Part shown: piece by piece, positions 1 through 64,000 of the stretch
How positions within the stretch are numbered: the first letter of the stretch is position 1
How the letters are laid out: each line of letters starts with the position of its first letter
NCBI RefSeq assembly: GCF_014196765.1
Contig: NZ_JACIEE010000001.1
Coordinates: forward strand, 434,001-498,000
Origin: Mycoplana azooxidifex
GTDB lineage: Bacteria > Pseudomonadota > Alphaproteobacteria > Rhizobiales > Rhizobiaceae
DNA length: 64,000 bases
Reading direction: 5' to 3'
Notes under the pieces: model-generated
Told to the model about the DNA's origin: nothing
Seen by the model: the letters and a program-made list of their open reading frames with translations, nothing else
Databases searched by the model: none
Program-made: the position numbers and the translations under genes

Positions 1-474
1 ACCGTGGTGACGCTCGCCAATGAAGGCACGATCATCGGCCTGAAGGATTCCTCCGGCGACGACGGCAACTTCCGCTACGCGCTGAGCGACCTTTCCGGCA
101 ACAAGGACGTGTTCCTGATGACCGGCTCGGAGATCGTCGTCGACAGCGCCCTGCACATGGGCGCGCACGGCGTCGTCCCCGGGCTCGCCAACGTCGATCC
201 GGCCGGCTACGTCCGCCTTTGGGACCATGCCAAGCGCGGCGACTGGGACGCCGCACGCAAGGAGCAGGAGCGCCTGTGCCGCCTGTTCGAGATCGTCTGG
301 GTCGCGGCCGGCCGCGTCAGCGGCGGAGCTACGGGCGTCGGCGGCTTCAAGACTGCGATGCGCAGCCTGGGCATCATCTCCACCAATGTCATGGCGCGTC
401 CGCGCGCGCCGCTCAACGACGCCGAGGCGCGCAAGGTCGATGAGATCCTGCGTTCCGCCGGCCTGCTCGACTGA
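1..474 (+). CDS. DapA/NanA-family aldolase, 5' part outside window
   Basis: C-terminal half of a TIM-barrel class I aldolase of the dihydrodipicolinate synthase / N-acetylneuraminate lyase family; the N-terminal half lies left of the window. The Schiff-base lysine is visible in the motif GLKDSSGD (Lys codon at 43-45), followed by the usual helical C-terminus. Such enzymes join or cleave pyruvate and an aldehyde. The gene ends 8 bp before two oligopeptide-type ABC ATPase genes, so it probably belongs to a catabolic transporter operon and is not the housekeeping lysine-biosynthesis enzyme. Its substrate cannot be read from the sequence. Confidence 0.85.
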
Positions 475-482
475 GGATACCG

Positions 483-1495
483 ATGACACCCGAACCCATT
501 CTTCAGATCAAGGGCCTCAGAACCGTCTTTCGCGTGCGCGCCAGGGAGATCGCCGCCGTCAACGGCATCGATCTCGCCGTCCATCCTGGCGAGACGGTGG
601 CGCTGGTTGGCGAATCGGGTTCGGGCAAGTCGGTGACGAGCCTGTCGGTCATGCGGCTCCTGGCCCGCAAGATCGGCTCGATCGACGCAGGCTCGATCCG
701 CTTCCGGGGCAAGGACGGCAAGGTCAAGGACCTCGTCGCGCTGAGCGAGGAAGAGATGCGCCACATCCGCGGCAACGACATCGGCATGGTCTTCCAGGAG
801 CCGATGACCAGCCTCAACCCGGTCTACACCGTCGGCGACCAGATTTCCGAGTCGCTGCGCGTCCACCGCGGCATCGGCAAGCGCGACGCGCTGGAGGCCG
901 CGGTCGGCCTGCTCGAAAAGGTCGGCATTCCCGACGCCCGTCGCCGGGCCCGCCAGTATCCGCACGAGATGTCGGGCGGCATGCGGCAGCGCGTCACCAT
1001 CGCCATGGCGCTCGCCTGCGATCCGACGCTGCTCATCGCCGACGAGCCGACCACCGCACTCGACGTCACCATCCAGGCGCAGATCCTCGATCTCATGCAG
1101 AAGCTGCAGCGCGAGCGCAGCATGGGCATGCTGTTCGTCACCCACAACCTCGGCGTCGTCGCCGAGATCGCCCATCGGGTCGTGGTCATGTATGCCGGCC
1201 GCATCGTCGAGACCGGCGCTGTCGCCGAGGTCTTCCGCGACCCGCGCCACCCCTACACGATGGGATTGCTCAAATCGATGCCGCGCCTGGGCACGGCGAC
1301 CGCGATGAAACGCAGCGGCGAGAAGTTGCCCGCCATTCCCGGCATGGTGCCAAGTCTTGCCGAGATGCCGGCCGGCTGCGCCTTTGCTCCCCGGTGTCCC
1401 TTCGCGATCGATGCCTGTCGCACCGCCGTGCCGGAACTTGCCGCCGTCAACGAGGGCCATGGCAGCCGCTGCATCCGCTGGCAGGAGATCTCAGC

Positions 1496-1499
<4 letters not shown>
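483..1499 (+). CDS. Oligopeptide/dipeptide-type ABC transporter ATPase (DppD/OppD-like)
   Basis: 338-residue cytoplasmic ATPase of a peptide/opine/nickel-type ABC importer. Walker A GESGSGKS is at residues 43-50, the Q-loop near 105, the signature SGGMRQR at 164-170 and Walker B LLIADE at 183-188. The C-terminal Cys-containing segment ([10 protein letters not shown]) is the oligopeptide-transporter C-terminal domain. Its stop overlaps the start of the next ATPase gene by ATGA, so translation is probably coupled. Permease and binding-protein genes are expected left of the window. The substrate is not determinable; the aldolase gene upstream suggests a small organic compound or amino-acid derivative. 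Confidence 0.93.
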
Positions 1500-2476
<977 letters not shown>

Positions 2477-2575
2477 CCTTTTCGAGCCTGACCTCTTCGC
2501 CCGGGCCCGGCCGCCAGACGGACGAAATTCCGTCCCAACCCCGCACCTGATCCGCCTCCCAAGGCAAAGCGAACG

Positions 2576-2607
2576 GCCTCGCCACCCTCCCGGGCGGCGG
2601 GGCTTTT
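2576..2607 (+). terminator. Rho-independent terminator of the ABC transporter operon
   Basis: GCCTCGCC pairs with GGCGGGGC across a 12-base loop and is followed by TTTTCATTT. It lies about 100 bp after the second ATPase gene and just before the convergent oxidoreductase genes. Confidence 0.6.
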
Positions 2608-2677
2608 CATTTCATGGTTCTCGCCTCATGGGGAACCGGTGCCGCATCGCCGGGCAACGGAGTACCGCGGGCCGCGC

Positions 2678-3667
2678 TCAAACCTCGACGGTAACCTCGC
2701 GGCGCTCGCGCGAGGCCTTGAAGGCCGCTTCGATGCAGGCCACCACATGCAGGCCGTCCGCTCCGGTCACGGGCGGGGTCGTGCCGTTGACGATGGCGTC
2801 GGCGAAAGCCTGCCACTGGCGCGCGAGGCCGCGACCGGCGACGTCCTGCTCGATGGAATTCTCTACCGGCTGCCACGTAAGGTCCCGGCCAAGCGTGACG
2901 CCCTTGAAGAAGTCGACACTCAGCACGCCCTTGTCGAAGATCAGTTCGTCGCCCGAGATGAAGGCGCCGTCGGCATAGCCGATGCTGGCGACCTGGCCCG
3001 CAGCCTCGTCGCCGAAACGAATGAGCAGCAGGGCCGCGTCGTCGGCCTTCTGCTGGTGGAAGCTGGTGGCGGTGATGGCGCTGACATGCGTAGCGCGCTG
3101 CCCGGCAAAGGCCAGAAGCCGGTCGAGCGCATGGATGCCGGCGGTGAACAGCATGCCGCCGCCGGCCGCCGGATCGAGGTGCCAGTCGCGACGGTTGCCC
3201 TCCATCCACAGCTTGATCATGCGGCTCGAGCCGTAGCGCATCCGCCCAAGCCCGCCATCATCGATCAGCCCGCGGGCGGCGAGATAAGGCAGGGTGAAGC
3301 GCATGGTATGGCCCGGCATCAGCACCACGCCCGCCTCATGTGCTGCGGCAAGGATCGACCGGCACTCGGCGACGGTCGGCGCCAGCGGCTTTTCGACCAT
3401 GATGTGCTTGCCCGCCTGCGCGCAGGCGATCGCCGCGTCCGTATGCAGGTGATGCGGCAGCGCCACCACCACCGCGTCGACATCCGGGTCGGCGAGAAGG
3501 TCGCGATAGTCGACATAGCCCTTGCCTCCGAATTCCGCGGTGAAGGCTGCAAGTCCCGCCGCGTCGTTGCGGCAAGCGGCCACCAGCCTCGCGCCGTTGA
3601 CGGACCGAAGCGCCCTTGCGTGCGCAGCGCCGAAGTGCCCCGCACCGATGATGCCGATGCCCAACAT
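2678..3667 (-). CDS. Gfo/Idh/MocA family NAD(P)-dependent oxidoreductase
   Basis: 329-residue dehydrogenase. The N-terminal Rossmann motif is GIIGAGHFG (residues 4-12) and the family's EKP motif (MVEKPLAP) is at residues 92-94, where Lys serves catalysis and cofactor binding. The C-terminal half is the family's mixed alpha/beta substrate domain. Members oxidise or reduce sugars, inositols and related polyols. Its start is 2 bp after the stop of the neighbouring dehydrogenase of the same family, so the two form an operon. It converges on the ABC operon and may act in the same catabolic pathway, but this is inference from position only. Confidence 0.9.
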   Translation of the reverse strand: MLGIGIIGAGHFGAAHARALRSVNGARLVAACRNDAAGLAAFTAEFGGKGYVDYRDLLADPDVDAVVVALPHHLHTDAAIACAQAGKHIMVEKPLAPTVAECRSILAAAHEAGVVLMPGHTMRFTLPYLAARGLIDDGGLGRMRYGSSRMIKLWMEGNRRDWHLDPAAGGGMLFTAGIHALDRLLAFAGQRATHVSAITATSFHQQKADDAALLLIRFGDEAAGQVASIGYADGAFISGDELIFDKGVLSVDFFKGVTLGRDLTWQPVENSIEQDVAGRGLARQWQAFADAIVNGTTPPVTGADGLHVVACIEAAFKASRERREVTVEV

Positions 3668-3669
3668 GT

Positions 3670-4650
3670 TCAGTCTCCCCTGTTCCCGGCCATAGCGTAG
3701 CAGCGGTCGATGATGTCCATTGCGCGCCAGAGATCGCCGAGCGTGACCGCCGGCTTCAGTCCGCCCTTCAGGCGATCGATCGTGTCGGCCATCATGTCGT
3801 CGTAGCGGCGGGCCACGGGCGTCGCGGCCATGTCGCGCATGCCGCCGTCATCCAGCGTAATGACGTGCAGGCGGCCGTCGCGGTCGGCAAGGCTCGCATT
3901 CCGGGCGCTGACCCGCCATTCGAAGAGGCCCTGCGTCATGGACGCATAGGTATAGCCCGCCTCGACGATCCCGATACCTCCGTCCGCCGCCCGCAGTACG
4001 ACGAGCGCATAGTCCTCGGCCGACGTGCCATGCAGTTGCCGGCCGAAGGAGACGTGCTCGACCTCGACCTCCTGATCTCCGCACAGGTTGATGAAGGCGT
4101 TGACGCCGTGAATGCCGAGGTTGCGCAACGCGCCGCCGCCGCTGACCGCCGGGTCCAGCACCCAGGCAACGCCGTCGTCGACATAGCGCTGCGGCGGACC
4201 GTTGATCAGCCGGAAATGCGAATGCGAGACCGGTCCCAGCCGGTCCGCCTCGCGCAGCGCGGCAACCTCCTGCAGAAGCGGGCTGAAGCGATGGGCCAGC
4301 GCCACCGAGGCGAAAGCCCCATGCGCCGCAGCAAGCTCGGCCACCGGCTTCAGCGCCGTGCCGGAGACGCCCACCGGCTTTTCGATCAGCATCGGCAGGC
4401 CCTCAAGGATGAAACGCCGTGCCAGTTCGGCCATTTCGCCCGGACGACCCATCACGATTGCCAGATCGGGCTTCAGGGCCAAGGCCGCATCAACGCTGCG
4501 CGTTGCCAAGCCGCCGAACCGGGCGGCGAACAATGCGGCACGGTCCGGATCGCCGTCCCACGCCCCGACGATGTCCGCGCCTGCGACCTGCGCCGCATGG
4601 GCATGCATGTCCGCATGCCAGTGTCCAACACCAAAGAAAACCAGCCGCAT
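3670..4650 (-). CDS. Gfo/Idh/MocA family oxidoreductase (first gene of pair)
   Basis: 326 residues from the ATG at 4650; a GTG five codons upstream (4665) is an alternative start. It begins with LVFFGVGHWHADMHAHA, a Rossmann dinucleotide-binding turn with an unusual His-rich stretch, and carries the family motif EKPVG near residue 120. It is transcribed first in a two-gene operon with the related gene at 2678-3667. The two proteins differ enough that they are not a recent duplication. Their operon is divergent from the GlxA-type regulator gene at 5005, which is therefore a candidate regulator. Substrate unknown. Confidence 0.88.
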   Translation of the reverse strand: MRLVFFGVGHWHADMHAHAAQVAGADIVGAWDGDPDRAALFAARFGGLATRSVDAALALKPDLAIVMGRPGEMAELARRFILEGLPMLIEKPVGVSGTALKPVAELAAAHGAFASVALAHRFSPLLQEVAALREADRLGPVSHSHFRLINGPPQRYVDDGVAWVLDPAVSGGGALRNLGIHGVNAFINLCGDQEVEVEHVSFGRQLHGTSAEDYALVVLRAADGGIGIVEAGYTYASMTQGLFEWRVSARNASLADRDGRLHVITLDDGGMRDMAATPVARRYDDMMADTIDRLKGGLKPAVTLGDLWRAMDIIDRCYAMAGNRGD

Positions 4651-5004
4651 CCCGCGATCTCTCACATGTCATTTGAAGGATATCCTACAAGTACACATAG
4701 TCCGTTTTGATCAAGGCGCGCAAGGCCGGAAAGCCACCTTGTATCGCTGTTGTCGGCTTGGCGGTCGCATCGACCTGATCGGAAAAGTGCTCATTTGCTG
4801 CTGCGCGAGCAGTGCAACCGGATGCCGACGGAAAATTAGAAGTTCCAATGCACCCACAAGGGATCCATAACTATCGGCTTCAAGGGCGAAGGCCGCTGCT
4901 CATGCCGGCATTTGCAACTGAAATTTCGTGTCACTCCGCCCGGTGTATGCGTTGTCCCGGTCGGGGCAAATCCGAGCAAGTTGCTTGAGGAGCAGGTGCA
5001 GCCC

Positions 5005-6066
5005 GTGAATGAGCATGGAATTGGTTATGGTGTCGCCGGAAGCGGGCGGGACCGCGGCTCGGCCACCGGGTCAGGCAAGCGGCTGAAGGTCGGCTTCCTC
5101 CTTGCCCGGCAGTTCACGATAAGCGCGTTCGCCCTCTTCGTCGACACACTGAGGCTTGCCAGCGACGTCGACGACAAGTCAGGCCGGCTGTTGTGCGACT
5201 GGGAGGTGTTGAGCCCGAGCACGCACCTGATCCGGTCGAGCTGCGGCATCCAGGTCGCTCCGACATCGGGCCTCGGCGATCCGGAGCGTTTCGACTTCAT
5301 CGTCGTCATCGGCGGCCTTCTCGGCGTCGAGGAGCCGCTGGCCCATGAGGCGATGTGCTTCCTGCAGCACGCCTCGCAAAAGGGCGTCAACCTGATCGGT
5401 GTCTGCACCGGCAGCTTCATCCTTGCGAAAGCGGGGCTGCTTGCCGGCAAGGAGGCCTGCGTGAGCTGGCTTCATCATTCCGAATTCAGGGCACGCTTTC
5501 CGAAGATCCGGCTGACGTCGCAGCGGATTTTCGTCGAGGACGGGAAAGTGACGACCTGTGCCGGCGGAAGTGCGGTCGCCGATCTTGCGGCCCTTCTCGT
5601 CCGGCGCCATGTCGGCGAGGTGGCGGAACGCAATGCCATGGAAATCCTCCACCTCGATCGCCGGAGGGACGGCTCGAACCTGCAGAGCCGCACGCCGATC
5701 GCCCTGCCCGTTCACAGCGACGACCGCATTCGCGCCGCGCTGCTGTGCATGGAAGAAAACATCGACGACAGATGGGATATCGAGCGAATCGCCGGCCATG
5801 TGGGCCTGTCCCGGCGGCAATTGGAGCGGATCTTTCGAAGCAAGACCGGCATCTCGCCCGCCTCCGCCTATGAGAAGGTCTGCATGAAGAAAGCGGCGCT
5901 GCTGCTCGAGCGGACATCCAAGTCGATGATCGAGATCGCCCTGGATGTCGGATTTGCAAGCAGTTCCCACTTCAGCAGACGGTTCCGCGCAAACTTCGGC
6001 ATCACCCCCAGGCAGCTTCGGGAAAGAATGCGCAACCGAAGCGAAACGGCGGCCGCAACCAGCTGA
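5005..6066 (+). CDS. GlxA-family AraC transcriptional regulator with DJ-1/PfpI-like domain
   Basis: 353 residues from the GTG at 5005, chosen for an upstream GAGGAG/AGCAGG; a TTG at 4912 would add 31 residues. The N-terminal DJ-1/PfpI (class I amidotransferase-like) domain spans about residues 27-220 and has the nucleophile-elbow cysteine in IGVCTGSF (Cys134). The C-terminal AraC-type double HTH spans about 245-345 (WDIERIAGHVGLSRRQLERIF and the second helix pair ending RRFRANFG). Relatives such as GlxA, ArgR and CdhR control amine or amino-acid catabolism in response to a small ligand. It is divergent from the Gfo/Idh pair, separated by about 350 bp, which suggests it regulates them. Confidence 0.88.
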   Translation: MNEHGIGYGVAGSGRDRGSATGSGKRLKVGFLLARQFTISAFALFVDTLRLASDVDDKSGRLLCDWEVLSPSTHLIRSSCGIQVAPTSGLGDPERFDFIVVIGGLLGVEEPLAHEAMCFLQHASQKGVNLIGVCTGSFILAKAGLLAGKEACVSWLHHSEFRARFPKIRLTSQRIFVEDGKVTTCAGGSAVADLAALLVRRHVGEVAERNAMEILHLDRRRDGSNLQSRTPIALPVHSDDRIRAALLCMEENIDDRWDIERIAGHVGLSRRQLERIFRSKTGISPASAYEKVCMKKAALLLERTSKSMIEIALDVGFASSSHFSRRFRANFGITPRQLRERMRNRSETAAATS

Positions 6067-6150
6067 CGTGTCTTTGCCGGCGCGCGCGCCTATTCTGAAA
6101 GGCCTCACGCGCCGCAAAGCGGCGACCAAATCATTGATTTATGAGAGTTT

Positions 6151-6226
<76 letters not shown>

Positions 6227-6436
6227 GTCCAGGACCACATCGCTGCGGTCTGGAGGGGCGTATAATGGCCTTCGCGAACCTTGTCTACCCATCGGTGGAA
6301 TTTTTCTTCCGAAGGCTGCGATTTTTCGAGGGGTGAACAGGCGGGCCTCGCATTGCAGGGCCTTCGGCACCTGCCTGGCCCCGGCCCTTGTTCGATAAGG
6401 CATTGGATTTTTTTTTAAAATAATCTCCGCGGCGGG

Positions 6437-7351
6437 CTAGATGTCGAGCACACCGGTGGCAAGGCGGATCGCCTGGCCGCCGATGCGTGCGCCGGATATC
6501 TGCCCGGCGGCGATGTCGAGATGCAGGTGGATGATCGAGGGCCGGCCCATCTCCACTCCCTGCTCCACCAGCATGGGATGATGGCCGTCCACGAACTGGT
6601 CGAAGAACTGGATCGCGCCCGAAAGGGCCGCCACCGCCGAGCCTGTCGCCGGATCCTCGCGCCCCATGTCGGACGAGAACATCCGGGCATGGAAGCGGGC
6701 CAGATGGTTGACCGCGCCGCGACAATAGAGATAGGCGGATGCGAGCCGGCCCTCGGCGAAGGGAACGCAGCGTTGCCAGAGCGCCGGATCGAACTCCGCC
6801 TCGGACGCTGCGGCGAGATCGTGGACCGGCACCAACACGAAGGCGACGCCTGCGCTCCACAGCGAAGGAATGTGGTTCTCGAACCCGATCCGGCTGGCCT
6901 TCAGCCCGAAGGCGTCGGCGATCGCCTGGCGGTCGAGAGCTGCATCGAGCCGCATCGACTTGCGCGGCAGGTCGAACTCGGCGAAGGCGGCCCCGCTTTC
7001 GGGAAGCTTCACCGCGCAGCGCACGGGTCCGACGTTCTCCTCCAGGACGCAGACCATGTCGTGCGGCCGGCCCGCCTCACCGTTCACGCTCTCGGCGATC
7101 GCGACCGCGGCCCCGACGGTCGGATGGCCGGCAAAGGGCAGTTCGTGCACCGGCGTGAAAATCCGCAGGCGCGCCGTGTGCGCGGGATTTTGCGCGCGCT
7201 TTACGAACACCGTCTCCGACAGGTTGAACTCACCGGCGATCGCCTGCATGGCCGCATCGTCCAGCCCATCGGCATCGAACACGACGGCCAGCGGATTGCC
7301 GGCCAGCTTGCGGTCGGTGAAAACGTCATAGACGGCGTATCGACGCGACAC
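6437..7351 (-). CDS. PhzF family protein (phenazine-biosynthesis-like isomerase fold)
   Basis: 304 residues of the PhzF/YddE family, a duplicated diaminopimelate-epimerase-like fold. The family's N-terminal signature GNPLAVVFDA is at 18-27, the proposed catalytic Glu in NLSETVFV (Glu46), and the second-domain motif REDPATGSA follows after residue 210. Characterised members isomerise small acids (PhzF in phenazine synthesis), but most genomic members have no known substrate. No phenazine genes are nearby, so phenazine synthesis should not be inferred. It is a single gene, preceded on its strand by the Nudix/endonuclease pair. Confidence 0.9.
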   Translation of the reverse strand: MSRRYAVYDVFTDRKLAGNPLAVVFDADGLDDAAMQAIAGEFNLSETVFVKRAQNPAHTARLRIFTPVHELPFAGHPTVGAAVAIAESVNGEAGRPHDMVCVLEENVGPVRCAVKLPESGAAFAEFDLPRKSMRLDAALDRQAIADAFGLKASRIGFENHIPSLWSAGVAFVLVPVHDLAAASEAEFDPALWQRCVPFAEGRLASAYLYCRGAVNHLARFHARMFSSDMGREDPATGSAVAALSGAIQFFDQFVDGHHPMLVEQGVEMGRPSIIHLHLDIAAGQISGARIGGQAIRLATGVLDI

Positions 7352-7447
7352 TGCCTACTCCTTCGCACGATCGTCCCCTCCCGCAACCTGCACGAGGCCC
7401 CCGTCCCCGGCAAGCGCAAATCATCCCTCTCCCTTCATCTGGCCCTC

Positions 7448-8209
7448 TCATCCCTGCCCCTCTCGTCCCTGTCCACGGTCGAACAGCCAGGCGAGCACGG
7501 GCGGCATGAAGGCGGCATAGGCGTGGCGGGCCGGATCGCTGTCGAAGATCGCAACCGCCCCGTCGATCTCCTGTTCGGTATCCGTGCGCATGTGGCGGTC
7601 GATGACGGCGAGAAGCTCTTCCGCCGTCGCAGCGAAGCGATAGGAGCGGAAGATCGTGATGATGCGGTCGAAATGAAGGGCATGCAGGCCGGGATCGGCC
7701 ACGGCCTGGCGCAGGTCCAGCCCCGTCTCCTCGGCCACTTCGCGCGCCATGTTGGCCTCCAGGTCGCAGACCCCGTCGACGATGTCGTTCTCGTCGAGCG
7801 AGCCGGCCGCGCAATAGACCTTGCCAGGATTGGCAGTGTGCTGCGCCATGCGGATGGCAATCACCGCGCCGTCCGACGACACGATCACCGGCAGGCCGAA
7901 CAGGTGATGGCCGACGACGTCGGGCCTGCTCTTGCGCCACAGGAGGAAGGTCGAGAAGGACACCGGGTGCGCCGTCGTGCGGATGCCGGCCTTGGAGATC
8001 GAGACGTCGCCCTGCAGCAGCATCTGGCCGTTGAAGAGGGCCGGATTGGCGGCGATTTCCGTACGCCAGTTGTCCAGGATCGCCCCTTCCCGACCGGTGG
8101 AAAAGGGATGCGGGGCCCGGGAAACGCGAATCTCGAAGCCCTCGATCGGAAAGATCTCGCCCTCGGGCGGCCAGGCGGCGGGGGTCTCGTCGATGGAACG
8201 GTTCATCAT
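7448..8209 (-). CDS. Nudix hydrolase with an incomplete Nudix box
   Basis: 253 residues from the ATG at 8209, which overlaps the stop of the endonuclease gene (ATGA); an adjacent ATG at 8206 is equally possible. The core REVAEETGLDL matches the REUxEExGU part of the Nudix box that binds the metal-pyrophosphate. The Gly and Glu expected 14 and 8 residues before it are Asp and Cys here. Nudix enzymes hydrolyse nucleoside diphosphates linked to another moiety. The N-terminal 130 residues are probably a recognition domain I do not recognise. Translational coupling with a phosphodiesterase-type endonuclease suggests shared nucleotide processing, but the substrate is unknown. Confidence 0.8.
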   Translation of the reverse strand: MMNRSIDETPAAWPPEGEIFPIEGFEIRVSRAPHPFSTGREGAILDNWRTEIAANPALFNGQMLLQGDVSISKAGIRTTAHPVSFSTFLLWRKSRPDVVGHHLFGLPVIVSSDGAVIAIRMAQHTANPGKVYCAAGSLDENDIVDGVCDLEANMAREVAEETGLDLRQAVADPGLHALHFDRIITIFRSYRFAATAEELLAVIDRHMRTDTEQEIDGAVAIFDSDPARHAYAAFMPPVLAWLFDRGQGREGQG

Positions 8210-9309
8210 ACGTCCAGGGTCATGACGACGGGGCAGTGGTCGGAGGCCTTCGGCCGGTCCCAGCCGATGCGGGGATAGCGCTCCACCTCCTGCCCCGGCG
8301 GGAAGACGGTGCGATAGGGCTGCCCGCCGCGGATGATTTCCGGCACCCGCTGCTGGTTGCGGCGCGCCAGCGCCGGCGACAGCAGGATGTAGTCGAGCTG
8401 GCACAGGTGCCGGTCCTGCGGCCCCATGTTGTGGTAGAGCGTCCAGCGATCGTCCTCGGGGCGCTTGTCGACCGGATTCTCGGCGAATCCGTCGCGGGTG
8501 AAGACGTCGAGCGAGCTCTTTTCCTCCACCACCCGGCGGAAGGTGTATCCGTTGCGCCGATCGCCCTCGACGACGAGCCGCTCCTGGTAGTCGTTCATGT
8601 CGCCGCAGATTGCAAACTGCTTGTTGGCGGTGCCTCCGGCACCGAAGCGGTTCTCGATGATGCGGCGCACCGCCCTTGCCTCGGCCGTGCGCATCGCCAT
8701 GGTCGAGGAACGCCCGTCCAGCCCCTCCCGCCCCGGGCCCATCGACTTCAGGTGCACGACGTAGAGCGTCAGCGGGCGGCCGCCGATCCGCAGGTCGAGC
8801 TCCAGGCAGTCGCGCTTGAAGATGCGGTCGGTCGACAGGAGCGGGGCGAGCTCGGGCGCATGCAGGCCGAAGTCGTCGAAGGTCACGCCCGCGTGGCTGC
8901 GCACATCGACGCACTCGATCTTCTGGCCGTCGCGCGTCTGCTCGCGCATCAGCACGGCCACGTCGATGCCGCGCTTGTCGTTGCCCTCGATCAGGAAACG
9001 CTGCCGGTAGCCGTTACCGACCATCTTGAACAGGTAGCCGTATTCGAAGGCCTGCAGCGATTCCATGTTGTCGACCTCCTGCAGGCAGAGGACGTCGGCA
9101 TCCGCATCGGCGATCGCCAGCGCCGACTGCTGGCGCGCATCGTCGGCGAGCGCAATCGCGCGCGCCTCCTCCAGCCGCTGGAACTCGGCCTCGGAGCGGA
9201 TGCTGAACAGCCGCAGCACCCGGTCCTGCCGGGTCTGGTTGCGAAATCCGGTGAAATCGAACCGGGAAAGCAGGTTCTCGACGTTGAAGGTGGCAAGGCG
9301 AAGGGACAT
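8206..9309 (-). CDS. Endonuclease/exonuclease/phosphatase family protein
   Basis: 367 residues from the ATG at 9309 (the GTG-rich extension to 9324 is less likely, because the EEP fold starts at LRLATFNVENLL). The family's metal and catalytic signatures are present: Asn in TFNVENL near residue 8, Glu in LCLQEVDN, the GDMND motif mid-protein and the terminal SDHCPVV with the catalytic Asp-His pair. Family members cleave phosphodiester bonds in DNA, RNA or lipids. There is no obvious signal peptide, so it is probably cytoplasmic. It is the first gene of a coupled pair with the Nudix hydrolase. Confidence 0.9.
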   Translation of the reverse strand: MSLRLATFNVENLLSRFDFTGFRNQTRQDRVLRLFSIRSEAEFQRLEEARAIALADDARQQSALAIADADADVLCLQEVDNMESLQAFEYGYLFKMVGNGYRQRFLIEGNDKRGIDVAVLMREQTRDGQKIECVDVRSHAGVTFDDFGLHAPELAPLLSTDRIFKRDCLELDLRIGGRPLTLYVVHLKSMGPGREGLDGRSSTMAMRTAEARAVRRIIENRFGAGGTANKQFAICGDMNDYQERLVVEGDRRNGYTFRRVVEEKSSLDVFTRDGFAENPVDKRPEDDRWTLYHNMGPQDRHLCQLDYILLSPALARRNQQRVPEIIRGGQPYRTVFPPGQEVERYPRIGWDRPKASDHCPVVMTLDV

Positions 9310-9509
9310 CGGGCAAACAACCATTGAATCGACAGGGAGTTTAACGATCGCCGGGCGCTTGGGAAGCGGTTAAATCATTCCGCCCGGCAACCGGGAACAG
9401 TGGTGGGCACGCACGCGGTGGGCAAAAAGCGGCTTGTCTGCCGTGACCTCCGGCACCATGATCGGCCCCGAGATCGGCACTGCGATTCGACGCCTGGGGG
9501 AGGATCGTC

Positions 9510-11123
9510 ATGAAGGCGAAGACGATTGCGGCGCGCCTCCTGGTCGCCTGCCTCTTCGCTGTGCTTCTGTCCGTGGCGCCCCCGGCCCGCGCCGACAGTT
9601 CCTATATCACCGACCCCGGCGAGGCCGCACGCGCCTTCGACGCCCTCGTCGCAGAAGCGGGCGGCAGGCCCCGCCTGTACGCGCTGGAACTCTCCGACCG
9701 GCGCCTGACTATCGACATCCGCGGCAAGCGCCCGACCGAATTGGACGAATGGCAGATCGGCAGGGTGAAGCGCCTGTTCTTCGCGTTCGAGACGACGGTC
9801 GGCCCGCGCCCGACCCGCTCGGCAGGCCTTGTCGGCGACATCGACAGCGGCTTCTTCGATCGCAGCGAGATCGCGCTGGAGAAAGTGCCGGAGGTCGCCG
9901 CAAACGCGATCGCCTACGCGAGGCTGGACGAGGAAGCCCATGTCCAGTCGATCGAGATCGCCCGCCATATCGATATTCTCCCCATGCCCGCCTATGGCGA
10001 CATCCGCTGGTCCATCTATGTGACCTCGGGGAGCGAGAGCGCGATCGTCCGCACTGATGCCGCCGGCAACATCATCGGCGCCGACCTCGCCAACACCAAC
10101 CGCGCCCGCAACATGGACCTGCTCGGCGACGGCGACTGGCCGCACAGGGAGGCCAGGGATGCCCTTTTCGCCGTCTTCGGCGACGAGCGACGCCTGCGCG
10201 ATTTCACCGTGCGTCCGCGCGCAATCTCCGTCACCGCCGACTACCCCGCTGCCCCCGGCCGCAAGGAGGACTACAACTGGACGATCTCCGGCGTGACCCG
10301 CTCGCCGCTGCTTTCGCCGCTGATGCACGGTGCCGGCGAAGACGAGCTGTTCTCGCTGCAGGAGGTGGATCTCACCGCGCTCGCCCGCATCCGCGCCATC
10401 GCGCGCAATGCCTGGGGCCATGAAAGCGCGAAGCTGGAATACATGACGCTCCGGCGCGTGAGCGAGACGGCGGGAAAGCCGGAACTGCGCTGGATCGTCA
10501 CCTTCACCGAGCGCAGCACGAAGGCAGGCGTTGCCGACGCCTCGGGAAGCGTCGAGGTCACGCCGGACGGCACGGTGCGCAAGGTCACGCTCCCGGCGGG
10601 TCGCGCGTCGGGCGCGGACTGGCTGGCGCCGGCGACGATATCGGCGACGCTCGGACGGATCGGCAAGGACTTCGGCCCCGGCGGCCGCTTCGCGGAGATC
10701 GTCTTCGACGCCGACAAGGCGCGCATCCTCGGCGAGGATCCGGTACGCCCCGGCGCCATGGCCGGGTTCGAGGCCGATGCCAGCGGCATGTCGCGAATCC
10801 GCAGGCTGATGCCCTGGGACGAGCAGTACCGCAAGGAACGCCTGTTCGACCTGGAGGCCTTGAGCGTCTTCACGCAGGGCGACAGCCTCGCGGACTTCAC
10901 GGCACGCACCTACCGGCGCCTGCAGGTGGACGAAGCGACGATGCCGCAGATCCGCTACGCCTTTGCCATTGGCCAGATCATGGGCCCGGACGGAACCTAT
11001 ATGGTTCCTTCGCCCGACGGCCGCCCGACGCTGCAGGTGCGGCTGGAAAGCGCCGACGGCAGCCGGAACGGGCGCGTCGTCTATGACAGTTCGGGCCAGG
11101 AGATCGATGTGCGCATGCCCTGA
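9510..11123 (+). CDS. Secreted protein of three similar ~165-residue units, function unknown
   Basis: 537 residues with a clear signal peptide (MKAKTIAARLLVACLFAVLL, cleavage near ARA-DS), so periplasmic or secreted. GGGAGG lies 9-14 bp before the ATG. I do not recognise a named family. The mature part reads as three units of the same layout: a strand like RLYALELSDRRLTI (residue 55), RLRDFTVRPRAISV (228) and RFAEIVFDADKARI (393), a middle helix beginning FD/FS, and an end strand pair like IRWSIYV...DAAGNI (166), LRWIVTF...PDGTV (327) and LQVRLES...SSGQEI (508). The W-x-V...D-x-x-G ending resembles PepSY-type folds; that is a guess. Neighbours give no functional clue. Confidence 0.8.
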   Translation: MKAKTIAARLLVACLFAVLLSVAPPARADSSYITDPGEAARAFDALVAEAGGRPRLYALELSDRRLTIDIRGKRPTELDEWQIGRVKRLFFAFETTVGPRPTRSAGLVGDIDSGFFDRSEIALEKVPEVAANAIAYARLDEEAHVQSIEIARHIDILPMPAYGDIRWSIYVTSGSESAIVRTDAAGNIIGADLANTNRARNMDLLGDGDWPHREARDALFAVFGDERRLRDFTVRPRAISVTADYPAAPGRKEDYNWTISGVTRSPLLSPLMHGAGEDELFSLQEVDLTALARIRAIARNAWGHESAKLEYMTLRRVSETAGKPELRWIVTFTERSTKAGVADASGSVEVTPDGTVRKVTLPAGRASGADWLAPATISATLGRIGKDFGPGGRFAEIVFDADKARILGEDPVRPGAMAGFEADASGMSRIRRLMPWDEQYRKERLFDLEALSVFTQGDSLADFTARTYRRLQVDEATMPQIRYAFAIGQIMGPDGTYMVPSPDGRPTLQVRLESADGSRNGRVVYDSSGQEIDVRMP

Positions 11124-11169
11124 GGCGGCAGGCTCGATCATACCCGAAAGGTAGGAGCACGGGCGACGC

Positions 11170-12195
11170 TCACAGGCGCCAGCCGCGCTCGACCGAAAAC
11201 ACCGCCATGGAGCCGGGTGCCAAGCGCTCGGCCGAAAAGGCCTTCAGCAGCGACCCGTCAGCGCGTGCCAGCGTCAGCGCGTGGCGCTCGCCGGTGAACA
11301 CGCATTCGCGCACCTGAAGCGCGATGCCGTCCACTGCCGGGCGGACATGCTCGGGGCGGATCAACACGTCGCACAGGCTTCCCCCCGCCTCGCCGAGAAG
11401 CAGCGCATGGCAGGCGGCGCGGTCCAGGCTCCGCTCCCGCCCCTCGCCGACCGGCAGCGACAGGATGGTGCCCTGCCCGATCAGCCCGCCGACCACCCGG
11501 CCCTCCGGGTGCGCGTAGATCTCGTTCGGCGGGGCCACCTGCAGGAACCGGCCTTCCGACATCACTGCGATCTCGGTCGCAAGCGCCATCGCTTCCGCCT
11601 GGTCGTGCGTCACATAGATCATCGTCGCACCCGACCGGGCATGGAAGTCGCGGAAGGTTTCCTCCATCGCCGCGCGCAGGTGCCGGTCGAGATTGGCGAG
11701 CGGTTCATCGAGAAGCACGACGTCCGGCGACGTCACCAGGCACCGCGCCAGCGCCACGCGCTGCCTTTGCCCGCCGGACAGCGCCGCCGGCCGCCGATCG
11801 GCAAGGTCGGCCAGCCGCACGACGTCCAGCGCCTCCATGGTCTTGCGGCGCAGGTTCTCCCCCTTCACACCGCGCAATTTCAGCGGATAGCCGACATTCT
11901 GTGCCACCGTCATGTGCGGCCAGAGCGCGTAGGACTGGAACACCATCGCCATGTTCCGCCGCTCCGGCGGCAGCACGCCCTCGGCCGTCGAGATCACCCG
12001 CTCGCCGAGCACGATCGAGCCGTCGCTCGGCTGCTCGAAGCCGGCGATCATGCGAAGCAGCGTCGTCTTCCCGCAGCCGGACGGGCCGAGCAGCGCCAGG
12101 AAGCCCCCGTCGCGCACGGTGAGCGAGACGCCATTCACCGCCGCCCGCCCGCCGTCATAGGCTTTAGAGAGGTGGTTGAGGATCAGCGTCGCCAC
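11170..12195 (-). CDS. ABC transporter ATPase, FbpC/PotA-like
   Basis: 341 residues from a GTG at 12195 that overlaps the permease stop by 13 bp. Walker A GPSGCGKTT, the Q-loop VFQSYALWPHM, signature LSGGQRQR, Walker B VVLLDEP and the switch His in YVTHDQAEAM are all present. The C-terminal ~100 residues form the TOBE/OB regulatory region (IRPEHVRP) typical of Fbp, Pot and maltose-type ATPases. It powers the importer made with the two upstream genes. It converges on the secreted three-unit protein with a 46-bp gap. Confidence 0.93.
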   Translation of the reverse strand: MATLILNHLSKAYDGGRAAVNGVSLTVRDGGFLALLGPSGCGKTTLLRMIAGFEQPSDGSIVLGERVISTAEGVLPPERRNMAMVFQSYALWPHMTVAQNVGYPLKLRGVKGENLRRKTMEALDVVRLADLADRRPAALSGGQRQRVALARCLVTSPDVVLLDEPLANLDRHLRAAMEETFRDFHARSGATMIYVTHDQAEAMALATEIAVMSEGRFLQVAPPNEIYAHPEGRVVGGLIGQGTILSLPVGEGRERSLDRAACHALLLGEAGGSLCDVLIRPEHVRPAVDGIALQVRECVFTGERHALTLARADGSLLKAFSAERLAPGSMAVFSVERGWRL

Positions 12196-13874
12196 GGCAG
12201 CACTCCGTCCGGCAGGTAGCGGGCAAGGACCTCGAGCAGCGCCATCAGGGCGACGATCATGGCGACGACGAGGACCGACAGCGCCGATGCCAGGTCGGAA
12301 CTGCCGCTGTCGTCGAGATTGAAGATCGCCACCCCCAACGTCTGCGTTCCAGCCGACCACAATAGAGCCGAGACCGTCAGTTCGTTGCACGCGATCAGAA
12401 AGACGAGGACGACCGAGGCGCCCGCCGCCGGCGCCATAATCGGCAGCAGGACATCGCGCATGCGCCGGGCAAGACCGGCGCCGGACAGCCGCGCCGCCTC
12501 TTCCAGCGCCGGGTCGATCTGGCGGAAAGCGCTGAGCACGGGCTTCAGGCTGACGGCGAAGAAGCTGGAGAGATAGGCGATCAGGATGATCCAGATCGTG
12601 CCGTAGAGCGAGAAGCCCAGCACCGGCAGCGGCGCTGCGAAGAGCAGGATGAAGGCGACCGCGAGCACGATCCCCGGCAGCGCGTAGGGGATTTCGATCA
12701 GCACCAGCAGGAACGCCATCGCCGGCCCCTTGCGGTGAAGCAGCAGATAGGCCGTCGCAAAGGAAAGCACGAGCAGGCCGAGCGCGGCCGCCGTGGCAAG
12801 AAACGCCGAATTGCCGAAGGCGGTCACGGTCACGCTCTGGCGAAACAGGATCTCGCCATAGGCGCGCAACGATACGGTCTCGGCGTTCAGCGGCACGCCG
12901 TAGGCGGGCACCAGCGAACTCGCCACCAGTGCGGCGAAAGGGGCTGCGAGGATGAGAAAGAGCACAAGCCACAGCGCGACCTCGACCGGTGCGCGCCAGG
13001 GGCCGAGCGAAAAGACCGGCGAGGTGCCCGAAAGCCCGATCGTGCGGTAGTCCCGCCCCGAGAGCGCCCGTTGCTGCACGGCGAGCCCGGCAGCGCAGAT
13101 CACAGCCATCAGCAGCGAAAGTGCTGCGAGATCGGCAAAGGTCTGCGAACCGAAGCTTGCCAGCCGGCTGTAGACCAGCGTCGGCAGCGTCAGGATCGAA
13201 GCGGGAATGCCGAGGATCGCCGGGATGCCGAAATTGCCGACCCCGGAGACGAAGGCGATCGAGGCGCCCGCGATCAGCCCGGGCAGCGCCAGCGGCAGCA
13301 CGATGTCGCGCAGCACCCGGCGGGGGGCCGCCCCCGACAGGCGGGCCGCCTCGATGCCATCGCGCGGAATGGCGGAGAGCCCCGCCTGCATCGCCAGGAA
13401 CACCAGCGGCGCGTGCTGGACGCCCAGAAGCAACGCGATCCCGCCGATCGAATAGAGCGGCTGCGGCGTGCCGAGCGGCGGGGCGATGCCGAGCGTTTTC
13501 AGGAGCGGGCTCGCGGGTCCGGACATCTCGACCCAGGCAAGGGCAGTGATCTGCGGCGGCACCATCATCGGCAGCATGAAGGCGAAGCCGAGCAGGCGCT
13601 TTCGCCTGATGTCGGTGAGCGATGTCGCAAGCGCAAAGGCGACCCCGAGCGCGACCGAAACGAACATGCCGAGCACGGAGGTGGAAAGCGTGTTGGCGAA
13701 GGCCCGCCAGGTGCCGGTCTCGAAAAGGACCGGCGGCAGGCCGCTCCTGAACGTGGCTGCCAGACCGGCATAGGCCAGCCGGCCGAGCGGCACGGCACTC
13801 AGGAGAAGGATGACGAGGAAGACTGTGGGAAACAGCCAGCCGGGCTGGCTGTTCGCATTTGGCAGGCGGCGCAT
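12183..13874 (-). CDS. ABC transporter permease, two fused FbpB-type modules
   Basis: 563-residue inner-membrane protein with about twelve hydrophobic segments, arranged as two halves that each contain an EAA-type loop (EAARLSGAAPRRVLRDIVLP in the first, EEAARLSGAGLARRMRDVLLP in the second). This is the full-length fused layout of ferric-ion-type permeases (about 530-560 residues). It sits between the binding-protein gene (6-bp gap) and the ATPase gene (13-bp overlap), forming a complete binding protein-permease-ATPase operon. Confidence 0.92.
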   Translation of the reverse strand: MRRLPNANSQPGWLFPTVFLVILLLSAVPLGRLAYAGLAATFRSGLPPVLFETGTWRAFANTLSTSVLGMFVSVALGVAFALATSLTDIRRKRLLGFAFMLPMMVPPQITALAWVEMSGPASPLLKTLGIAPPLGTPQPLYSIGGIALLLGVQHAPLVFLAMQAGLSAIPRDGIEAARLSGAAPRRVLRDIVLPLALPGLIAGASIAFVSGVGNFGIPAILGIPASILTLPTLVYSRLASFGSQTFADLAALSLLMAVICAAGLAVQQRALSGRDYRTIGLSGTSPVFSLGPWRAPVEVALWLVLFLILAAPFAALVASSLVPAYGVPLNAETVSLRAYGEILFRQSVTVTAFGNSAFLATAAALGLLVLSFATAYLLLHRKGPAMAFLLVLIEIPYALPGIVLAVAFILLFAAPLPVLGFSLYGTIWIILIAYLSSFFAVSLKPVLSAFRQIDPALEEAARLSGAGLARRMRDVLLPIMAPAAGASVVLVFLIACNELTVSALLWSAGTQTLGVAIFNLDDSGSSDLASALSVLVVAMIVALMALLEVLARYLPDGVLPWRR

Positions 13875-13880
13875 CCAGGA

Positions 13881-14861
13881 TCAGTTGGTGCCGAAGATGT
13901 CCGAAAACGACTTGATGTCGCTCTCGCTGGTCTTCAGCGCCGAGGCGGCGTCCAGCGGCAGCACCTTGATCTGCTCGCGTGCCGGGAAGCCTTCCGGCAT
14001 GGCGACGCCGTTGCGGGCGGGGATGTAGCCGAGCTTCGTCGAGACCTGCTGGCCCTCCTCGGAGAGAACGAAGTCGACGAACTTCTTCGCGTTCTCCTCG
14101 TTCTTCGTACCGCCAAGGATCGCCACCGGCTCGGTGACGGCAGAGACGCCTTCCGCGGGGAAGACGAATTCGATCGGCGCGCCCTTGGCCTTCTCGCGAA
14201 TCGCCATGTAGTCGACCAGCATGCCATAGGCCTTCTCGCCGGTGGCGACAGCCTTCAGCACCCCGCCATTGCCGCCCGATGCCGCAGCGCCGTTCTGCTG
14301 CAGCGCCTTGTAGTAGTCCCAGCCGTAGCCTTCGAGGCCGGTCAGCACCTGCGCATGGATCAGCGCCGCGCCGGAGGTCAGCGGGCTCGGCATCATGACG
14401 AGGTTCTTCGCTTCCGCCTTCGTCAGGTCCTTCCAGCCTTCCGGCTTCAAGTCGGCTGCTGTGTTGTAGACGATGCCGGTGGTGATCAGCTTGGTCGAAT
14501 AGTAGGCGCCGTCGGCATCGTAGAGCGTCGCGTCGAAATGGGCCGCCTCCGGGGACTTGTAGGCGAGAAGCTGGCCGGCTTCCTTCATCCGCTGCAGCGT
14601 CACCGTGTCGGCGATGAGGAGCACGTCTGCGACCGGGTTGCCGGCCTCGATCTCCGCCATCAGCTTGGCCATCAGCTTGGTGGTGCCATCGCGGACCCAC
14701 TCGACCTCGATGTCCGGGTTCTTGGCCTTGAAGGCGTCGACGGTCGCCTGCGCATCCTCGTTGGGCTGGCTGGTGTAGAGCACGAGATCGGCCGCAGTCG
14801 CCGTCGTGGCGAGGAAGGTGGCGGCGGCGAGCGCTGCGAGGGTGGAAACAAGCGTCTTCAT
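13881..14861 (-). CDS. Periplasmic substrate-binding protein, Fbp/PhnS-like
   Basis: 326 residues with a signal peptide (MKTLVSTLAALAAATFLATT, cleavage near ATA-AD) and the opening DLVLYTSQPNED typical of group 1 binding proteins for ferric ion, thiamine or 2-aminoethylphosphonate. The segment DGAYYSTKLITTGIVYN has the adjacent tyrosines and YN motif of this group. It is the first gene of the importer operon and binds the ligand in the periplasm. Iron is the commonest ligand for such operons, but no Fur/Irr box was recognised upstream, so the substrate is left open. Confidence 0.9.
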   Translation of the reverse strand: MKTLVSTLAALAAATFLATTATAADLVLYTSQPNEDAQATVDAFKAKNPDIEVEWVRDGTTKLMAKLMAEIEAGNPVADVLLIADTVTLQRMKEAGQLLAYKSPEAAHFDATLYDADGAYYSTKLITTGIVYNTAADLKPEGWKDLTKAEAKNLVMMPSPLTSGAALIHAQVLTGLEGYGWDYYKALQQNGAAASGGNGGVLKAVATGEKAYGMLVDYMAIREKAKGAPIEFVFPAEGVSAVTEPVAILGGTKNEENAKKFVDFVLSEEGQQVSTKLGYIPARNGVAMPEGFPAREQIKVLPLDAASALKTSESDIKSFSDIFGTN

Positions 14862-15044
14862 CGGAACATCCCCTGTTGGAAGATGCCGAGGCTTAGTGAT
14901 GTCGCTTAACAGAGATGTGACAGCAACCGGAGCCTGTCGCGGGGCGAGCCGTCACACCCTCCCGTCATATCCGACCCTGTGCCGCATGCGACAACGACTT
15001 GGGCGATACCGCAAGCGCCATTGAGCCCATGTCTGTCTGGTCAG

Positions 15045-15068
15045 ACCCTCGGGCGCGAGCCCGAGGGT
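15045..15068 (-). terminator. Perfect 10-bp inverted repeat, probable terminator of the aminotransferase gene
   Basis: ACCCTCGGGC/GCCCGAGGGT with a 4-base loop lies 24 bp after the aminotransferase stop. No T-run follows on either strand, so it may be a weak or processing hairpin and not a classical terminator. Confidence 0.45.
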
Positions 15069-15092
15069 GATGAATGGAACCGCCCGCCCCTC

Positions 15093-16319
15093 TCAGGCGG
15101 CGCCGGTCTCCTCGCGGATCAGCGCGCCGAGGCGGGAGATGCCCTCGTCGATCGTCTTCTCGTCGGCGCAGGAGAACGACATGCGGAAGGTGTTGGCGCC
15201 GCTGCCGTCGGCGTGGAACGCCTTGCCTGGCACGAAGGCGACCTTCTTCTTCTCGATCGCCTTGGCAAGCAGGCTGGCACCGTCCACGCCATCAGGCAGC
15301 GTCACCCAGATGAACATGCCGCCCTCGGGCCTGGTCCAGCGGACGCCCTGCGGCATGTAGGTGGCGAGCGCATGAAGCATCGCGTCGCGGCGCTTGCTGT
15401 AGGCGGCCTTGATCTTTTGGACCTGCGCCTCGAAGCCGCGCTCGGCCACGTGCGCGATCGCCATCTGGTTGATGGTCGAGGAATGGAGATCGGCGGCCTG
15501 CTTCATCAACACCAGCTTGCGGATGACCTCCGTATTGGCGACGACGAAGCCGACGCGCAGGCCCGGCGCCAGCGTCTTGGAGAAGCTGCCGCAATAGATG
15601 GTGCGGGTATGGTTGATGTCGCCGCCCTTGCGCTTGAGTTCCAGCGCCAGGATCGGCGGGATCGCCTCGCCGTCGTAACGCAGCGACTGGTAGGCGGCAT
15701 CCTCGATGATGGCGATGTCGAGCTCGTCGGCAAGGTCGATCAGCTTCTCGCGCCCGGCCCGGTCGACAGTCTCGCCGGTCGGATTGGAGAAATCGGCTGA
15801 GAGATAGGCGAACTTCACCTTGCCGCCCGCCGCCTGCGCCGCCTTGCGGTAGGAGTCCGGCGTGCGGTTGCCGGTCAGCGTGAGCTGGTCGTAGGTCGGC
15901 TCGTAGGCGTTGAAGGCCTGCAGCGCGCCGAGATAGGTCGGCCAGGTGACGAGTGCGGTGTCGCCCGGCGACAGGAACAGCTTACCGAGATAGTCCAGCC
16001 CCTGCTGCGAGCCGGAAACGATGAAGACGTTGTCGGCGGTACAGGTGACGCCGATCTTGCCCATCTCGGCGACGAGCCATTCGCGCAGCGGCTTGTAGCC
16101 CTCGCTCACCGAATACTGCAGCGCAGCGTTCACCGCGGCTCCGGAGAAGATGTCCGCATAGGCCGCCTTGAAATCCTGGTCGGGAAACAGCGCCGGATCG
16201 GGAATGCCGCCGGCAAAGGATATGATGTCCGGCCGGTCCAGCAGTTTCAGCAGTTCGCGGATTTCCGACGCCTTCATCCGGGATGAACGCGTGGCAAAGA
16301 TATCTTCCCAATTCAGCAT
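15093..16319 (-). CDS. PLP-dependent aminotransferase, fold type I (AAT-like)
   Basis: 408 residues from the ATG at 16319, which has GAGGAAA upstream; a longer frame to 16361 lacks support. The opening with SFAGGIPDPALFP is typical of the 2-aminoadipate/aromatic (LysN, MocR-like) subgroup. The PLP lysine is in CGSFSKTLAPGLRVGF, preceded by the Asp/Tyr region AIIEDAAYQSLRY; the C-terminal arginine region FRMSFSC is also present. It transfers amino groups from an amino acid to a 2-oxo acid in the cytoplasm. It stands alone with a hairpin after it. The exact amino acid is not determinable. Confidence 0.9.
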   Translation of the reverse strand: MLNWEDIFATRSSRMKASEIRELLKLLDRPDIISFAGGIPDPALFPDQDFKAAYADIFSGAAVNAALQYSVSEGYKPLREWLVAEMGKIGVTCTADNVFIVSGSQQGLDYLGKLFLSPGDTALVTWPTYLGALQAFNAYEPTYDQLTLTGNRTPDSYRKAAQAAGGKVKFAYLSADFSNPTGETVDRAGREKLIDLADELDIAIIEDAAYQSLRYDGEAIPPILALELKRKGGDINHTRTIYCGSFSKTLAPGLRVGFVVANTEVIRKLVLMKQAADLHSSTINQMAIAHVAERGFEAQVQKIKAAYSKRRDAMLHALATYMPQGVRWTRPEGGMFIWVTLPDGVDGASLLAKAIEKKKVAFVPGKAFHADGSGANTFRMSFSCADEKTIDEGISRLGALIREETGAA

Positions 16320-16460
16320 GGGGGTTTCCTCGGAATTTTGTAGTGCGGGAGAGGAACACACCGGCCAATTTAAGTCAACGTTACTGACCTAAAATGCTTC
16401 TCCCTGCGCAGGCCGTACCACCGCGGGCCCAGTGCGGCAAGCAGAACCTTCCGGGTGATG

Positions 16461-19034
16461 CTAGACCGATCCCCTCAACCGTTCCGGCAGATCCGGTGCC
16501 GCGTCCTGCACGTCACGCCAGCGCTCCGAGTGGACGAAATCGACGATCTCCAGCGCCGGCATCGGCCGCGCCAGCGCAAACCCCTGGAGCAGGTCGCAGC
16601 CCATCTCCCGCAGCAGCCGCACATGCGCCGCCGTCTCGACGCCCTCGGCCGTCACGGTGATGTCCAGCGAGCGGCCGATCTCGATGATCGTGCCGACGAG
16701 GCGCCGCTGCGCCTGCGACCGCACGATCGGCTTGACCAGTTGGCGGTCGATCTTCAGCCGGCGCGGCAGGAGCTTCATCAGGCTGACGATCGAGGCGTGG
16801 CCGGTGCCGAAGTCGTCGACTTCGATATCGATGCCGAGCTTGCGGATCTCCGCCAGGCTTTCGAGGATCTTCGGGTCGCAGTCGTCGAGGAAGATCGATT
16901 CCAGCAATTCGAACGACAGCCGCCCTGCCTGCAGCGGCAGCGCCCGCAGCGAGGCGCAGAGGTCGGGGTCCTGCAGCCGGCGCGAGGAGACGTTGACCGA
17001 GAGCTTCGGCACGACGACGCCCTGCATGTCCCAGGCGGCGAGGTCGAACAGCGCCCGCTCCAGGATCTGCCGGTCGATCGCGCCGACGGCGTTGATGTCT
17101 TCGGCTATGGGCAGAAACGCAGCCGGCGCCAGAATGCCGCGTTCGGGATGGTCCCAGCGCGCGAGCGTCTCGACACCGGCCACATCCAGCGTCCGGGCGC
17201 AGAACTGCGGCTGGTAGTAGGGCAGGAAGCGGCGCTGCTCGAGGCTTGCCATGATCTCGTCGGCGGTCTTCTTGCTGACGATGATCTGCGCCTGGAATTC
17301 GCTGGTGAAGAACTCGTGGCGGCTGCGCCCCTTGTTCTTGGCGCGATAGAGCGCGAGGTCCGCGTTGATCAGGAGTTGCCGTCCGTCGATCGAGGATCCC
17401 GCCGCGCTGGCGATGCCGATGCTCGCGCCGAAGCGGCAGACATGGCCCTCGAAGGTGACGGGTTGGCGCATCGCCGTGACGATCCGCTCGGCAAGGTCGC
17501 CGAGGTTGCGTTTTTCCGGGCCGCAGACCAGGAAGACGAATTCGTCGCCGCCGATGCGGGCGACGAAATCCTCCGGTCCCATATGCGCCCGAAGCACGCG
17601 GGCCGCATGGGTCAGCATCCCGTCGCCGGCGCTGTGGCCGAGCGTGTCGTTGATCTCCTTGAAGCGGTCGAGGTCGATGTGGAGGATCGACAGGCGCGCG
17701 CCGGCCGCAGCCGCCCGGATCGCCCGCTCCTCCAGCGCCACGTCGAGGTAGCGACGGTTGGGAAGCTGCGTCAAGTGGTCGTGCAGGGCGTTGTACTGAA
17801 GCCGCGCCTGCGCTTCCTCCAGTGCTGCGCTGCGCGCCTCGGCAAGGTCCTTGGCATGCTGCAGTTCCTGTTGCAGCAGCACGTCCTCGGTCACGTCCCA
17901 ATTGGCGCCCACCAGCCGCGGCACCCCGTCGGCATCGACGAAGGTGACCCCGCGCGAGCGGATATGGCGGATCTCGCCTTCGCCGCGGACGATGCGGAAC
18001 GCCTGGCTATATTCCCTGCCGCTTTCGATCGCCTGCGCGACCCCGGCACTTGCGTGGTCGCGGTCGGCCGGGTGGATGGAATCCTCCCAGTCCGTCCGTC
18101 CGATCGCCCCCGTCGCTTTGCCGTAGATCTGGCGGATGCGCTCGTCCCAGGCGACGGTCTTGTCGTGCAGGTTCGATTCGAACACGCCGATGCGCGAGAT
18201 GTCCAGCGCCAGCTCCAGCCGCCGGGACAACTGCACCATCCTCTCCTCGGCCTTCCGGCGCTCGGTGATGTCGGTGTCGGTGCCGGCAATGCGCGACGGC
18301 CGGCCGTCGGGGCCATATTCGACGACGGCGCCGCGGCTTTCGATCCAGACCCAGTGCCCGTCGCGATGGCGCTCGCGATAGGAAAAGACGTTGAAGACCG
18401 CCTCCGCCGATTCCTGCCGCTCGATCTCCAGGAGCACGCGTGCGCGATCGTCGGGATGAACGCTCTGGATCCAGGTCTCCAGCGTCCCGTCCACCGCTTC
18501 GTCCGGCGCCATGCCGCGGATGGCCTTCCACTGGCGGGAGTAGAACAGCTCGCCCTTGGCGAAGTCATGGTCCCACACCCCCTGCCCCGCGCTCTCCAGG
18601 GCATGGTTCCAGCGGCTTTCGCGATCGGCAAGATCGAGTTCCCGGCGCTTGCGCTCGTCGATGTCGACGAGTTGCAGCAGGAAGGCCGGCGCCTCGGCAC
18701 GGCCGACGTCGAGGATCGACAGGAGACACCAGAACGCACTGCCGTCCAGCCGCCGGATCCGCAGTTCGCGGGGTTGCGAGGCGATGTCGCCGGCCTCATC
18801 GGTCTCACCGGCCTCGGGCAAAGCCAGGGTGACATCGTCGCCAAAGGCGATTTCGTCCAGCGGCGGGAGGTCTTCGACGCCGGCGGCGCCGAACATGCGC
18901 AGCAGCGCGGAATTGGCCGATACAAACCTGCGGCCCGCGTCGATCGTTCCCATGCCGAACGGCGAAAGCCGGAAAACCGCGTCTTGCGGCCGGCCGGCGG
19001 CGGATATCGTGTTCGCAGATCGGGATGAGCCCAT
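16461..19034 (-). CDS. Cyclic-di-GMP enzyme with three PAS, GGDEF and EAL domains
   Basis: 857 residues from the ATG at 19034; a GTG at 19055 is an alternative. Order: PAS ~25-130, PAS ~150-270 (ESAGQGVWDHD), PAS ~280-400 (LDISRIGVFESNL), GGDEF ~440-600 with intact ARIGGDEFVF, EAL ~610-850. EAL residues look complete: VETLARW, NVSSRRL, LSFELLES, DDFGTG, LKID, TAEGVET, QGF. The product-inhibition motif RxxD before GGDEF reads GPED, so the I-site arginine is missing. No membrane segment or signal peptide is seen. It probably makes and/or breaks c-di-GMP in response to a signal sensed by the PAS domains. Confidence 0.93.
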   Translation of the reverse strand: MGSSRSANTISAAGRPQDAVFRLSPFGMGTIDAGRRFVSANSALLRMFGAAGVEDLPPLDEIAFGDDVTLALPEAGETDEAGDIASQPRELRIRRLDGSAFWCLLSILDVGRAEAPAFLLQLVDIDERKRRELDLADRESRWNHALESAGQGVWDHDFAKGELFYSRQWKAIRGMAPDEAVDGTLETWIQSVHPDDRARVLLEIERQESAEAVFNVFSYRERHRDGHWVWIESRGAVVEYGPDGRPSRIAGTDTDITERRKAEERMVQLSRRLELALDISRIGVFESNLHDKTVAWDERIRQIYGKATGAIGRTDWEDSIHPADRDHASAGVAQAIESGREYSQAFRIVRGEGEIRHIRSRGVTFVDADGVPRLVGANWDVTEDVLLQQELQHAKDLAEARSAALEEAQARLQYNALHDHLTQLPNRRYLDVALEERAIRAAAAGARLSILHIDLDRFKEINDTLGHSAGDGMLTHAARVLRAHMGPEDFVARIGGDEFVFLVCGPEKRNLGDLAERIVTAMRQPVTFEGHVCRFGASIGIASAAGSSIDGRQLLINADLALYRAKNKGRSRHEFFTSEFQAQIIVSKKTADEIMASLEQRRFLPYYQPQFCARTLDVAGVETLARWDHPERGILAPAAFLPIAEDINAVGAIDRQILERALFDLAAWDMQGVVVPKLSVNVSSRRLQDPDLCASLRALPLQAGRLSFELLESIFLDDCDPKILESLAEIRKLGIDIEVDDFGTGHASIVSLMKLLPRRLKIDRQLVKPIVRSQAQRRLVGTIIEIGRSLDITVTAEGVETAAHVRLLREMGCDLLQGFALARPMPALEIVDFVHSERWRDVQDAAPDLPERLRGSV

Positions 19035-19156
19035 AGACGCGGCGCCTACTCGCACTAACTCACGCTAACCATATATTGGACTTCAATGAAGTTCCGATTA
19101 ATACCGGCCGTGCCGCATCGGCACAACGCCCAATCGCAGCGCTCGAGCTGATTGTC

Positions 19157-19711
19157 TCAGGGCTTCAGCCGGCTCAGGAACTGGGCAAACACCATGCCGC
19201 CCTCCGGCCACGGTCCATGCCCGGAGTCGGCATTGATATGGCCGGAATCGCCTGCATCGACGATCATCGAGCCCCAGGCGTTGGCGATGTCGTCGGCGTG
19301 GTCGTAGGTCCCGAACGGATCGTTTCGGCTTGCCACCACCAGCGAGGGAAACGGCAGCGGGTCGCGCGGATACGGGCCGAAGGTCATCAGGTGCTTCGGA
19401 CGGATATCCGGATTGGCGACGTCCGGAGGCGCCACGAGGAAGGCGCCGGCGATCTTGTGCCCCACCTTCGGCACGGCATGGACCACCGTTGCGACGCCGA
19501 GCGAATGGGCGACGATGACGACCGGCTTCGTTGCCGCCTCGACCTCCTCGATCAGGCGGCCGACCCAGTCCTCGCGCACGGGCTTCGACCATTCCGCCTG
19601 CTCGACGCGACGCGAGCTCGACAGCCTCGACTGCCAGCGGGTCTGCCAGTGGTTCGGCCCGGAATTGGTGTAGCCCGGAACGATCAGGATCTCTGCTTCG
19701 GATACTTTCAT
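19157..19711 (-). CDS. RBBP9/YdeN-family serine hydrolase
   Basis: 184-residue small alpha/beta hydrolase. The opening ILIVPGYTNSGPNHWQTRW is the hallmark of the RBBP9/YdeN family. The nucleophile elbow is AHSLG (Ser70); the acid is likely in SRNDPFG and the His in GDSGHINADSGHGPW. Family members are cytoplasmic serine hydrolases whose natural substrates are mostly unknown. It is a single gene between the GGDEF-EAL gene and the DUF2189 gene. Confidence 0.9.
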   Translation of the reverse strand: MKVSEAEILIVPGYTNSGPNHWQTRWQSRLSSSRRVEQAEWSKPVREDWVGRLIEEVEAATKPVVIVAHSLGVATVVHAVPKVGHKIAGAFLVAPPDVANPDIRPKHLMTFGPYPRDPLPFPSLVVASRNDPFGTYDHADDIANAWGSMIVDAGDSGHINADSGHGPWPEGGMVFAQFLSRLKP

Positions 19712-19893
19712 GGTGAGGCGATGTGCGTTCGCCGATGCTCCGTGTCAAGGGTTGCCGCGGATCATCTCGTCGAAAGGCGGGACAATCGGCCGCAACGATG
19801 CTATCGTCAGACGATCTAGGGTACCACCGTGCGGTGGCTCAAGGTCCTGCCCGCGGCGGCCCTTTCGGTTCCAACCGGCAAGGAGGACTGAGC

Positions 19894-20694
19894 ATGGCCA
19901 CATTTCACGTGATGTCGGACGCCGAGCACGCGGTCGCCCATCCCCAGATCAACAAGATCACCATGGGCCAGGTGTGGGACGCCTTTCTCCTGGGCATAGA
20001 CGACTTTCGCGAACAGCCCTCGCACTACGTATTTCTCTGCCTGCTGTTTCCGCTGTCCGGCATCATCCTGATGATCTGGAGTTCCGGCGCCAATCTCATG
20101 CCGATCATGTTTCCGCTGACGGCGGGCTTCGCGCTGCTCGGCCCCCTGCTCGCGGTCGGCCTGTACGAGATCAGCCGCCGGCGCGAGGCAGGGCTTGACA
20201 CCTCCTGGCGCCATGCCTTCGAGGTGCGCCACTCCCCGGCCATGCCGGCGATCATCGTGGTCGGCCTCATGCTCCTGACGTTGTTCGTCGCCTGGCTCCT
20301 CGTCGCTGACAGGCTCTATGTCAGCCTCTTCGGCCCCGAGCAGCCGCAGTCGTTCTCGAGCTTTTTCCAGCAGGTGCTCGGGACGCGCGCCGGCTGGACG
20401 CTGATCGTCGTGGGCCACATCATCGGCTTCTGCTTTGCAGTGGTGGTCCTGGCAACGACCGTCGTCGCCTTCCCCCTCCTGCTCGACCGCGACGTCGGCG
20501 CCGTCTCGGCCGTCGAAACCTCGCTCAGAGCAACGATCGCCAATCCCGTTCCGGTCACCTTCTGGGGCTTCATCGTCGCGGTCTGCATGATGATCGGATC
20601 GATCCCGGTCTTCGCCGGCCTGGCCGTGATGATGCCGATCCTCGGCCACGCCACCTGGCATCTCTATCGCAAGCTCGTCGCCCCGGTGAAGTGA
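19894..20694 (+). CDS. DUF2189 inner-membrane protein
   Basis: 266 residues from the ATG at 19894, which has AAGGAGGA upstream; the frame remains open upstream without support. The cytoplasmic N-terminus (HPQINKITMGQVWDAFLLGI) matches the start of DUF2189 proteins. About six membrane segments follow, including YVFLCLLFPLSGIILMI and ITFWGFIVAV-like helices. The C-terminus HATWHLYRKLV is typical of the family. Found widely in alphaproteobacteria; the function is unknown. Confidence 0.85.
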   Translation: MATFHVMSDAEHAVAHPQINKITMGQVWDAFLLGIDDFREQPSHYVFLCLLFPLSGIILMIWSSGANLMPIMFPLTAGFALLGPLLAVGLYEISRRREAGLDTSWRHAFEVRHSPAMPAIIVVGLMLLTLFVAWLLVADRLYVSLFGPEQPQSFSSFFQQVLGTRAGWTLIVVGHIIGFCFAVVVLATTVVAFPLLLDRDVGAVSAVETSLRATIANPVPVTFWGFIVAVCMMIGSIPVFAGLAVMMPILGHATWHLYRKLVAPVK

Positions 20695-21013
20695 CGATCG
20701 AGACGCAACAAAGCCAAGCCTTCGCAGCGCCCGCCCGCATCACGGATGGGCGCTGCCGCACGTCAACTCCTGCGGATAAGACATTGAATCCGTTCCCTTT
20801 CGGGCACAGTCACAGTTGATTTCCGGATGAAGGCACGGGAAGGAATCCGGCAAGTGGAAGTCGGCTCCGATGGCACGGGCGGGCAGCATCTCGCCAACGA
20901 TCAGAGATCGAAGCGCAGTCAGGAAGCGCAGCCAAATGGCACGGCGCACGACACGACTCCGCCAACCGCTGCCGGCGGCGCCTTCATCGTTCGGCGGCCG
21001 CTCGAGACGCGAC
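20695..21013. other. Intergenic stretch without recognised gene
   Basis: 319 bp between the DUF2189 gene and the small membrane peptide. Frames here lack ribosome sites and plausible protein composition. I see no tRNA, repeat or clear terminator. Confidence 0.5.
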
Positions 21014-21118
21014 CTACCGGGCTCTTCCTTCTCCGTACAGGCTCGCCAGGATCAGCGCGGCGATCACGCTCAGAATCGCCAGGTCGAACCAGGCGAAATG
21101 ATACACCAATGTTGTCAT
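21014..21118 (-). CDS. Predicted 34-residue single-pass membrane peptide
   Basis: A short frame that begins MTTLVYHFAWFDLAILSVIA and ends with a basic/polar tail GEGRAR; nearly all of it is one hydrophobic helix (about residues 11-28). Support: a strong GGGAGGAG 5-8 bp before the ATG, and a promoter-like TTGAAA-N17-CATACT (21155-21183) that would place a start about 30 bp upstream. I do not recognise a named family. Small membrane peptides of this type often modulate a larger membrane protein, but no partner can be named. Confidence 0.6.
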   Translation of the reverse strand: MTTLVYHFAWFDLAILSVIAALILASLYGEGRAR

Positions 21119-21154
21119 CACACTCTCCTCCCTGATCGTGGAACGACAGAAGGA

Positions 21155-21183
21155 AGTATGTGACAAAACTGTAACTATTTCAA
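21155..21183 (-). promoter_or_regulatory. Candidate promoter of the 34-residue membrane peptide
   Basis: On the minus strand TTGAAA (21183-21178) is separated by 17 bp from CATACT (21160-21155). The -35 matches the vegetative consensus at 5 of 6 positions and the -10 at 4 of 6. Position fits the downstream ribosome site. Confidence 0.45.
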
Positions 21184-21339
21184 TCAGGGATATCGAAGGA
21201 CACAAACCTGCCAAGCCAGGTTGCCGCGCGAAGCCCGGCGAGACGTCGCAGGTTCACGTGATGGTCACCGAAGCCCCCTAGCCGATCGGGTTGCTCCCGA
21301 CCGGATGGCGAGCATCGCGTCGCGCCTGCTGCGCCGCCG

Positions 21340-21693
21340 CTAGCCCGCCTCGGCCGTCGCGGGCGCTGCCCCCGTGGCCGCTGCCGCCGGGCTGACCGAC
21401 TTCACCGATCCGCTGCTGTCGATGAGGCAGGTGTACTTGCTGCCGGCCGCATCGAGATCGACGCGGTAGTTGGCCGCGTCGAGTTGGGCCGAACTCGTGG
21501 GCAGGATCCTGCTGCTGTCTACGCCGGTCGGCCCGGCCGCAGCGCTGGCGCACATCAGTTGCAGGTCGGCAGGCGCGGTGCCGAGGCTGGTCCGCGCCAT
21601 GTCCTGCGGCGCCGGCGTCGATGACTGGCAGCCACCGGCCAACCCCGCTGAGGCCAGCATCAGCCAGCCGAATGTGATCCCCCTTGCATCCAT
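21340..21693 (-). CDS. Predicted small lipoprotein, function unknown
   Basis: 117 residues from the ATG at 21693; a GTG at 21702 is possible. The N-terminus has a hydrophobic stretch and a lipobox-like LAGGC (Cys22), predicting an outer- or inner-membrane lipoprotein. The rest is rich in Ala, Ser and Thr, with one central segment (YRVDLDAAGSKYTCLIDSSG) that looks like a small beta hairpin with a second Cys. No family recognised. It lies 74 bp after the L,D-transpeptidase gene on the same strand and might be co-transcribed with it. Confidence 0.65.
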   Translation of the reverse strand: MDARGITFGWLMLASAGLAGGCQSSTPAPQDMARTSLGTAPADLQLMCASAAAGPTGVDSSRILPTSSAQLDAANYRVDLDAAGSKYTCLIDSSGSVKSVSPAAAATGAAPATAEAG

Positions 21694-21767
21694 CCCCGAC
21701 ACGTCCTCTCTCCGCTGTGGCGGTCAGTCCCGCCAGGCTCACATCTTCGTCTCTCGGTACGGTCTCG

Positions 21768-22430
21768 TCACACGCCCTTGTAGAGCGCCGCCCCCTGCAT
21801 CAGTACGATCACCTTGGCCCCGACATCCACGCGGCTGTAGAGGTCGATGACGTCCTCGTTGTTCAGCCGGATGCAGCCCGAGGAAACGTCGAGGCCGATC
21901 GTCCACGGCTCGATCGTGCCGTGGATGCGGTAGATCGTGTCGCTGTCACCGACATAGAGATACAAGGCGCGCGGACCGAGCGGATTGTCGGGCCGTCCGC
22001 CGGGCATGCCGGCCGCCCATTTCGCCGCATTGGGGTCGCGCGCCACCATCTCGGCCGGCGGCGTCCAGCTCGGATTTTCCGCCTTGCGCCCGACGCGCAC
22101 GATGCCGGCCCAGCCGAAGCCTTCCCGCCCGACGCCGATGCCGTAGCGGATCGCCTGCCCGCCCGGCTGCACGAGGTAGAGGAAGTGCTGGTTGCCGTCG
22201 ATAATGATCGTGCCGGGTGCCTCCGCGGTGCGGAACGGCACGATCTGCCGGCGGAACGCCTCCGGCAACTGTTTGTTACGGGCATAGAGCTGGCGCGCCT
22301 TCTTCTTGTCGTAGTCGACCCACTTGCCCGTGCGCGCGTCGTAGATCTGCGTCTCGGCCAGCGCCACGAGCGGCCCGAGGCAAAGGCTGCCGGCCACAAG
22401 CATCAAACCGAATCGGCGCATCTTTCCCAT
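21768..22430 (-). CDS. L,D-transpeptidase (YkuD domain), periplasmic
   Basis: 220 residues from the ATG at 22430. An ATG at 22466 overlapping the stop of the ProX-like gene (ATGA) would add 12 residues before the signal peptide. The signal sequence RRFGLMLVAGSLCLGPLVALA is clear. The YkuD domain spans about residues 70-218 and has the catalytic motif HGT...SSGCIRL with His170 and Cys186. Such enzymes cross-link peptidoglycan (3-3 bonds) or tether lipoproteins/outer-membrane proteins to it. Rhizobia carry many paralogues, so its particular role cannot be assigned. Confidence 0.92.
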   Translation of the reverse strand: MGKMRRFGLMLVAGSLCLGPLVALAETQIYDARTGKWVDYDKKKARQLYARNKQLPEAFRRQIVPFRTAEAPGTIIIDGNQHFLYLVQPGGQAIRYGIGVGREGFGWAGIVRVGRKAENPSWTPPAEMVARDPNAAKWAAGMPGGRPDNPLGPRALYLYVGDSDTIYRIHGTIEPWTIGLDVSSGCIRLNNEDVIDLYSRVDVGAKVIVLMQGAALYKGV

Positions 22431-22462
22431 GGTCGTGCCGCGCACTCCGTCTGTTCTCCTCG

Positions 22463-23416
22463 TCATGGCTTGCCCCACCCTTCGACACGCGCAGCATTCT
22501 GTTCGACCCATTTCCTGGCGTAGTCGAGCGGCTCCTGGCGCTCGACACCGAGCGCGTAGCTCATCTGCGTCACCTCTTCCGGGGTGAAGTCCACTTTCTC
22601 CAGAAACTGCGCGACCTCCGGCCGCTTCTTCGCAAAGGCTGTCGCGTAGCCGATCTGGAAATGCCCCGCATCCCAGGCGGTCGTGGCACTCGACTTGGTA
22701 ATCCAGAGCGGGTCCTGCGCCGATACCAGTTGCCATTTCGCCGGATCGTGCGCCGGCTCCTCGAGCCTCTCGATCTCGTGCAACTGGAAGACATGGTGCG
22801 GCGCGTAGCAATAGAACACCATCGGCTGGTCGGTCGCGACCGCCGCGTCCACCGCCGCCATCGCCACGTCCTCCTCCACCTCGACGAGGTTCAGGTTCTT
22901 GTCATAGCCGTAGCTCTTCGCGCGCACCCGTTCGATCCCGGTCGAGAGCCAGGTCGGGGCGCCGATCCATATCTCCCCCCGCCCGTCGCCGTCCGTGTCC
23001 AGCACCTTGGTCTTTTCGGGATCGCCGAGATCGGCCACCGACTTGAACGTAGCCGCGGCCGCAGGCGTAGCGCACAGCCCCTGCCAGGCGGATACGTGCT
23101 TGCCCGCAAGCGTCACCGCCCCCTTCCCGTCGACGTACTTTTTGACCAGTTCGTCGAAGTTGGGTCGCCAGATCTCCGGCTGGATATCGACCGAGCCCGC
23201 CTCCAGGCCGACGAACGAGTTCATCGTCCCCATGGGCTTGACCTCCACCTGAAGGCCGAAATCCTTTTCGATGCCGACCTTGAGGATGTTGGCGGTGGCC
23301 TGCCCGGAGGGCCAGTTGGGTGCGGAAATGGCCAGGTCGGCTGCTTGCGTGGGTGGGGCCGCGAGCAATGTCGCAACGGCGGCCAGCGGCAGGTAGTTCC
23401 ATGCGCTTCGCTTCAC
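22463..23416 (-). CDS. Glycine betaine/choline-type binding protein (ProX/OpuAC)
   Basis: 317 residues from a GTG at 23416 with GGGAG 8 bp upstream; the open frame further left is not supported. Signal peptide SAWNYLPLAAVATLLAAPPT with cleavage near QA-AD. The body matches OpuAC-type proteins: LEAGSVDIQPEIWRPNFDEL, AVATDQPMVFYCYAPHHVF and the terminal EEVTQMSYALGVERQEP. It would bind a quaternary amine or similar solute in the periplasm. No permease or ATPase gene is adjacent, so it is an orphan binding protein. The stop overlaps a possible transpeptidase start. Confidence 0.88.
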   Translation of the reverse strand: MKRSAWNYLPLAAVATLLAAPPTQAADLAISAPNWPSGQATANILKVGIEKDFGLQVEVKPMGTMNSFVGLEAGSVDIQPEIWRPNFDELVKKYVDGKGAVTLAGKHVSAWQGLCATPAAAATFKSVADLGDPEKTKVLDTDGDGRGEIWIGAPTWLSTGIERVRAKSYGYDKNLNLVEVEEDVAMAAVDAAVATDQPMVFYCYAPHHVFQLHEIERLEEPAHDPAKWQLVSAQDPLWITKSSATTAWDAGHFQIGYATAFAKKRPEVAQFLEKVDFTPEEVTQMSYALGVERQEPLDYARKWVEQNAARVEGWGKP

Positions 23417-23955
23417 AGTGCACTCCCAGGTGTTCCGATAAGAACAGGTATGCCAGAAAGAACTGCATGCACGTGGAAGGGTGGTCGTCTGTCGTGGAAA
23501 ATGTCGCTGCATCGCTCCGAAGCATCGAAGCGTCCCCTCCAGCAGCGGTCCCGCATTTCGTGGGCGAGGATGCACCAGCTTGCTTGGCCGCGTCAACTTG
23601 CCGTTGCCCCTTATTTTGGCAGGCCCCAAAAATCTGGGGGAGGCAGGAAAAGCAGAAGCCGGGCAGATGCCCAGCTTCCACAGACTGCTGACAAAGTCTT
23701 GTTCCGCTCGTCCAATTCTTAGAACAGGCCACCAAAGGGGCCCGTCATGCCGGACTTGATCCGGCATCCAGCGCGCTCAAGTCCTTGAGCGCAAAAGACA
23801 CTTTCTGCGCCGCCGACGCGGCGCAACTGGACCCCGGATCAAGTCCGGGGTGACGAAGGAAAGGGGATTCCGACAAGAACGGGCTTGTCAACAAACTGAA
23901 GAAGCCGGGCAGATGCCCGGCTTCCACAATGTCTTCGGACGCGTCCGCCGATCGA
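23417..23955. repeat. 539-bp spacer filled with nested palindromic repeats
   Basis: No plausible gene. Element A occurs twice (23655-23682 and 23901-23928): GAAGCCGGGC-agat-GCCCGGCTTC followed by CACA. The second copy is a perfect 10-bp hairpin; the first has one mismatch. Between them element B (23743-23855) has ends CGTCAtgCCGGACTTGATCC... and, inverted, CGTCAccCCGGACTTGATCC.... Each end is itself a hairpin (TGCCGG/CCGGCA and CCCCGG/CCGGGG), so the differences are compensatory. Flanks of the two A copies also match in opposite orientation. This resembles the small dispersed palindromic elements common between rhizobial genes. Confidence 0.75.
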
Positions 23956-24993
<1,038 letters not shown>

Positions 24994-25019
24994 TTATCAA
25001 ACAGGTTCGGTCGACCGCC

Positions 25020-25706
25020 CTATGCGGCCGCCATGGCTCCCACGCCGTAGAGGGTCAGGAAGGACGCAACCGCCCTCTCCGCCCGCCCGGCGAATTCCTT
25101 CTTCAGCGCGGCCGGGTCGAAGCCCAGCAGCATGCGCAGGTGCGCATCGGTCACGATCAGCCCGTAGAGCGTGCCATAGGCCTCGTCCGCATCGTCGAAC
25201 GAAAGCAGCCCCGCCTTGCGCCCGGCTTCCAGCAGCGTGGTCGCACGCCGGCCGATCTGCCGCCGTCCCCGCTCCTCGAGAAGCCGTCCGAGCGTCGGCC
25301 CCGCGCCGCGCGCGTCGCGCACAGCGGTCCTGCCGACCGTCTGCCCGATCGCCAGGCGGTTCAACGCCAGCGAGACCTCGCCCGAGAGCACGTCGAGCAG
25401 ATCGAGCGCAAAGGCGGCAAGATGCTTGCGCAGGCCATCCGCCGTCAGCGTTTCCGACCGGACTTCGACGGTGCGCACCTTGCCGGCCTGGTAGGATATC
25501 ATCGCCGACAGCAGCCCGTCGCGATCGCCGAACCACTTGTAGAGCGACTCCTTGGAGCAATTGGCAGCCCGCGCGACACCGGCTGTCGTGACCGCCTTCT
25601 CGCCGCCGTCGACAAGCAGCTTGAGCGCGCTTTCCAGCACGGCGTTCTGGCGCTCGTTCAAGCCCGCCCTCTCCGCCTTTGCTCCGCTTTCGTCGACGAT
25701 CTGCAC
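25020..25706 (-). CDS. TetR/AcrR family transcriptional regulator
   Basis: 228 residues from a GTG at 25706 with GGGAGCAGG upstream. The N-terminal HTH is at about residues 38-60 (VTTAGVARAANCSKESLYKWFG); the C-terminal ligand domain resembles the AefR-type TetR C-terminus (LLEAGRKAGLLSFDDADEAYGTLYGLIV). A perfect 16-bp palindrome at 25751-25766, 45 bp before the start, is the likely operator, implying autoregulation. The gene lies just upstream of ilvC on the same strand; whether it controls ilvC by readthrough is unknown. Confidence 0.9.
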   Translation of the reverse strand: MQIVDESGAKAERAGLNERQNAVLESALKLLVDGGEKAVTTAGVARAANCSKESLYKWFGDRDGLLSAMISYQAGKVRTVEVRSETLTADGLRKHLAAFALDLLDVLSGEVSLALNRLAIGQTVGRTAVRDARGAGPTLGRLLEERGRRQIGRRATTLLEAGRKAGLLSFDDADEAYGTLYGLIVTDAHLRMLLGFDPAALKKEFAGRAERAVASFLTLYGVGAMAAA

Positions 25707-25750
25707 GCCTGCTCCCTCGGCAATCCACCCGGCTTGAAACCGGACAATTG

Positions 25751-25766
25751 CGTACCGTACGGTACG
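25751..25766. promoter_or_regulatory. Perfect palindrome, probable TetR operator
   Basis: CGTACCGTACGGTACG reads the same on both strands and lies 45 bp upstream of the TetR start. Length and position are typical of an operator bound by a TetR dimer. Confidence 0.65.
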
Positions 25767-26146
25767 GTTCGGCGCTCTTCTATGCCGATCGCAAATCAGG
25801 GTCAACAGATTTTTCGGTCGCAGACTGTAAGCGCCGAACCACAGTCGTAGCCGTTTCGGCGCGATTCCTCCGGAAAACACGCAGAACGGGCAGGAGAGAA
25901 ACCTGAACGGGAGATGAATTTACGAGTTAAGAGCAAACATCAACCGATTGAATTGAAACATTATTCTGGAGAACCCTGATCCGAGCACGCTTTCGCGCAT
26001 CATTTTTCTCTTCCCAAGACATTTCAACTCGATAGAATTGGTGAGGCCGCTCATGAACGACAGTGGTCGTGACGCGGCTCCACATGACATGTTTCAATCG
26101 CCGCTGCAGGAGTAAGCAGCCAGCCCCGACGCCAAGGAGACAGAAA
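25767..26146. other. Divergent intergenic region without recognised gene
   Basis: 380 bp between the TetR operator and the gene at 26147. Apart from AT-rich segments around 25920-26040 that may hold promoters, I see no gene, tRNA or repeat. Confidence 0.4.
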
Positions 26147-26530
26147 ATGTTGAATTTCCTGCCTGACCTTCACGAAGGACACGCTCCGATCACCCTGCAA
26201 CATCTCTTTCGCGATGCGATCGATACCTTCTACGACTGGAAGACCGACGAGCCGGAGCCTTCCGTCATGCACGAGGGAACGCTGATCCCGATCAGCGCCG
26301 TTTTCGATGCCATGCGCGAATGCACCGACATCGTGCCGAAGAGTGTCATGGAAATGGTGGCCGAACGGCTGACCAAGCGATGGGACGGAGACGGCCCGCT
26401 CGACGTCATGACGTTTTCCACCGCCGCCCGCATCATGGGCATCCTGATCCGCAAGCGCCGCCGTCAGGAAGGCGAAGCGCAGGCGGTCTTTGTCGAGGCC
26501 TCGCGCCTCGCACCGCCTTCGCTTCACTGA
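26147..26530 (+). CDS. Hypothetical cytoplasmic protein
   Basis: 127 residues from the ATG at 26147, with AAGGAGA 7 bp upstream. No family recognised. It is acidic to neutral and mostly helical in appearance, with ITLQHLFRDAIDTFYDWKTD near the start and a basic stretch IRKRRRQEG near residue 105. No signal peptide or membrane segment. The strong ribosome site and normal codon use support a real gene. It stands alone between the TetR gene and the cold-shock gene. Confidence 0.7.
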   Translation: MLNFLPDLHEGHAPITLQHLFRDAIDTFYDWKTDEPEPSVMHEGTLIPISAVFDAMRECTDIVPKSVMEMVAERLTKRWDGDGPLDVMTFSTAARIMGILIRKRRRQEGEAQAVFVEASRLAPPSLH

Positions 26531-26825
26531 CGGCTTCGCCCGCTCTCATCGCGATCGCCGCGCTCCGACCGGGCGCGGCGACGGTCTCGTCGGGCTCTAC
26601 GGGCAGCCTGGTGTATCGATACGGGACGAATGCGGCATTGCGGCACGCCTTGACCTCATCGGACGAAGCACTTATCTTGCGCCGCATCGAGATTTGAACG
26701 ACGACTTTTGCTCTTGCGCTCAGGCGCAGATTGACGAACTTCCCCTTCAAATTCGACTAAGATAGGATAGTCGGCTCAAGGGCCGGATATCCACCCAAAA
26801 GACGCCGGAGAGGAAAGGTTTCGTC

Positions 26826-27035
26826 ATGGCAACAGGTACCGTTAAATGGTTCAACACCACCAAGGGCTTTGGCTTCATCGCTCCCGACAATGGTGAACCG
26901 GATGTATTCGTACACATCTCGGCCGTACAGCGCGCAGGCCTCGCCGGCCTGGACGAAGGCCAGAAGGTGAGCTACGAGCTCGTCCGCGATCGCAAGTCGG
27001 GCAAGATGTCTGCAGACCAGCTGCAGGCAGCCTGA
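26826..27035 (+). CDS. cspA: Cold-shock domain protein
   Basis: 69 residues, the standard length of CspA-type single-stranded nucleic-acid chaperones. RNP1 (KGFGFI) and RNP2 (VFVHI) are intact, with the opening [25 protein letters not shown] precedes the ATG. It would bind mRNA in the cytoplasm and melt secondary structure; rhizobia carry several copies, so the cold-induced role is not certain. A bidirectional terminator follows at 27091-27114. Confidence 0.95.
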
Positions 27036-27090
27036 GCATAAGATTTCCGCCGCCGGCCACGCGTATGGTTGCAGCGGCAGGGATCAAGGG

Positions 27091-27120
27091 AAAGGCCGGC
27101 ATTCGCCGGCCTTTCTTCAT
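27091..27120 (+). terminator. Terminator between cspA and the convergent NDH-2 gene
   Basis: AAAGGCCGGC-attc-GCCGGCCTTT, a perfect 10-bp stem, is followed by CTTCATTTT. The A-rich left side gives a T-rich exit on the other strand too, so it may serve both genes. Confidence 0.85.
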
Positions 27121-28442
27121 TTTGTGGCTGCCTCCCGGTCGCGGGAGGCCGTGTCACCGACCACTGGCTTTCCGATCTCGCGTTGCGGGATCGTCTCCTT
27201 CTGCGTGATCAGGCGGGCGCTGTGCTGGCCGCTCAGGAAGGTCCATAGCCAGCTCCAGGCAACCGCGAAGCGGCTGCGCGTTCCGATCAGGAAATAGATG
27301 TGGGCGATGCCCCAGAGCCACCAGGCGAACGCGCCCTTCAGCCTGAAGCGGCCGAGCTCGATGATGGCGGCGCGTCGGCCGATCGTGGCGAGGCTGCCCT
27401 GGTGGCGATAGCGGAACGGCCCCGGCGAAGGCTTGCCGGCGAGCCGCGCCCGGATCAGCCGGACCAGATAGGCGCCCTGCTGCTTTGCCGCCGGCGCGAT
27501 TCCCGGCACCGGCTTGCCGTCCTCCTGCATCACCGCAGCCGTGTCGCCGATCACGAAGACGTCCGGCAGGCCGGGCGCCGAAAGATCCGGCGACACGATC
27601 GCCCGCCCTGCCCTGTCGGCCGGAATACCGAGCCAGCGCGCCGCCGGCGAGGCCTGCACGCCTGCGGCCCAGACGATCGTCCGGGCGGGCACGAAGACGT
27701 CGCCGATCGTCACGCCGTCGGCCGTGCACGATGTCACCGGCACGCCGGTGCGCACCTCCACGCCCAGTTTCTCCAGTGAACGGCGCGCATAGTCGGACAA
27801 TGGCTCGCTGAAGCCGGCCAGGATGCGCGGGCCTGCTTCGACGAGCATGACCTTCGTCTGGCGGGTATCGATATGGCGGAATTCGTCGGGCAGCGTGCGC
27901 TGCGCAAGCTCGGCGATGATGCCGGCGAGCTCCACGCCGGTCGGACCGGCGCCGATGATCACGAAGGTCAGGAGTGCTGCGCGCTCGGCGGCATCGGTCG
28001 CAAGTTCGGCGCGCTCGAAGGCGAGCAGCAGCCGGCGCCGGATCGTCGTCGCATCCTCCAGCGTCTTCAGGCCGGGCGCGAACGGCTCCCATTCGTCATG
28101 GCCGAAATAGGCATGCGTCGCCCCGGTGGCGAGCACGAGCGTGTCATAGGCGACGCTGCCGCCGTCAGCAAGGCTGACCGTCTTTGCCGCCGGATCGACC
28201 CCGACCACCTGGTCGAGCAGGGTCGTGACCTCCGCGCGGTTGCGATAGAGATGCCGGATCGGCCAGGCGACCTCCGACGTCGCCAGAACGGTGGTCGCGA
28301 CCTGGTAGAGCAGTGGCTGGAACAGGTGATGGTTCCTGCGATCGATCAGCGTGATGCGGACGGGCGCCCCTCTCAGCGCGTTGACGAGCTGGAGGCCGCC
28401 AAAACCGCCCCCGACGACGACCAGATGATGAAGGCTTTCCAT
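27117..28442 (-). CDS. ndh: Type II NADH dehydrogenase (NDH-2)
   Basis: 441 residues from the ATG at 28442; an in-frame ATG at 28460 adds six. Two Rossmann folds are visible: FAD-binding VVVGGGFGGLQLV at the N-terminus and NADH-binding VIIGAGPTGVELAGIIAEL mid-protein. The C-terminal amphipathic segment GAFAWWLWGIAHIYFLIG anchors the enzyme to the membrane. It passes electrons from NADH to quinone without pumping protons. It converges with cspA and shares its terminator. Some relatives prefer NADPH or other donors; the overall match is nevertheless strong. Confidence 0.92.
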   Translation of the reverse strand: MESLHHLVVVGGGFGGLQLVNALRGAPVRITLIDRRNHHLFQPLLYQVATTVLATSEVAWPIRHLYRNRAEVTTLLDQVVGVDPAAKTVSLADGGSVAYDTLVLATGATHAYFGHDEWEPFAPGLKTLEDATTIRRRLLLAFERAELATDAAERAALLTFVIIGAGPTGVELAGIIAELAQRTLPDEFRHIDTRQTKVMLVEAGPRILAGFSEPLSDYARRSLEKLGVEVRTGVPVTSCTADGVTIGDVFVPARTIVWAAGVQASPAARWLGIPADRAGRAIVSPDLSAPGLPDVFVIGDTAAVMQEDGKPVPGIAPAAKQQGAYLVRLIRARLAGKPSPGPFRYRHQGSLATIGRRAAIIELGRFRLKGAFAWWLWGIAHIYFLIGTRSRFAVAWSWLWTFLSGQHSARLITQKETIPQREIGKPVVGDTASRDREAATK

Positions 28443-28603
28443 GGCTGTATTCCGTTTCATTCATGTCGGACCGCGACCGCGTGCAGTCTTTGTGTTCGAC
28501 GGACGAGGCACGGCCGCGCCTTACAATCTGTGCATTCGATGGTGAGCGCACAATGGCCGTCTCGGCATGCGTGCCTTGCGCTGCGGACACGCGCGACCCG
28601 GCC

Positions 28604-29020
28604 CTAGCGTCCCTTGGCGTCCTGCGCGTCATAGGCGCTGCGGGCCTGCCGGATCGTGGCGTGGTTGTTCTGGGACCACTGCACGAGCACCCGCACCGGC
28701 GTCAGCAGCGAATGTCCGAGATCGGTCAGCCGGTATTCGACGCTGGGCGGCAGCGTCGGATAGACCGTGCGGGCCAGATAGCCGTCGCGCTGCAGGTCGC
28801 GCAGCGTCTGCGTCAGCATCCGCTGCGAGATGTCCGGAATGAAGCGGCGCAACTGCGAAAAGCGCATCGGCCCATCGGCAAGCGCGAGCAGCATCAGCGA
28901 ATTCCATTTTCCGCCGATGTGGTCGAGGACGTCGCGGACCGGGCAGTCGTCCATCGACATGGGCACGCCGTCGATGACGAGCACCCTTTCGCCTTCGATC
29001 CTGCTCGCAATCTTGTTCAT
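28604..29020 (-). CDS. HxlR-family transcriptional regulator (QorR/YtfH-like)
   Basis: 138 residues from the ATG at 29020, with GGAGGGAACC upstream. The winged-helix HxlR domain begins at [15 protein letters not shown], with Cys26 at the place where redox-sensing members carry a reactive cysteine, and continues through [20 protein letters not shown]. It is divergent from an NmrA-type quinone reductase gene, with about 150 bp between them. This is a common pairing (qorR-qorB, ytfH-ytfG) in which the HxlR protein represses the reductase until quinone or aldehyde stress. Confidence 0.9.
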
Positions 29021-29167
29021 CGCGGTTCCCTCCAGGTAACCAGTGGAGCCAAAACTGCCTCCTTTACAAGGTCCGTCCCGTGGTCGATGAAGACGAACTC
29101 TCTTTTTGAGACCATATTCCGGACAGATACCATCGTCTCGTCCGGATGCCAACGAAAGGAAGCAGTC

Positions 29168-30055
29168 ATGTCGGAAACAGTTCTCATCACCGGCGCCTCC
29201 GGCCAGCTCGGCCGCATCGTGCTCGACCGGGTGCTCGCCTCGGGCAAGGTAGCGCCCGCCTCGGTCATCGCCGCCTCGCGCGACATCTCGAAGCTCGCCG
29301 ACTATGCCGCAAGGGGCGTGGCCGTGCGCGAGGTCGACTTCGACGACGCCGCAGCGCTGCCGGCCGCGTTCGCCGGCGCCGACAGGGTCCTGATCATCTC
29401 GACCGACGCCGTGGGCGAACCCGGCAAGCGCCTGGCCCAGCATGTCGCCGCAGTCGAGGCCGCAGCCTCAGCCGGCGCGAAGCGCATTCTCTACACCTCG
29501 ATGCCGCAGCCTGACGATTCGGCGGTGACCTTCGCCGGCGACCATCTCGGGACGGAGAATGCCATCAAGGCGACCGGGGTCCCCTACACGATCTTCCGCA
29601 ACGGCTGGTACATGGAAAACCTGTTCATGGCCCTGCCGCATGCGCTGCAGGCCGGCCAGTGGTACAGCTCCGCCGGCGACGGCAGGATCGCCCACGTCGC
29701 GCGCCAGGACGTCGGCGCGGCGATCGCCGCCGGGCTGCTCGCCACCGACGAGAAGAGCCGGATCTACACGCTCACCGGCGCTGTGGCCTACACCACCGAG
29801 GAGATCGCAGCCGCAGCGTCGCGGGCAACCGGCCGGCCGCTTCGGGTCTTCCACGTCACCGACGACCAGCTTGCCGGCGGACTGAAGGCCGCAGGCCTGC
29901 CGGATTTCATGGTGCCGACCGTAGTCTCCTTCGATACCAACACGCGCGAAGGCAAGATCGCCATGGCGACAGGCGACGTGGAAGAACTGACGGGCAAAAT
30001 GCCGCTGGCTCTCGATGCCTTCCTGGCCGAGAACGCCAAGGCACTCCTGGCCTGA
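29168..30055 (+). CDS. NmrA-like NAD(P)H:quinone oxidoreductase (QorB/YtfG-like)
   Basis: 295 residues from the ATG at 29168, with AAAGGAAG upstream; the frame is open far upstream without support. The atypical SDR opening [19 protein letters not shown] binds NAD(P)H, and [10 protein letters not shown] and [12 protein letters not shown] are typical of the QorB/YtfG subgroup. The catalytic YxxxK of classical SDRs is not present, as usual for NmrA-like proteins. The enzyme reduces quinones in the cytoplasm. It is probably controlled by the divergent HxlR gene. Confidence 0.9.
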
Positions 30056-30088
30056 GAATATCCTCCCCGCAGGGGCGGGACCGGATCG

Positions 30089-30112
30089 GGGCAGCCGCTA
30101 TACCGGCTGCCC
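30089..30112. terminator. Hairpin between the convergent quinone reductase and pdxJ genes
   Basis: GGGCAGCCG/CGGCTGCCC, a perfect 9-bp stem with a 6-base loop, lies at the junction and runs into the last codons of pdxJ. There is no T-run, so terminator function is probable but unproven. Confidence 0.5.
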
Positions 30113-30850
30113 GCAGGCCCGGCAGAAACGCCGTATCGTCTCGGCCATTCCGTATTCCAGCGCATCGGCGGTGAGCCCGTGGCCGATGGAGACCTCGTCG
30201 AGCGCCGGGATGCGGGCGGCGAGCGGCGGCAGGTTGGCAACGGTCAGGTCGTGCCCGGCATTGACGCCGAGCCCCAGTTCGAACGCGATGTCGGCCGTGG
30301 CCCCGAGCGCCTCGACCAGAACGGCCGCGCGGGCCGGGTCGTCGTAACAGCCGCCATAGGGACCGGTATAGAGCTCGATTCGGTCTGCCCCCACGTCCCG
30401 GGCGATCTGCAACGCCTCCCGGTCGGGCTCGGCATCGGCAAAGAGCGATACGCGCAGGCCCAGTCCCTTGAGCCGGCCGACCACCTTTTCCAGAACGCCG
30501 CGCTCCTTGCGGAAATCCCAGCCGTGATCGGACGTCGCCTGTGCGGGATCGTCCGGCACGAGCGTCACCTGCTCGGGGCGATGCTCCTCGACGAGCCGCA
30601 GGAAGCCCTCCTCCGGATAGCCCTCCATATTGAATTCGGCCTGGGGAAACTCCGCGTCGATCAGAGACCGGATCGGACTGAGATCGGTGAAGCGAATGTG
30701 CCGCTGGTCCGGCCGCGGATGCACCGTCAACCCGCTGGCGCCGGCTGTAAGCGCGATCTTTCCGAGGCCCGCGACGCTCGGCCACGGCAGGTCCCGGCGG
30801 TTGCGCAGCATCGCGATCGCATTCAGATTGACCGACAGTTTCGCAGGCAT
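30098..30850 (-). CDS. pdxJ: Pyridoxine 5'-phosphate synthase
   Basis: 250 residues, the typical length. This TIM-barrel enzyme condenses 1-deoxyxylulose 5-phosphate with 3-amino-2-oxopropyl phosphate to give pyridoxine 5'-phosphate. Family signatures are present: [15 protein letters not shown] at the start, [13 protein letters not shown] with the catalytic His, FNMEGYP with the catalytic Glu, VTLVPD and GVNAGHDL near the C-terminus. It stands alone on the minus strand, as is frequent outside gammaproteobacteria. Confidence 0.97.
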
Positions 30851-31119
30851 TGCAATCTCTTCCCTGTTGTCTTCGACAAGCTCTAGCCTGTTGCCGTCCG
30901 TCGTTCAATCGGGCCGGTTCGGCCCGGCACATATCCGCCTGCACGTAAGCGCAGCGGGGGGCTGTCTTGCGGGACCGCAATAACGTGTGCTTTTCGCCTG
31001 TCGACCGCTTGCCGACGTATCAGAATCAACGCTAGGGTCTCATCCTGGCGAAAGGTGAGCCTTGATCATCTTGGGCAATCATGCGGGGCGGACGATCAGG
31101 GGATGATCGCAACTAGACA

Positions 31120-32244
31120 TTGGCATTGAACAGCGCAGCGCACGCGGCTGTGATCAGGGAGCACGTGGACGAGATCCTCTCCAGCAGGACGTTTGCGCGC
31201 TCCGGGCGTCTGCGCGCCTTTCTCGACTATGTCGTCGAATGCGCGCTTGCCGGCAAGGCCGGCCAGTTGAAGGGCTATACCATCGGCATCGACGTGTTCG
31301 GGCGACCGGTCGGCTTCGACGCCGGCAGCGATCCGATCGTCCGCGTTCAGGCCGGCAAGCTCAGGAAGCTGCTCGAACAATACTATGTCGCCGAAGGCGC
31401 GCGCGCGCCGCTCCGGATCCGCATTCCGCTCGGCAGCTACGCCCCGGAGATCGCGTGGGAGGGACGTGCCCTTTCGCAGGCCGGCATGAGCCTGGCCGCA
31501 GCCGCCTCGCCGGCGCCCGAACCGGCGCCACCGATACCGCTGCTGGCCCGCAGGAGACGAAACGTCTCGCGCGGCAATTGGCGACCCGCCCCCATTTCCT
31601 CGCATCTCGCCCTGTTCACGCTGCTGCCCATGCTGCTGCTCGCCCCGGCCCCGCAATCAGGGCTCGCGATCACCTCGATCGCGAATGCGCGCATCTATGT
31701 CGAGAAGGCGCGCGCGGCCATGGACCTGAGCGGCCGGATTCCGGTCGTCAGCATCGAGCATTGCTGGCCGGGAACCGGCGTCTGCCGCCAACTCGCCGAC
31801 GCCATCCAGAAGGCCGTCGGCTACTACAGGACCGTCCAGCTTGGCGACAGCCGGGAGAGCAGCGATGCGGATCCGCTCGCCTACCGGATCCGCATCGAGG
31901 CGCAGGGCCGTGGCGAGACGATGTATGCGCGGCTCATCCACGTGCAGAGCGGCCTGACGGTGCATGCAGAGCAGTTTCGCGCCGCCGACCTGAACGAGGC
32001 CACGATCAGCTACGAGGCCTTCACCTTTGCCGGTCGCATCCTGTCGGCGAACGGCCGCATCTACCTACATGCGCAGCGGCTCGGTGCCACCAGCCCGACA
32101 ATGCGCTGCCTGCAGCAGGCCGATCGCCGGCGGGAACCAGGCTCCGGCTGTCTGCATCTTCCGCTGATTCAGGCATCGACGGCGCCGGAAGCGGCGGAAC
32201 GACTATCCAGGGACGACCACCTGCACCCCGCCCGCGCGCTCTGA
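31120..32244 (+). CDS. Winged-helix-type N-terminal domain protein with a central membrane segment
   Basis: 374 residues from a TTG at 31120, fixed by an upstream in-frame TAG at 31114; a GTG at 31150 is an alternative start. The N-terminal ~90 residues (RLRAFLDYVVECALAG, LKGYTIGIDVFGR, DPIVRVQAGKLRKLLEQYY) match the DNA-binding-like module found at the start of many rhizobial adenylate-cyclase/TPR and TolB-like proteins. A hydrophobic segment (LALFTLLPMLLLAP, about residue 166) may cross the membrane. The remaining ~190 residues have no cyclase or TPR motif I can recognise. The layout resembles a one-component membrane regulator of the ToxR/CadC kind, but that is inference. Confidence 0.65.
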   Translation: MALNSAAHAAVIREHVDEILSSRTFARSGRLRAFLDYVVECALAGKAGQLKGYTIGIDVFGRPVGFDAGSDPIVRVQAGKLRKLLEQYYVAEGARAPLRIRIPLGSYAPEIAWEGRALSQAGMSLAAAASPAPEPAPPIPLLARRRRNVSRGNWRPAPISSHLALFTLLPMLLLAPAPQSGLAITSIANARIYVEKARAAMDLSGRIPVVSIEHCWPGTGVCRQLADAIQKAVGYYRTVQLGDSRESSDADPLAYRIRIEAQGRGETMYARLIHVQSGLTVHAEQFRAADLNEATISYEAFTFAGRILSANGRIYLHAQRLGATSPTMRCLQQADRRREPGSGCLHLPLIQASTAPEAAERLSRDDHLHPARAL

Positions 32245-32459
32245 AAAACCCGGCGCTATTTCAGATACATCCCTAGATATAGGGGTATTCAAACCACTCC
32301 GCCCAGCGCTAGTCTTTTTTATCCGGATTCGCCCAAGCGTCTTCCGGTGCAGGGGAATGGACCGCGGAATCGGGCAATGTCGCACATCTTGACGCCCGAT
32401 CCTGCGAACAGCGAGGGATGTGTGCTAATGTCGGCTCTTTCATGCGGGTGGTTGTCGTG

Positions 32460-33131
32460 ATGATCAGCGAACCCAGAAAGACCACCGCTGCCGGTGAACG
32501 TGCCATACGCTTCCTGCCGTCCGCGCCATTGCCGGAAAATCTGCCGGAAGGCCGGCTCGCCATCGCCGACATGGCAAATGCCTTCGGGGTGACGCACCGA
32601 ACGCTGCACTTCTACGAGGAAAAGGGCCTCCTGAGCGCCACGCGCGTCGGGCCCATGCGCGTCTACGGCCCGCAGGAGATCCAGCAGATGGCGGTGGTGA
32701 ATACCTGCCGCGAGACCGGGATGCCGGTGGCCGCGATCCAGGAGCTTCTCGAGGCACTCTGCGACGCCGGCAGCCAGCAGGAGGCGGACGCCATCTTCCG
32801 CGGCGCCATGGTCGCCCGCAAGCGCGAACTGACCGCGCAGCAATCGACAATCCGCCGCCAGATGCAGCAGATCGGCGAAATGCTCGAATTCACCGCCGGC
32901 CAGGAAATCGAACTGAACGACAATGCCCGCCCGGAGGCGCTGTCCGACCAGGAACTGCGCTGCCTGACACTGATGGCCGAGGGCTATCCGACCACCCGTA
33001 TCGCGCGCGCCCTCGAGGTCGATCCCGGCCAGGTGCAGGGGATGGAGAAGGAAATCATCCGCAAGTTCGCCAGCAACAACCGCTTCCAGGCGGTGGCGAA
33101 GGCCGTGCTGCTCGGCATCATCGGCCACTGA
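32460..33131 (+). CDS. Regulator with MerR-type N-terminal and LuxR-type C-terminal HTH
   Basis: 223 residues from the ATG at 32460; in-frame starts at 32442 and 32418 are possible. Residues 32-100 form a MerR-type winged helix (LAIADMANAFGVTHRTLHFYEEKGLL, with VYGPQEIQQM). Residues 105-145 look like the dimer coiled coil. Residues 158-221 match a LuxR/GerE HTH (LSDQELRCLTLMAEGYPTTRIARAL, then KFASNNRFQAVAKAVLLGII). No metal-binding cysteines of classical MerR proteins are seen. Two different DNA-binding domains in one chain is unusual. Targets are unknown; it is transcribed away from its upstream neighbour with no obvious operon. Confidence 0.8.
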   Translation: MISEPRKTTAAGERAIRFLPSAPLPENLPEGRLAIADMANAFGVTHRTLHFYEEKGLLSATRVGPMRVYGPQEIQQMAVVNTCRETGMPVAAIQELLEALCDAGSQQEADAIFRGAMVARKRELTAQQSTIRRQMQQIGEMLEFTAGQEIELNDNARPEALSDQELRCLTLMAEGYPTTRIARALEVDPGQVQGMEKEIIRKFASNNRFQAVAKAVLLGIIGH

Positions 33132-33171
33132 TCGAAGGACGTTCCCCGCGGCACCCTTCCCTTGGGGGACA

Positions 33172-34299
33172 TCAGCGCACGATGGTCAGTGTCTCTGCCG
33201 CGCGCGTGATCGCCGTGTAGAGCCAGCGCTCGCGCGTATCGCGGAACGCCCAGCTTTCGTCGAACAGCACCACGTTGTCCCACTGCGAGCCCTGCGCCTT
33301 GTGGACAGTGAGCGCGTATCCGTAATCGAACTCGTCATAGCGCTTGCGCGTCGACCAGGGGATCTCCTCGTCAACATTCTCGAAGGCCGCCTTCAGCAGC
33401 TTTATCTTCGCAGCGCCCCGGTCCATGTCGTCGTCTTCGGGGCGGATCATCAGGTTGATGCCCGGCTTCACCGTCTCCTTGGACGAGGTCATCACCTGCC
33501 AGAGCGACCCGTTCAGGAGTCCCTTGGCCGGGTCGTTGCGCAGGCAGACGAGCTTGTCGCCCGATTGCGGATACTCGGTCGCAAATCCCTTCAATTCCCT
33601 GAGCCGGACGTTGTAGCGCCGCCGCGTCCTGTTGGTTCCGACCAGAACCTGGTCGGCGTCGAGCACGAGCGGCTGGGTGACGTCGCCCTTGCCGATCACC
33701 CTCGCCGTACCCCAGTCGCCGTGCATGATCTCCTTGCCTTCGCGCACATGCATGGCGAGCTGGATGATCGGATTGTCGCGCGCCTGCCGGTGGATGTCGG
33801 TCAGCAGGAAGTCCGGCTCCTGGCTGGTGAAGAAGCCGCCTCCCGAAACCGGCGGCAGCTGGCCCGGATCGCCGAGGACGAGGATGGGCGTCCCGAAGCT
33901 CATCAGGTCCTTGCCGAGCGCCTCGTCCACCATGGAGCATTCGTCGACGATGATCAGCGCCGCCTTTGCGACCGGGCTCTGGCGGTTGATCGAGAACATC
34001 GGTGCGATCGACGTCTTGCCGGTTTCCTCGTCGGAAACCTCTTCCTCGCCACGGGGACGATAGATCAGCGAATGGATCGTCCGGGCGTTGCTGGCCCCCT
34101 TAGAGCGCAGCACCTGGGCCGCCTTGCCGGTGAAGGCGGCGAACAGCACGTCGCCGTCGACATGCTCGGCGAAATGGCGGGCGAGCGTCGTCTTGCCCGT
34201 GCCGGCATAGCCGAACAGGCGGAACAGCGGCGAGCGACCTTCCTTCAGCCAGCGCGAGACGGCCTTGAGCGCCTCATCCTGTTGCGGTGCGAATTCCAT
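33172..34299 (-). CDS. Small SF1 DNA helicase of the RecD/Dda type
   Basis: 375 residues. Walker A GYAGTGKTT is at 30-38, motif II VDECSMVD mid-protein, motif III GDPGQLPPV with following TDIHRQAR, and the UvrD-C2-type motif VHKAQGSQWDNVVLFDE near the C-terminus, ending with YTAITRAAETL. This is the compact SF1B layout of phage T4 Dda and RecD2 cores without the extra N-terminal domains of RecD2. It would unwind DNA 5' to 3' in the cytoplasm. It is adjacent to no recBCD genes, and its role in repair is inferred from fold only. Confidence 0.88.
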   Translation of the reverse strand: MEFAPQQDEALKAVSRWLKEGRSPLFRLFGYAGTGKTTLARHFAEHVDGDVLFAAFTGKAAQVLRSKGASNARTIHSLIYRPRGEEEVSDEETGKTSIAPMFSINRQSPVAKAALIIVDECSMVDEALGKDLMSFGTPILVLGDPGQLPPVSGGGFFTSQEPDFLLTDIHRQARDNPIIQLAMHVREGKEIMHGDWGTARVIGKGDVTQPLVLDADQVLVGTNRTRRRYNVRLRELKGFATEYPQSGDKLVCLRNDPAKGLLNGSLWQVMTSSKETVKPGINLMIRPEDDDMDRGAAKIKLLKAAFENVDEEIPWSTRKRYDEFDYGYALTVHKAQGSQWDNVVLFDESWAFRDTRERWLYTAITRAAETLTIVR

Positions 34300-34495
34300 G
34301 GGCCGACTTGGCAGGATTCGACCCTCGAACGCAAGGAAAAGCGGGACCTCGTCATAAACGGGATCGGCATTCCGGGGTATGAAGACAATAGCCGCACAGC
34401 GACGGCTCCTGCATACTGCATTTTACCATGGCGCGTTGCAGCATTTGCCCATATGTAGACGCCATGATTGTCCCGATCGAGATTCGTATCGTGGA

Positions 34496-35593
34496 ATGCC
34501 GCCTGTGAAAGACAAGCCCCAGCATCCGGACAGTCCGGAAGACCGTTCCGGGATCGGGTTGCTTCGCAAACCGGTGCAATGGCTGGTCCTGATCGCCCTC
34601 TCCGCTCCACTTGCCATATTTTTCGAGATCGCCGGCATCCCCGCCGGGCTGATGATGGGCCCGATGCTTGCGGGCGTCGTGGTCGCGATCAACGGCGGTA
34701 CGATCCGGCTGCCGCGCATCTTCTTCTTCGGCGTGCAGATCGTGCTGGCCATGATGATTGCCGGCATGGTGTCGCCGAACCTGATCGATACCTTCCTCAG
34801 CCGCTGGCCCATCTTCCTGGCGATCGTGCTCTCGGTGATCGCGATGAGCACGCTGAGCGGCTGGGTGATCACGCGCATGGGCATTCTCCCAGGAACGACG
34901 GCGATCTGGGGGTCGTCGGCCGGAGCGGCGTCGACCATGCTCGTCATGGGTGGTGCCTACGGCGCCGACGTCCGCCTCGTCGCCTTCATGCAATACCTGC
35001 GGGTCGTGTTCGTCGCCACCCTCGCTACGCTGATCGGCCATTTCGGCGGCCACCAGGCGATGGCGCCGGACAGCGTGCCGTTCTTCGGCCCGTTCGATCT
35101 CCAGGCCTTTGCGCTGACGCTGGGCGTCGGCATCGGCGCCGGCATTCTCGGCCGGCTGCTGCGGATACCGGCCGGCAGCTTCCTGGCGCCCTTCGGCGTC
35201 GGCGCGCTCTTGAGCCTCACCGGGACGATCCATGTCGAGCTGCCGCCCTGGCTGCTTGCGACCGCGTTTGCGTTTCTCGGCTGGAGCATCGGGCTCGGCT
35301 TCACGCGCTCGATCCTGCTGCATGCGCGCCGCGCCTTCGTCCCCACCGTCATCTCCATTGTCGTGCTTCTGGCCTTCTCCGGGCTGCTCGCCTACCTGCT
35401 GGTGATCGGGCTCGGCATCGACCCGATGACCGCCTATCTCGCCACCAGCCCCGGCGGCCTCGATTCCATCGCCGTCATCGCCGCCTCCAGCAATGTGGAT
35501 CTCTCTTTCGTCATGGCCCTGCAGACGGCGCGATTGGTGATCATCACGCTGCTCGGCCCGCTGATCGCCCGCTTCGTCGCCGACCGCGCCTGA
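34496..35593 (+). CDS. AbrB-duplication family membrane protein (ammonia monooxygenase-like)
   Basis: 365 residues from the ATG at 34496; the frame extends upstream to 34379 but that part is not membrane-like. About ten hydrophobic segments are arranged in two similar halves with the family's repeated motifs (GIPAGLMMGPMLAGVV, TAIWGSSAGAASTMLVMGG, and YLATSPGGLDSIAVIA with ALQTARLVIITLLGPLIAR at the end). Often annotated AbrB or putative ammonia monooxygenase; the name does not reflect a proven function. It is probably a transporter. Confidence 0.85.
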   Translation: MPPVKDKPQHPDSPEDRSGIGLLRKPVQWLVLIALSAPLAIFFEIAGIPAGLMMGPMLAGVVVAINGGTIRLPRIFFFGVQIVLAMMIAGMVSPNLIDTFLSRWPIFLAIVLSVIAMSTLSGWVITRMGILPGTTAIWGSSAGAASTMLVMGGAYGADVRLVAFMQYLRVVFVATLATLIGHFGGHQAMAPDSVPFFGPFDLQAFALTLGVGIGAGILGRLLRIPAGSFLAPFGVGALLSLTGTIHVELPPWLLATAFAFLGWSIGLGFTRSILLHARRAFVPTVISIVVLLAFSGLLAYLLVIGLGIDPMTAYLATSPGGLDSIAVIAASSNVDLSFVMALQTARLVIITLLGPLIARFVADRA

Positions 35594-35674
35594 GGTCTCG
35601 GCCACGGCAGGCCCGCGAATCACGGCGGCCGCGCAATTCACCTGATTTTCCCTCGCCTTCGGGGTAGAGTGTCC

Positions 35675-35699
35675 GGAACAAAGAAAAGTCGCCTGCGTT
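35675..35699 (+). promoter_or_regulatory. EcfG (RpoE2)-type stress promoter of ku-ligD
   Basis: GGAAC (35675-35679), a 16-bp spacer and CGTT (35696-35699) match the alphaproteobacterial general-stress promoter GGAAC-N16/17-CGTT. The start would be about 50 bp before the ku ATG. The second ku gene has the same kind of promoter. Confidence 0.7.
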
Positions 35700-35757
35700 C
35701 AATTCGTTTGCTCCCCTTTCTTGCTGGCCCCTTTTGCTGGCTTCGAGGACACCGCAC

Positions 35758-36660
35758 ATGGCACCGCGCGCGCAATGGAAAGGCTTTCTGAAGTTCGGCG
35801 AGGTCGTCTGCCCCGTCGCGCTGTTCACGGCCGCCTCGACCTCCGATCGCATCGCCTTCCACACCGTCAACCGGGACACCGGCAATCGCGTCCGCCGCGA
35901 GTTTGTCGACAGCGTCACCGGCGAACCGGTCGGGCGCGACGACCAGGTGAAGGGCTACGAGGTCGGCAAGGACGACTACATCGTGCTGGAACCGGAGGAA
36001 GTGGCGGCCGCGATCCCCGAAAGCGACAAGACTCTGGCGGTCGAGGCCTTCGTCCCGCTGTCGGAGGTCGACGACCTCTATTTCGACAAGCCCTACTACC
36101 TGTCCCCCGCCGAACGCATGGCCGACGAGGCCTATGCGCTGATCCGCGATGCGCTGAAGAAGAGGCAGTCCGCGGCCATCGCGCAGGCGGTGCTCTTCCG
36201 GCGCATGCGCACCGTGCTCATCCGGCCGCAGGGCGACGGGATGATCGCCACCACCTTGAACTTCGACTACGAGATCCGCCCGGCCAAGGACGCGTTCTCC
36301 GACATTGCTTCGCTGAAGATCAAGGGCGAGATGCTCGACCTAGCCAAGCACATCATCGGCACGAAGAAAGGCATGTTCGACCCGAGCGGGTTCCACGACC
36401 GGTATGAGGAAGCCGTGGCCGAACTGGTGAAGGCGAAGATCGAGGGCCGGACGATCGAGCCCCGCAAGGAACCGAAGCGCGAGAAGGTGACCGACCTGAT
36501 GGAGGCGCTCCGCCAGAGCGCCGCCCTGGGCAGCAAGCAGGACCAGCCGACAAAGCGCGGATCGAAGACGGCCGCCAAGACTGGAACCAAAACCGCAGGC
36601 AAGACTGGAGCCGCGGCGGCAGCAAAGAAGGCGCCGGCATCGCATCGCAAGGCCGGATGA
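35758..36660 (+). CDS. ku: Ku protein for non-homologous end joining (first copy)
   Basis: 300 residues from the ATG at 35758. The Ku beta-barrel core starts WKGFLKFGEVVCPVALF and runs to about residue 220. The conserved helix KVTDLMEALRQS follows near residue 245, and the tail is a Lys/Ala/Thr-rich low-complexity stretch resembling histone H1 tails. The homodimer binds double-strand DNA ends and recruits LigD. Its stop is 3 bp before ligD, so the two are one operon. A GGAAC/CGTT promoter upstream suggests expression during stress or stationary phase. Confidence 0.96.
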   Translation: MAPRAQWKGFLKFGEVVCPVALFTAASTSDRIAFHTVNRDTGNRVRREFVDSVTGEPVGRDDQVKGYEVGKDDYIVLEPEEVAAAIPESDKTLAVEAFVPLSEVDDLYFDKPYYLSPAERMADEAYALIRDALKKRQSAAIAQAVLFRRMRTVLIRPQGDGMIATTLNFDYEIRPAKDAFSDIASLKIKGEMLDLAKHIIGTKKGMFDPSGFHDRYEEAVAELVKAKIEGRTIEPRKEPKREKVTDLMEALRQSAALGSKQDQPTKRGSKTAAKTGTKTAGKTGAAAAAKKAPASHRKAG

Positions 36661-36663
36661 CCG

Positions 36664-39270
36664 ATGGCGCTCGAAACCTATCGCCGCAAGCGCAACTTCG
36701 AGAAGACGTCCGAGCCGCGGGGCGGCAAAGCGAAGGCCGGCGGTGCCAGCTTCGTCATCCAGAAGCATGACGCGCGCCGGCTTCACTACGATTTCCGGCT
36801 CGAGATGGACGGCGCCCTGAAGAGTTGGGCCGTGACGCGGGGACCGAGCCTCGTTCCCGGCGAAAAGCGGCTGGCGGTCCACGTCGAGGATCATCCGCTG
36901 GAATATGGCGACTTCGAGGGCACGATCCCGAAGGGCGAATATGGTGGCGGCACGGTGATCGTCTGGGACCGCGGCACCTGGGAGCCGCTGGAAGATCCGC
37001 ACAAGGGCTACGCCAAGGGCCACCTCGAATTCGAGCTCCACGGCGAGAAACTGCACGGCCACTGGCATCTCGTCCGGATGGAGGGCAAGCCCGGCGAGCG
37101 CAGGGAGAACTGGCTGCTCATCAAGGGCGAGGACGACGACGCCCGCGACGAAGGCGCGCCCGACATCCTCGAGGAGCGGCCGGAATCGGTCAAGACCGGC
37201 CGCGTCATCGCCGACGTCACCGGCGAGGAGCCCGGCTGGTCGTCGAAGACGGGCCGGATCACGAAGAAGGCTGCGCGGAAGACCAAGACGGCTCCGCCCG
37301 ACATGGACGACGCGGCGCCGGCGGCGGTCACGCCCGGCGATCCGGCGAAGATCGAGGGCGCGCGGAAGGCGCGGCTGCCGGCCTTCGTGGAGCCGTCGCT
37401 GGCGACCCTTGCGACGAGGCCTCCCGCCGGCGCGCGCTGGCTGCACGAGATCAAGTTCGACGGCTACCGGCTGCAGGCGCGCATCGAGGCCGGCAAGGCC
37501 AAGCTTTTGACCCGCAGCGGGCTGGACTGGACCGACAGGTTCGGCAAGCAGGTCCTGGCGGCCTTTCGAGACCTGCCCGTCGGCAATGCGCTGTTCGACG
37601 GGGAACTCGTCGTCGAGGGCGGCTCCGGCGCATCGGACTTCTCCGCCCTCCAGGCGGATCTCAGCGAGGGCCGGACCGATCGTTTCGTCTACTATGCCTT
37701 CGACCTCCTGCATCTCGACGGCTACGACCTGACTGGAGCGACGCTCGTCCGACGCAAGGCATTGCTGCACACGATCATCCCTTCGGAAACCGGCATTCTT
37801 CGCTACAGCACCGACTTCGAGGACGACGGCGAGGTGCTGCTGACGCATGCATGCCGGCTGGGCCTGGAAGGCATCGTCTCGAAGGTCGCCGACGATCCCT
37901 ACCGGTCCGGCCGCAGCAAGGGCTGGCTGAAAGCCAAGTGCGCCCTCAGCCAGGAATTCGTCGTCGCCGGCTGGGTCCCCTCCTCGACCGCGCGCAAGGC
38001 GGTCGGATCGCTCGTCCTCGGCGTCTACGACGGCGACCGGCTGGAGCACGTCGGCCGTGTCGGCACCGGCTTCAGCCATGCACTCGCCATCGACCTGGCA
38101 AAGCGCCTCGAGCGCCTGAAGGCCGAGGCCAGCCCCTTTGCGCAGCCGCTCACCGCCGTCGAGGCCCGCGGCGCGCGCTTCGTACGGCCGGAACTGGTCG
38201 CCGAGGTCGAATTCCGGGCATGGACGGCCGACGGCCACCTGCGCCACGCCTCCTTCCGCGGCATCCGCGAGGACAAGCAGCCGAAGGACATCATTCGCGA
38301 AACGGCAAGCACCGCAACCGGCGCCGGAGGCAGAAACAGAAACGGAAGCAAGGAGTCGACCATGTCGAAATCCACCGCCAGGCCGAATTCATCCGTGGAA
38401 CTGACGCATCCCGACCGGGTCTACTGGCCGAAGGAGGGCGTCACCAAGGGCGGCCTTGCCGACTACTACGCCGAGGTCTGGCCCTTCATGGAGCCCTTCG
38501 TCGTCGATCGGCCGCTGGCGCTGCTGCGCTGCCCGGACGGCATAGACGGCCAGCAGTTCTTCCAGAAGCATCCCTGGAAGGGAATCAACGCGCACATCAC
38601 GCTCGTGACCGACCCCAAGGAACCCGCCGAGGCGCCCTGTATCGCGATCGGAGATTTCGACGGCCTGACCGGTCTCGTGCAGTCGGCCGCGCTCGAAATC
38701 CATCCCTGGGGCTCGACGACCGCCGCCTGGGAAAAGCCCGACACCATCATCATGGACCTCGACCCCGGGCCGGGCGTCGCCTGGAGCGACGTGATCGCCG
38801 CGGCGGAGGAGATCCGCGACCGGATGAAGGATCTGGGCCTTGCCACCTTCGTCAAGACCTCCGGCGGCAAGGGGCTTCATGTCGTCTCGCCGTTGAAGCC
38901 GTCGGCGGAATGGCCCGACGCGAAGGCCTTCACCAAGGATCTGGCCGACCGCATGGCCGCCGACAGCCCGGACAAATACGTCTCGACGATCGCCAAGGCC
39001 AAAAGGGGAGGCAAGATCCTGATCGACTACCTGCGCAACCAGCGCGGCCAGACCGCGGTCGCCCCCTATTCCACCCGGGCGCGGCCGGGCGCGCCGGTCT
39101 CGATGCCGCTCGCCTGGGACGAGCTCGACGCTTCCCTCGGCCCCGCCCATTTCACGGTCCTCAATGCGGGAAAGCGGCTGGCGGCGCTCCCGTCCGACCC
39201 CTGGGCCGATTTCCGCAAGTCCGCCGCCCCGCTCCCCGGCGCGGGTGCGCGCAAGGGGCGTGCGGCCTGA
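36664..39270 (+). CDS. ligD: Multifunctional DNA repair ligase LigD (phosphoesterase-ligase-polymerase)
   Basis: 868 residues with all three activities. The 3'-phosphoesterase domain is at ~30-160 (KHDARRLHYDFRLEMDG, DHPLEYGDFEG, PKGEYGGGTV). The ATP-dependent ligase is at ~225-540 with nucleophile Lys264 in KFDGYR. The primase-polymerase is at ~575-855 with metal ligands in DLDPGPG (Asp698, Asp700) and VKTSGGKGLHV. This is the Pseudomonas-type order. It trims, fills and seals broken ends held by Ku. Between ligase and polymerase an in-frame ATG (38362) has AAGGAG 6 bp upstream, so a free polymerase domain could also be made. Confidence 0.97.
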   Translation: MALETYRRKRNFEKTSEPRGGKAKAGGASFVIQKHDARRLHYDFRLEMDGALKSWAVTRGPSLVPGEKRLAVHVEDHPLEYGDFEGTIPKGEYGGGTVIVWDRGTWEPLEDPHKGYAKGHLEFELHGEKLHGHWHLVRMEGKPGERRENWLLIKGEDDDARDEGAPDILEERPESVKTGRVIADVTGEEPGWSSKTGRITKKAARKTKTAPPDMDDAAPAAVTPGDPAKIEGARKARLPAFVEPSLATLATRPPAGARWLHEIKFDGYRLQARIEAGKAKLLTRSGLDWTDRFGKQVLAAFRDLPVGNALFDGELVVEGGSGASDFSALQADLSEGRTDRFVYYAFDLLHLDGYDLTGATLVRRKALLHTIIPSETGILRYSTDFEDDGEVLLTHACRLGLEGIVSKVADDPYRSGRSKGWLKAKCALSQEFVVAGWVPSSTARKAVGSLVLGVYDGDRLEHVGRVGTGFSHALAIDLAKRLERLKAEASPFAQPLTAVEARGARFVRPELVAEVEFRAWTADGHLRHASFRGIREDKQPKDIIRETASTATGAGGRNRNGSKESTMSKSTARPNSSVELTHPDRVYWPKEGVTKGGLADYYAEVWPFMEPFVVDRPLALLRCPDGIDGQQFFQKHPWKGINAHITLVTDPKEPAEAPCIAIGDFDGLTGLVQSAALEIHPWGSTTAAWEKPDTIIMDLDPGPGVAWSDVIAAAEEIRDRMKDLGLATFVKTSGGKGLHVVSPLKPSAEWPDAKAFTKDLADRMAADSPDKYVSTIAKAKRGGKILIDYLRNQRGQTAVAPYSTRARPGAPVSMPLAWDELDASLGPAHFTVLNAGKRLAALPSDPWADFRKSAAPLPGAGARKGRAA

Positions 39271-39326
39271 TCACGGCCAGTTGACGGCGGTCAGGTGGCG
39301 GGCTGGGAAGACTGCCCGAAGGCCAG

Positions 39327-40136
39327 TCACGTCTTCTTCGGCTTGCGCTCGGCCGCCACGCTCTTTCGCAGCGCATCCATGATGTTGATGACGTTCGAGG
39401 CGGTCGCCTGCGGCGCGTCCGCCTTCTCCTTGGCGGGCTTCTTGTGCCCCTTCTTCTTCGCTGCGATGATCTCCAGCAGCCTGTCCTGCACCGGGTCCTG
39501 CGCCATCTCCGGCGTCCAGGGTCGCGTATTCTCCTCGATGAAGGTCTCGGCAAGCGTCATCAGCTTCGCCTCCGCCTTGGTCTTCTTCATGTCCTCGAAG
39601 TAGGCGTCGGGCTGGCGCACCTCCTCGCCGTAGCGCAGCGTCCAGAGCACGATGCCCCGGTCCCGCGGTTCCAGCAGGACGGCGCGCTCGCGGCGATACA
39701 TCACCAGCCGTGAGATGCCGACCATCCTGCTCGCGGCCATCGCGTCCCGGATGACGCTGAACGCCTCCTCGCCGACCGGATCGTTGGGCGTCAGGTAGTG
39801 CGGCTTGTCGAACCAGATCCAGTCGACGCTGTCGCGCGGCACGAAGGTCTCTATGTCGATCGTGCGCGTGCTATCCAGCGCGACCGCATCCAGTTCGTCG
39901 TCCTCGAGCAGGACGAACTCGCCCTCCCCGCGTTCGTATCCCTTCACCTCGTCGTCCTGGTCGACAGGCTTGCCGGTGACGGAATCGACGTACTGGCTGA
40001 CGACGCGGTTCTGCGTGGAGCGGTTCAGCGTGTGGAACCGCACCTTCTCGTCCTCGCTCGTCGCCGGCGTCATCGCCACCGGGCAGGTGACGAGCGAGAG
40101 CTTCAGATAGCCTTTCCAGAAGATGCGCGTCGCCAT
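39327..40136 (-). CDS. ku: Ku protein for non-homologous end joining (second copy)
   Basis: 269 residues from the ATG at 40136. The Ku core begins WKGYLKLSLVTCPVAM and is clearly diverged from the first copy. It ends with the shared helix NVINIMDALRKSVAAERKPKK but lacks the long Lys/Ala tail. It converges on ligD with a 56-bp gap. A GGAAC-N17-CGTT promoter lies about 30-55 bp upstream of the start. In Sinorhizobium meliloti the copy sku2 is known to depend on RpoE2, which agrees with this promoter type. It may form its own homodimer or a heterodimer with the first copy. Confidence 0.95.
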   Translation of the reverse strand: MATRIFWKGYLKLSLVTCPVAMTPATSEDEKVRFHTLNRSTQNRVVSQYVDSVTGKPVDQDDEVKGYERGEGEFVLLEDDELDAVALDSTRTIDIETFVPRDSVDWIWFDKPHYLTPNDPVGEEAFSVIRDAMAASRMVGISRLVMYRRERAVLLEPRDRGIVLWTLRYGEEVRQPDAYFEDMKKTKAEAKLMTLAETFIEENTRPWTPEMAQDPVQDRLLEIIAAKKKGHKKPAKEKADAPQATASNVINIMDALRKSVAAERKPKKT

Positions 40137-40163
40137 GGCTTCTTTCTCGGTGAGCAGGAGTGG

Positions 40164-40190
40164 AAACGTGTTCCCCCTGCAATTCGTTCC
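40164..40190 (-). promoter_or_regulatory. EcfG (RpoE2)-type stress promoter of the second ku gene
   Basis: On the minus strand GGAAC (40190-40186), a 17-bp spacer and CGTTT (40168-40164) match the GGAAC-N16/17-CGTT consensus. The predicted start leaves about 20 nt of leader before the ATG at 40136. Confidence 0.72.
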
Positions 40191-40344
40191 CCGGAATGCG
40201 CTCGATGGGCAGAGCCTGCGCTTGCTCTTTCTCCATGGCAAGCCGCCTGGGCGTCCGATGCGGGAATAAACCGCCGTCCTCCTTTGTCCCATGGCTGCAC
40301 CCGCTCGAGCCGGGATCGCCTTTGCGCAACGAGGAGCCGCTACC

Positions 40345-40731
40345 ATGAGAATGAGAACGACGACGCTTGCGACTGCCGCCACCGCCCTTCTGCTCTCCGC
40401 CGCCGCGGCCCTCGCCGCGGCCCCCGTCAAGACCGTCAACACCGACAAGGGCGAGGTGCTGGCGGGCGAGAACGGGATGACGCTCTACACCTACAAGGAG
40501 GATAGCAAGGACGCCTCGACCTGCTACGATCAATGCGCCGTCAACTGGCCGCCTTTGATGGCGGGCGCAGATGCGATGCCCGGCGACGGCTACAGCCTCG
40601 TCGAGCGCAAGGACGGCACGAAGCAGTGGGCAAAGGACGGCATGCCGCTCTATTTCTTCATCAAGGACAAGAAGGAAGGCGATGTCGCCGGCGACGGCGT
40701 GAAAGGCGTCTGGGATGCCGCACGGCCCTGA
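40345..40731 (+). CDS. COG4315-type secreted repeat protein
   Basis: 128 residues from the ATG at 40345, with GAGGAG 8 bp upstream. Signal peptide MRMRTTTLATAATALLLSAA with cleavage after ALA-A. The mature part shows the two motifs of this family: GMTLYTYKEDSKDASTCYDQCAVNWPP and GMPLYFFIKDKKEGDVAGDGVKGVW. Such proteins are exported and have no proven function. Its end overlaps the following sigma-factor gene by 17 bp, and this pairing suggests it is regulated by or reports to that sigma factor. Confidence 0.88.
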   Translation: MRMRTTTLATAATALLLSAAAALAAAPVKTVNTDKGEVLAGENGMTLYTYKEDSKDASTCYDQCAVNWPPLMAGADAMPGDGYSLVERKDGTKQWAKDGMPLYFFIKDKKEGDVAGDGVKGVWDAARP

Positions 40732-41296
40732 GGACGACGCAGACGGATCGGGGCGCCGGGCAGGCCATGCCCGGCAGGCGCCGGATGAAGGCGCGGCCGG
40801 CGCCTTCGAGGATGCCCTGCTGGTGCTGGTCCCCGGCCTCAGGCGCTATTCGCACAGCCTCACCCGCACTGATGCTGACGGCGAGGACCTCCTGCAGGAC
40901 TGCGTGGAGACGGCGCTTCAACGGCGCGCCCAATGGCGCGGCGTCAACCTGCGCGCCTGGACCTTCACCATCATGACCAATCTCTACCGCAACCGTCATC
41001 GCGCGCGCGTCCGATGGCCGACCACGGCAATTGATGAGGCGCAGGAGATCGCCGATACCGACCGCACCGGCGATCCACTGGAACGCACGCGCATCCGAAC
41101 CGCCCTCGACGCGCTGCACCCCGACATCCGCACCACGCTGATGCTGGTCGTCGTCGAGGGCTACACCTACCAGGAGGCGGCCGGGATCATGCAGATCCCG
41201 ATCGGCACGGTCATGTCGCGCCTGTCGCGCGCCCGCCACCAGTTGGCCGAGCTGTTGGCAAAGGACAACATCGTCCCCCTCAGGAGACCGAAATGA
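40715..41296 (+). CDS. ECF-type RNA polymerase sigma factor
   Basis: 193 residues. Sigma2 is at about 30-95 (ALLVLVPGLRRYSHSLTRTDADGEDLLQDCVETALQR, then LRAWTFTIMTNLYRN), and sigma4 at about 125-180 (LHPDIRTTLMLVVVEGYTYQEAA with IPIGTVMSRLSRARHQL). The first ~25 residues are a polar extension overlapping the upstream gene. It is followed by its probable anti-sigma gene (ATGA overlap). It directs polymerase to a small regulon, probably including its own operon. It is not the general-stress EcfG, because no NepR/PhyR genes are adjacent. Confidence 0.93.
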   Translation: MPHGPEDDADGSGRRAGHARQAPDEGAAGAFEDALLVLVPGLRRYSHSLTRTDADGEDLLQDCVETALQRRAQWRGVNLRAWTFTIMTNLYRNRHRARVRWPTTAIDEAQEIADTDRTGDPLERTRIRTALDALHPDIRTTLMLVVVEGYTYQEAAGIMQIPIGTVMSRLSRARHQLAELLAKDNIVPLRRPK

Positions 41297-42090
41297 ACGA
41301 AGGAAAGGCCACAGTCGGCGAAAACGACCTGCATGCCTATGTCGACGGCCTGCTGGATGACGGCCGCCGCGCCGAGGTCGAGGCTTGGCTCGAGGCCCAT
41401 CCGCAGGAGGCGGAGCGCGTGGCCGGTTGGTGGAGCCAGAACGAGCGCATCCGCGACGCCTTCGCCGGCGACTACATCGCCCGCATCGACGACCCCGACC
41501 TGCTCAGGCCCGACGGCAGTCCGTCCGCCGTCGCCGGACACCGCGCCCGGATCGCACGCATCGGGCTGGCCGCTGCAGCGACACTCCTGATCTTCGCCGC
41601 AGGATTCGGCACCGGCCGGATGCTGCCTGCAGGCACCGTGCCCGCAGCCGGGGCCTCCGACACGTCGCTCGCGGCCGAGGCGCGCTCGGCTTTCCTGATC
41701 TATACCAGCGAAGTCCGCCATCCTGTCGAGGTGGGAGCGGACCAGCAGGAGCATCTGGCCGCCTGGCTGGGCAAGCGGCTCGACTATCGCCTGCGCGTCC
41801 CCGATCTCTCCAGCCTCGGCTACGCCCTCGTCGGCGGCCGGCTGGTTCCGGTCGCGGGAAAGCCCGGCGCACTGCTGATGTACCAGAACCCGGCCGGCCA
41901 GCGGCTGACGATGATGATCGGCCGCAACGACGAGAACAGCGAGACGAGCTTCCGCCTCGACGTGCAGGCGCCCTTGCGCACCTTCTACTGGATCGATGGC
42001 CCGATCGGCTATGCCGTCACCGGCGAGATCTCCGCCGACGCGCTTCGCGCGGTCGCCGACGAATGCTACCGGCAGATGGAGGAAGCCTGA
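41293..42090 (+). CDS. Predicted transmembrane anti-sigma factor
   Basis: 265 residues; ATG overlaps the sigma-factor stop (ATGA). The N-terminal ~75 residues (NDLHAYVDGLLDDGRRAEVEAWLEAHPQEAERV) have the layout of the anti-sigma domain but lack the HxxxCxxC zinc ligands. A single membrane helix follows (IARIGLAAAATLLIFAAGF, about residue 95), then a periplasmic C-terminal domain that could be the sensor. It would hold the ECF factor at the membrane until a signal arrives. Confidence 0.88.
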   Translation: MNEGKATVGENDLHAYVDGLLDDGRRAEVEAWLEAHPQEAERVAGWWSQNERIRDAFAGDYIARIDDPDLLRPDGSPSAVAGHRARIARIGLAAAATLLIFAAGFGTGRMLPAGTVPAAGASDTSLAAEARSAFLIYTSEVRHPVEVGADQQEHLAAWLGKRLDYRLRVPDLSSLGYALVGGRLVPVAGKPGALLMYQNPAGQRLTMMIGRNDENSETSFRLDVQAPLRTFYWIDGPIGYAVTGEISADALRAVADECYRQMEEA

Positions 42091-42109
42091 GGCCGTTCAC
42101 GCGGGCACG

Positions 42110-42720
42110 TCAGCGCAGCATCGGCCAGAGGCTCGCCACCAGCAGCAGCGCCATCGTCACGTTGAAGGCGCGCAGCCTCACCGGAACCGACAGCCATTCG
42201 CGCAGCACCGAGCCGAAGCCCGCCCAGGTCGAAACGCTCGGAAAATTGACGACGGCGAACGCCACTCCGACGAGAAGCACGTGTAGTTGGCAGGCTCGGT
42301 GTAGGTCGCCATGGCTGACACCGCCATCACCCATGCCTTGGGATTGACCCACTGGAAGGCGGCAGCCTCCAGAAACGTCATCGGCCGCGCCCCGGCCTTG
42401 CGGTCGCTCAGGCTGTCGGAGGTCGCGATCTTCCAGGCGATCCAGACGAGGTAGGCACCGCCCGTGAACTTCAGGGCCGTGTAGACGAGCGGCACGGATT
42501 CCAGCAGCGCCACGAGCCCGAACCCGACGCCGAGAAGCAGCGTCAAGAACCCGGCGCCGATTCCGCACATGTGCGGAATGGTGCGGACGAAGCCAAAATT
42601 CACGCCTGAGGCGAACAGCATCATGTTGTTCGGGCCCGGCGTGATGGATGTGGTGAAAGCGAAAACGACGAGCTTCAGGAATATCTCGAACGGCAAGACG
42701 CCCTCCGTGGCGCGTGTCAT
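42110..42720 (-). pseudogene. LysE/RhtB-family amino-acid exporter gene with a frameshift
   Basis: From the ATG at 42720 the frame reads a normal LysE-type exporter ([58 protein letters not shown]) up to TEPANYT near 42280, then continues in a meaningless frame. The missing C-terminal helix is present in the next frame (VLLVGVAFAVVNFPSVSTW, ending AFNVTMALLLVASLWPML, stop at 42110). A one-base loss near 42280 explains this. Either the gene is broken or the base is a sequencing error. The intact protein would export amino acids or related compounds across the inner membrane. Confidence 0.8.
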
Positions 42721-42820
42721 ATCCAGCCTTGATAGGCGATGCGCATGGAAGGACCAGCCAATTCTTGTCATACTGTCATTCCTTCACGTGATGAATGCCC
42801 CCTTCCCCCGGGAGAACGAC

Positions 42821-43666
42821 ATGAGCGCCAAACCGCACAAGATCACCTTTCCCGACGGTCGCAGCGTGCCCGCCCTCGGACAGGGAACGTGGCACATGGG
42901 CGAGAGCCACGCCGCCGCGCCGGCCGAGGTCCGCGCCCTGCAGGCCGGCATCGACCTCGGCATGACGCTGGTCGACACCGCCGAGATGTATGCCGACGGC
43001 GGTTCGGAGCAGGTGGTCGGCGAGGCGGTCCGCGGCCGGCGCGACGGCGTGTTCCTCGTCAGCAAGGTGCTGCCCTCCAACGCCAGCCGCAGGGGCACCA
43101 TCGCCGCCTGCGAGGCGAGCCTGAAGCGGCTCGGAACCGAGCGGATCGACCTCTATCTCCTGCACTGGCGTGGTCGCCATCCGCTGGCCGACACCGTCTC
43201 GGCCTTCGAGGAACTGAAGGCGGCCGGCAAGATCGCCGCCTGGGGCGTCTCCAACTTCGACGTCGACGACATGGAGGAACTGCTTTCGGTCGAAGGCGGC
43301 GGCAACGTCGCCGCCAACCAGGTGCTCTACAACCCCGCCCGCCGCGGCGTCGAGTTCGATCTCCTGCCCTGGAGCGCCCGTCGCGGCATCGCCACCATGG
43401 CCTATTCGCCGCTCGACGAGGGCCGCCTCGTCCGCCACCCCGCTCTGTTGCGCATCGCCGGCAGCCACGGCGCCACCGCCGCCCAGGTCGCGCTCGCCTT
43501 CGTGCTGGCACGCGACCATGTCATCGCCATCCCGAAGTCGTCCTCGCCGGAACGCGTGGCAGAAAACCGCAAGGCCGCCGACCTGGTGCTGCCCCCCGAG
43601 GACATCGCCGCCCTCGACGCCGCCTTCCCGCCGCCGAAGCGAAAGGCGCCGCTTGCGATGATCTGA
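42821..43666 (+). CDS. Aldo/keto reductase
   Basis: 281 residues from the ATG at 42821 with GGAGAA upstream. A TIM-barrel NADPH-dependent oxidoreductase with the catalytic tetrad: Asp and Tyr in [13 protein letters not shown], Lys in VSKVLP and His in LYLLHWRG. The NADPH-binding end is [16 protein letters not shown]. It reduces aldehydes or ketones in the cytoplasm; the natural substrate is unknown. It lies between two damaged or truncated genes. Confidence 0.92.
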
Positions 43667-43758
43667 GCGAGCTTGATGGCGCCGTGCTCGTGTTGCCGGC
43701 GCGACAATCGGGCGCCGCGTCCTTCGCTATCGATGCCGCAGCGTCCCAATCTTCTTTC

Positions 43759-43911
43759 ATGGCGCGCAAGGCTGCAGCCGACGGCAAGCCGATGCCGGCG
43801 GAATGGCGCAGGCTCTACCGCATCTGGTCCGCCTGCGGCTTCCCCGCCTTCCTCGCAGTGCTCGGCATCATCTGGCTGATGCTGGCAAGGCCAGCCATCA
43901 GCCTGTTCTGA
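43759..43911 (+). pseudogene. Truncated DUF2269-like remnant
   Basis: A 50-residue frame from the ATG at 43759 that contains only the end of a DUF2269-type integral membrane protein (AEWRRLYRIWSACGFPAFLAVLGIIW then LMLARP). Full members are about 150 residues with four helices; the upstream in-frame sequence is not membrane-like, so the 5' part appears deleted. No clear ribosome site precedes the ATG. A short functional peptide cannot be excluded. Confidence 0.6.
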
Positions 43912-43917
43912 CGCCCC

Positions 43918-44490
43918 TCACATCCCCTGCGGGCCGCGGTTCATCGCGGCGATGCCGGTACGGCAGACTTCGATCAGCCCTAGCGGCTTCATGATGGCGA
44001 TGAACTGGTCGATCTTCGACACCTTGCCGGTGATCTCGAACACGAAGTGCTCGGTGTTGGCGTCGATGACGGAGGCGCGGAAGGCATCGGCCAGCCGCAG
44101 CGCCTCGACCCGGTGATCGCCGGTGCCCGACACCTTCACCAGGGCCAGTTCGCGTTCCAGCGGCCGCTCGTGGCCGAGATCCTTGGCGCGCACGGTCAGG
44201 TCGACGACCCGGTGCACGGGGACGATCCGTTCGAGCTGCGCCTTGATCTGCTCCATCACGTGCGGCGTGCCGCTCGTGACGATGGTGATGCGCGACAGGT
44301 GGGCCTGGTGCTCGGTCTCCGAAACCGTCAGGCTCTCGATATTGTAGCCGCGGCCGGAGAACAGGCCGATGACCCGGGCCAGCACGCCAGGCTCGTTGTC
44401 GACGAGGACGGAAAGCGTGTGGCTTTCTGCGACCTGCGTTTCGGCTGCGATGAAATAGGCCGAGCCGGTCGGCTGAAGATGTGCGTTCAT
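43918..44490 (-). CDS. ilvH: Acetolactate synthase regulatory (small) subunit
   Basis: 190 residues. The ACT domain is near residues 24-95 (HTLSVLVDNEPGVLARVIGLFSGRGYNIESL) and is followed by the C-terminal half with FEITGKVSKIDQFI. It binds valine and other end products and inhibits the large subunit. The gene starts 23 bp after the ilvI stop on the same strand, so the two are co-transcribed under the leader at 46351-46503. Confidence 0.97.
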   Translation of the reverse strand: MNAHLQPTGSAYFIAAETQVAESHTLSVLVDNEPGVLARVIGLFSGRGYNIESLTVSETEHQAHLSRITIVTSGTPHVMEQIKAQLERIVPVHRVVDLTVRAKDLGHERPLERELALVKVSGTGDHRVEALRLADAFRASVIDANTEHFVFEITGKVSKIDQFIAIMKPLGLIEVCRTGIAAMNRGPQGM

Positions 44491-44513
44491 GATCGTTGTT
44501 CCTTCCCCGTGTC

Positions 44514-46292
44514 TCAGACCAGTTGGCGGCCCTTGGCGTCGATCGCGTTCGCGACCACCTCGTCCGTCGCCTCGTCCGGCAGCAGCATCTCGTTGTGTGC
44601 CTTGCCCGACGGGATCATCGGGAAGCAGTTGGCGAGGTTGGCGACGCGGCAGTCGAAGATGACCGGCTTCTTGACCGAGATCATCTCCTCGATCGCCCCG
44701 TCGAGATCGCCGGGCTTTTCGCAGCGCAGGCCGACGGCGCCATAGGCCTCGGCCAGCTTGACGAAATCGGGCATCGCCTCGGTGTAGGAATTCGACAGGC
44801 GGTTGCCGTGCAGCAGCTGCTGCCACTGGCGCACCATGCCCATGTACTGGTTGTTGAGGATGAAGATCTTGATCGGCGCGTCGTGCTGGATCGCAGCCGA
44901 CATCTCCTGGATGCACATCTGGATGGAGGCGTCGCCGGCGATATCGATGACGAGCGCGTCCGGATGGGCGATCTGCACGCCGAGCGCCGCCGGCAGGCCG
45001 TAGCCCATCGTGCCGAGGCCGCCCGAGGTCATCCAGCGGTTCGGCTGTTCGAAGCCGAAGAACTGGGCGGCCCACATCTGGTGCTGGCCGACTTCGGTGG
45101 TGATGTAGGTGTCGCGATGCTTGGCCAGCTCATAGAGCCGCTGGATCGCATATTGCGGCATGATGACGTCGTCGTGCGGCTTGTACGCCAGCGAATTGCG
45201 CGCCCGCCACCTGGCGATCGAGGTCCACCAGTCGGCCAGATGCTCCTTGCCCGCCTGCTTCGAGGTGGCACGCCAGAGCCGGACCATGTCCTCCAGGACC
45301 CGGCCGACATCGCCCAGGATCGGAATGTCGACACGGACGTTCTTGTTGATCGAGGACGGATCGATGTCGATGTGGATCTTCTTGGAATTCGGCGAGAACG
45401 CATTCAGGCGGCCTGTGATGCGATCGTCGAAGCGCGCACCGATGCAGACCATGACGTCGCAGTCGTGCATCGCCATGTTCGCTTCATAGGTGCCGTGCAT
45501 GCCGAGCATGCCGAGCCAGCTCTTGCCCGAAGCCGGGTAGGCGCCGAGCCCCATCAGCGTCGAGGTGATCGGAAAACCGGTCAGTTCGACCAGTTCGCGC
45601 AGCAGGTGCGAGGCTTCCGGGCCCGAATTGACGACGCCGCCGCCGGAATAGATGACGGGCCGCCGGGCGCCCTGCATCAGCTCAACAGCCTCCTTGATGC
45701 GCGCAAGATCCCCCTGGACCTTCGGCTCGTAGGCATGCCGGGTCGACGTGGCCGACGGGGCGACATAGGTGCCGGTGGCGAACTGGATGTCCTTGGGGAT
45801 ATCGACGACGACCGGGCCCGGACGGCCGCTCTGGGCGACGCGGAAGGCCTCGTGAATGACCCGCGCCAGGTCGTTGACGTCCTTGACCAGCCAGTTGTGC
45901 TTCGTGCAGGGCCGCGTGATGCCGACGGTGTCGCATTCCTGGAACGCGTCCGATCCGATCAGCGAGGTGGGAACCTGTCCGGTGAGGCAGACGAGCGGAA
46001 TGGAATCCATCAGCGCATCCTGCAGTGGCGTCACCGCATTGGTAGCGCCCGGACCGGAGGTGACCAGCATGACGCCGACCTTGCCGGTCGAGCGGGCATA
46101 GCCCTCGGCGGCATGGCCTGCCCCCTGTTCGTGGCGAACGAGGATGTGCTGGATGTCCTCCTGCTGGAAGATCTCGTCGTAGATCGGCAGGACTGCGCCG
46201 CCCGGATAGCCGAAGATGTGTTGGACGCCGTTGTCTCTCAGCGCCTGCAAGACGATCTCGGCACCCGTCATCTGGTTCTCAGTTGCACTCAT
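44514..46292 (-). CDS. ilvI: Acetolactate synthase catalytic (large) subunit
   Basis: 592 residues, normal for the family. The N-terminal TPP domain has FGYPGGAVLPIYDEI and the catalytic Glu in VRHEQGAGHAAEGYARSTG. The FAD-binding central domain and the C-terminal TPP motif (GDASIQMCIQEMSA with FILNNQYMGM) are present. It condenses two pyruvates, or pyruvate with 2-oxobutyrate, at the first common step of valine, leucine and isoleucine synthesis. It heads the ilvI-ilvH unit and is preceded by a transcription attenuator. Confidence 0.97.
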   Translation of the reverse strand: MSATENQMTGAEIVLQALRDNGVQHIFGYPGGAVLPIYDEIFQQEDIQHILVRHEQGAGHAAEGYARSTGKVGVMLVTSGPGATNAVTPLQDALMDSIPLVCLTGQVPTSLIGSDAFQECDTVGITRPCTKHNWLVKDVNDLARVIHEAFRVAQSGRPGPVVVDIPKDIQFATGTYVAPSATSTRHAYEPKVQGDLARIKEAVELMQGARRPVIYSGGGVVNSGPEASHLLRELVELTGFPITSTLMGLGAYPASGKSWLGMLGMHGTYEANMAMHDCDVMVCIGARFDDRITGRLNAFSPNSKKIHIDIDPSSINKNVRVDIPILGDVGRVLEDMVRLWRATSKQAGKEHLADWWTSIARWRARNSLAYKPHDDVIMPQYAIQRLYELAKHRDTYITTEVGQHQMWAAQFFGFEQPNRWMTSGGLGTMGYGLPAALGVQIAHPDALVIDIAGDASIQMCIQEMSAAIQHDAPIKIFILNNQYMGMVRQWQQLLHGNRLSNSYTEAMPDFVKLAEAYGAVGLRCEKPGDLDGAIEEMISVKKPVIFDCRVANLANCFPMIPSGKAHNEMLLPDEATDEVVANAIDAKGRQLV

Positions 46293-46350
46293 CGGAATGT
46301 TTCCGTCCGTTATTGTGTTTTGAAAGTGTGATTAGCGAAAACGCGGGCAT

Positions 46351-46373
46351 AAAAAAAGGCCCCGTGTGGAGCC
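46351..46373 (-). terminator. Attenuator terminator in the ilvI leader
   Basis: On the minus strand GGCTCC-acac-GGGGCC is followed by seven T residues. It lies between the leader peptide and ilvI. A competing stem (GCGCATGGG with CCCATGCGC, 46382-46390/46420-46428), enclosing a GGTGGT-gta-ACCACC hairpin, overlaps the leader peptide end. Confidence 0.85.
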
Positions 46374-46406
46374 TGCTTACCGCGCATGGGAGCTTTCGCC
46401 CGGTGG

Positions 46407-46466
46407 TTACACCACCTTGCCCATGCGCCATCCCACCACAAGAATCTTCGCGACGTTCGAAATCAT
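46407..46466 (-). CDS. ilv leader peptide (attenuation)
   Basis: A 19-residue frame, MISNVAKILVVGWRMGKVV, in which 8 residues are Ile, Leu or Val. It is followed by alternative stems and an intrinsic terminator before ilvI. Ribosome stalling at the Ile-Leu-Val-Val or final Val-Val codons when these amino acids are scarce would favour the antiterminator. No Shine-Dalgarno site precedes the ATG, and a promoter -10 ends 8 bp upstream, so the message probably begins at or next to the AUG and is leaderless, as known for the trpL leader of Sinorhizobium meliloti. Confidence 0.85.
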   Translation of the reverse strand: MISNVAKILVVGWRMGKVV

Positions 46467-46474
46467 GGGGCGGA

Positions 46475-46503
46475 GTGATAACCGCTAATGCGCAAGCCGT
46501 CAA
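46475..46503 (-). promoter_or_regulatory. Promoter of the ilv leader and ilvIH
   Basis: Minus-strand TTGACG (46503-46498), a 17-bp spacer and TATCAC (46480-46475). The -35 matches consensus at 5 of 6 positions. The ATG of the leader peptide starts 8 bp after the -10, where transcription should begin. Confidence 0.75.
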
Positions 46504-46664
46504 CCGGTCGTAGCGTCCGCTCGGTTTGTCCCGTTCCGGCACACCGTCGCGGCAACCGTCGATGGTTTCGCCCATCCGGGCATACGGTCGCGAAACGCAT
46601 TATTAAGCGGCTGCTGTTATTCTTTTAGGTACTGCTGTTATTCCCCCCGGCAAACGGACCCGGA

Positions 46665-48731
46665 GTGCTTCGATTGCGAAACACCGATTTTCACCACTCG
46701 ATGGCGGCTGGCGAACAGGAACGGCGCGACGAGGAAGCGCCCGGCAACCGCAATCTCGGCCGCGTTGTCGCCTGCAGCGGATCGCGCGCGACGATCAGCG
46801 CCGTTGCCGAGGCCGGTGAGACCGCGCTCACCGAGCTCTGGTCCGTCGGCCGGCTGATCTCCATCTCCGTCGGCGAGAACCGCGTCGTGGCGCTCGTCTA
46901 TGCGATGGGCACCGACCAGCAGACCTGGTCCATGAGCGGCGACACCGTCTTTCACGTCGAGGTGGAATTGCTGGGCGAGGTCCATATCGGCCCCGACGGC
47001 CGCGAGGAATTCTCCGCCGGCATCACCCGCTATCCCTATCTCGGCGCGATCGCCCACCGCATCCGCGCCGCCGACCTCGCCCGCGTCTACGACACCGGGC
47101 TGAACGACGTCTGCGTGATCGGCAAGCTGACGCAGGACGAGACGCTCGACGCGACGATCCACGTGCCGTCGATGCTGGCCAAGCATTTCGCCATCGTCGG
47201 CACCACCGGCGTCGGCAAGTCGACCGCAGTGACGCTGCTGCTGCACAAGGCGATCCAGGCCGATCCCAAGCTGCGCGTCCTCATCCTCGACCCGCACAAC
47301 GAATTCGCCGCCGCTTTTCCCGACCACTCCGTCGTCATCGAAACGGATACGCTGGACCTGCCCTTCTGGCTGTTCCGGCTGGATGAGTTCTCGGAAGTCG
47401 TCTTCCGCGGCCGCCCGGCCATCCCGGAGGAAATCGACGTCCTGCGCGACCTCATTCCGGAAGCGAAGAAGGCCTTCCGCGGTTCGGGCGAATCGAACCT
47501 CATGCGCCGCGGCACGGAAAAGAGCTCGATCACCGCCGACACGCCGGTGCCTTACCGCATGGCCGATCTGCTGGCGCTCGTCGACGAACGCATCGGCCGG
47601 CTCGAGGGCCGCACGGAAAAGCCCTACCTTCGCTCGCTGAAGGTCAAGATCATGTCGGCAATCAACGACCCGCGCTACCATTTCATGTTCTCCTCGAACA
47701 CGATCACCGATACCATCCTCGACACGATCGCGCGGATTTTCCGCATCCCCGGCGAAGGCAAGCCGATCACCACCTTCCAACTGGCCGGCATTCCCTCCGA
47801 AGTGGTCAATTCCGTCGCCTCCGTGCTCTGCCGCATGGCCTTCGAGATCGGCCTGTGGAGCAATGGCGGCGTGCACATGCTGGTGGTCTGCGAGGAAGCG
47901 CACCGCTACGTGCCTGCTGCGACCGGGCTCGGCTTCCTGCCGACCCGACAGGCGATCGCCCGCATCGCCAAGGAAGGGCGAAAGTACGGCGTCTCGCTCG
48001 GCATCATCACCCAGCGCCCGGGCGAGCTCGACCCGACGATCCTGTCACAGTGCTCGACCGTCTTCGCCATGCGCCTCGCCAACGACCAGGACCAGGAGAT
48101 CATCCGCTCGGCCATCCCCAATTCGTCGTCGTCGACCACGAGCTTCATCTCCTCGATCGGCAACGGCGAAGCAATCGCCTTCGGCGAGGCCGTGACCGTG
48201 CCGATGCGCATGAAGTTCACCCGCGTGCAGGAAAACCGCCTGCCGAAGGCGAACGGCATCGCCGTCAAGGCCAGCGACGATACGCCGGACAGCGTCGACC
48301 TGCGCTCCATCGTCGGCCGCATGCGCTCCGTCTCCGGGCCGGACATCTCCGCCTTCCAGAATTCCTTCCTGGGCGCGGAGACCGAAATCCCGCAGCGTGA
48401 AGCAACGCAGTACGCCGACCCCCATGCGGGAATCGATGACGGCGGGGTCCGCAGCGACCCATCGCCAGCCGCGCGCGAAGCCCCCCTTGAGAGCGAGCCT
48501 TACCGGCCGGAAATGCTGCCGCGCGTGCCGGAGGGACCCAACCCCCTGTCCGCGCATGATCGCTTCGAGGCGCTGCGGCGCGAATTGAACGAACAGGCCG
48601 GCGACCGGGCCGCACAGGCCCGCCAGCCGCAGCGTCCGGCCTTCGGCGAAGGCGGCGGCGAGATCCGAAAGGAAGGATCGATCAGGGACCAGTTGCTGAA
48701 GAAGCCATTGAGCAGCCTGCTGCGGAAGTAG
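46665..48731 (+). CDS. HerA-like ATPase (DUF87)
   Basis: 688 residues from a GTG at 46665; TTG at 46674 or ATG at 46701 are alternatives, as no clear ribosome site decides. An N-terminal HAS-barrel-type domain (RVVACSGSRATISAVAE) precedes a FtsK/HerA-like motor with Walker A GTTGVGKST (~180-187), Walker B MLVVCEEAHRYVP (~405) and the arginine region IARIAKEGRKYGVSLGIITQRP. The last ~120 residues are low-complexity and charged. HerA hexamers pump or unwind DNA, usually with nuclease NurA; no nurA is visible here. It is divergent from the ilv leader. Confidence 0.88.
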   Translation: MLRLRNTDFHHSMAAGEQERRDEEAPGNRNLGRVVACSGSRATISAVAEAGETALTELWSVGRLISISVGENRVVALVYAMGTDQQTWSMSGDTVFHVEVELLGEVHIGPDGREEFSAGITRYPYLGAIAHRIRAADLARVYDTGLNDVCVIGKLTQDETLDATIHVPSMLAKHFAIVGTTGVGKSTAVTLLLHKAIQADPKLRVLILDPHNEFAAAFPDHSVVIETDTLDLPFWLFRLDEFSEVVFRGRPAIPEEIDVLRDLIPEAKKAFRGSGESNLMRRGTEKSSITADTPVPYRMADLLALVDERIGRLEGRTEKPYLRSLKVKIMSAINDPRYHFMFSSNTITDTILDTIARIFRIPGEGKPITTFQLAGIPSEVVNSVASVLCRMAFEIGLWSNGGVHMLVVCEEAHRYVPAATGLGFLPTRQAIARIAKEGRKYGVSLGIITQRPGELDPTILSQCSTVFAMRLANDQDQEIIRSAIPNSSSSTTSFISSIGNGEAIAFGEAVTVPMRMKFTRVQENRLPKANGIAVKASDDTPDSVDLRSIVGRMRSVSGPDISAFQNSFLGAETEIPQREATQYADPHAGIDDGGVRSDPSPAAREAPLESEPYRPEMLPRVPEGPNPLSAHDRFEALRRELNEQAGDRAAQARQPQRPAFGEGGGEIRKEGSIRDQLLKKPLSSLLRK

Positions 48732-48866
48732 CCTGTCCGCACGGCGGGCGGGGGACAGATCGGCCGCGCCGCTCGTCTGGGAATTGCATCGAGCCTGTGC
48801 CTCACGTGCTTGCCTAGCACTTGCTGCCTGCGAGGCCGAACGGCCGCCGGCGGTTCAGGCCGACCA

Positions 48867-49781
48867 TCAATCGAACGTCGTCGAAAGACCGTCGGTCCTG
48901 ATCCAGCTTTCGTCCATCTGGTTGCGGAACCACGTCATCTGCCGCTTGGCATATTGCCGGGTCGCCGCAGCACCGCGCTTGATTACCTCGGCCTCGCTCA
49001 TCTCCCCCGCCAGGTGGGCTGCGATTTGCGGCACGCCGATCGCCTTCATCACCGGCATCTCCGGCGGCAGGCCGAGCGCAAGCAGCGCGCGTACCTCTTC
49101 GACCGCGCCCGAGCGCAGCATCTGCGCGAAGCGCTTGTCGATGCGCGCGTGCAGCAGGCTGCGCTCCGGCAGGACGACGAGCTTCAGCGCACGGGCGGGA
49201 TCGACGATCGCCGGCCCCGCCGCCGACTGGAAGTCCCGGATAGAGCGGCCGCTGACATCGAGGACCTCCAGTGCCCGCAGGATGCGCTGCCCGTCGGACG
49301 GCCGGATCGCCCCGGCCATATGAGGGTCGCGGCGCGCCAGTTCGCCATGCAGCGCCTGCGATCCCTCTCCTGCCAGCCGCGTTCGCAAGGCTTCGCGGAC
49401 GTCGGCCGGTATCGGCGGCATGTCCGACAACCCGCCGGTCAACGCCTTGAAATAGAGGCCGGTGCCGCCAACGAAGACCGGCAGCTTTCCCTTCCCGCGC
49501 AGATCCTGCGTCACCTCGGCCGCCTGCCGCAGCCAAACCCCGCTGGAGTAGGCCTGCCCGGCCGGCACATGGCCGTAGAGCCGGTGTTCGATGCCGCCCG
49601 TCTCCTCCGGCTGCGGCCGTGCGGTCAGGATGTTCAGCGTGTCGTAGACCTGCATGCTGTCGGCGTTGACGACGACGCCGCCATGCGCAACTGCGAGCCG
49701 AACCGCGAGAGCGGACTTGCCGCTCGCGGTCGGGCCGGTTATCAGGATTGCGCCAGTCTCAGCTTCAGGAATTCTCGCCAT
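48867..49781 (-). CDS. miaA: tRNA dimethylallyltransferase
   Basis: 304 residues from the ATG at 49781. The P-loop GPTASGKS is at the N-terminus, then VNADSMQVYDTLNILTARP with the catalytic Asp/Thr region, VGGTGLYFKAL and the C-terminal RQYAKRQMTWFRNQ. It attaches the isopentenyl group to A37 of tRNAs reading UNN codons. The start codon overlaps that of serB on the other strand (shared CATG at 49779-49782), so each gene's promoter must lie inside the other's coding region. Confidence 0.97.
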   Translation of the reverse strand: MARIPEAETGAILITGPTASGKSALAVRLAVAHGGVVVNADSMQVYDTLNILTARPQPEETGGIEHRLYGHVPAGQAYSSGVWLRQAAEVTQDLRGKGKLPVFVGGTGLYFKALTGGLSDMPPIPADVREALRTRLAGEGSQALHGELARRDPHMAGAIRPSDGQRILRALEVLDVSGRSIRDFQSAAGPAIVDPARALKLVVLPERSLLHARIDKRFAQMLRSGAVEEVRALLALGLPPEMPVMKAIGVPQIAAHLAGEMSEAEVIKRGAAATRQYAKRQMTWFRNQMDESWIRTDGLSTTFD

Positions 49782-50682
49782 GGCTCTCGTTGCCACGCTT
49801 ATCGCCAATCCGTCAAATCCGGTCCTTAAAGCAGCACTCGGCGAGAAAGCCGCGGACCTGGTCGGCGCCTCCGGCCTCTACTGGCTCGCCGACGGGATCG
49901 CCTGCGATATCGCCCTTCGCGACGGCACCGAAGAGGCGACGGCGCGTATGCATCTGCTCGCCGCCATCGGCACAGCCCCGGTCGACCTCGTCGTCCAGGA
50001 GGCCGAAACCCGCCGCAAGAGGCTGCTGATCGCCGACATGGATTCGACCATGATCGGCCAGGAATGCATCGACGAACTGGCCGCCGAAGTCGGCCTGAAG
50101 GAAAAGGTCTCCGCCATCACTGCCCGCGCCATGAACGGCGAGATCGCCTTCGAACCGGCGCTGCGCGAACGCGTGGCGCTGCTGAAGGGCCTGCCGCTTT
50201 CGGTGGTGGACGACGTCATCGAAAAGCGTATCACGCTCACCCCCGGCGGCCCCGAACTGATCGCCACGATGAAGGCGCACGGCTGCTATACCGCGCTCGT
50301 CTCGGGCGGCTTCACCGTCTTTACCGGCCGCATCGCGGCACAGCTTGGCTTCGACGAGAACCGCGCCAACATCCTGCTGGAGGACGGCGGCCGGCTGACC
50401 GGCGAAGTCCGCGAACCGATCCTCGGCAGGCAGGCGAAGGTCGACGCCCTGGAGGACATCTCCGCCCGCCTCGGCATTTCCACCGACGAGGCCATGGCCG
50501 TCGGCGACGGCGCCAATGACCTCGGCATGCTGCATCGCTCCGGCGCGGGCGTCGCCCTTCATGCCAAGCCGGCGGTCGCGGCCGAAGCAAGTATCCGCAT
50601 CGACCACGGCGACCTAACCGCACTCCTCTACATCCAGGGCTACCGCAAGACCGACTTCATATCGCCCGCCCGGGCCGGATGA
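49780..50682 (+). CDS. serB: Phosphoserine phosphatase
   Basis: 300 residues from the ATG at 49780, with AGGA upstream inside miaA. An N-terminal ACT-like region (~1-75) precedes the HAD phosphatase core: DMDSTMIGQE with nucleophile Asp87 and Asp89, LVSGGFTVF (motif II), and VGDGANDLGML (motif IV). It makes the last step of serine synthesis from 3-phosphoserine. Its stop overlaps the start of the acetyltransferase gene (ATGA). Confidence 0.96.
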   Translation: MALVATLIANPSNPVLKAALGEKAADLVGASGLYWLADGIACDIALRDGTEEATARMHLLAAIGTAPVDLVVQEAETRRKRLLIADMDSTMIGQECIDELAAEVGLKEKVSAITARAMNGEIAFEPALRERVALLKGLPLSVVDDVIEKRITLTPGGPELIATMKAHGCYTALVSGGFTVFTGRIAAQLGFDENRANILLEDGGRLTGEVREPILGRQAKVDALEDISARLGISTDEAMAVGDGANDLGMLHRSGAGVALHAKPAVAAEASIRIDHGDLTALLYIQGYRKTDFISPARAG

Positions 50683-51260
50683 GCCCGGTCATCCTCAGGA
50701 CGGAACGGTTGACGGTCCGCAATTGGATCGAGACAGACCGCGATCTCTTTCACGAGATCAATTCCGATCCGGAGGTCATGGCCTACTTCCCCTTCCGCCG
50801 CAGCCGTGCCCAGTCGGACGCCCTGTTCGACAAGCTCCGGAGCACGATCGGCGAAACCGGCTTCGGTTTTTTCGCGATCGCGCTTGCGGGCGATGACCGG
50901 CCGATCGGCTTCTGCGGCCTTGCCCGCACCGATCTCGAACCCGTCCTGCCCGACGGCACCGTCGAGATCGGCTGGCGGTTGGCGCGGCGCCATTGGGGAA
51001 AAGGCTACGTGAGCGAGGCCGCAGCCGCGCTGCTCGAACACGGCTTCGAAAGCTGCGGCCTGCAGGAGATCGTCTCTTTCGCGATCAGGGACAACACCCG
51101 CTCCACCGCCGTCATGAGCCGCATCGGCATGCGGCCCGACCCCGCGCGCGACTTCGACCACCCACGCGTCCCCGCCAGTCACCCCCACCTCGTCCGCCAC
51201 GTCTTCTACGCGATCACGCAGGACGATTGGCGGCAGCAACAGTTCCGGGCACGAAGCTGA
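50679..51260 (+). CDS. GNAT acetyltransferase (RimJ/RimL-like)
   Basis: 193 residues, ATG overlapping the serB stop. Opens with ILRTERLTVRNWIETD, typical of the Acetyltransf_3 group, and has the acetyl-CoA loop WRLARRHWGKGYVSEAAAALL with the following INVRS-like NTRSTAVMSRIGM. Members acetylate ribosomal-protein N-termini, antibiotics or small amines. Co-transcription with serB is likely, but its substrate cannot be inferred. Confidence 0.9.
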   Translation: MSPVILRTERLTVRNWIETDRDLFHEINSDPEVMAYFPFRRSRAQSDALFDKLRSTIGETGFGFFAIALAGDDRPIGFCGLARTDLEPVLPDGTVEIGWRLARRHWGKGYVSEAAAALLEHGFESCGLQEIVSFAIRDNTRSTAVMSRIGMRPDPARDFDHPRVPASHPHLVRHVFYAITQDDWRQQQFRARS

Positions 51261-51355
51261 ATCAGCATGCGCCACGGTGAATCATTTTCACCGCACTTCG
51301 CCGCAACGGATTGATCCATAAGAGAAATAGCACCCAGACCAAGCTTTGGGGCAAG

Positions 51356-51391
51356 CTCCGCCGGATGCCGGCGCAAACCGGCATCGCGGAG
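51356..51391. repeat. Long interrupted inverted repeat after degP
   Basis: CTCCGC-cg-GATGCCGG-cgcaaa-CCGGCATC-GCGGAG forms a 14-bp stem with one 2-base bulge. It lies 21 bp past the degP stop. No T-run follows, so it may protect the mRNA 3' end or be a small dispersed element. Confidence 0.6.
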
Positions 51392-51411
51392 ATTGAGCCA
51401 TCGTCGGCCTG

Positions 51412-53034
51412 CTACTCGATGCGGACCGTGACGAAGCGCAACGCGCCGGTCTTGTCGGCGAGCATCAGCAGCGCATTACGGCGATCCTGCGATTTCAGTT
51501 CGCCTATGCGCTTGCTCACGTCCTCGGGCGAGGACACGGCCTCCTGGCCGATCTCGACGATCACGTCGCCGGGCTGGACCCGCCGTTCGGCAGCGGCGGA
51601 TGCGCCGTCAACGGCCGTGACCACCACGCCATTGACCGTGTCGGCGATGGAGAAGGACTTGCGTGCCGCTTCATCCAGCGCGCCGAGCGTCATCCCGAGA
51701 ACGACGGGGGCTGCCGGCGTCGGCTGCCCGGGTGCTGCCTTGTCGTCCGGCTTCGCGTCCGGGGTGGCGGTGGCCTCGGCGATCTTCTCGCCATCCTCCA
51801 GCCGGCCGAGGGTCACCTTGACGGTCATCTCCTTGTCGTCGCGGATCACCACGACGTCGACGGCCTTGCCGACCGGGCTTTCGGCCACGGCGCGCGGCAG
51901 GTCGCGCATCTCGACCACGTCCTTGCCGTCGAAACGAATGATCACGTCGCCGGTCTTCAGGACGCCGTTGTCCACCGGCCCGCCCTTGATGATGCCCGCC
52001 ACCAGCGCGCCCTTCGCATCGGCCATGCCGAGGCTTTCGGCGATCTCGTCGGTTACCGGCTGGATGCGCACTCCGAGCCAGCCGCGGCGGGTCTCGCCGA
52101 ATTCGCGCAATTGCCCGATCACATTCTGGGCGAGTTCCGTCGGCACCGAGAAGCCGATACCGATCGAGCCGCCCGACGGCGATATGATCGCCGTGTTGAT
52201 GCCGATCACCTCGCCCTTCATGTTGAACAGCGGCCCGCCGGAATTACCGCGGTTGATCGCGGCATCGGTCTGGATGAAGTTGTCATAAGGCCCGGCATTG
52301 ATGTTGCGGCCGCGCGCCGAGATGATGCCGACCGTCACCGAGCCGCCAAGGCCGAACGGGTTGCCGATCGCCATCACCCAGTCGCCGATGCGCATCTGCC
52401 GGGAATCGCCGAAGGGCACGGCCACGAGCGGCTCCTTGGGCTCGACCTTCAGCAGCGCCAGGTCGGTCTTGCTGTCGACGCCGACCAGCGTGGCCTTCAG
52501 CTTCGAGCCGTCGGCGAAATTCGCCTCGATGTCGTCGGCGCCCTCGATCACGTGGTTGTTGGTGACGATGAAGCCGGTCGGGTCGATGACGAAGCCGGAA
52601 CCGAGCGAATTGACGGTGCGCGGCGCGTTGCCGCCCTCGCCTTCCTGACCCTTGAAGAAGTCGTCGAAGAGGTCCTGGAACGGCGAGCCCTCCGGCACCT
52701 GCGGCGCCGGCGCATCGTCATCGGCCTTGACGTTCTGCGAGGTCGAAATGTTGACGACCGCGTCGAGCAGGCGCTCGGCGAGGTCTGCGACGGACTCCGG
52801 CCCCTGCGGCGACTGCAGCGGCGCCACCGCCGGCGGCTGGATCGCGCCACCCGGCGGCGGCGGTGCCGGCGTTCCGATCGGAGGCGTCGCCTGCACGGCA
52901 CCCTGCGGTGCGATCTGCGCCTGTGCATGGGCAGCCGCAAACGGGAGCGCTGTGCCTGCGACGAGCACCGAAAGCGCCGTCGCCAGCACCTGCGTGCCGT
53001 AGTGTCGTGACCTGCTGCTCGATGCCATCTGCAC
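51412..53034 (-). CDS. degP: Periplasmic serine protease/chaperone DegP (Do family)
   Basis: 540 residues with signal peptide (GTQVLATALSVLVAGTALPF, cleavage near AHA-QA). A Pro/Gln-rich linker precedes the trypsin-like domain with catalytic His in TNNHVIEGADD, Asp in SKTDLALLK and Ser in NRGNSGGPLF. Two PDZ domains follow (VTDEIAESLGMADAKGALV and the C-terminal AERRVQPGDVIVEIG). It degrades or refolds misfolded envelope proteins. It lies downstream of hflK-hflC-DUF2065 on the same strand, separated by about 230 bp, so it may have its own promoter. Confidence 0.96.
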   Translation of the reverse strand: MQMASSSRSRHYGTQVLATALSVLVAGTALPFAAAHAQAQIAPQGAVQATPPIGTPAPPPPGGAIQPPAVAPLQSPQGPESVADLAERLLDAVVNISTSQNVKADDDAPAPQVPEGSPFQDLFDDFFKGQEGEGGNAPRTVNSLGSGFVIDPTGFIVTNNHVIEGADDIEANFADGSKLKATLVGVDSKTDLALLKVEPKEPLVAVPFGDSRQMRIGDWVMAIGNPFGLGGSVTVGIISARGRNINAGPYDNFIQTDAAINRGNSGGPLFNMKGEVIGINTAIISPSGGSIGIGFSVPTELAQNVIGQLREFGETRRGWLGVRIQPVTDEIAESLGMADAKGALVAGIIKGGPVDNGVLKTGDVIIRFDGKDVVEMRDLPRAVAESPVGKAVDVVVIRDDKEMTVKVTLGRLEDGEKIAEATATPDAKPDDKAAPGQPTPAAPVVLGMTLGALDEAARKSFSIADTVNGVVVTAVDGASAAAERRVQPGDVIVEIGQEAVSSPEDVSKRIGELKSQDRRNALLMLADKTGALRFVTVRIE

Positions 53035-53266
53035 TGTCCTTTCGCTTCACTGGGCCGTTAATCATCGCCACGGATGCGGCGGAATTGGGGATATTGGAAC
53101 CGCCGGACAACGGTCGTCCAGTCGTCGTCCGTTAAATCTTCGTGATCGGCCCGCGATTGAGCCCCGCCTTGGTCCTAGCCCTGATCCTGACCTTGGTCGG
53201 ACAGATGCGCCGGCAGGGCGGCATCTCGCAATCGCAGCGCCCCGTTATCCACAGGAGCCGCCTGCC

Positions 53267-53452
53267 CTATCCGCGGATCAGCCAGACCAACCCGACGCCG
53301 AGGGCAATGGAAACGAGGCCGAACAGCCGCAGTTGCGCCTCCGGTAGGGTTGGCAGCAGCGCCGCCATCCGCTTCAAGGAAGAAGGGGCCAGTGCGTACA
53401 CCAGCCCCTCGATCACGAGAAAGAATGCGAACCCCGTCAGGAAATCCGCCAT
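53267..53452 (-). CDS. DUF2065 small membrane protein
   Basis: 61 residues from the ATG at 53452, 10 bp after the hflC stop. Two hydrophobic helices (FLTGFAFFLVIEGLVYAL and LFGLVSIALGVGLVWLI) flank a short Pro/Leu segment. The family (YjeT in Escherichia coli) is commonly found beside hflK/hflC, which suggests a link with that membrane complex. Molecular function unknown. Confidence 0.9.
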   Translation of the reverse strand: MADFLTGFAFFLVIEGLVYALAPSSLKRMAALLPTLPEAQLRLFGLVSIALGVGLVWLIRG

Positions 53453-53462
53453 GGTCTGCGGT

Positions 53463-54413
53463 TCACTCCGCCGGCGGGGGAGCCGCCGGTACAGCCGGCG
53501 CCGGCTCTGCCGGGGCACCGGGGGCCGCAGCACCGCCGTTGAGGTTGCCGAAGTAGCGGAAGAACTCCGATTCCGGCGACAGCACCAGCGTCGTGTCGCT
53601 GACCCCGAGGCTCTGCCGGTAGGCTTCCATCGACCGGTAGAAGGCGAAGAAGCTCGGATCGCGCTGGAAGGCCTCGCCGAAGACGCGGTTGCGTTCGCCG
53701 TCGCCCTGGCCCCGGATGATCTCCGATTCGCGACGGGCCTCGGCCACGATCTCGACGACCTGGCGATCGGCGATGGCCCGGCGGGTCTGGCCCTGCTCGT
53801 TGCCGCGGGCGCGGATGAGCTCGGCCTCGGCGAGACGCTCGGCCTTCATGCGCTCGAAGGTCTGCTGCGAGACTTCCTGCGTCAGGTCGGTGCGACGGAT
53901 CCTGACGTCGGAGATCGTCAGGCCGAGGTTCTCGGCATCCGGCGTCAGTTCGTTGCGCACTTCGCGCATCATCGAGGCGCGCTCTTCCGACAGGGCGGCC
54001 TCGAAGCCGCGCAGACCGTAGACACGGCGCAGCGCAGCGTCGAGACGGGTGCGAAGCCGCGCCTCGGCCGCATCGCGGTCGGCCGAGACGGCCTCGCGGA
54101 AGCGGCGTGCGTCGCTGATGTGGTAGACGACGAAGGCATCGACTTCATAGAACTTGCCGCCCGAAACCTGGACGCGGATGTTATCCAGGTCGAACCGCAG
54201 CGCCTGGTCGGAGACGAACGTTACGCGATCGGCATCCATGAAGGCGAAGGGCAGCTTGAAGTAGATGCCCGGCTCGGTCTTCACCGATTGGATCTCGCCG
54301 AAGCGGACGACGATCGCCTGCTGGCGGGCGTTGACCACGAAGACCGACGAATAGACGAGGAACAGGACGACGGCGATGCCGACGAGGATGGCTGGCAGAC
54401 GGCTTCCCATCAT
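53463..54413 (-). CDS. hflC: Modulator of FtsH protease HflC
   Basis: 316 residues. One N-terminal membrane helix (ILVGIAVVLFLVYSSVFVV, about 9-27), a SPFH/band-7 domain (ARQQAIVVRFGEI... to about residue 210) and a helical, Ala-rich C-terminus, ending in an Ala/Pro-rich tail. With HflK it forms a large membrane cage around FtsH and limits its access to substrates. The start overlaps the hflK stop (ATGA), giving coupled synthesis of the two partners. Confidence 0.96.
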   Translation of the reverse strand: MMGSRLPAILVGIAVVLFLVYSSVFVVNARQQAIVVRFGEIQSVKTEPGIYFKLPFAFMDADRVTFVSDQALRFDLDNIRVQVSGGKFYEVDAFVVYHISDARRFREAVSADRDAAEARLRTRLDAALRRVYGLRGFEAALSEERASMMREVRNELTPDAENLGLTISDVRIRRTDLTQEVSQQTFERMKAERLAEAELIRARGNEQGQTRRAIADRQVVEIVAEARRESEIIRGQGDGERNRVFGEAFQRDPSFFAFYRSMEAYRQSLGVSDTTLVLSPESEFFRYFGNLNGGAAAPGAPAEPAPAVPAAPPPAE

Positions 54414-55543
54414 TGCGTGCCTCCCTGGATCTGGCCCTGGACCTGTGCCTGGCCCGGCGGGGTCCTGCTGAGCTCGTTCAGCGGAAGGAAGGGCACGACG
54501 CCCTGGCCGCCCTGCTTTTCGTCGATGACGACGGTCTTGGAGCCCTTCAGGACGCCCTCCATGGTTTCAAGGAACATGCGCTGGCGGGTCACGTCCGGCG
54601 CCAGCCTGTACTGTTCGTAGATCGAGATGAAGCGCTGCGCCTCGCCTTCCGCCTCGTTGACGACGCGGTTCTTGTAGGCGGCCGCCTCTTCGCGGATCTG
54701 CGCGGCTTCACCGCGGGCGCGACCGAGCCTCTGGTTGGAATACTGGTTCGCCTCTTCGACGAAGCGGTCCTCGTCCTGCTCGGCGCGCTGCACCTCGTCG
54801 AACGCGTCGGCCACTTCGCGGGGCGGTGCGGCATCCTCGATCGCAACGGTGTTGACGGAAATGCCCGCACCGTATTCGTCCATCGTCGCCTGGATCGTCG
54901 CCTTCACGGCTTCGGCGATCGCCTGGCGGTTGTCGCGGAAGATGTCCTGGGCCGGCCGGCGACCGACCACCTCGCGCATCGCGCTTTCGGAAACCTGCTG
55001 CAGGGTGGCGGACGGGTTTTCGAGGTTGAAGAGATAGGCCCGCGGATCGGTGACCGAATAGAGTACCGAGAACTGCACGTTGACGATGTTCTGGTCGCCG
55101 GACAGCATCAGGCCGCTGTCTTCGGCGTTCACCGAAGCGCCCTTGCGGCCGATGTTCTGCTGCTGCTCGGTGATCGTCACCATCTCGACGGTTTCAAACG
55201 GCCAGAAATGGAAGTGCAGGCCGGGCATCGAGATCTCGTCCTTCGGCTTGCCGAAGCGCAGTTCGACGCCACGCTCGTCCGGCTGGACGGTGTAGATCGA
55301 GTTCATCAGCCAGAACACGCCGATCAGCAGTGCTGCGATGACGAAGATGCCGCCGTTGAAGCCACCGGGAACCACGTTTTTCAGTTGGTCCTGTCCGCGC
55401 CGGATGATCTCCTCGAGATCCGGCGGGCCGCCACTGCCGCTGCCGCGGGGGCGGTTCGGTCCCTGCCCCCATGGTCCCTGATTGTTGCCGCCGCCGCCCC
55501 CCCAAGGGCCGCCGCCGCCATTTTGATTGCTCCAGGGCATCAA
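54410..55543 (-). CDS. hflK: Modulator of FtsH protease HflK
   Basis: 377 residues. A Gly/Asn/Pro-rich cytoplasmic N-terminus (about 1-50), one membrane helix (GGIFVIAALLIGVFWLMNS), then a SPFH domain (VQPDERGVELRFGKP...) with GRRPAQDIFRDNRQAIAE and the long helix ERFV-type region QYSNQRLGRARGEAAQIREE. First gene of the hflK-hflC-DUF2065 unit, preceded by a near-consensus promoter at 55611-55639. Confidence 0.96.
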   Translation of the reverse strand: MMPWSNQNGGGGPWGGGGGNNQGPWGQGPNRPRGSGSGGPPDLEEIIRRGQDQLKNVVPGGFNGGIFVIAALLIGVFWLMNSIYTVQPDERGVELRFGKPKDEISMPGLHFHFWPFETVEMVTITEQQQNIGRKGASVNAEDSGLMLSGDQNIVNVQFSVLYSVTDPRAYLFNLENPSATLQQVSESAMREVVGRRPAQDIFRDNRQAIAEAVKATIQATMDEYGAGISVNTVAIEDAAPPREVADAFDEVQRAEQDEDRFVEEANQYSNQRLGRARGEAAQIREEAAAYKNRVVNEAEGEAQRFISIYEQYRLAPDVTRQRMFLETMEGVLKGSKTVVIDEKQGGQGVVPFLPLNELSRTPPGQAQVQGQIQGGTQ

Positions 55544-55593
55544 TACCTCTTTCTCTGGAATCTCCCGCTCTCATGCGCGCGGCAGTGCCGCGG

Positions 55594-55606
55594 TCACATG
55601 ATGTGA
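55594..55606. promoter_or_regulatory. Palindrome over the predicted hflK transcription start
   Basis: TCACATgATGTGA is a perfect inverted repeat 4 bp downstream of the -10 element, covering the expected +1. This position suits a repressor. The regulator is unknown. Confidence 0.55.
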
Positions 55607-55610
55607 ACCC

Positions 55611-55639
55611 GTTATATGTATCCCCCATGCGGCTTTCAA
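55611..55639 (-). promoter_or_regulatory. Vegetative promoter of hflK-hflC-DUF2065
   Basis: Minus-strand TTGAAA (55639-55634), 17-bp spacer, TATAAC (55616-55611). Each hexamer matches consensus at 5 of 6 positions with the best spacing, about 60 bp before the hflK ATG. Confidence 0.75.
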
Positions 55640-55707
55640 CGGAGGCGACCCAACTTCGGGGCGGATGCGGCAAAATAGTTCGTGAACAGGGCCTTAGAAG
55701 CGTAAAA

Positions 55708-56229
55708 TCACGTCGGATTCCGCCGTGCATAGGTCAGGAAGTGCATTCGGTGGCTGTCTTTTTCCCCCTGCGGGATCTCCTCCTCGGTCACGACCTCGAA
55801 GACCTCGGGATCGATCGTAGGAAAACGGGTGTCGCCCTCGACCTCGGCCTGCACTTCCGTGACATGGATGGCGTCGGCGTCCGCGATGGTCTGGCGGTAG
55901 ATGTCGCCGCCTCCGATGATGCAGATCTCGTCCGCGGCGAGCGCCTGCGCCTCCCGCCGGGCATAGACCAGCGCCTCGTCCACCGAGCGCGCCACGATGA
56001 CGCCGTCAGGGCGGAAGGCGGTGTCGCGCGTGACGACGATGTTCGGCCGTCCCGGCAGCGGCCGGCCGATCGACTGGTAGGTGCGCCGGCCCATCACCAC
56101 CGGCTTTCCGATCGTCAGTCGCCTGAAGCGCTTCAGGTCCGACGGCAGCCGCCACGGCAGGTCGCCGTCCCGCCCGATCACGCCGTTCAGCGCCGCAGCC
56201 ACCACCAGAACGATCTTCGGCTCACTCAT
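55708..56229 (-). CDS. folA: Dihydrofolate reductase
   Basis: 173 residues. Motifs in order: VLVVAAALNGVIGRDGDLPW (substrate/NADPH loop with Trp), the DLKRFRRLT helix with the catalytic acidic residue, GKPVVMGRRTYQSIGRPLPGR, and IIGGGDIYRQTI. It regenerates tetrahydrofolate for thymidylate and one-carbon reactions. It lies close to thyA on the same strand, with a glutathione transferase gene between them; the two enzymes act consecutively in the folate cycle. Confidence 0.97.
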   Translation of the reverse strand: MSEPKIVLVVAAALNGVIGRDGDLPWRLPSDLKRFRRLTIGKPVVMGRRTYQSIGRPLPGRPNIVVTRDTAFRPDGVIVARSVDEALVYARREAQALAADEICIIGGGDIYRQTIADADAIHVTEVQAEVEGDTRFPTIDPEVFEVVTEEEIPQGEKDSHRMHFLTYARRNPT

Positions 56230-56266
56230 GCCAGTGCCTCATGCCTCTTTGCCATGCCAGTTCATG

Positions 56267-56854
56267 TTATCCGTTTTCCCGCGCCTGCGCGCGGGCCAGC
56301 GCCGGGCGTCCGGCCATCCGGCCGATATAGGCGTCGACGGCCGGGCTGTCCGGCAGGATGCCGCGGAACCACATCAGCGAGCTGGAAAGGATCACGTCGA
56401 CCGCGCATGGCTGTTCGCCGAGCAGGTAGGGCTGGCGCGCCAGCGTCGCGATGAACCGCTCCGACATCGCCTGGTAGAGGCGCGCGGCCTCCGCATTGCT
56501 CGCCGTCCAGCCGGTCATGTGCGCGATCGCCGCAGGTTCGGCGACGCCGGAGTAGTAGGAGAGCCAGGAGAGGTACGGCCCGCGTTCCGGCGTGCCGACG
56601 TCCCGTCCCATCTCGCAGCCGGGGAAAAGATCCGTCAGGTACAGCGCGATCGCCGTCGATTCCGTCACCACCGCGCCGTTATGGATCAGCGCCGGGACCT
56701 GGCCGTGCGGATGCGGATTGTCCGGGTCGGGCCCGCCGGAACCGTCGGCGCGGCGGATGTCGACCAGGCGGATGTCGTAGTCCGCCTCGAGCTCTTCCAG
56801 CAGCCAGAGCATGCGAAACGAGCGCGATTGCCGCGCGTGCACGAGCGTCAGCAT
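56267..56854 (-). CDS. Glutathione S-transferase family protein
   Basis: 195 residues from the ATG at 56854, with GGAGGAA upstream. The thioredoxin-like N-terminal domain (1-80) has the glutathione-binding GQVPALI and ESTAIALYL motifs; the all-helical C-terminal domain follows. It probably conjugates or reduces electrophilic compounds with glutathione. It is located between folA and thyA with short gaps and is likely transcribed with them; no folate role is implied. Confidence 0.9.
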   Translation of the reverse strand: MLTLVHARQSRSFRMLWLLEELEADYDIRLVDIRRADGSGGPDPDNPHPHGQVPALIHNGAVVTESTAIALYLTDLFPGCEMGRDVGTPERGPYLSWLSYYSGVAEPAAIAHMTGWTASNAEAARLYQAMSERFIATLARQPYLLGEQPCAVDVILSSSLMWFRGILPDSPAVDAYIGRMAGRPALARAQARENG

Positions 56855-56898
56855 GGTTTCCTCCCTTTGCCGGCCGGCAGCGTTCCGGTGGCGCGGCC

Positions 56899-57693
56899 CT
56901 AGACTGCGATCGGCGCCTTGATGCTCGCATCGGCCTCGTAGCCCACGAGCTCGAAATCCTCGTACTTGAAGGACAAGAGATCCTTCACCGCCGGATTGAG
57001 CTTCATGAAGGGCAGCGGCTTCGGCGTGCGGCCGAGCTGCCGTTCCGCCTGCTCGTAATGGTTCGAATAGATGTGCGCATCGCCCAGCGTGTGGACGAAA
57101 TCCCCCGGCAACAGATCGGTCACCTGCGCCACCATCATCGTCAGCAGCGCATAGGAGGCGATGTTGAAGGGCACGCCGAGGAAGATGTCGGCCGAGCGCT
57201 GGTAGAGCTGGCAGGAGAGACGGCCATCGCTGACATAGAACTGGAACAGGCAATGGCAGGGCGGCAGCGCCATCTCGTCGACCAGCGCCGGGTTCCAGGC
57301 GGACACGATATGGCGGCGCGAATGCGGGTTCTTGCGGATGCTGTCGACCACCGCTGCGATCTGGTCGATGTGACGCCCGTCCGGCGCCGGCCAGGAACGC
57401 CATTGGTAACCGTAGACCGGCCCCAGGTCACCGTTCTCGTCGGCCCATTCGTCCCAGATGGTGACGCCGTTGTCGCGCAGGTAGGCGATGTTCGTCTCGC
57501 CCTTCAAGAACCACAGGAGTTCGTGGATGATCGAGCGCAGGTGCAGCTTCTTCGTCGTGAGCACGGGGAAGCCCTCCGACAGGTCGAAGCGCATCTGGTG
57601 GCCGAAGACCGAGCGCGTGCCCGTGCCCGTCCGGTCGGAACGGTCGGTGCCGTTCGTCATCACGTGGCTGAGAAGGTCGAGATACTGCTTCAT
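56899..57693 (-). CDS. thyA: Thymidylate synthase (ThyA type)
   Basis: 264 residues, the same length as the Escherichia coli enzyme. The catalytic Cys146 is in [14 protein letters not shown], the dUMP phosphate arginines in [12 protein letters not shown] and [11 protein letters not shown], and the C-terminal folate loop ends in PIAV. It methylates dUMP to dTMP using methylene-tetrahydrofolate, yielding dihydrofolate for the nearby FolA. Confidence 0.98.
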
Positions 57694-57783
57694 GGGTCGG
57701 CCGCCGATTCTGGTGTCGCTCCTAATCTAGGGCGAGCACGGCCTGCGACCAACGGGAAAAGGGAAGTTTCCAGTAGTTTTGGG

Positions 57784-57805
57784 CCCGCCGGCCAAAACCG
57801 GCGGG
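57784..57805. repeat. Perfect 8-bp inverted repeat between thyA and the DUF2853 gene
   Basis: CCCGCCGG-ccaaaa-CCGGCGGG, 23 bp after the DUF2853 stop. It could terminate that gene, but lacks a T-run. Confidence 0.5.
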
Positions 57806-57827
57806 TGGGCGACCTGAAAGGTCCGGC

Positions 57828-58139
57828 TCAGGCGAGCGCGCCGAGCTTGTCCAGTTCCTTGGCCGTCAGGTAATAGAAGGTGACGCGCGACTTCGTGCGG
57901 TCGTCGGCCATGGCGGTGCAGACCTTCTCGACCGCCTTGTCGGCCGCGTCGCCCGTCACGCCGAGCTTCTTGCCGCACCATTTCTCCTTCACCCGATCCA
58001 GTTCCTCGGGATCGGAGCAGGAGACGAGCGAGGAATCGCGATTGCGCAACGCGATCCCCAGATGACTGACGATCTTCTTCACGACGGCCTCGTCGGCGCC
58101 ACTGTCATACTTGCGAACATCTGCCAGATAGTCGGTCAT
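57828..58139 (-). CDS. DUF2853 family protein
   Basis: 103 residues from the ATG at 58139, preceded by AGGAGACAGC. The sequence opens MTDYLADVRKYDSGADEAVV and matches the small helical DUF2853 family of alphaproteobacteria and others. It holds two cysteines (SCSDPEEL, KEKWCGKK) plus one in VCTAMADD. No signal peptide. Function unknown; it stands alone between thyA and ssrA. Confidence 0.88.
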   Translation of the reverse strand: MTDYLADVRKYDSGADEAVVKKIVSHLGIALRNRDSSLVSCSDPEELDRVKEKWCGKKLGVTGDAADKAVEKVCTAMADDRTKSRVTFYYLTAKELDKLGALA

Positions 58140-58339
58140 GCTGTCTCCTCTTTTCAGTTGGCCCGACAGGCCGGGTCGATATGTGAGCAATCCGATGTGT
58201 GAATGGATTCATTGCTCTAGGGGTCAACGCCGGCAGTGTTTCACGCAAAGATGGCAAGTCAAGCGTAATCCCGTTCGCAAGCTGGTTTTCAACCGCCCGC
58301 CTGCCTCAAAAAATGTCATAAAGACCTTTTCTTGGGCCT

Positions 58340-58690
58340 CGGAAGCGCCTATATCTCTGCTGCTGCCTCGTGCAGCTATGGCAATAAACGGGCGGTGTAA
58401 TAAACCCATTGGACCCGGGGGCGGTACCCGGCGCCTCCACCAAAAACCGATCTTTCGCGATCGGCTTTTGATGGGGGCGAAATAGGATCGACAAGGGCGT
58501 AAAGATCGACTTTTTGCTCGGCATTGTACCACCGTTATCGGGCTAAAATTGTAGTTGCAAACGACAACTATGCTGAAGCACGTCTCGCTGCCTAACGGCG
58601 GTGCGACACTTCAAATCAAGTCCTTGCGGGTAGCACTGTAAGGCGGGGTCCGAAGGCACCTGGCAACAGAAGCCTTCACCTTCTCCCCTC
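58340..58690 (+). ncRNA. ssrA: Transfer-messenger RNA, permuted two-piece form
   Basis: The acceptor piece comes first and ends CGCCTCC-A-CCA at 58442. After a 30-base intervening segment with a CCGATC/GATCGG hairpin, the coding piece begins GGGGGCG at 58473. The two ends pair as a 7-bp acceptor stem including the tmRNA-specific G3-U pair. The coding piece carries the tag frame A-N-D-N-Y-A-E-A-R-L-A-A at 58557-58592 and stop TAA at 58593. The outer ends are estimates. It rescues stalled ribosomes and marks the product for proteolysis. The sspB gene follows about 165 bp later. Confidence 0.93.
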
Positions 58691-58854
58691 TTTCGAAATG
58701 GTTTATAGCTGTCATTCGGGATGACTCGCAGCGGGCGAACGCCTCGAGGAATAACGGGCCGGAAACGGCCGATCGCGTTTGACGCCGGCGCCGGTTTTCG
58801 GCAAAAGGCAAAAAATGTGAACAGAAGTGTGAAACAGCAGAAAGACGGGCTCTG

Positions 58855-59379
58855 ATGGCGCAAGACCACATCCGCTACGACATACTCGCCCAGGACGCCC
58901 TCCGCAGCGTCATCCGCAAAGTCCTGACCGAAGTGGCGGCAACGGGCCACCTTCCCGGCGACCATCATTTCTTCATCACCTTTCTCACCGGCGCGCCGGG
59001 CGTGCGCATCTCGCAGCACCTGAAGTCCAAGTATCCCGAGCAGATGACCATCGTCATCCAGCACCAGTTCTGGGACCTGAAGATCACCGAGAGCCTGTTC
59101 GAGATCGGCCTCTCCTTCTCTGATACGCCCGAAAAACTCGTGATCCCCTTCAACGCCATTCGCGGCTTCTACGACCCCTCGGTCAGTTTCGAGCTCGAGT
59201 TCGACGTCGCAGCCGGCGAAGAGGAGGAGGAGGACGAAGCCGCTTCCGCCGAAATCACCGCCTATCCGGTCGAAAAGACCGAGGAAGCCGACGGCGAGAC
59301 AGTTGCTGCGGGCGAGGACGGCGAGAAGAAGCCCGGAGGTTCCGTCGTTTCGCTCGATTCCTTCCGCAAGAAGAACTGA
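58855..59379 (+). CDS. sspB: ClpXP adaptor SspB (alpha-type)
   Basis: 174 residues. The substrate-binding domain is at about 5-120 (VLTEVAATGHLPGDHHFFITF, ISQHLKSKYPEQMTIVIQHQFWDL, VIPFNAIRGFYDPSV). An acidic flexible linker (~122-160) leads to a C-terminal ClpX-binding tail GSVVSLDSFRKKN. It captures proteins bearing the ssrA tag and delivers them to ClpXP. The tmRNA gene is immediately upstream, so tagging and adaptor functions are neighbours. It is followed 10 bp later by a DUF4169 gene. Confidence 0.95.
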   Translation: MAQDHIRYDILAQDALRSVIRKVLTEVAATGHLPGDHHFFITFLTGAPGVRISQHLKSKYPEQMTIVIQHQFWDLKITESLFEIGLSFSDTPEKLVIPFNAIRGFYDPSVSFELEFDVAAGEEEEEDEAASAEITAYPVEKTEEADGETVAAGEDGEKKPGGSVVSLDSFRKKN

Positions 59380-59389
59380 CGGAGGCGGC

Positions 59390-59575
59390 ATGAGCGGCGA
59401 CGTCGTCAATCTCCGCCAGTTCCGCAAGCAGAAGGCCCGTTCCGACAAGGAGCGACAGGCCGAGCAGAACCGCATCGCCCACGGCCGCACGAAGGCGGAA
59501 AAGACCCTCACCCGCGCCCTGAACGACAAGGCGGAAAAGTCTTTGGACCAGGGGCGCATCGACAAGCCGGAATGA
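59390..59575 (+). CDS. DUF4169 family protein
   Basis: 61 residues from the ATG at 59390, with GGAGGCGG upstream and 10 bp after the sspB stop. Highly charged and probably helical throughout (KARSDKERQAEQNRIAHGRT, then KAEKTLTRAL). The N-terminus MSGDVVNLRQFRKQK strongly resembles the SspB tail SVVSLDSFRKKN. Function unknown. Co-transcription with sspB and the shared motif suggest a link with ClpX, which is inference. Confidence 0.85.
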   Translation: MSGDVVNLRQFRKQKARSDKERQAEQNRIAHGRTKAEKTLTRALNDKAEKSLDQGRIDKPE

Positions 59576-59666
59576 CCTGAGCGGCAAAAGCGCCCCGCAT
59601 CAAGGACTTGCGACCTTTCCCTGAATCGATCCGCGAACCCCTTGACCAGATCGAAAGCGAGATGCG

Positions 59667-59891
59667 GTGATCCGCAAGCATTCCGCCACCCTGCACGGCC
59701 ACCGCACCAGCTTCAGCCTGGAGGAGCCCTTCTGGCTGGAACTGAAGGCCATAGCCGCCACCCGCCGAATGGCGCTTGCCGAACTGCTTTGCGAAATCGA
59801 CGACGCCCGGCCGCCAGAGAGCAATCTGTCCTCGGCATTGCGTGTCTATGTGCTGGACACACTGAAGCGGAAAGACGGCTCCGAAGCCTGA
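59667..59891 (+). CDS. Ribbon-helix-helix domain protein
   Basis: 74 residues from a GTG at 59667. The sequence RTSFSLEEPFWLELKAIAATRRMALAELL is the strand-helix-helix of the RHH_4 type, with the C-terminal helix SNLSSALRVYVLDTLKR. Such small proteins bind DNA as dimers or serve as antitoxin-like regulators; no toxin gene is next to it. It follows the DUF4169 gene by 91 bp and may belong to the sspB operon. Confidence 0.85.
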   Translation: MIRKHSATLHGHRTSFSLEEPFWLELKAIAATRRMALAELLCEIDDARPPESNLSSALRVYVLDTLKRKDGSEA

Positions 59892-59931
59892 AGACGGCGT
59901 TCGGCAAGGGCCGCTCAAACACGACAGGCCC

Positions 59932-62900
59932 TCAGTTCACCCCCGGAAGCGAATCGAAATTGAGACGCTGGCCGCTGACCGGCGGCAATGGCTCCCGCAC
60001 GACGCCTTCCTCGGGAGCGACACGGAAACCGCCCTCGGGCGCAGCCTGCTGTCGCCGCTTCTCCGCGGCCTGCTTCTCCGCAGCCAGGCGCTCCGCCTCC
60101 AGCCTCGCACGTTCTTCGGCCCGCTGGCGTTCGACCTCCAGTCGTGTCGCTTCGCGCCGGCGTTCTTCCTCCAGCATCTGCAGGCGCGTGGCCTCGGCCA
60201 GCGCCGCCCTCTGCTCGGCGCGCGACCGGTAGAGCGCCGCCTCGCGGCGCAGGCGCTGCTTTTCCAGCATGCTCGACTGCAGCATCTCCACCCGCCGCCG
60301 CTCGCGCTCGAAGCGGCGCAGCGACAGGTAGCTGGTGAGCGGCTGCGCATCGAGGCGCACCCGCGGCGCAGCAAGCGGCCCTTCGAAGACGAGCGCCACT
60401 TCGGGCTCGCCGCCGGTCATCGCCTCCTCGCCGGCCCGCAGGCGCATGACGAGCTGGCCCTGCAAGGTCCGGTCGGCCAGGCCAATCTCGGCTGCGCCGT
60501 TAAAGCTCGCCGCCCCGTCGCCCCCGGTAATCGTATCGGCACGCACCCGGCCTGATGCGATCGTAAACGGGATGGTCACCGTGCCGAGCGAGACGTCGCC
60601 GCCGAGCGCCTGCTCCCGCGCGATCGTCTCGACGCTGCCCTCGCCGATCTCGCCGTCGATCGCGTCCGCGGCAGACAGGATCGCGCCGAAGCCGCCGCTC
60701 TTGATCCCCCGCAGCCGCAGCTCCTCGAGTTGGGCCTCGCCGGACCCGCTCGCCGCCGCAACCATGTCCGCGATGCTCGCGCCCGAGGCGTCCAGCGCCA
60801 GGTTCACGAAGGCCTTGCCCTCGGCCACCGGGCCGGCCTCGCCGCTCCAGACGAGTTGCGAGAGGGCGGCGCCCGCGAGCGTCACCCGCGCTTCCAGAAG
60901 ACCGTTGGTCCCGGCATTCGCCAGTTTCAGCCGGCCGCCGACCCTTCCGCCGAGCCAGTCACCGCCGATTTCTTCCAGCGCGAGGTCCCCGCCCGTCCAG
61001 GCGAGCCTCGCTGCAAAATTCTCGACCGGGCCGTAGAGCCCCGTCCAGAACTGGCCGGCGGCAAGCCGCAACCGGAAATCGGCATTCTCGCGCGCCGGGC
61101 TGCCGATCGCAGCACGGCTGAAGCCGAGCCCCTCCATATCGTCGACGGGACCGAGCACGGCTTCTGCGAGCCAGGCGAGATCGACCGTGTCGAAGGTCAG
61201 GCTGCCTGTTCCCTTGGGGATCTCGGCCGTGCGGTCCAGCGCAAGCTCGCCCGAGACACCGTTGCGGTTAACCGTCCCGGAGATGTCGGCAAGGCGGACG
61301 GTTCCGGCATCGATGGTCGCCCTCGCCTTCAGCGCCACGGGAAGGCCGGTGCCGGTCTGCGGCAGCACGATGTCGTTCATCACCAGGTAGGGTTCGATGT
61401 CGCCGGCGTCAGCCGACAGGTCCAGCTCGCCTTCAAGGAAATGCTCTGCCGAAAGGTCCGCCGTTCCCTCCGCGGTAATCGAGGTGGCGCTCGTCGTGAA
61501 GGAGACGTTGAGATCGGCAGCCGCACCGCCGGCAGGCTGCGAGACCTTGATCGCGACCGTACCGTCCGCCTCGGCGTCGAATGGCAGCGGCTGGAGGCCG
61601 AGCTGGCCGGCGAGCACCACCGTTCGCGGATTGGTTAGGGTCGCCTCCGCCTCGATGTTGCCGCCCGCGAGGAAGTCGCCGAAATTGCCGGCAGACGCGC
61701 GCGCCTCGATGCGCCCGCCATTGGCAGTCCCGGACACGATCAGGCCGATCGGTCCGTCGCTGCTCCCCGGCAGGGCCAGCGTCATCTTCAGGTCGGCGCC
61801 GTCATAGTAGCCGGCGCTCGCGACCAGGCGAGCAACCGCCGGATGCGCAGGCAGATGCCGCGCCAGCATCTCCATGACCGGCTGCATCTGCTCCGCGCGC
61901 ATCGACAGGTCCAGCCCCGCCGAGGGCAGGGCCAGCGTGCCGCCGAGCTGGCCCTTGATCGAAGCGGATGCGCCCGCGATCGAGCCGATGTCCAACCGGC
62001 TCACGCTCAAGGCGCCATCCCTCAGCGTCAGCAGCGCATCGACCTTGCTCGCCTCCTCGCCGAAGGCGGTGAACCGCTCGGCCTTCAGGTCGAGCGCGAT
62101 GGAATGGCCAAGCAGCACGTCTGCGGAAGCTTCGCCCGCCACGAGCCCCGCTAGCGCCCGCAGCGTCTCGATCTCGACTGTGTCGCCGCCGAGCTGGATG
62201 GAGAGGCTGGGCGCGTCGTCGTTGGGCGACTGGCGTTCGATCCGGCCCTTCAGCGTCGCGCCGCCGGCGGCGATCTCCAGGTTCTCGAAACGCTGGACCT
62301 GGTCCGTCAGTTCGACTTCCGCGGCAAAGCCCGCACTGCGCAGCCTGCGGATCTCCGGATCGACCGAGCCGGCAGCCCAGGCGGCAAAGCCGGAGGGCTG
62401 GTTCGAGGCGACCAGCAGATCGCCGACGAAGGCGCGCGTACCCTTGAGCGTCAGCCGTCCCTTTGCATCGACGGTGGTGCGGCCCGGAAATTGCGCGGTT
62501 CCGTGCGCCACCGTCCAGCCGTCGCCGTCCGGCTCCACGTCGAGCATGACATCGCGAATGGTCGTGTCGCCGACGACGATCGCCGGCAGTTTCAGGCTCG
62601 CCCGCCCCGGCACCTGCGGCACAGGTATGTCGGCCAGGATCGAAAGCAGCCCCTCCAGGCGCTGGCGCGCCGAGGTCTGCGCGTTGCGCCCCGTCTTGCC
62701 CTGTTCGCCGTTGCGGCCGATCCGGCTGACGTCGATCTGCTGGCCGTCGGCGATCAGCAGAAACTCGGGCTGCTTGCCGGTATCGAGCGTCGCCTCTCCG
62801 GTGACGAGATAGGGATCCGCCGGATCGCCGGCCTGGAGAGTGTAGCGGGGAACGCGCAGGCGGTCGTTGGAGAGTTCGAAATCTCCGCCGACGCGGATCG

Positions 62901-63666
62901 GGTTCGGCGCCGGCTTGCCGTCGGCGGCCGGCTTCTGCCCGAGCGCGAAAGTGCCCCGATACTGCGGCCTGAAATCCACGACCTCGAGGTCGCCGTCGAG
63001 ATCGACAGTGAAGCCGATCTGGTCGGGGACCACGCGCGCCTTCATCTTCAGCACGCCGCGCTCGTCTGTCTGCCCCGTCGATATCTGGAAGGCACCGGCG
63101 TTGCCGTCGAGCACGCCGCGGCCGTCGATGCGCCACGGCCCGTTCAGCGAGCGCGCCGACATCCGGGCGTCGAGGGTGCTGATACGGCGCGTGCGGCCGG
63201 CCTGCTCGTCGATGAACTCGATCTCGCCGCCGGTCACCGCCACGTTCTCGAGCACGACGGTCTTGGCCGGAATGTCGGACTTGCGCCCGCGCGCCCAGTC
63301 GAGCGTGCCGTCGGCCATGAGCTTCAGGCGCACCCTCGGCTCGTCGATGCGCATGTCGAAGATCAGCGCCTCTCCGCTCAGGAACGGCGCCAGCTCCGCA
63401 TCCATGGAGAACCTGCGAATGGTGATGGCCGCGTCGCCGCCCTCGTCCTCGCCGACGCGGACGTCGTGCAGGGTAACGGAGGGAAAGGGGATGAGCCTTG
63501 CATCCACCTTGCCGTGGACGACGACGTTGCGGCCGACGATCCGGCTCGCCTCGCGCTCGAAATCCTGGCGGAATCCCGTCCAGTCGATGAAGTACGGGGC
63601 CAGCAGTGCGCCGAACAGCGCCAGCACGACCAGACCGCCAATCGCCAACATCACACGTGCGAGCAC
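59932..63666 (-). CDS. AsmA-family protein with a C-terminal charged coiled coil
   Basis: 1244 residues. An N-terminal membrane anchor (MLAIGGLVVLALFGALLAPY) is followed by the AsmA opening DWTGFRQDFEREASRIVGRNVVVHGKV and a long beta-rich periplasmic body with the AsmA-like C-terminal region (GASIADMVAAASGSGEAQL, ADTITGGDGAASFNGAAEI). Relatives form bridge-like lipid-transfer or assembly proteins between membranes. The last ~120 residues after the beta region are an Arg/Glu/Ala-rich coiled coil, then a Pro-rich end. The gene stands between the RHH gene and an FAD oxidase. Confidence 0.9.
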   Translation of the reverse strand: MLARVMLAIGGLVVLALFGALLAPYFIDWTGFRQDFEREASRIVGRNVVVHGKVDARLIPFPSVTLHDVRVGEDEGGDAAITIRRFSMDAELAPFLSGEALIFDMRIDEPRVRLKLMADGTLDWARGRKSDIPAKTVVLENVAVTGGEIEFIDEQAGRTRRISTLDARMSARSLNGPWRIDGRGVLDGNAGAFQISTGQTDERGVLKMKARVVPDQIGFTVDLDGDLEVVDFRPQYRGTFALGQKPAADGKPAPNPIRVGGDFELSNDRLRVPRYTLQAGDPADPYLVTGEATLDTGKQPEFLLIADGQQIDVSRIGRNGEQGKTGRNAQTSARQRLEGLLSILADIPVPQVPGRASLKLPAIVVGDTTIRDVMLDVEPDGDGWTVAHGTAQFPGRTTVDAKGRLTLKGTRAFVGDLLVASNQPSGFAAWAAGSVDPEIRRLRSAGFAAEVELTDQVQRFENLEIAAGGATLKGRIERQSPNDDAPSLSIQLGGDTVEIETLRALAGLVAGEASADVLLGHSIALDLKAERFTAFGEEASKVDALLTLRDGALSVSRLDIGSIAGASASIKGQLGGTLALPSAGLDLSMRAEQMQPVMEMLARHLPAHPAVARLVASAGYYDGADLKMTLALPGSSDGPIGLIVSGTANGGRIEARASAGNFGDFLAGGNIEAEATLTNPRTVVLAGQLGLQPLPFDAEADGTVAIKVSQPAGGAAADLNVSFTTSATSITAEGTADLSAEHFLEGELDLSADAGDIEPYLVMNDIVLPQTGTGLPVALKARATIDAGTVRLADISGTVNRNGVSGELALDRTAEIPKGTGSLTFDTVDLAWLAEAVLGPVDDMEGLGFSRAAIGSPARENADFRLRLAAGQFWTGLYGPVENFAARLAWTGGDLALEEIGGDWLGGRVGGRLKLANAGTNGLLEARVTLAGAALSQLVWSGEAGPVAEGKAFVNLALDASGASIADMVAAASGSGEAQLEELRLRGIKSGGFGAILSAADAIDGEIGEGSVETIAREQALGGDVSLGTVTIPFTIASGRVRADTITGGDGAASFNGAAEIGLADRTLQGQLVMRLRAGEEAMTGGEPEVALVFEGPLAAPRVRLDAQPLTSYLSLRRFERERRRVEMLQSSMLEKQRLRREAALYRSRAEQRAALAEATRLQMLEEERRREATRLEVERQRAEERARLEAERLAAEKQAAEKRRQQAAPEGGFRVAPEEGVVREPLPPVSGQRLNFDSLPGVN

Positions 63667-63797
63667 GCTGCCAATCCCGACACTACCGACACACGTTTGC
63701 CGCCGGGAGCGGGCCTACGTTCATGTCCATTTCCATACCCGGCGTTTCTTCCGCCCTCGTATCCTCTGCGACTATAAGCAGATGTTGGGCACATGTC

Positions 63798-64000
63798 TCA
63801 CCCCAAGCGAAAAATCTTTCCGGGGTTGAGGATGTTGTCGGGATCGAGCGCCCGCTTGATCTGTCGCATGACATCCACCGCCTCGCCCAGTTCCCGAGGC
63901 AGGAAGGCCTGCTTTCCCTGGCCGATGCCGTGCTCGCCGGTGCAGGTGCCGTCCATCGACAGCGCCCGCCCGTTGAGCCGGCCGACGAAGGCCTCGACCT
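63798..64000 (-). CDS. FAD-linked oxidase (D-lactate/glycolate oxidase GlcD type), partial
   Basis: Only the last 67 codons are in the window; the gene continues to the right. The C-terminal signature is clear: DGTCTGEHGIGQGKQ with the FAD/metal-binding EHG motif, and the ending LDPDNILNPGKIF, both typical of the FAD-oxidase C-terminal domain of D-lactate dehydrogenase and GlcD. The full enzyme would oxidise a 2-hydroxy acid. Substrate cannot be fixed from this part. Confidence 0.88.
   Translation of the reverse strand, partial: VEAFVGRLNGRALSMDGTCTGEHGIGQGKQAFLPRELGEAVDVMRQIKRALDPDNILNPGKIFRLG

Follow-up and report, generated by a model that had tools for sequence, protein, structure and literature searches.

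The window, the whole stretch of 64,000 nucleotides of Mycoplana azooxidifex DNA that was analysed, carries on one strand the genes for tmRNA, the ClpXP adaptor SspB, a small DUF4169 protein and a ribbon-helix-helix protein (Table 1). The SspB protein ends in ...GGSVVSLDSFRKKN, that is, VVSLDSFRKK(N), and the DUF4169 protein, the start codon of which lies 10 bp beyond the sspB stop codon, begins with MSGDVVNLRQFRKQK. As read from the sequence, one end of DUF4169 carries a docking motif like that of the SspB tail, and this is the N terminus, not the C terminus as in the SspB family. The original prediction had pointed to the resemblance between the SspB tail and the start of the adjacent DUF4169 protein; the likeness and the spacing stand, but the DVVNL segment starts at residue 4 and not at residue 1. 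The DUF4169 protein scores 82.1 bits against PF13770, for which the curated cut-off is 25; this is its only Pfam match, and the SspB domain PF04386 is absent from it. The closest named DUF4169 among the matches listed is that of Rhizobium sp. GN54, of the order Hyphomicrobiales, with 97% identity. Because a consensus scan found neither a promoter-like site nor a plus-strand terminator-like site between positions 58650 and 60000, sspB and the DUF4169 gene are likely to be co-transcribed, as their spacing suggests. The tmRNA gene adjoins the gene of its adaptor SspB (58323-59379), and a DUF2853 gene on the minus strand (57828-58145) lies directly before it. tmRNA was found near sspB in 9 of 12 hand-picked related loci; in three of the 12, the sequence ahead of sspB was only about 800 bp long, and the misses therefore weigh little.

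Table 1. Features at the sspB-DUF4169 locus (positions within the window)
Feature	Position	Strand	Basis
ssrA (permuted alphaproteobacterial tmRNA), tag ANDNYAEARLAA	58323..58686	+	ARAGORN 58348-58686; Rfam alpha_tmRNA 58323-58680, 308 bits
sspB, ClpXP adaptor, 174 aa	58855..59379	+	ORF; PF04386 E 1.2e-49; PDB chains 2nys (E 2.4e-82), 2qas, 2qaz
SspB C-terminal motif VVSLDSFRKK (ClpX-binding tail by homology)	59344..59373	+	sequence; column counts, 111/112 tails
GGAGG, ribosome-binding-site-like, ahead of DUF4169 start	59381..59385	+	sequence
DUF4169 protein, 61 aa	59390..59575	+	ATG within longer TTG frame 59303-59575; PF13770 E 3.3e-23
VVNLRQFRKQ, SspB-tail-like motif, DUF4169 N terminus	59402..59431	+	profile scores, column counts
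DUF4169 second conserved block, residues 24-38 (A24, N27, R28, G32, GRTKAEK)	59459..59503	+	alignments; surrounds hinge that joins the two predicted helices
Ribbon-helix-helix (RHH_4) protein, 74 aa, next after DUF4169	59667..59891	+	PF13467 E 4.5e-23
AsmA-like protein, convergent in window	59932..63666	-	family search

The likeness between the SspB tail and the DUF4169 start is real and conserved. It was assessed with a profile of 55 distinct SspB tails, drawn from 111 of the 112 genomes in which the tail was read, against every 10-mer in 3,353 other reading frames with a length of 100 codons or more; this background comes from the window and the fetched loci, shadow reading frames included, and is not a whole proteome. 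With its own SspB tail excluded from the profile, the VVNLRQFRKQ segment of DUF4169 scored 19.6, against 11.7 for the best background 10-mer, and none of the 712,607 background 10-mers equalled it. Reciprocally, when a DUF4169 profile was applied to the SspB tail of the window, 4 of the 712,607 background 10-mers scored as high; over 107 SspB tails, the median p was 1e-5, and 94 of the 107 fell under 1e-4. Across the class, the top tail-like 10-mer lies at one common N-terminal position in 98 of 104 DUF4169 proteins, with a median empirical p of 4e-6 against the SspB-tail profile and p<1e-4 in 96 of the 104, and exactly three residues precede the motif in 85 of 101.

A strict pattern for the motif in DNA (aliphatic pair, L/F, F-R/S-K) has three matches in the 5.88 Mb of the genome itself: sspB, the DUF4169 gene and one further frame, which we judged to be non-coding and which runs against a 190-residue frame that we take for the real gene. 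The strict motif was matched in 66 of 76 genomes of the class, and at least seven known DUF4169 positions are among the matches listed. Fifty strict-motif loci were read, 30 taken from the search and 20 hand-picked among matches without an obvious sspB or DUF4169 identity; SspB was found by HMM in 10 of them and DUF4169 in none. Several of the remaining loci have the motif in frame within long proteins, two of which, recognised by eye, look like glycine hydroxymethyltransferase, and many have it in short frames beneath a longer rival frame.

Residue by residue, the match is partial. The ten columns of the SspB tail (n=111) are V107/I4, V97/I11, S41/T35/A25, L105, D107, variable, F105, R109, K102 and K95, whereas those of DUF4169 (n=101) are I50/V40, V65/I33, N100, L101, N55/R37, variable, F34/A34/V12, R95/K6, K100 and variable. 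The SspB counts leave out one tail of 112 (G053), the core of which was cut by the 16-residue span used for the comparison, and the DUF4169 counts leave out three proteins of 104, namely G227, for which no start codon was found nearby, and G009 and G143, which have a divergent start. Common to both families are the aliphatic pair, the Leu and the Arg-Lys; columns 3, 5 and 7 differ systematically, being S/T/A, D and F in SspB and N, N/R and F/A/V in DUF4169. The Phe and Asp of SspB are thus mostly replaced in DUF4169, Phe being present in 105 of 111 SspB tails but in 34 of 101 DUF4169 proteins. In G066, the DUF4169 start is IVNLRRARKE. Within the Rhizobiaceae, Phe is retained in 74 of 80 DUF4169 sequences, and the shared residues are constant while synonymous codons vary. 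Linkage to sspB was considered as a cause of the retained Phe and set aside, the difference being weak (13 of 30 near sspB versus 19 of 68 not near). The determinants in Caulobacter SspB reportedly span 10 residues, in work by Chowdhury from 2010, and the E. coli SspB tail has a different sequence. In G009 and G143 (loci L074 and L075), the divergent DUF4169 start reads NIVDFGSARKN, and the remaining family pattern is intact.

Among 385 genomes of the class, DUF4169 was found in 157 and SspB in 338; therefore, at least 181 of the 385 have SspB without DUF4169. In a sample of the phylum, DUF4169 occurred in 55 of 67 Alphaproteobacteria versus none of 182 other Pseudomonadota. Positions were listed for 149 of the 157 DUF4169 genomes and 150 of the 338 SspB genomes, and for both genes in 104 genomes, giving 105 pairs. 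Of these, 33 lie within 12.6 kb, with DUF4169 downstream on the same strand in every case, 18 lie further apart on one contig and 54 lie on different contigs. The immediate neighbourhood, taken as 700 bp around DUF4169 in the 104 genomes, holds a divergent asmA-like gene on the upstream side in 58, fumC on that side in 10 and sspB on that side in one, the genome of the window; none of the four families sought was found there in 32. Among near kin, sspB and DUF4169 are 3-132 bp apart in all 81 loci, comprising the 80 closest named relatives and the window. In 11 further loci of the same family or order, hand-picked from 27 rows, the gap is 8-50 bp in eight, one of them from a genome of 1.5 Mb, sspB lies 1.6-1.8 kb upstream on the same strand in two, and there is no sspB on that strand in one. 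Tight linkage to sspB is therefore a trait of the Rhizobiaceae and some genomes of the same order, and the commonest class-wide neighbour of DUF4169 is the asmA-like gene. The claim that DUF4169 adjoins sspB thus holds among near kin, but class-wide the gene is mostly elsewhere.

The N-terminal motif is also present where the two genes lie apart. In most of the 68 genomes scored as not near (not within 15 kb on one contig), sspB and DUF4169 are on separate contigs, which leaves the 18 same-contig genomes as the strictly distant ones; the DUF4169 start reached p<1e-4 against the SspB-tail profile in all 18 of these, and in 65 of the 68 when different-contig genes are included. The motif is therefore conserved across alphaproteobacterial orthologues beyond chance, at one fixed end of each family. 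The original prediction had named, as counter-evidence, that DUF4169 genes might lie mostly away from sspB and have a different N terminus; they do lie mostly away, but with the same start. A role of DUF4169 as a substitute for a lost SspB tail is ruled out, as the SspB tail or an altered form of it is present in all 101 genomes read at both ends. In four draft genomes (G187, G226, G231 and G312), SspB was not matched and DUF4169 bears the motif or a near version of it; the completeness of two of these drafts is below 80%.

On the side of the putative receptor, the core of the ClpX zinc domain is near-invariant in 30 alphaproteobacteria, the exceptions being a change of Met to Asn in family f15 and one of Arg to Lys elsewhere; therefore, one fixed receptor exists. 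The Asn was found in all six f15 genomes (L357-L362) versus none of the 24 others (L363-L385 and L204), and it also occupies that position in four solved ClpX domains among the alignments listed. All four SspB tails read in f15 are altered (VVxVDFxxKK), and the four DUF4169 proteins read there have the usual start including the Leu, single changes aside. A DNA pattern for the Asn-bearing ClpX occurs in 8 of the 385 class genomes, seven times in ClpX. The tie between the Asn and the altered tail is loose, because G019 combines the Asn in ClpX with the usual SspB tail VISLDSFRK. This small comparison argues mildly against identical binding modes for SspB and DUF4169.

A structural model of DUF4169 built from 58 sequences (pLDDT 74, pTM 0.34) shows neither helix nor strand in residues 1-7 and places helices at residues 8-31 and 35-54, joined by a Gly-Arg-Thr hinge; it suggests with modest confidence that the protein is a helical hairpin. 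In this model, the motif therefore spans the extended start and the first helical turns, a predicted arrangement that is compatible with docking, though it is no evidence for it. No useful relatives of DUF4169 were found in PDB, NCBIfam, PADLOC or PHROGs, and the weak matches that one or two of its members gave in Pfam resemble noise from helical sequence. In the accessible literature, one paper mentions DUF4169, where it serves as a plain gene label in the context of expression changes, and no link between DUF4169 and ClpX was found.

Taken together, the sequence likeness and the gene order in one family and its kin make docking of the DUF4169 N-terminal motif on the ClpX N-domain the most likely single explanation, to which we tentatively assign a probability of roughly 45%. 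The remainder of the protein, that is, the two predicted helices with the conserved Gly-Arg-Thr hinge, would then carry the working function. Because the second block of DUF4169 is conserved and its C-terminal residues are mostly charged, we lean towards a role as an accessory adaptor or modulator.

The known systems offer both precedent and caution for such docking. The SspB tail itself shares with DUF4169 the VVxLxxFRK core at a protein end, the neighbouring position of the genes in Rhizobiaceae and the bacterial class; in contrast, the DUF4169 motif is N-terminal, varies at the Phe and Asp positions and belongs to a protein that does not match the SspB model. According to the accessible part of one study, the SspB tail peptide and RssB compete for the ClpX N-domain, and the peptide blocks RssB-dependent degradation (PMC7226468). 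DUF4169 might likewise share a docking platform with RssB and other N-domain adaptors and so compete with SspB, but it is only 61 residues long and has no sequence kinship with them in the family libraries searched. The same accessible text describes an SspB-like C-terminal motif in E. coli RssB that was not bound by the ClpX domain (PMC7226468), which counts against the docking reading, because here a look-alike motif went unbound. CLIPPER degrader peptides, which carry an SspB-derived XB motif, indicate in the portion of the paper available that a short SspB tail peptide suffices for ClpXP recruitment, although these peptides, unlike DUF4169, are designed and were used in E. coli (PMC12373786). 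Use of the ClpX N-domain by an alphaproteobacterium is also described for CpdR, RcdA, PopA and SocA of Caulobacter, to which DUF4169 would then be comparable (PMC5422525, in the part accessible).

Several other explanations have to be weighed against docking as an adaptor. The N-terminal block may instead be an element of the DUF4169 fold (an extended aliphatic pair, an Asn helix cap and a basic helix) that serves some other partner (for example RNA, a membrane-linked protein or DUF4169 itself), with a convergent likeness to SspB. We consider this reading less likely than docking but a serious contender: N and L are near-invariant in DUF4169 while F is replaceable, the helix is predicted from L8, inside the motif, the asmA-like gene and not sspB is the commonest class-wide neighbour (58/104), and DUF4169 does not track the altered SspB tail and ClpX in f15. 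However, the strict motif is almost confined to SspB and DUF4169 in the genome itself, and profile p-values are low for many DUF4169 proteins without the Phe, including those of median rank. A further possibility is that DUF4169 is itself a ClpX substrate, for which the docking motif would be the tether that leads to its degradation. This appears improbable, as SspB has such a tail yet acts as an adaptor, and the mostly charged DUF4169 ends are unlike ssrA-type ends, which are hydrophobic. Nevertheless, eGFP fused to the SspB tail peptide is degraded moderately but steadily in a ClpXP-dependent manner, according to the available portion of the report (PMC12373786).

As the likeness was found by scanning the whole window, many pairs were implicitly compared, and two short basic termini could resemble each other by chance; the absence of any equal among 712,607 background 10-mers and the recurrence across the class make this very unlikely, even with some thousands of implicit comparisons, by our own estimate. 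The motif might alternatively be a local product of tandem duplication of a short stretch, or of gene conversion, between the end of sspB and the start of the next gene in this genome; the two 30-base segments begin 58 bp from each other and are identical at 19 positions of 30. We reject this origin as extremely unlikely, because genomes in which the genes are far apart have the same DUF4169 start (18/18); in addition, the residues are constant in the 80 Rhizobiaceae sequences, with varied synonymous codons.

If docking on the ClpX N-domain through residues 4-14 holds, it would provide the first function for the DUF4169 family. A new occupant of this site would matter for proteolysis in the cell cycle and in quality control, because the N-domain has an essential, species-specific role in Caulobacter, where ClpX without it does not support viability, as stated in the accessible part of the source (PMC5422525). 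A broader and rather unlikely reading is that, in Rhizobiaceae and some kin, ssrA, sspB and DUF4169 act together as one module for trans-translation and proteolysis. DUF4169 would be the second ClpX partner in this module, tethered through its N terminus and either competing or cooperating with SspB; the capacity of ClpXP for ssrA-tagged proteins would then depend on a protein that is produced together with the adaptor.

Matches to the ribbon-helix-helix family adjoin DUF4169 in other loci of the same order. In nine loci (L073, L074, L076, L081, L083, L084, L086, L091 and L092), sspB, fumC and RHH_4 are upstream of DUF4169, and an asmA-like gene lies at the DUF4169 start on the opposite strand; L073 is the locus in which this arrangement was read in detail. 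DUF4169 may have moved, because in the window it is on the other side of asmA than in these nine loci. In a genome of the same family with a size of 1.5 Mb (G450, locus L354), sspB and DUF4169 have been retained side by side, 12 bp apart, despite the small size.
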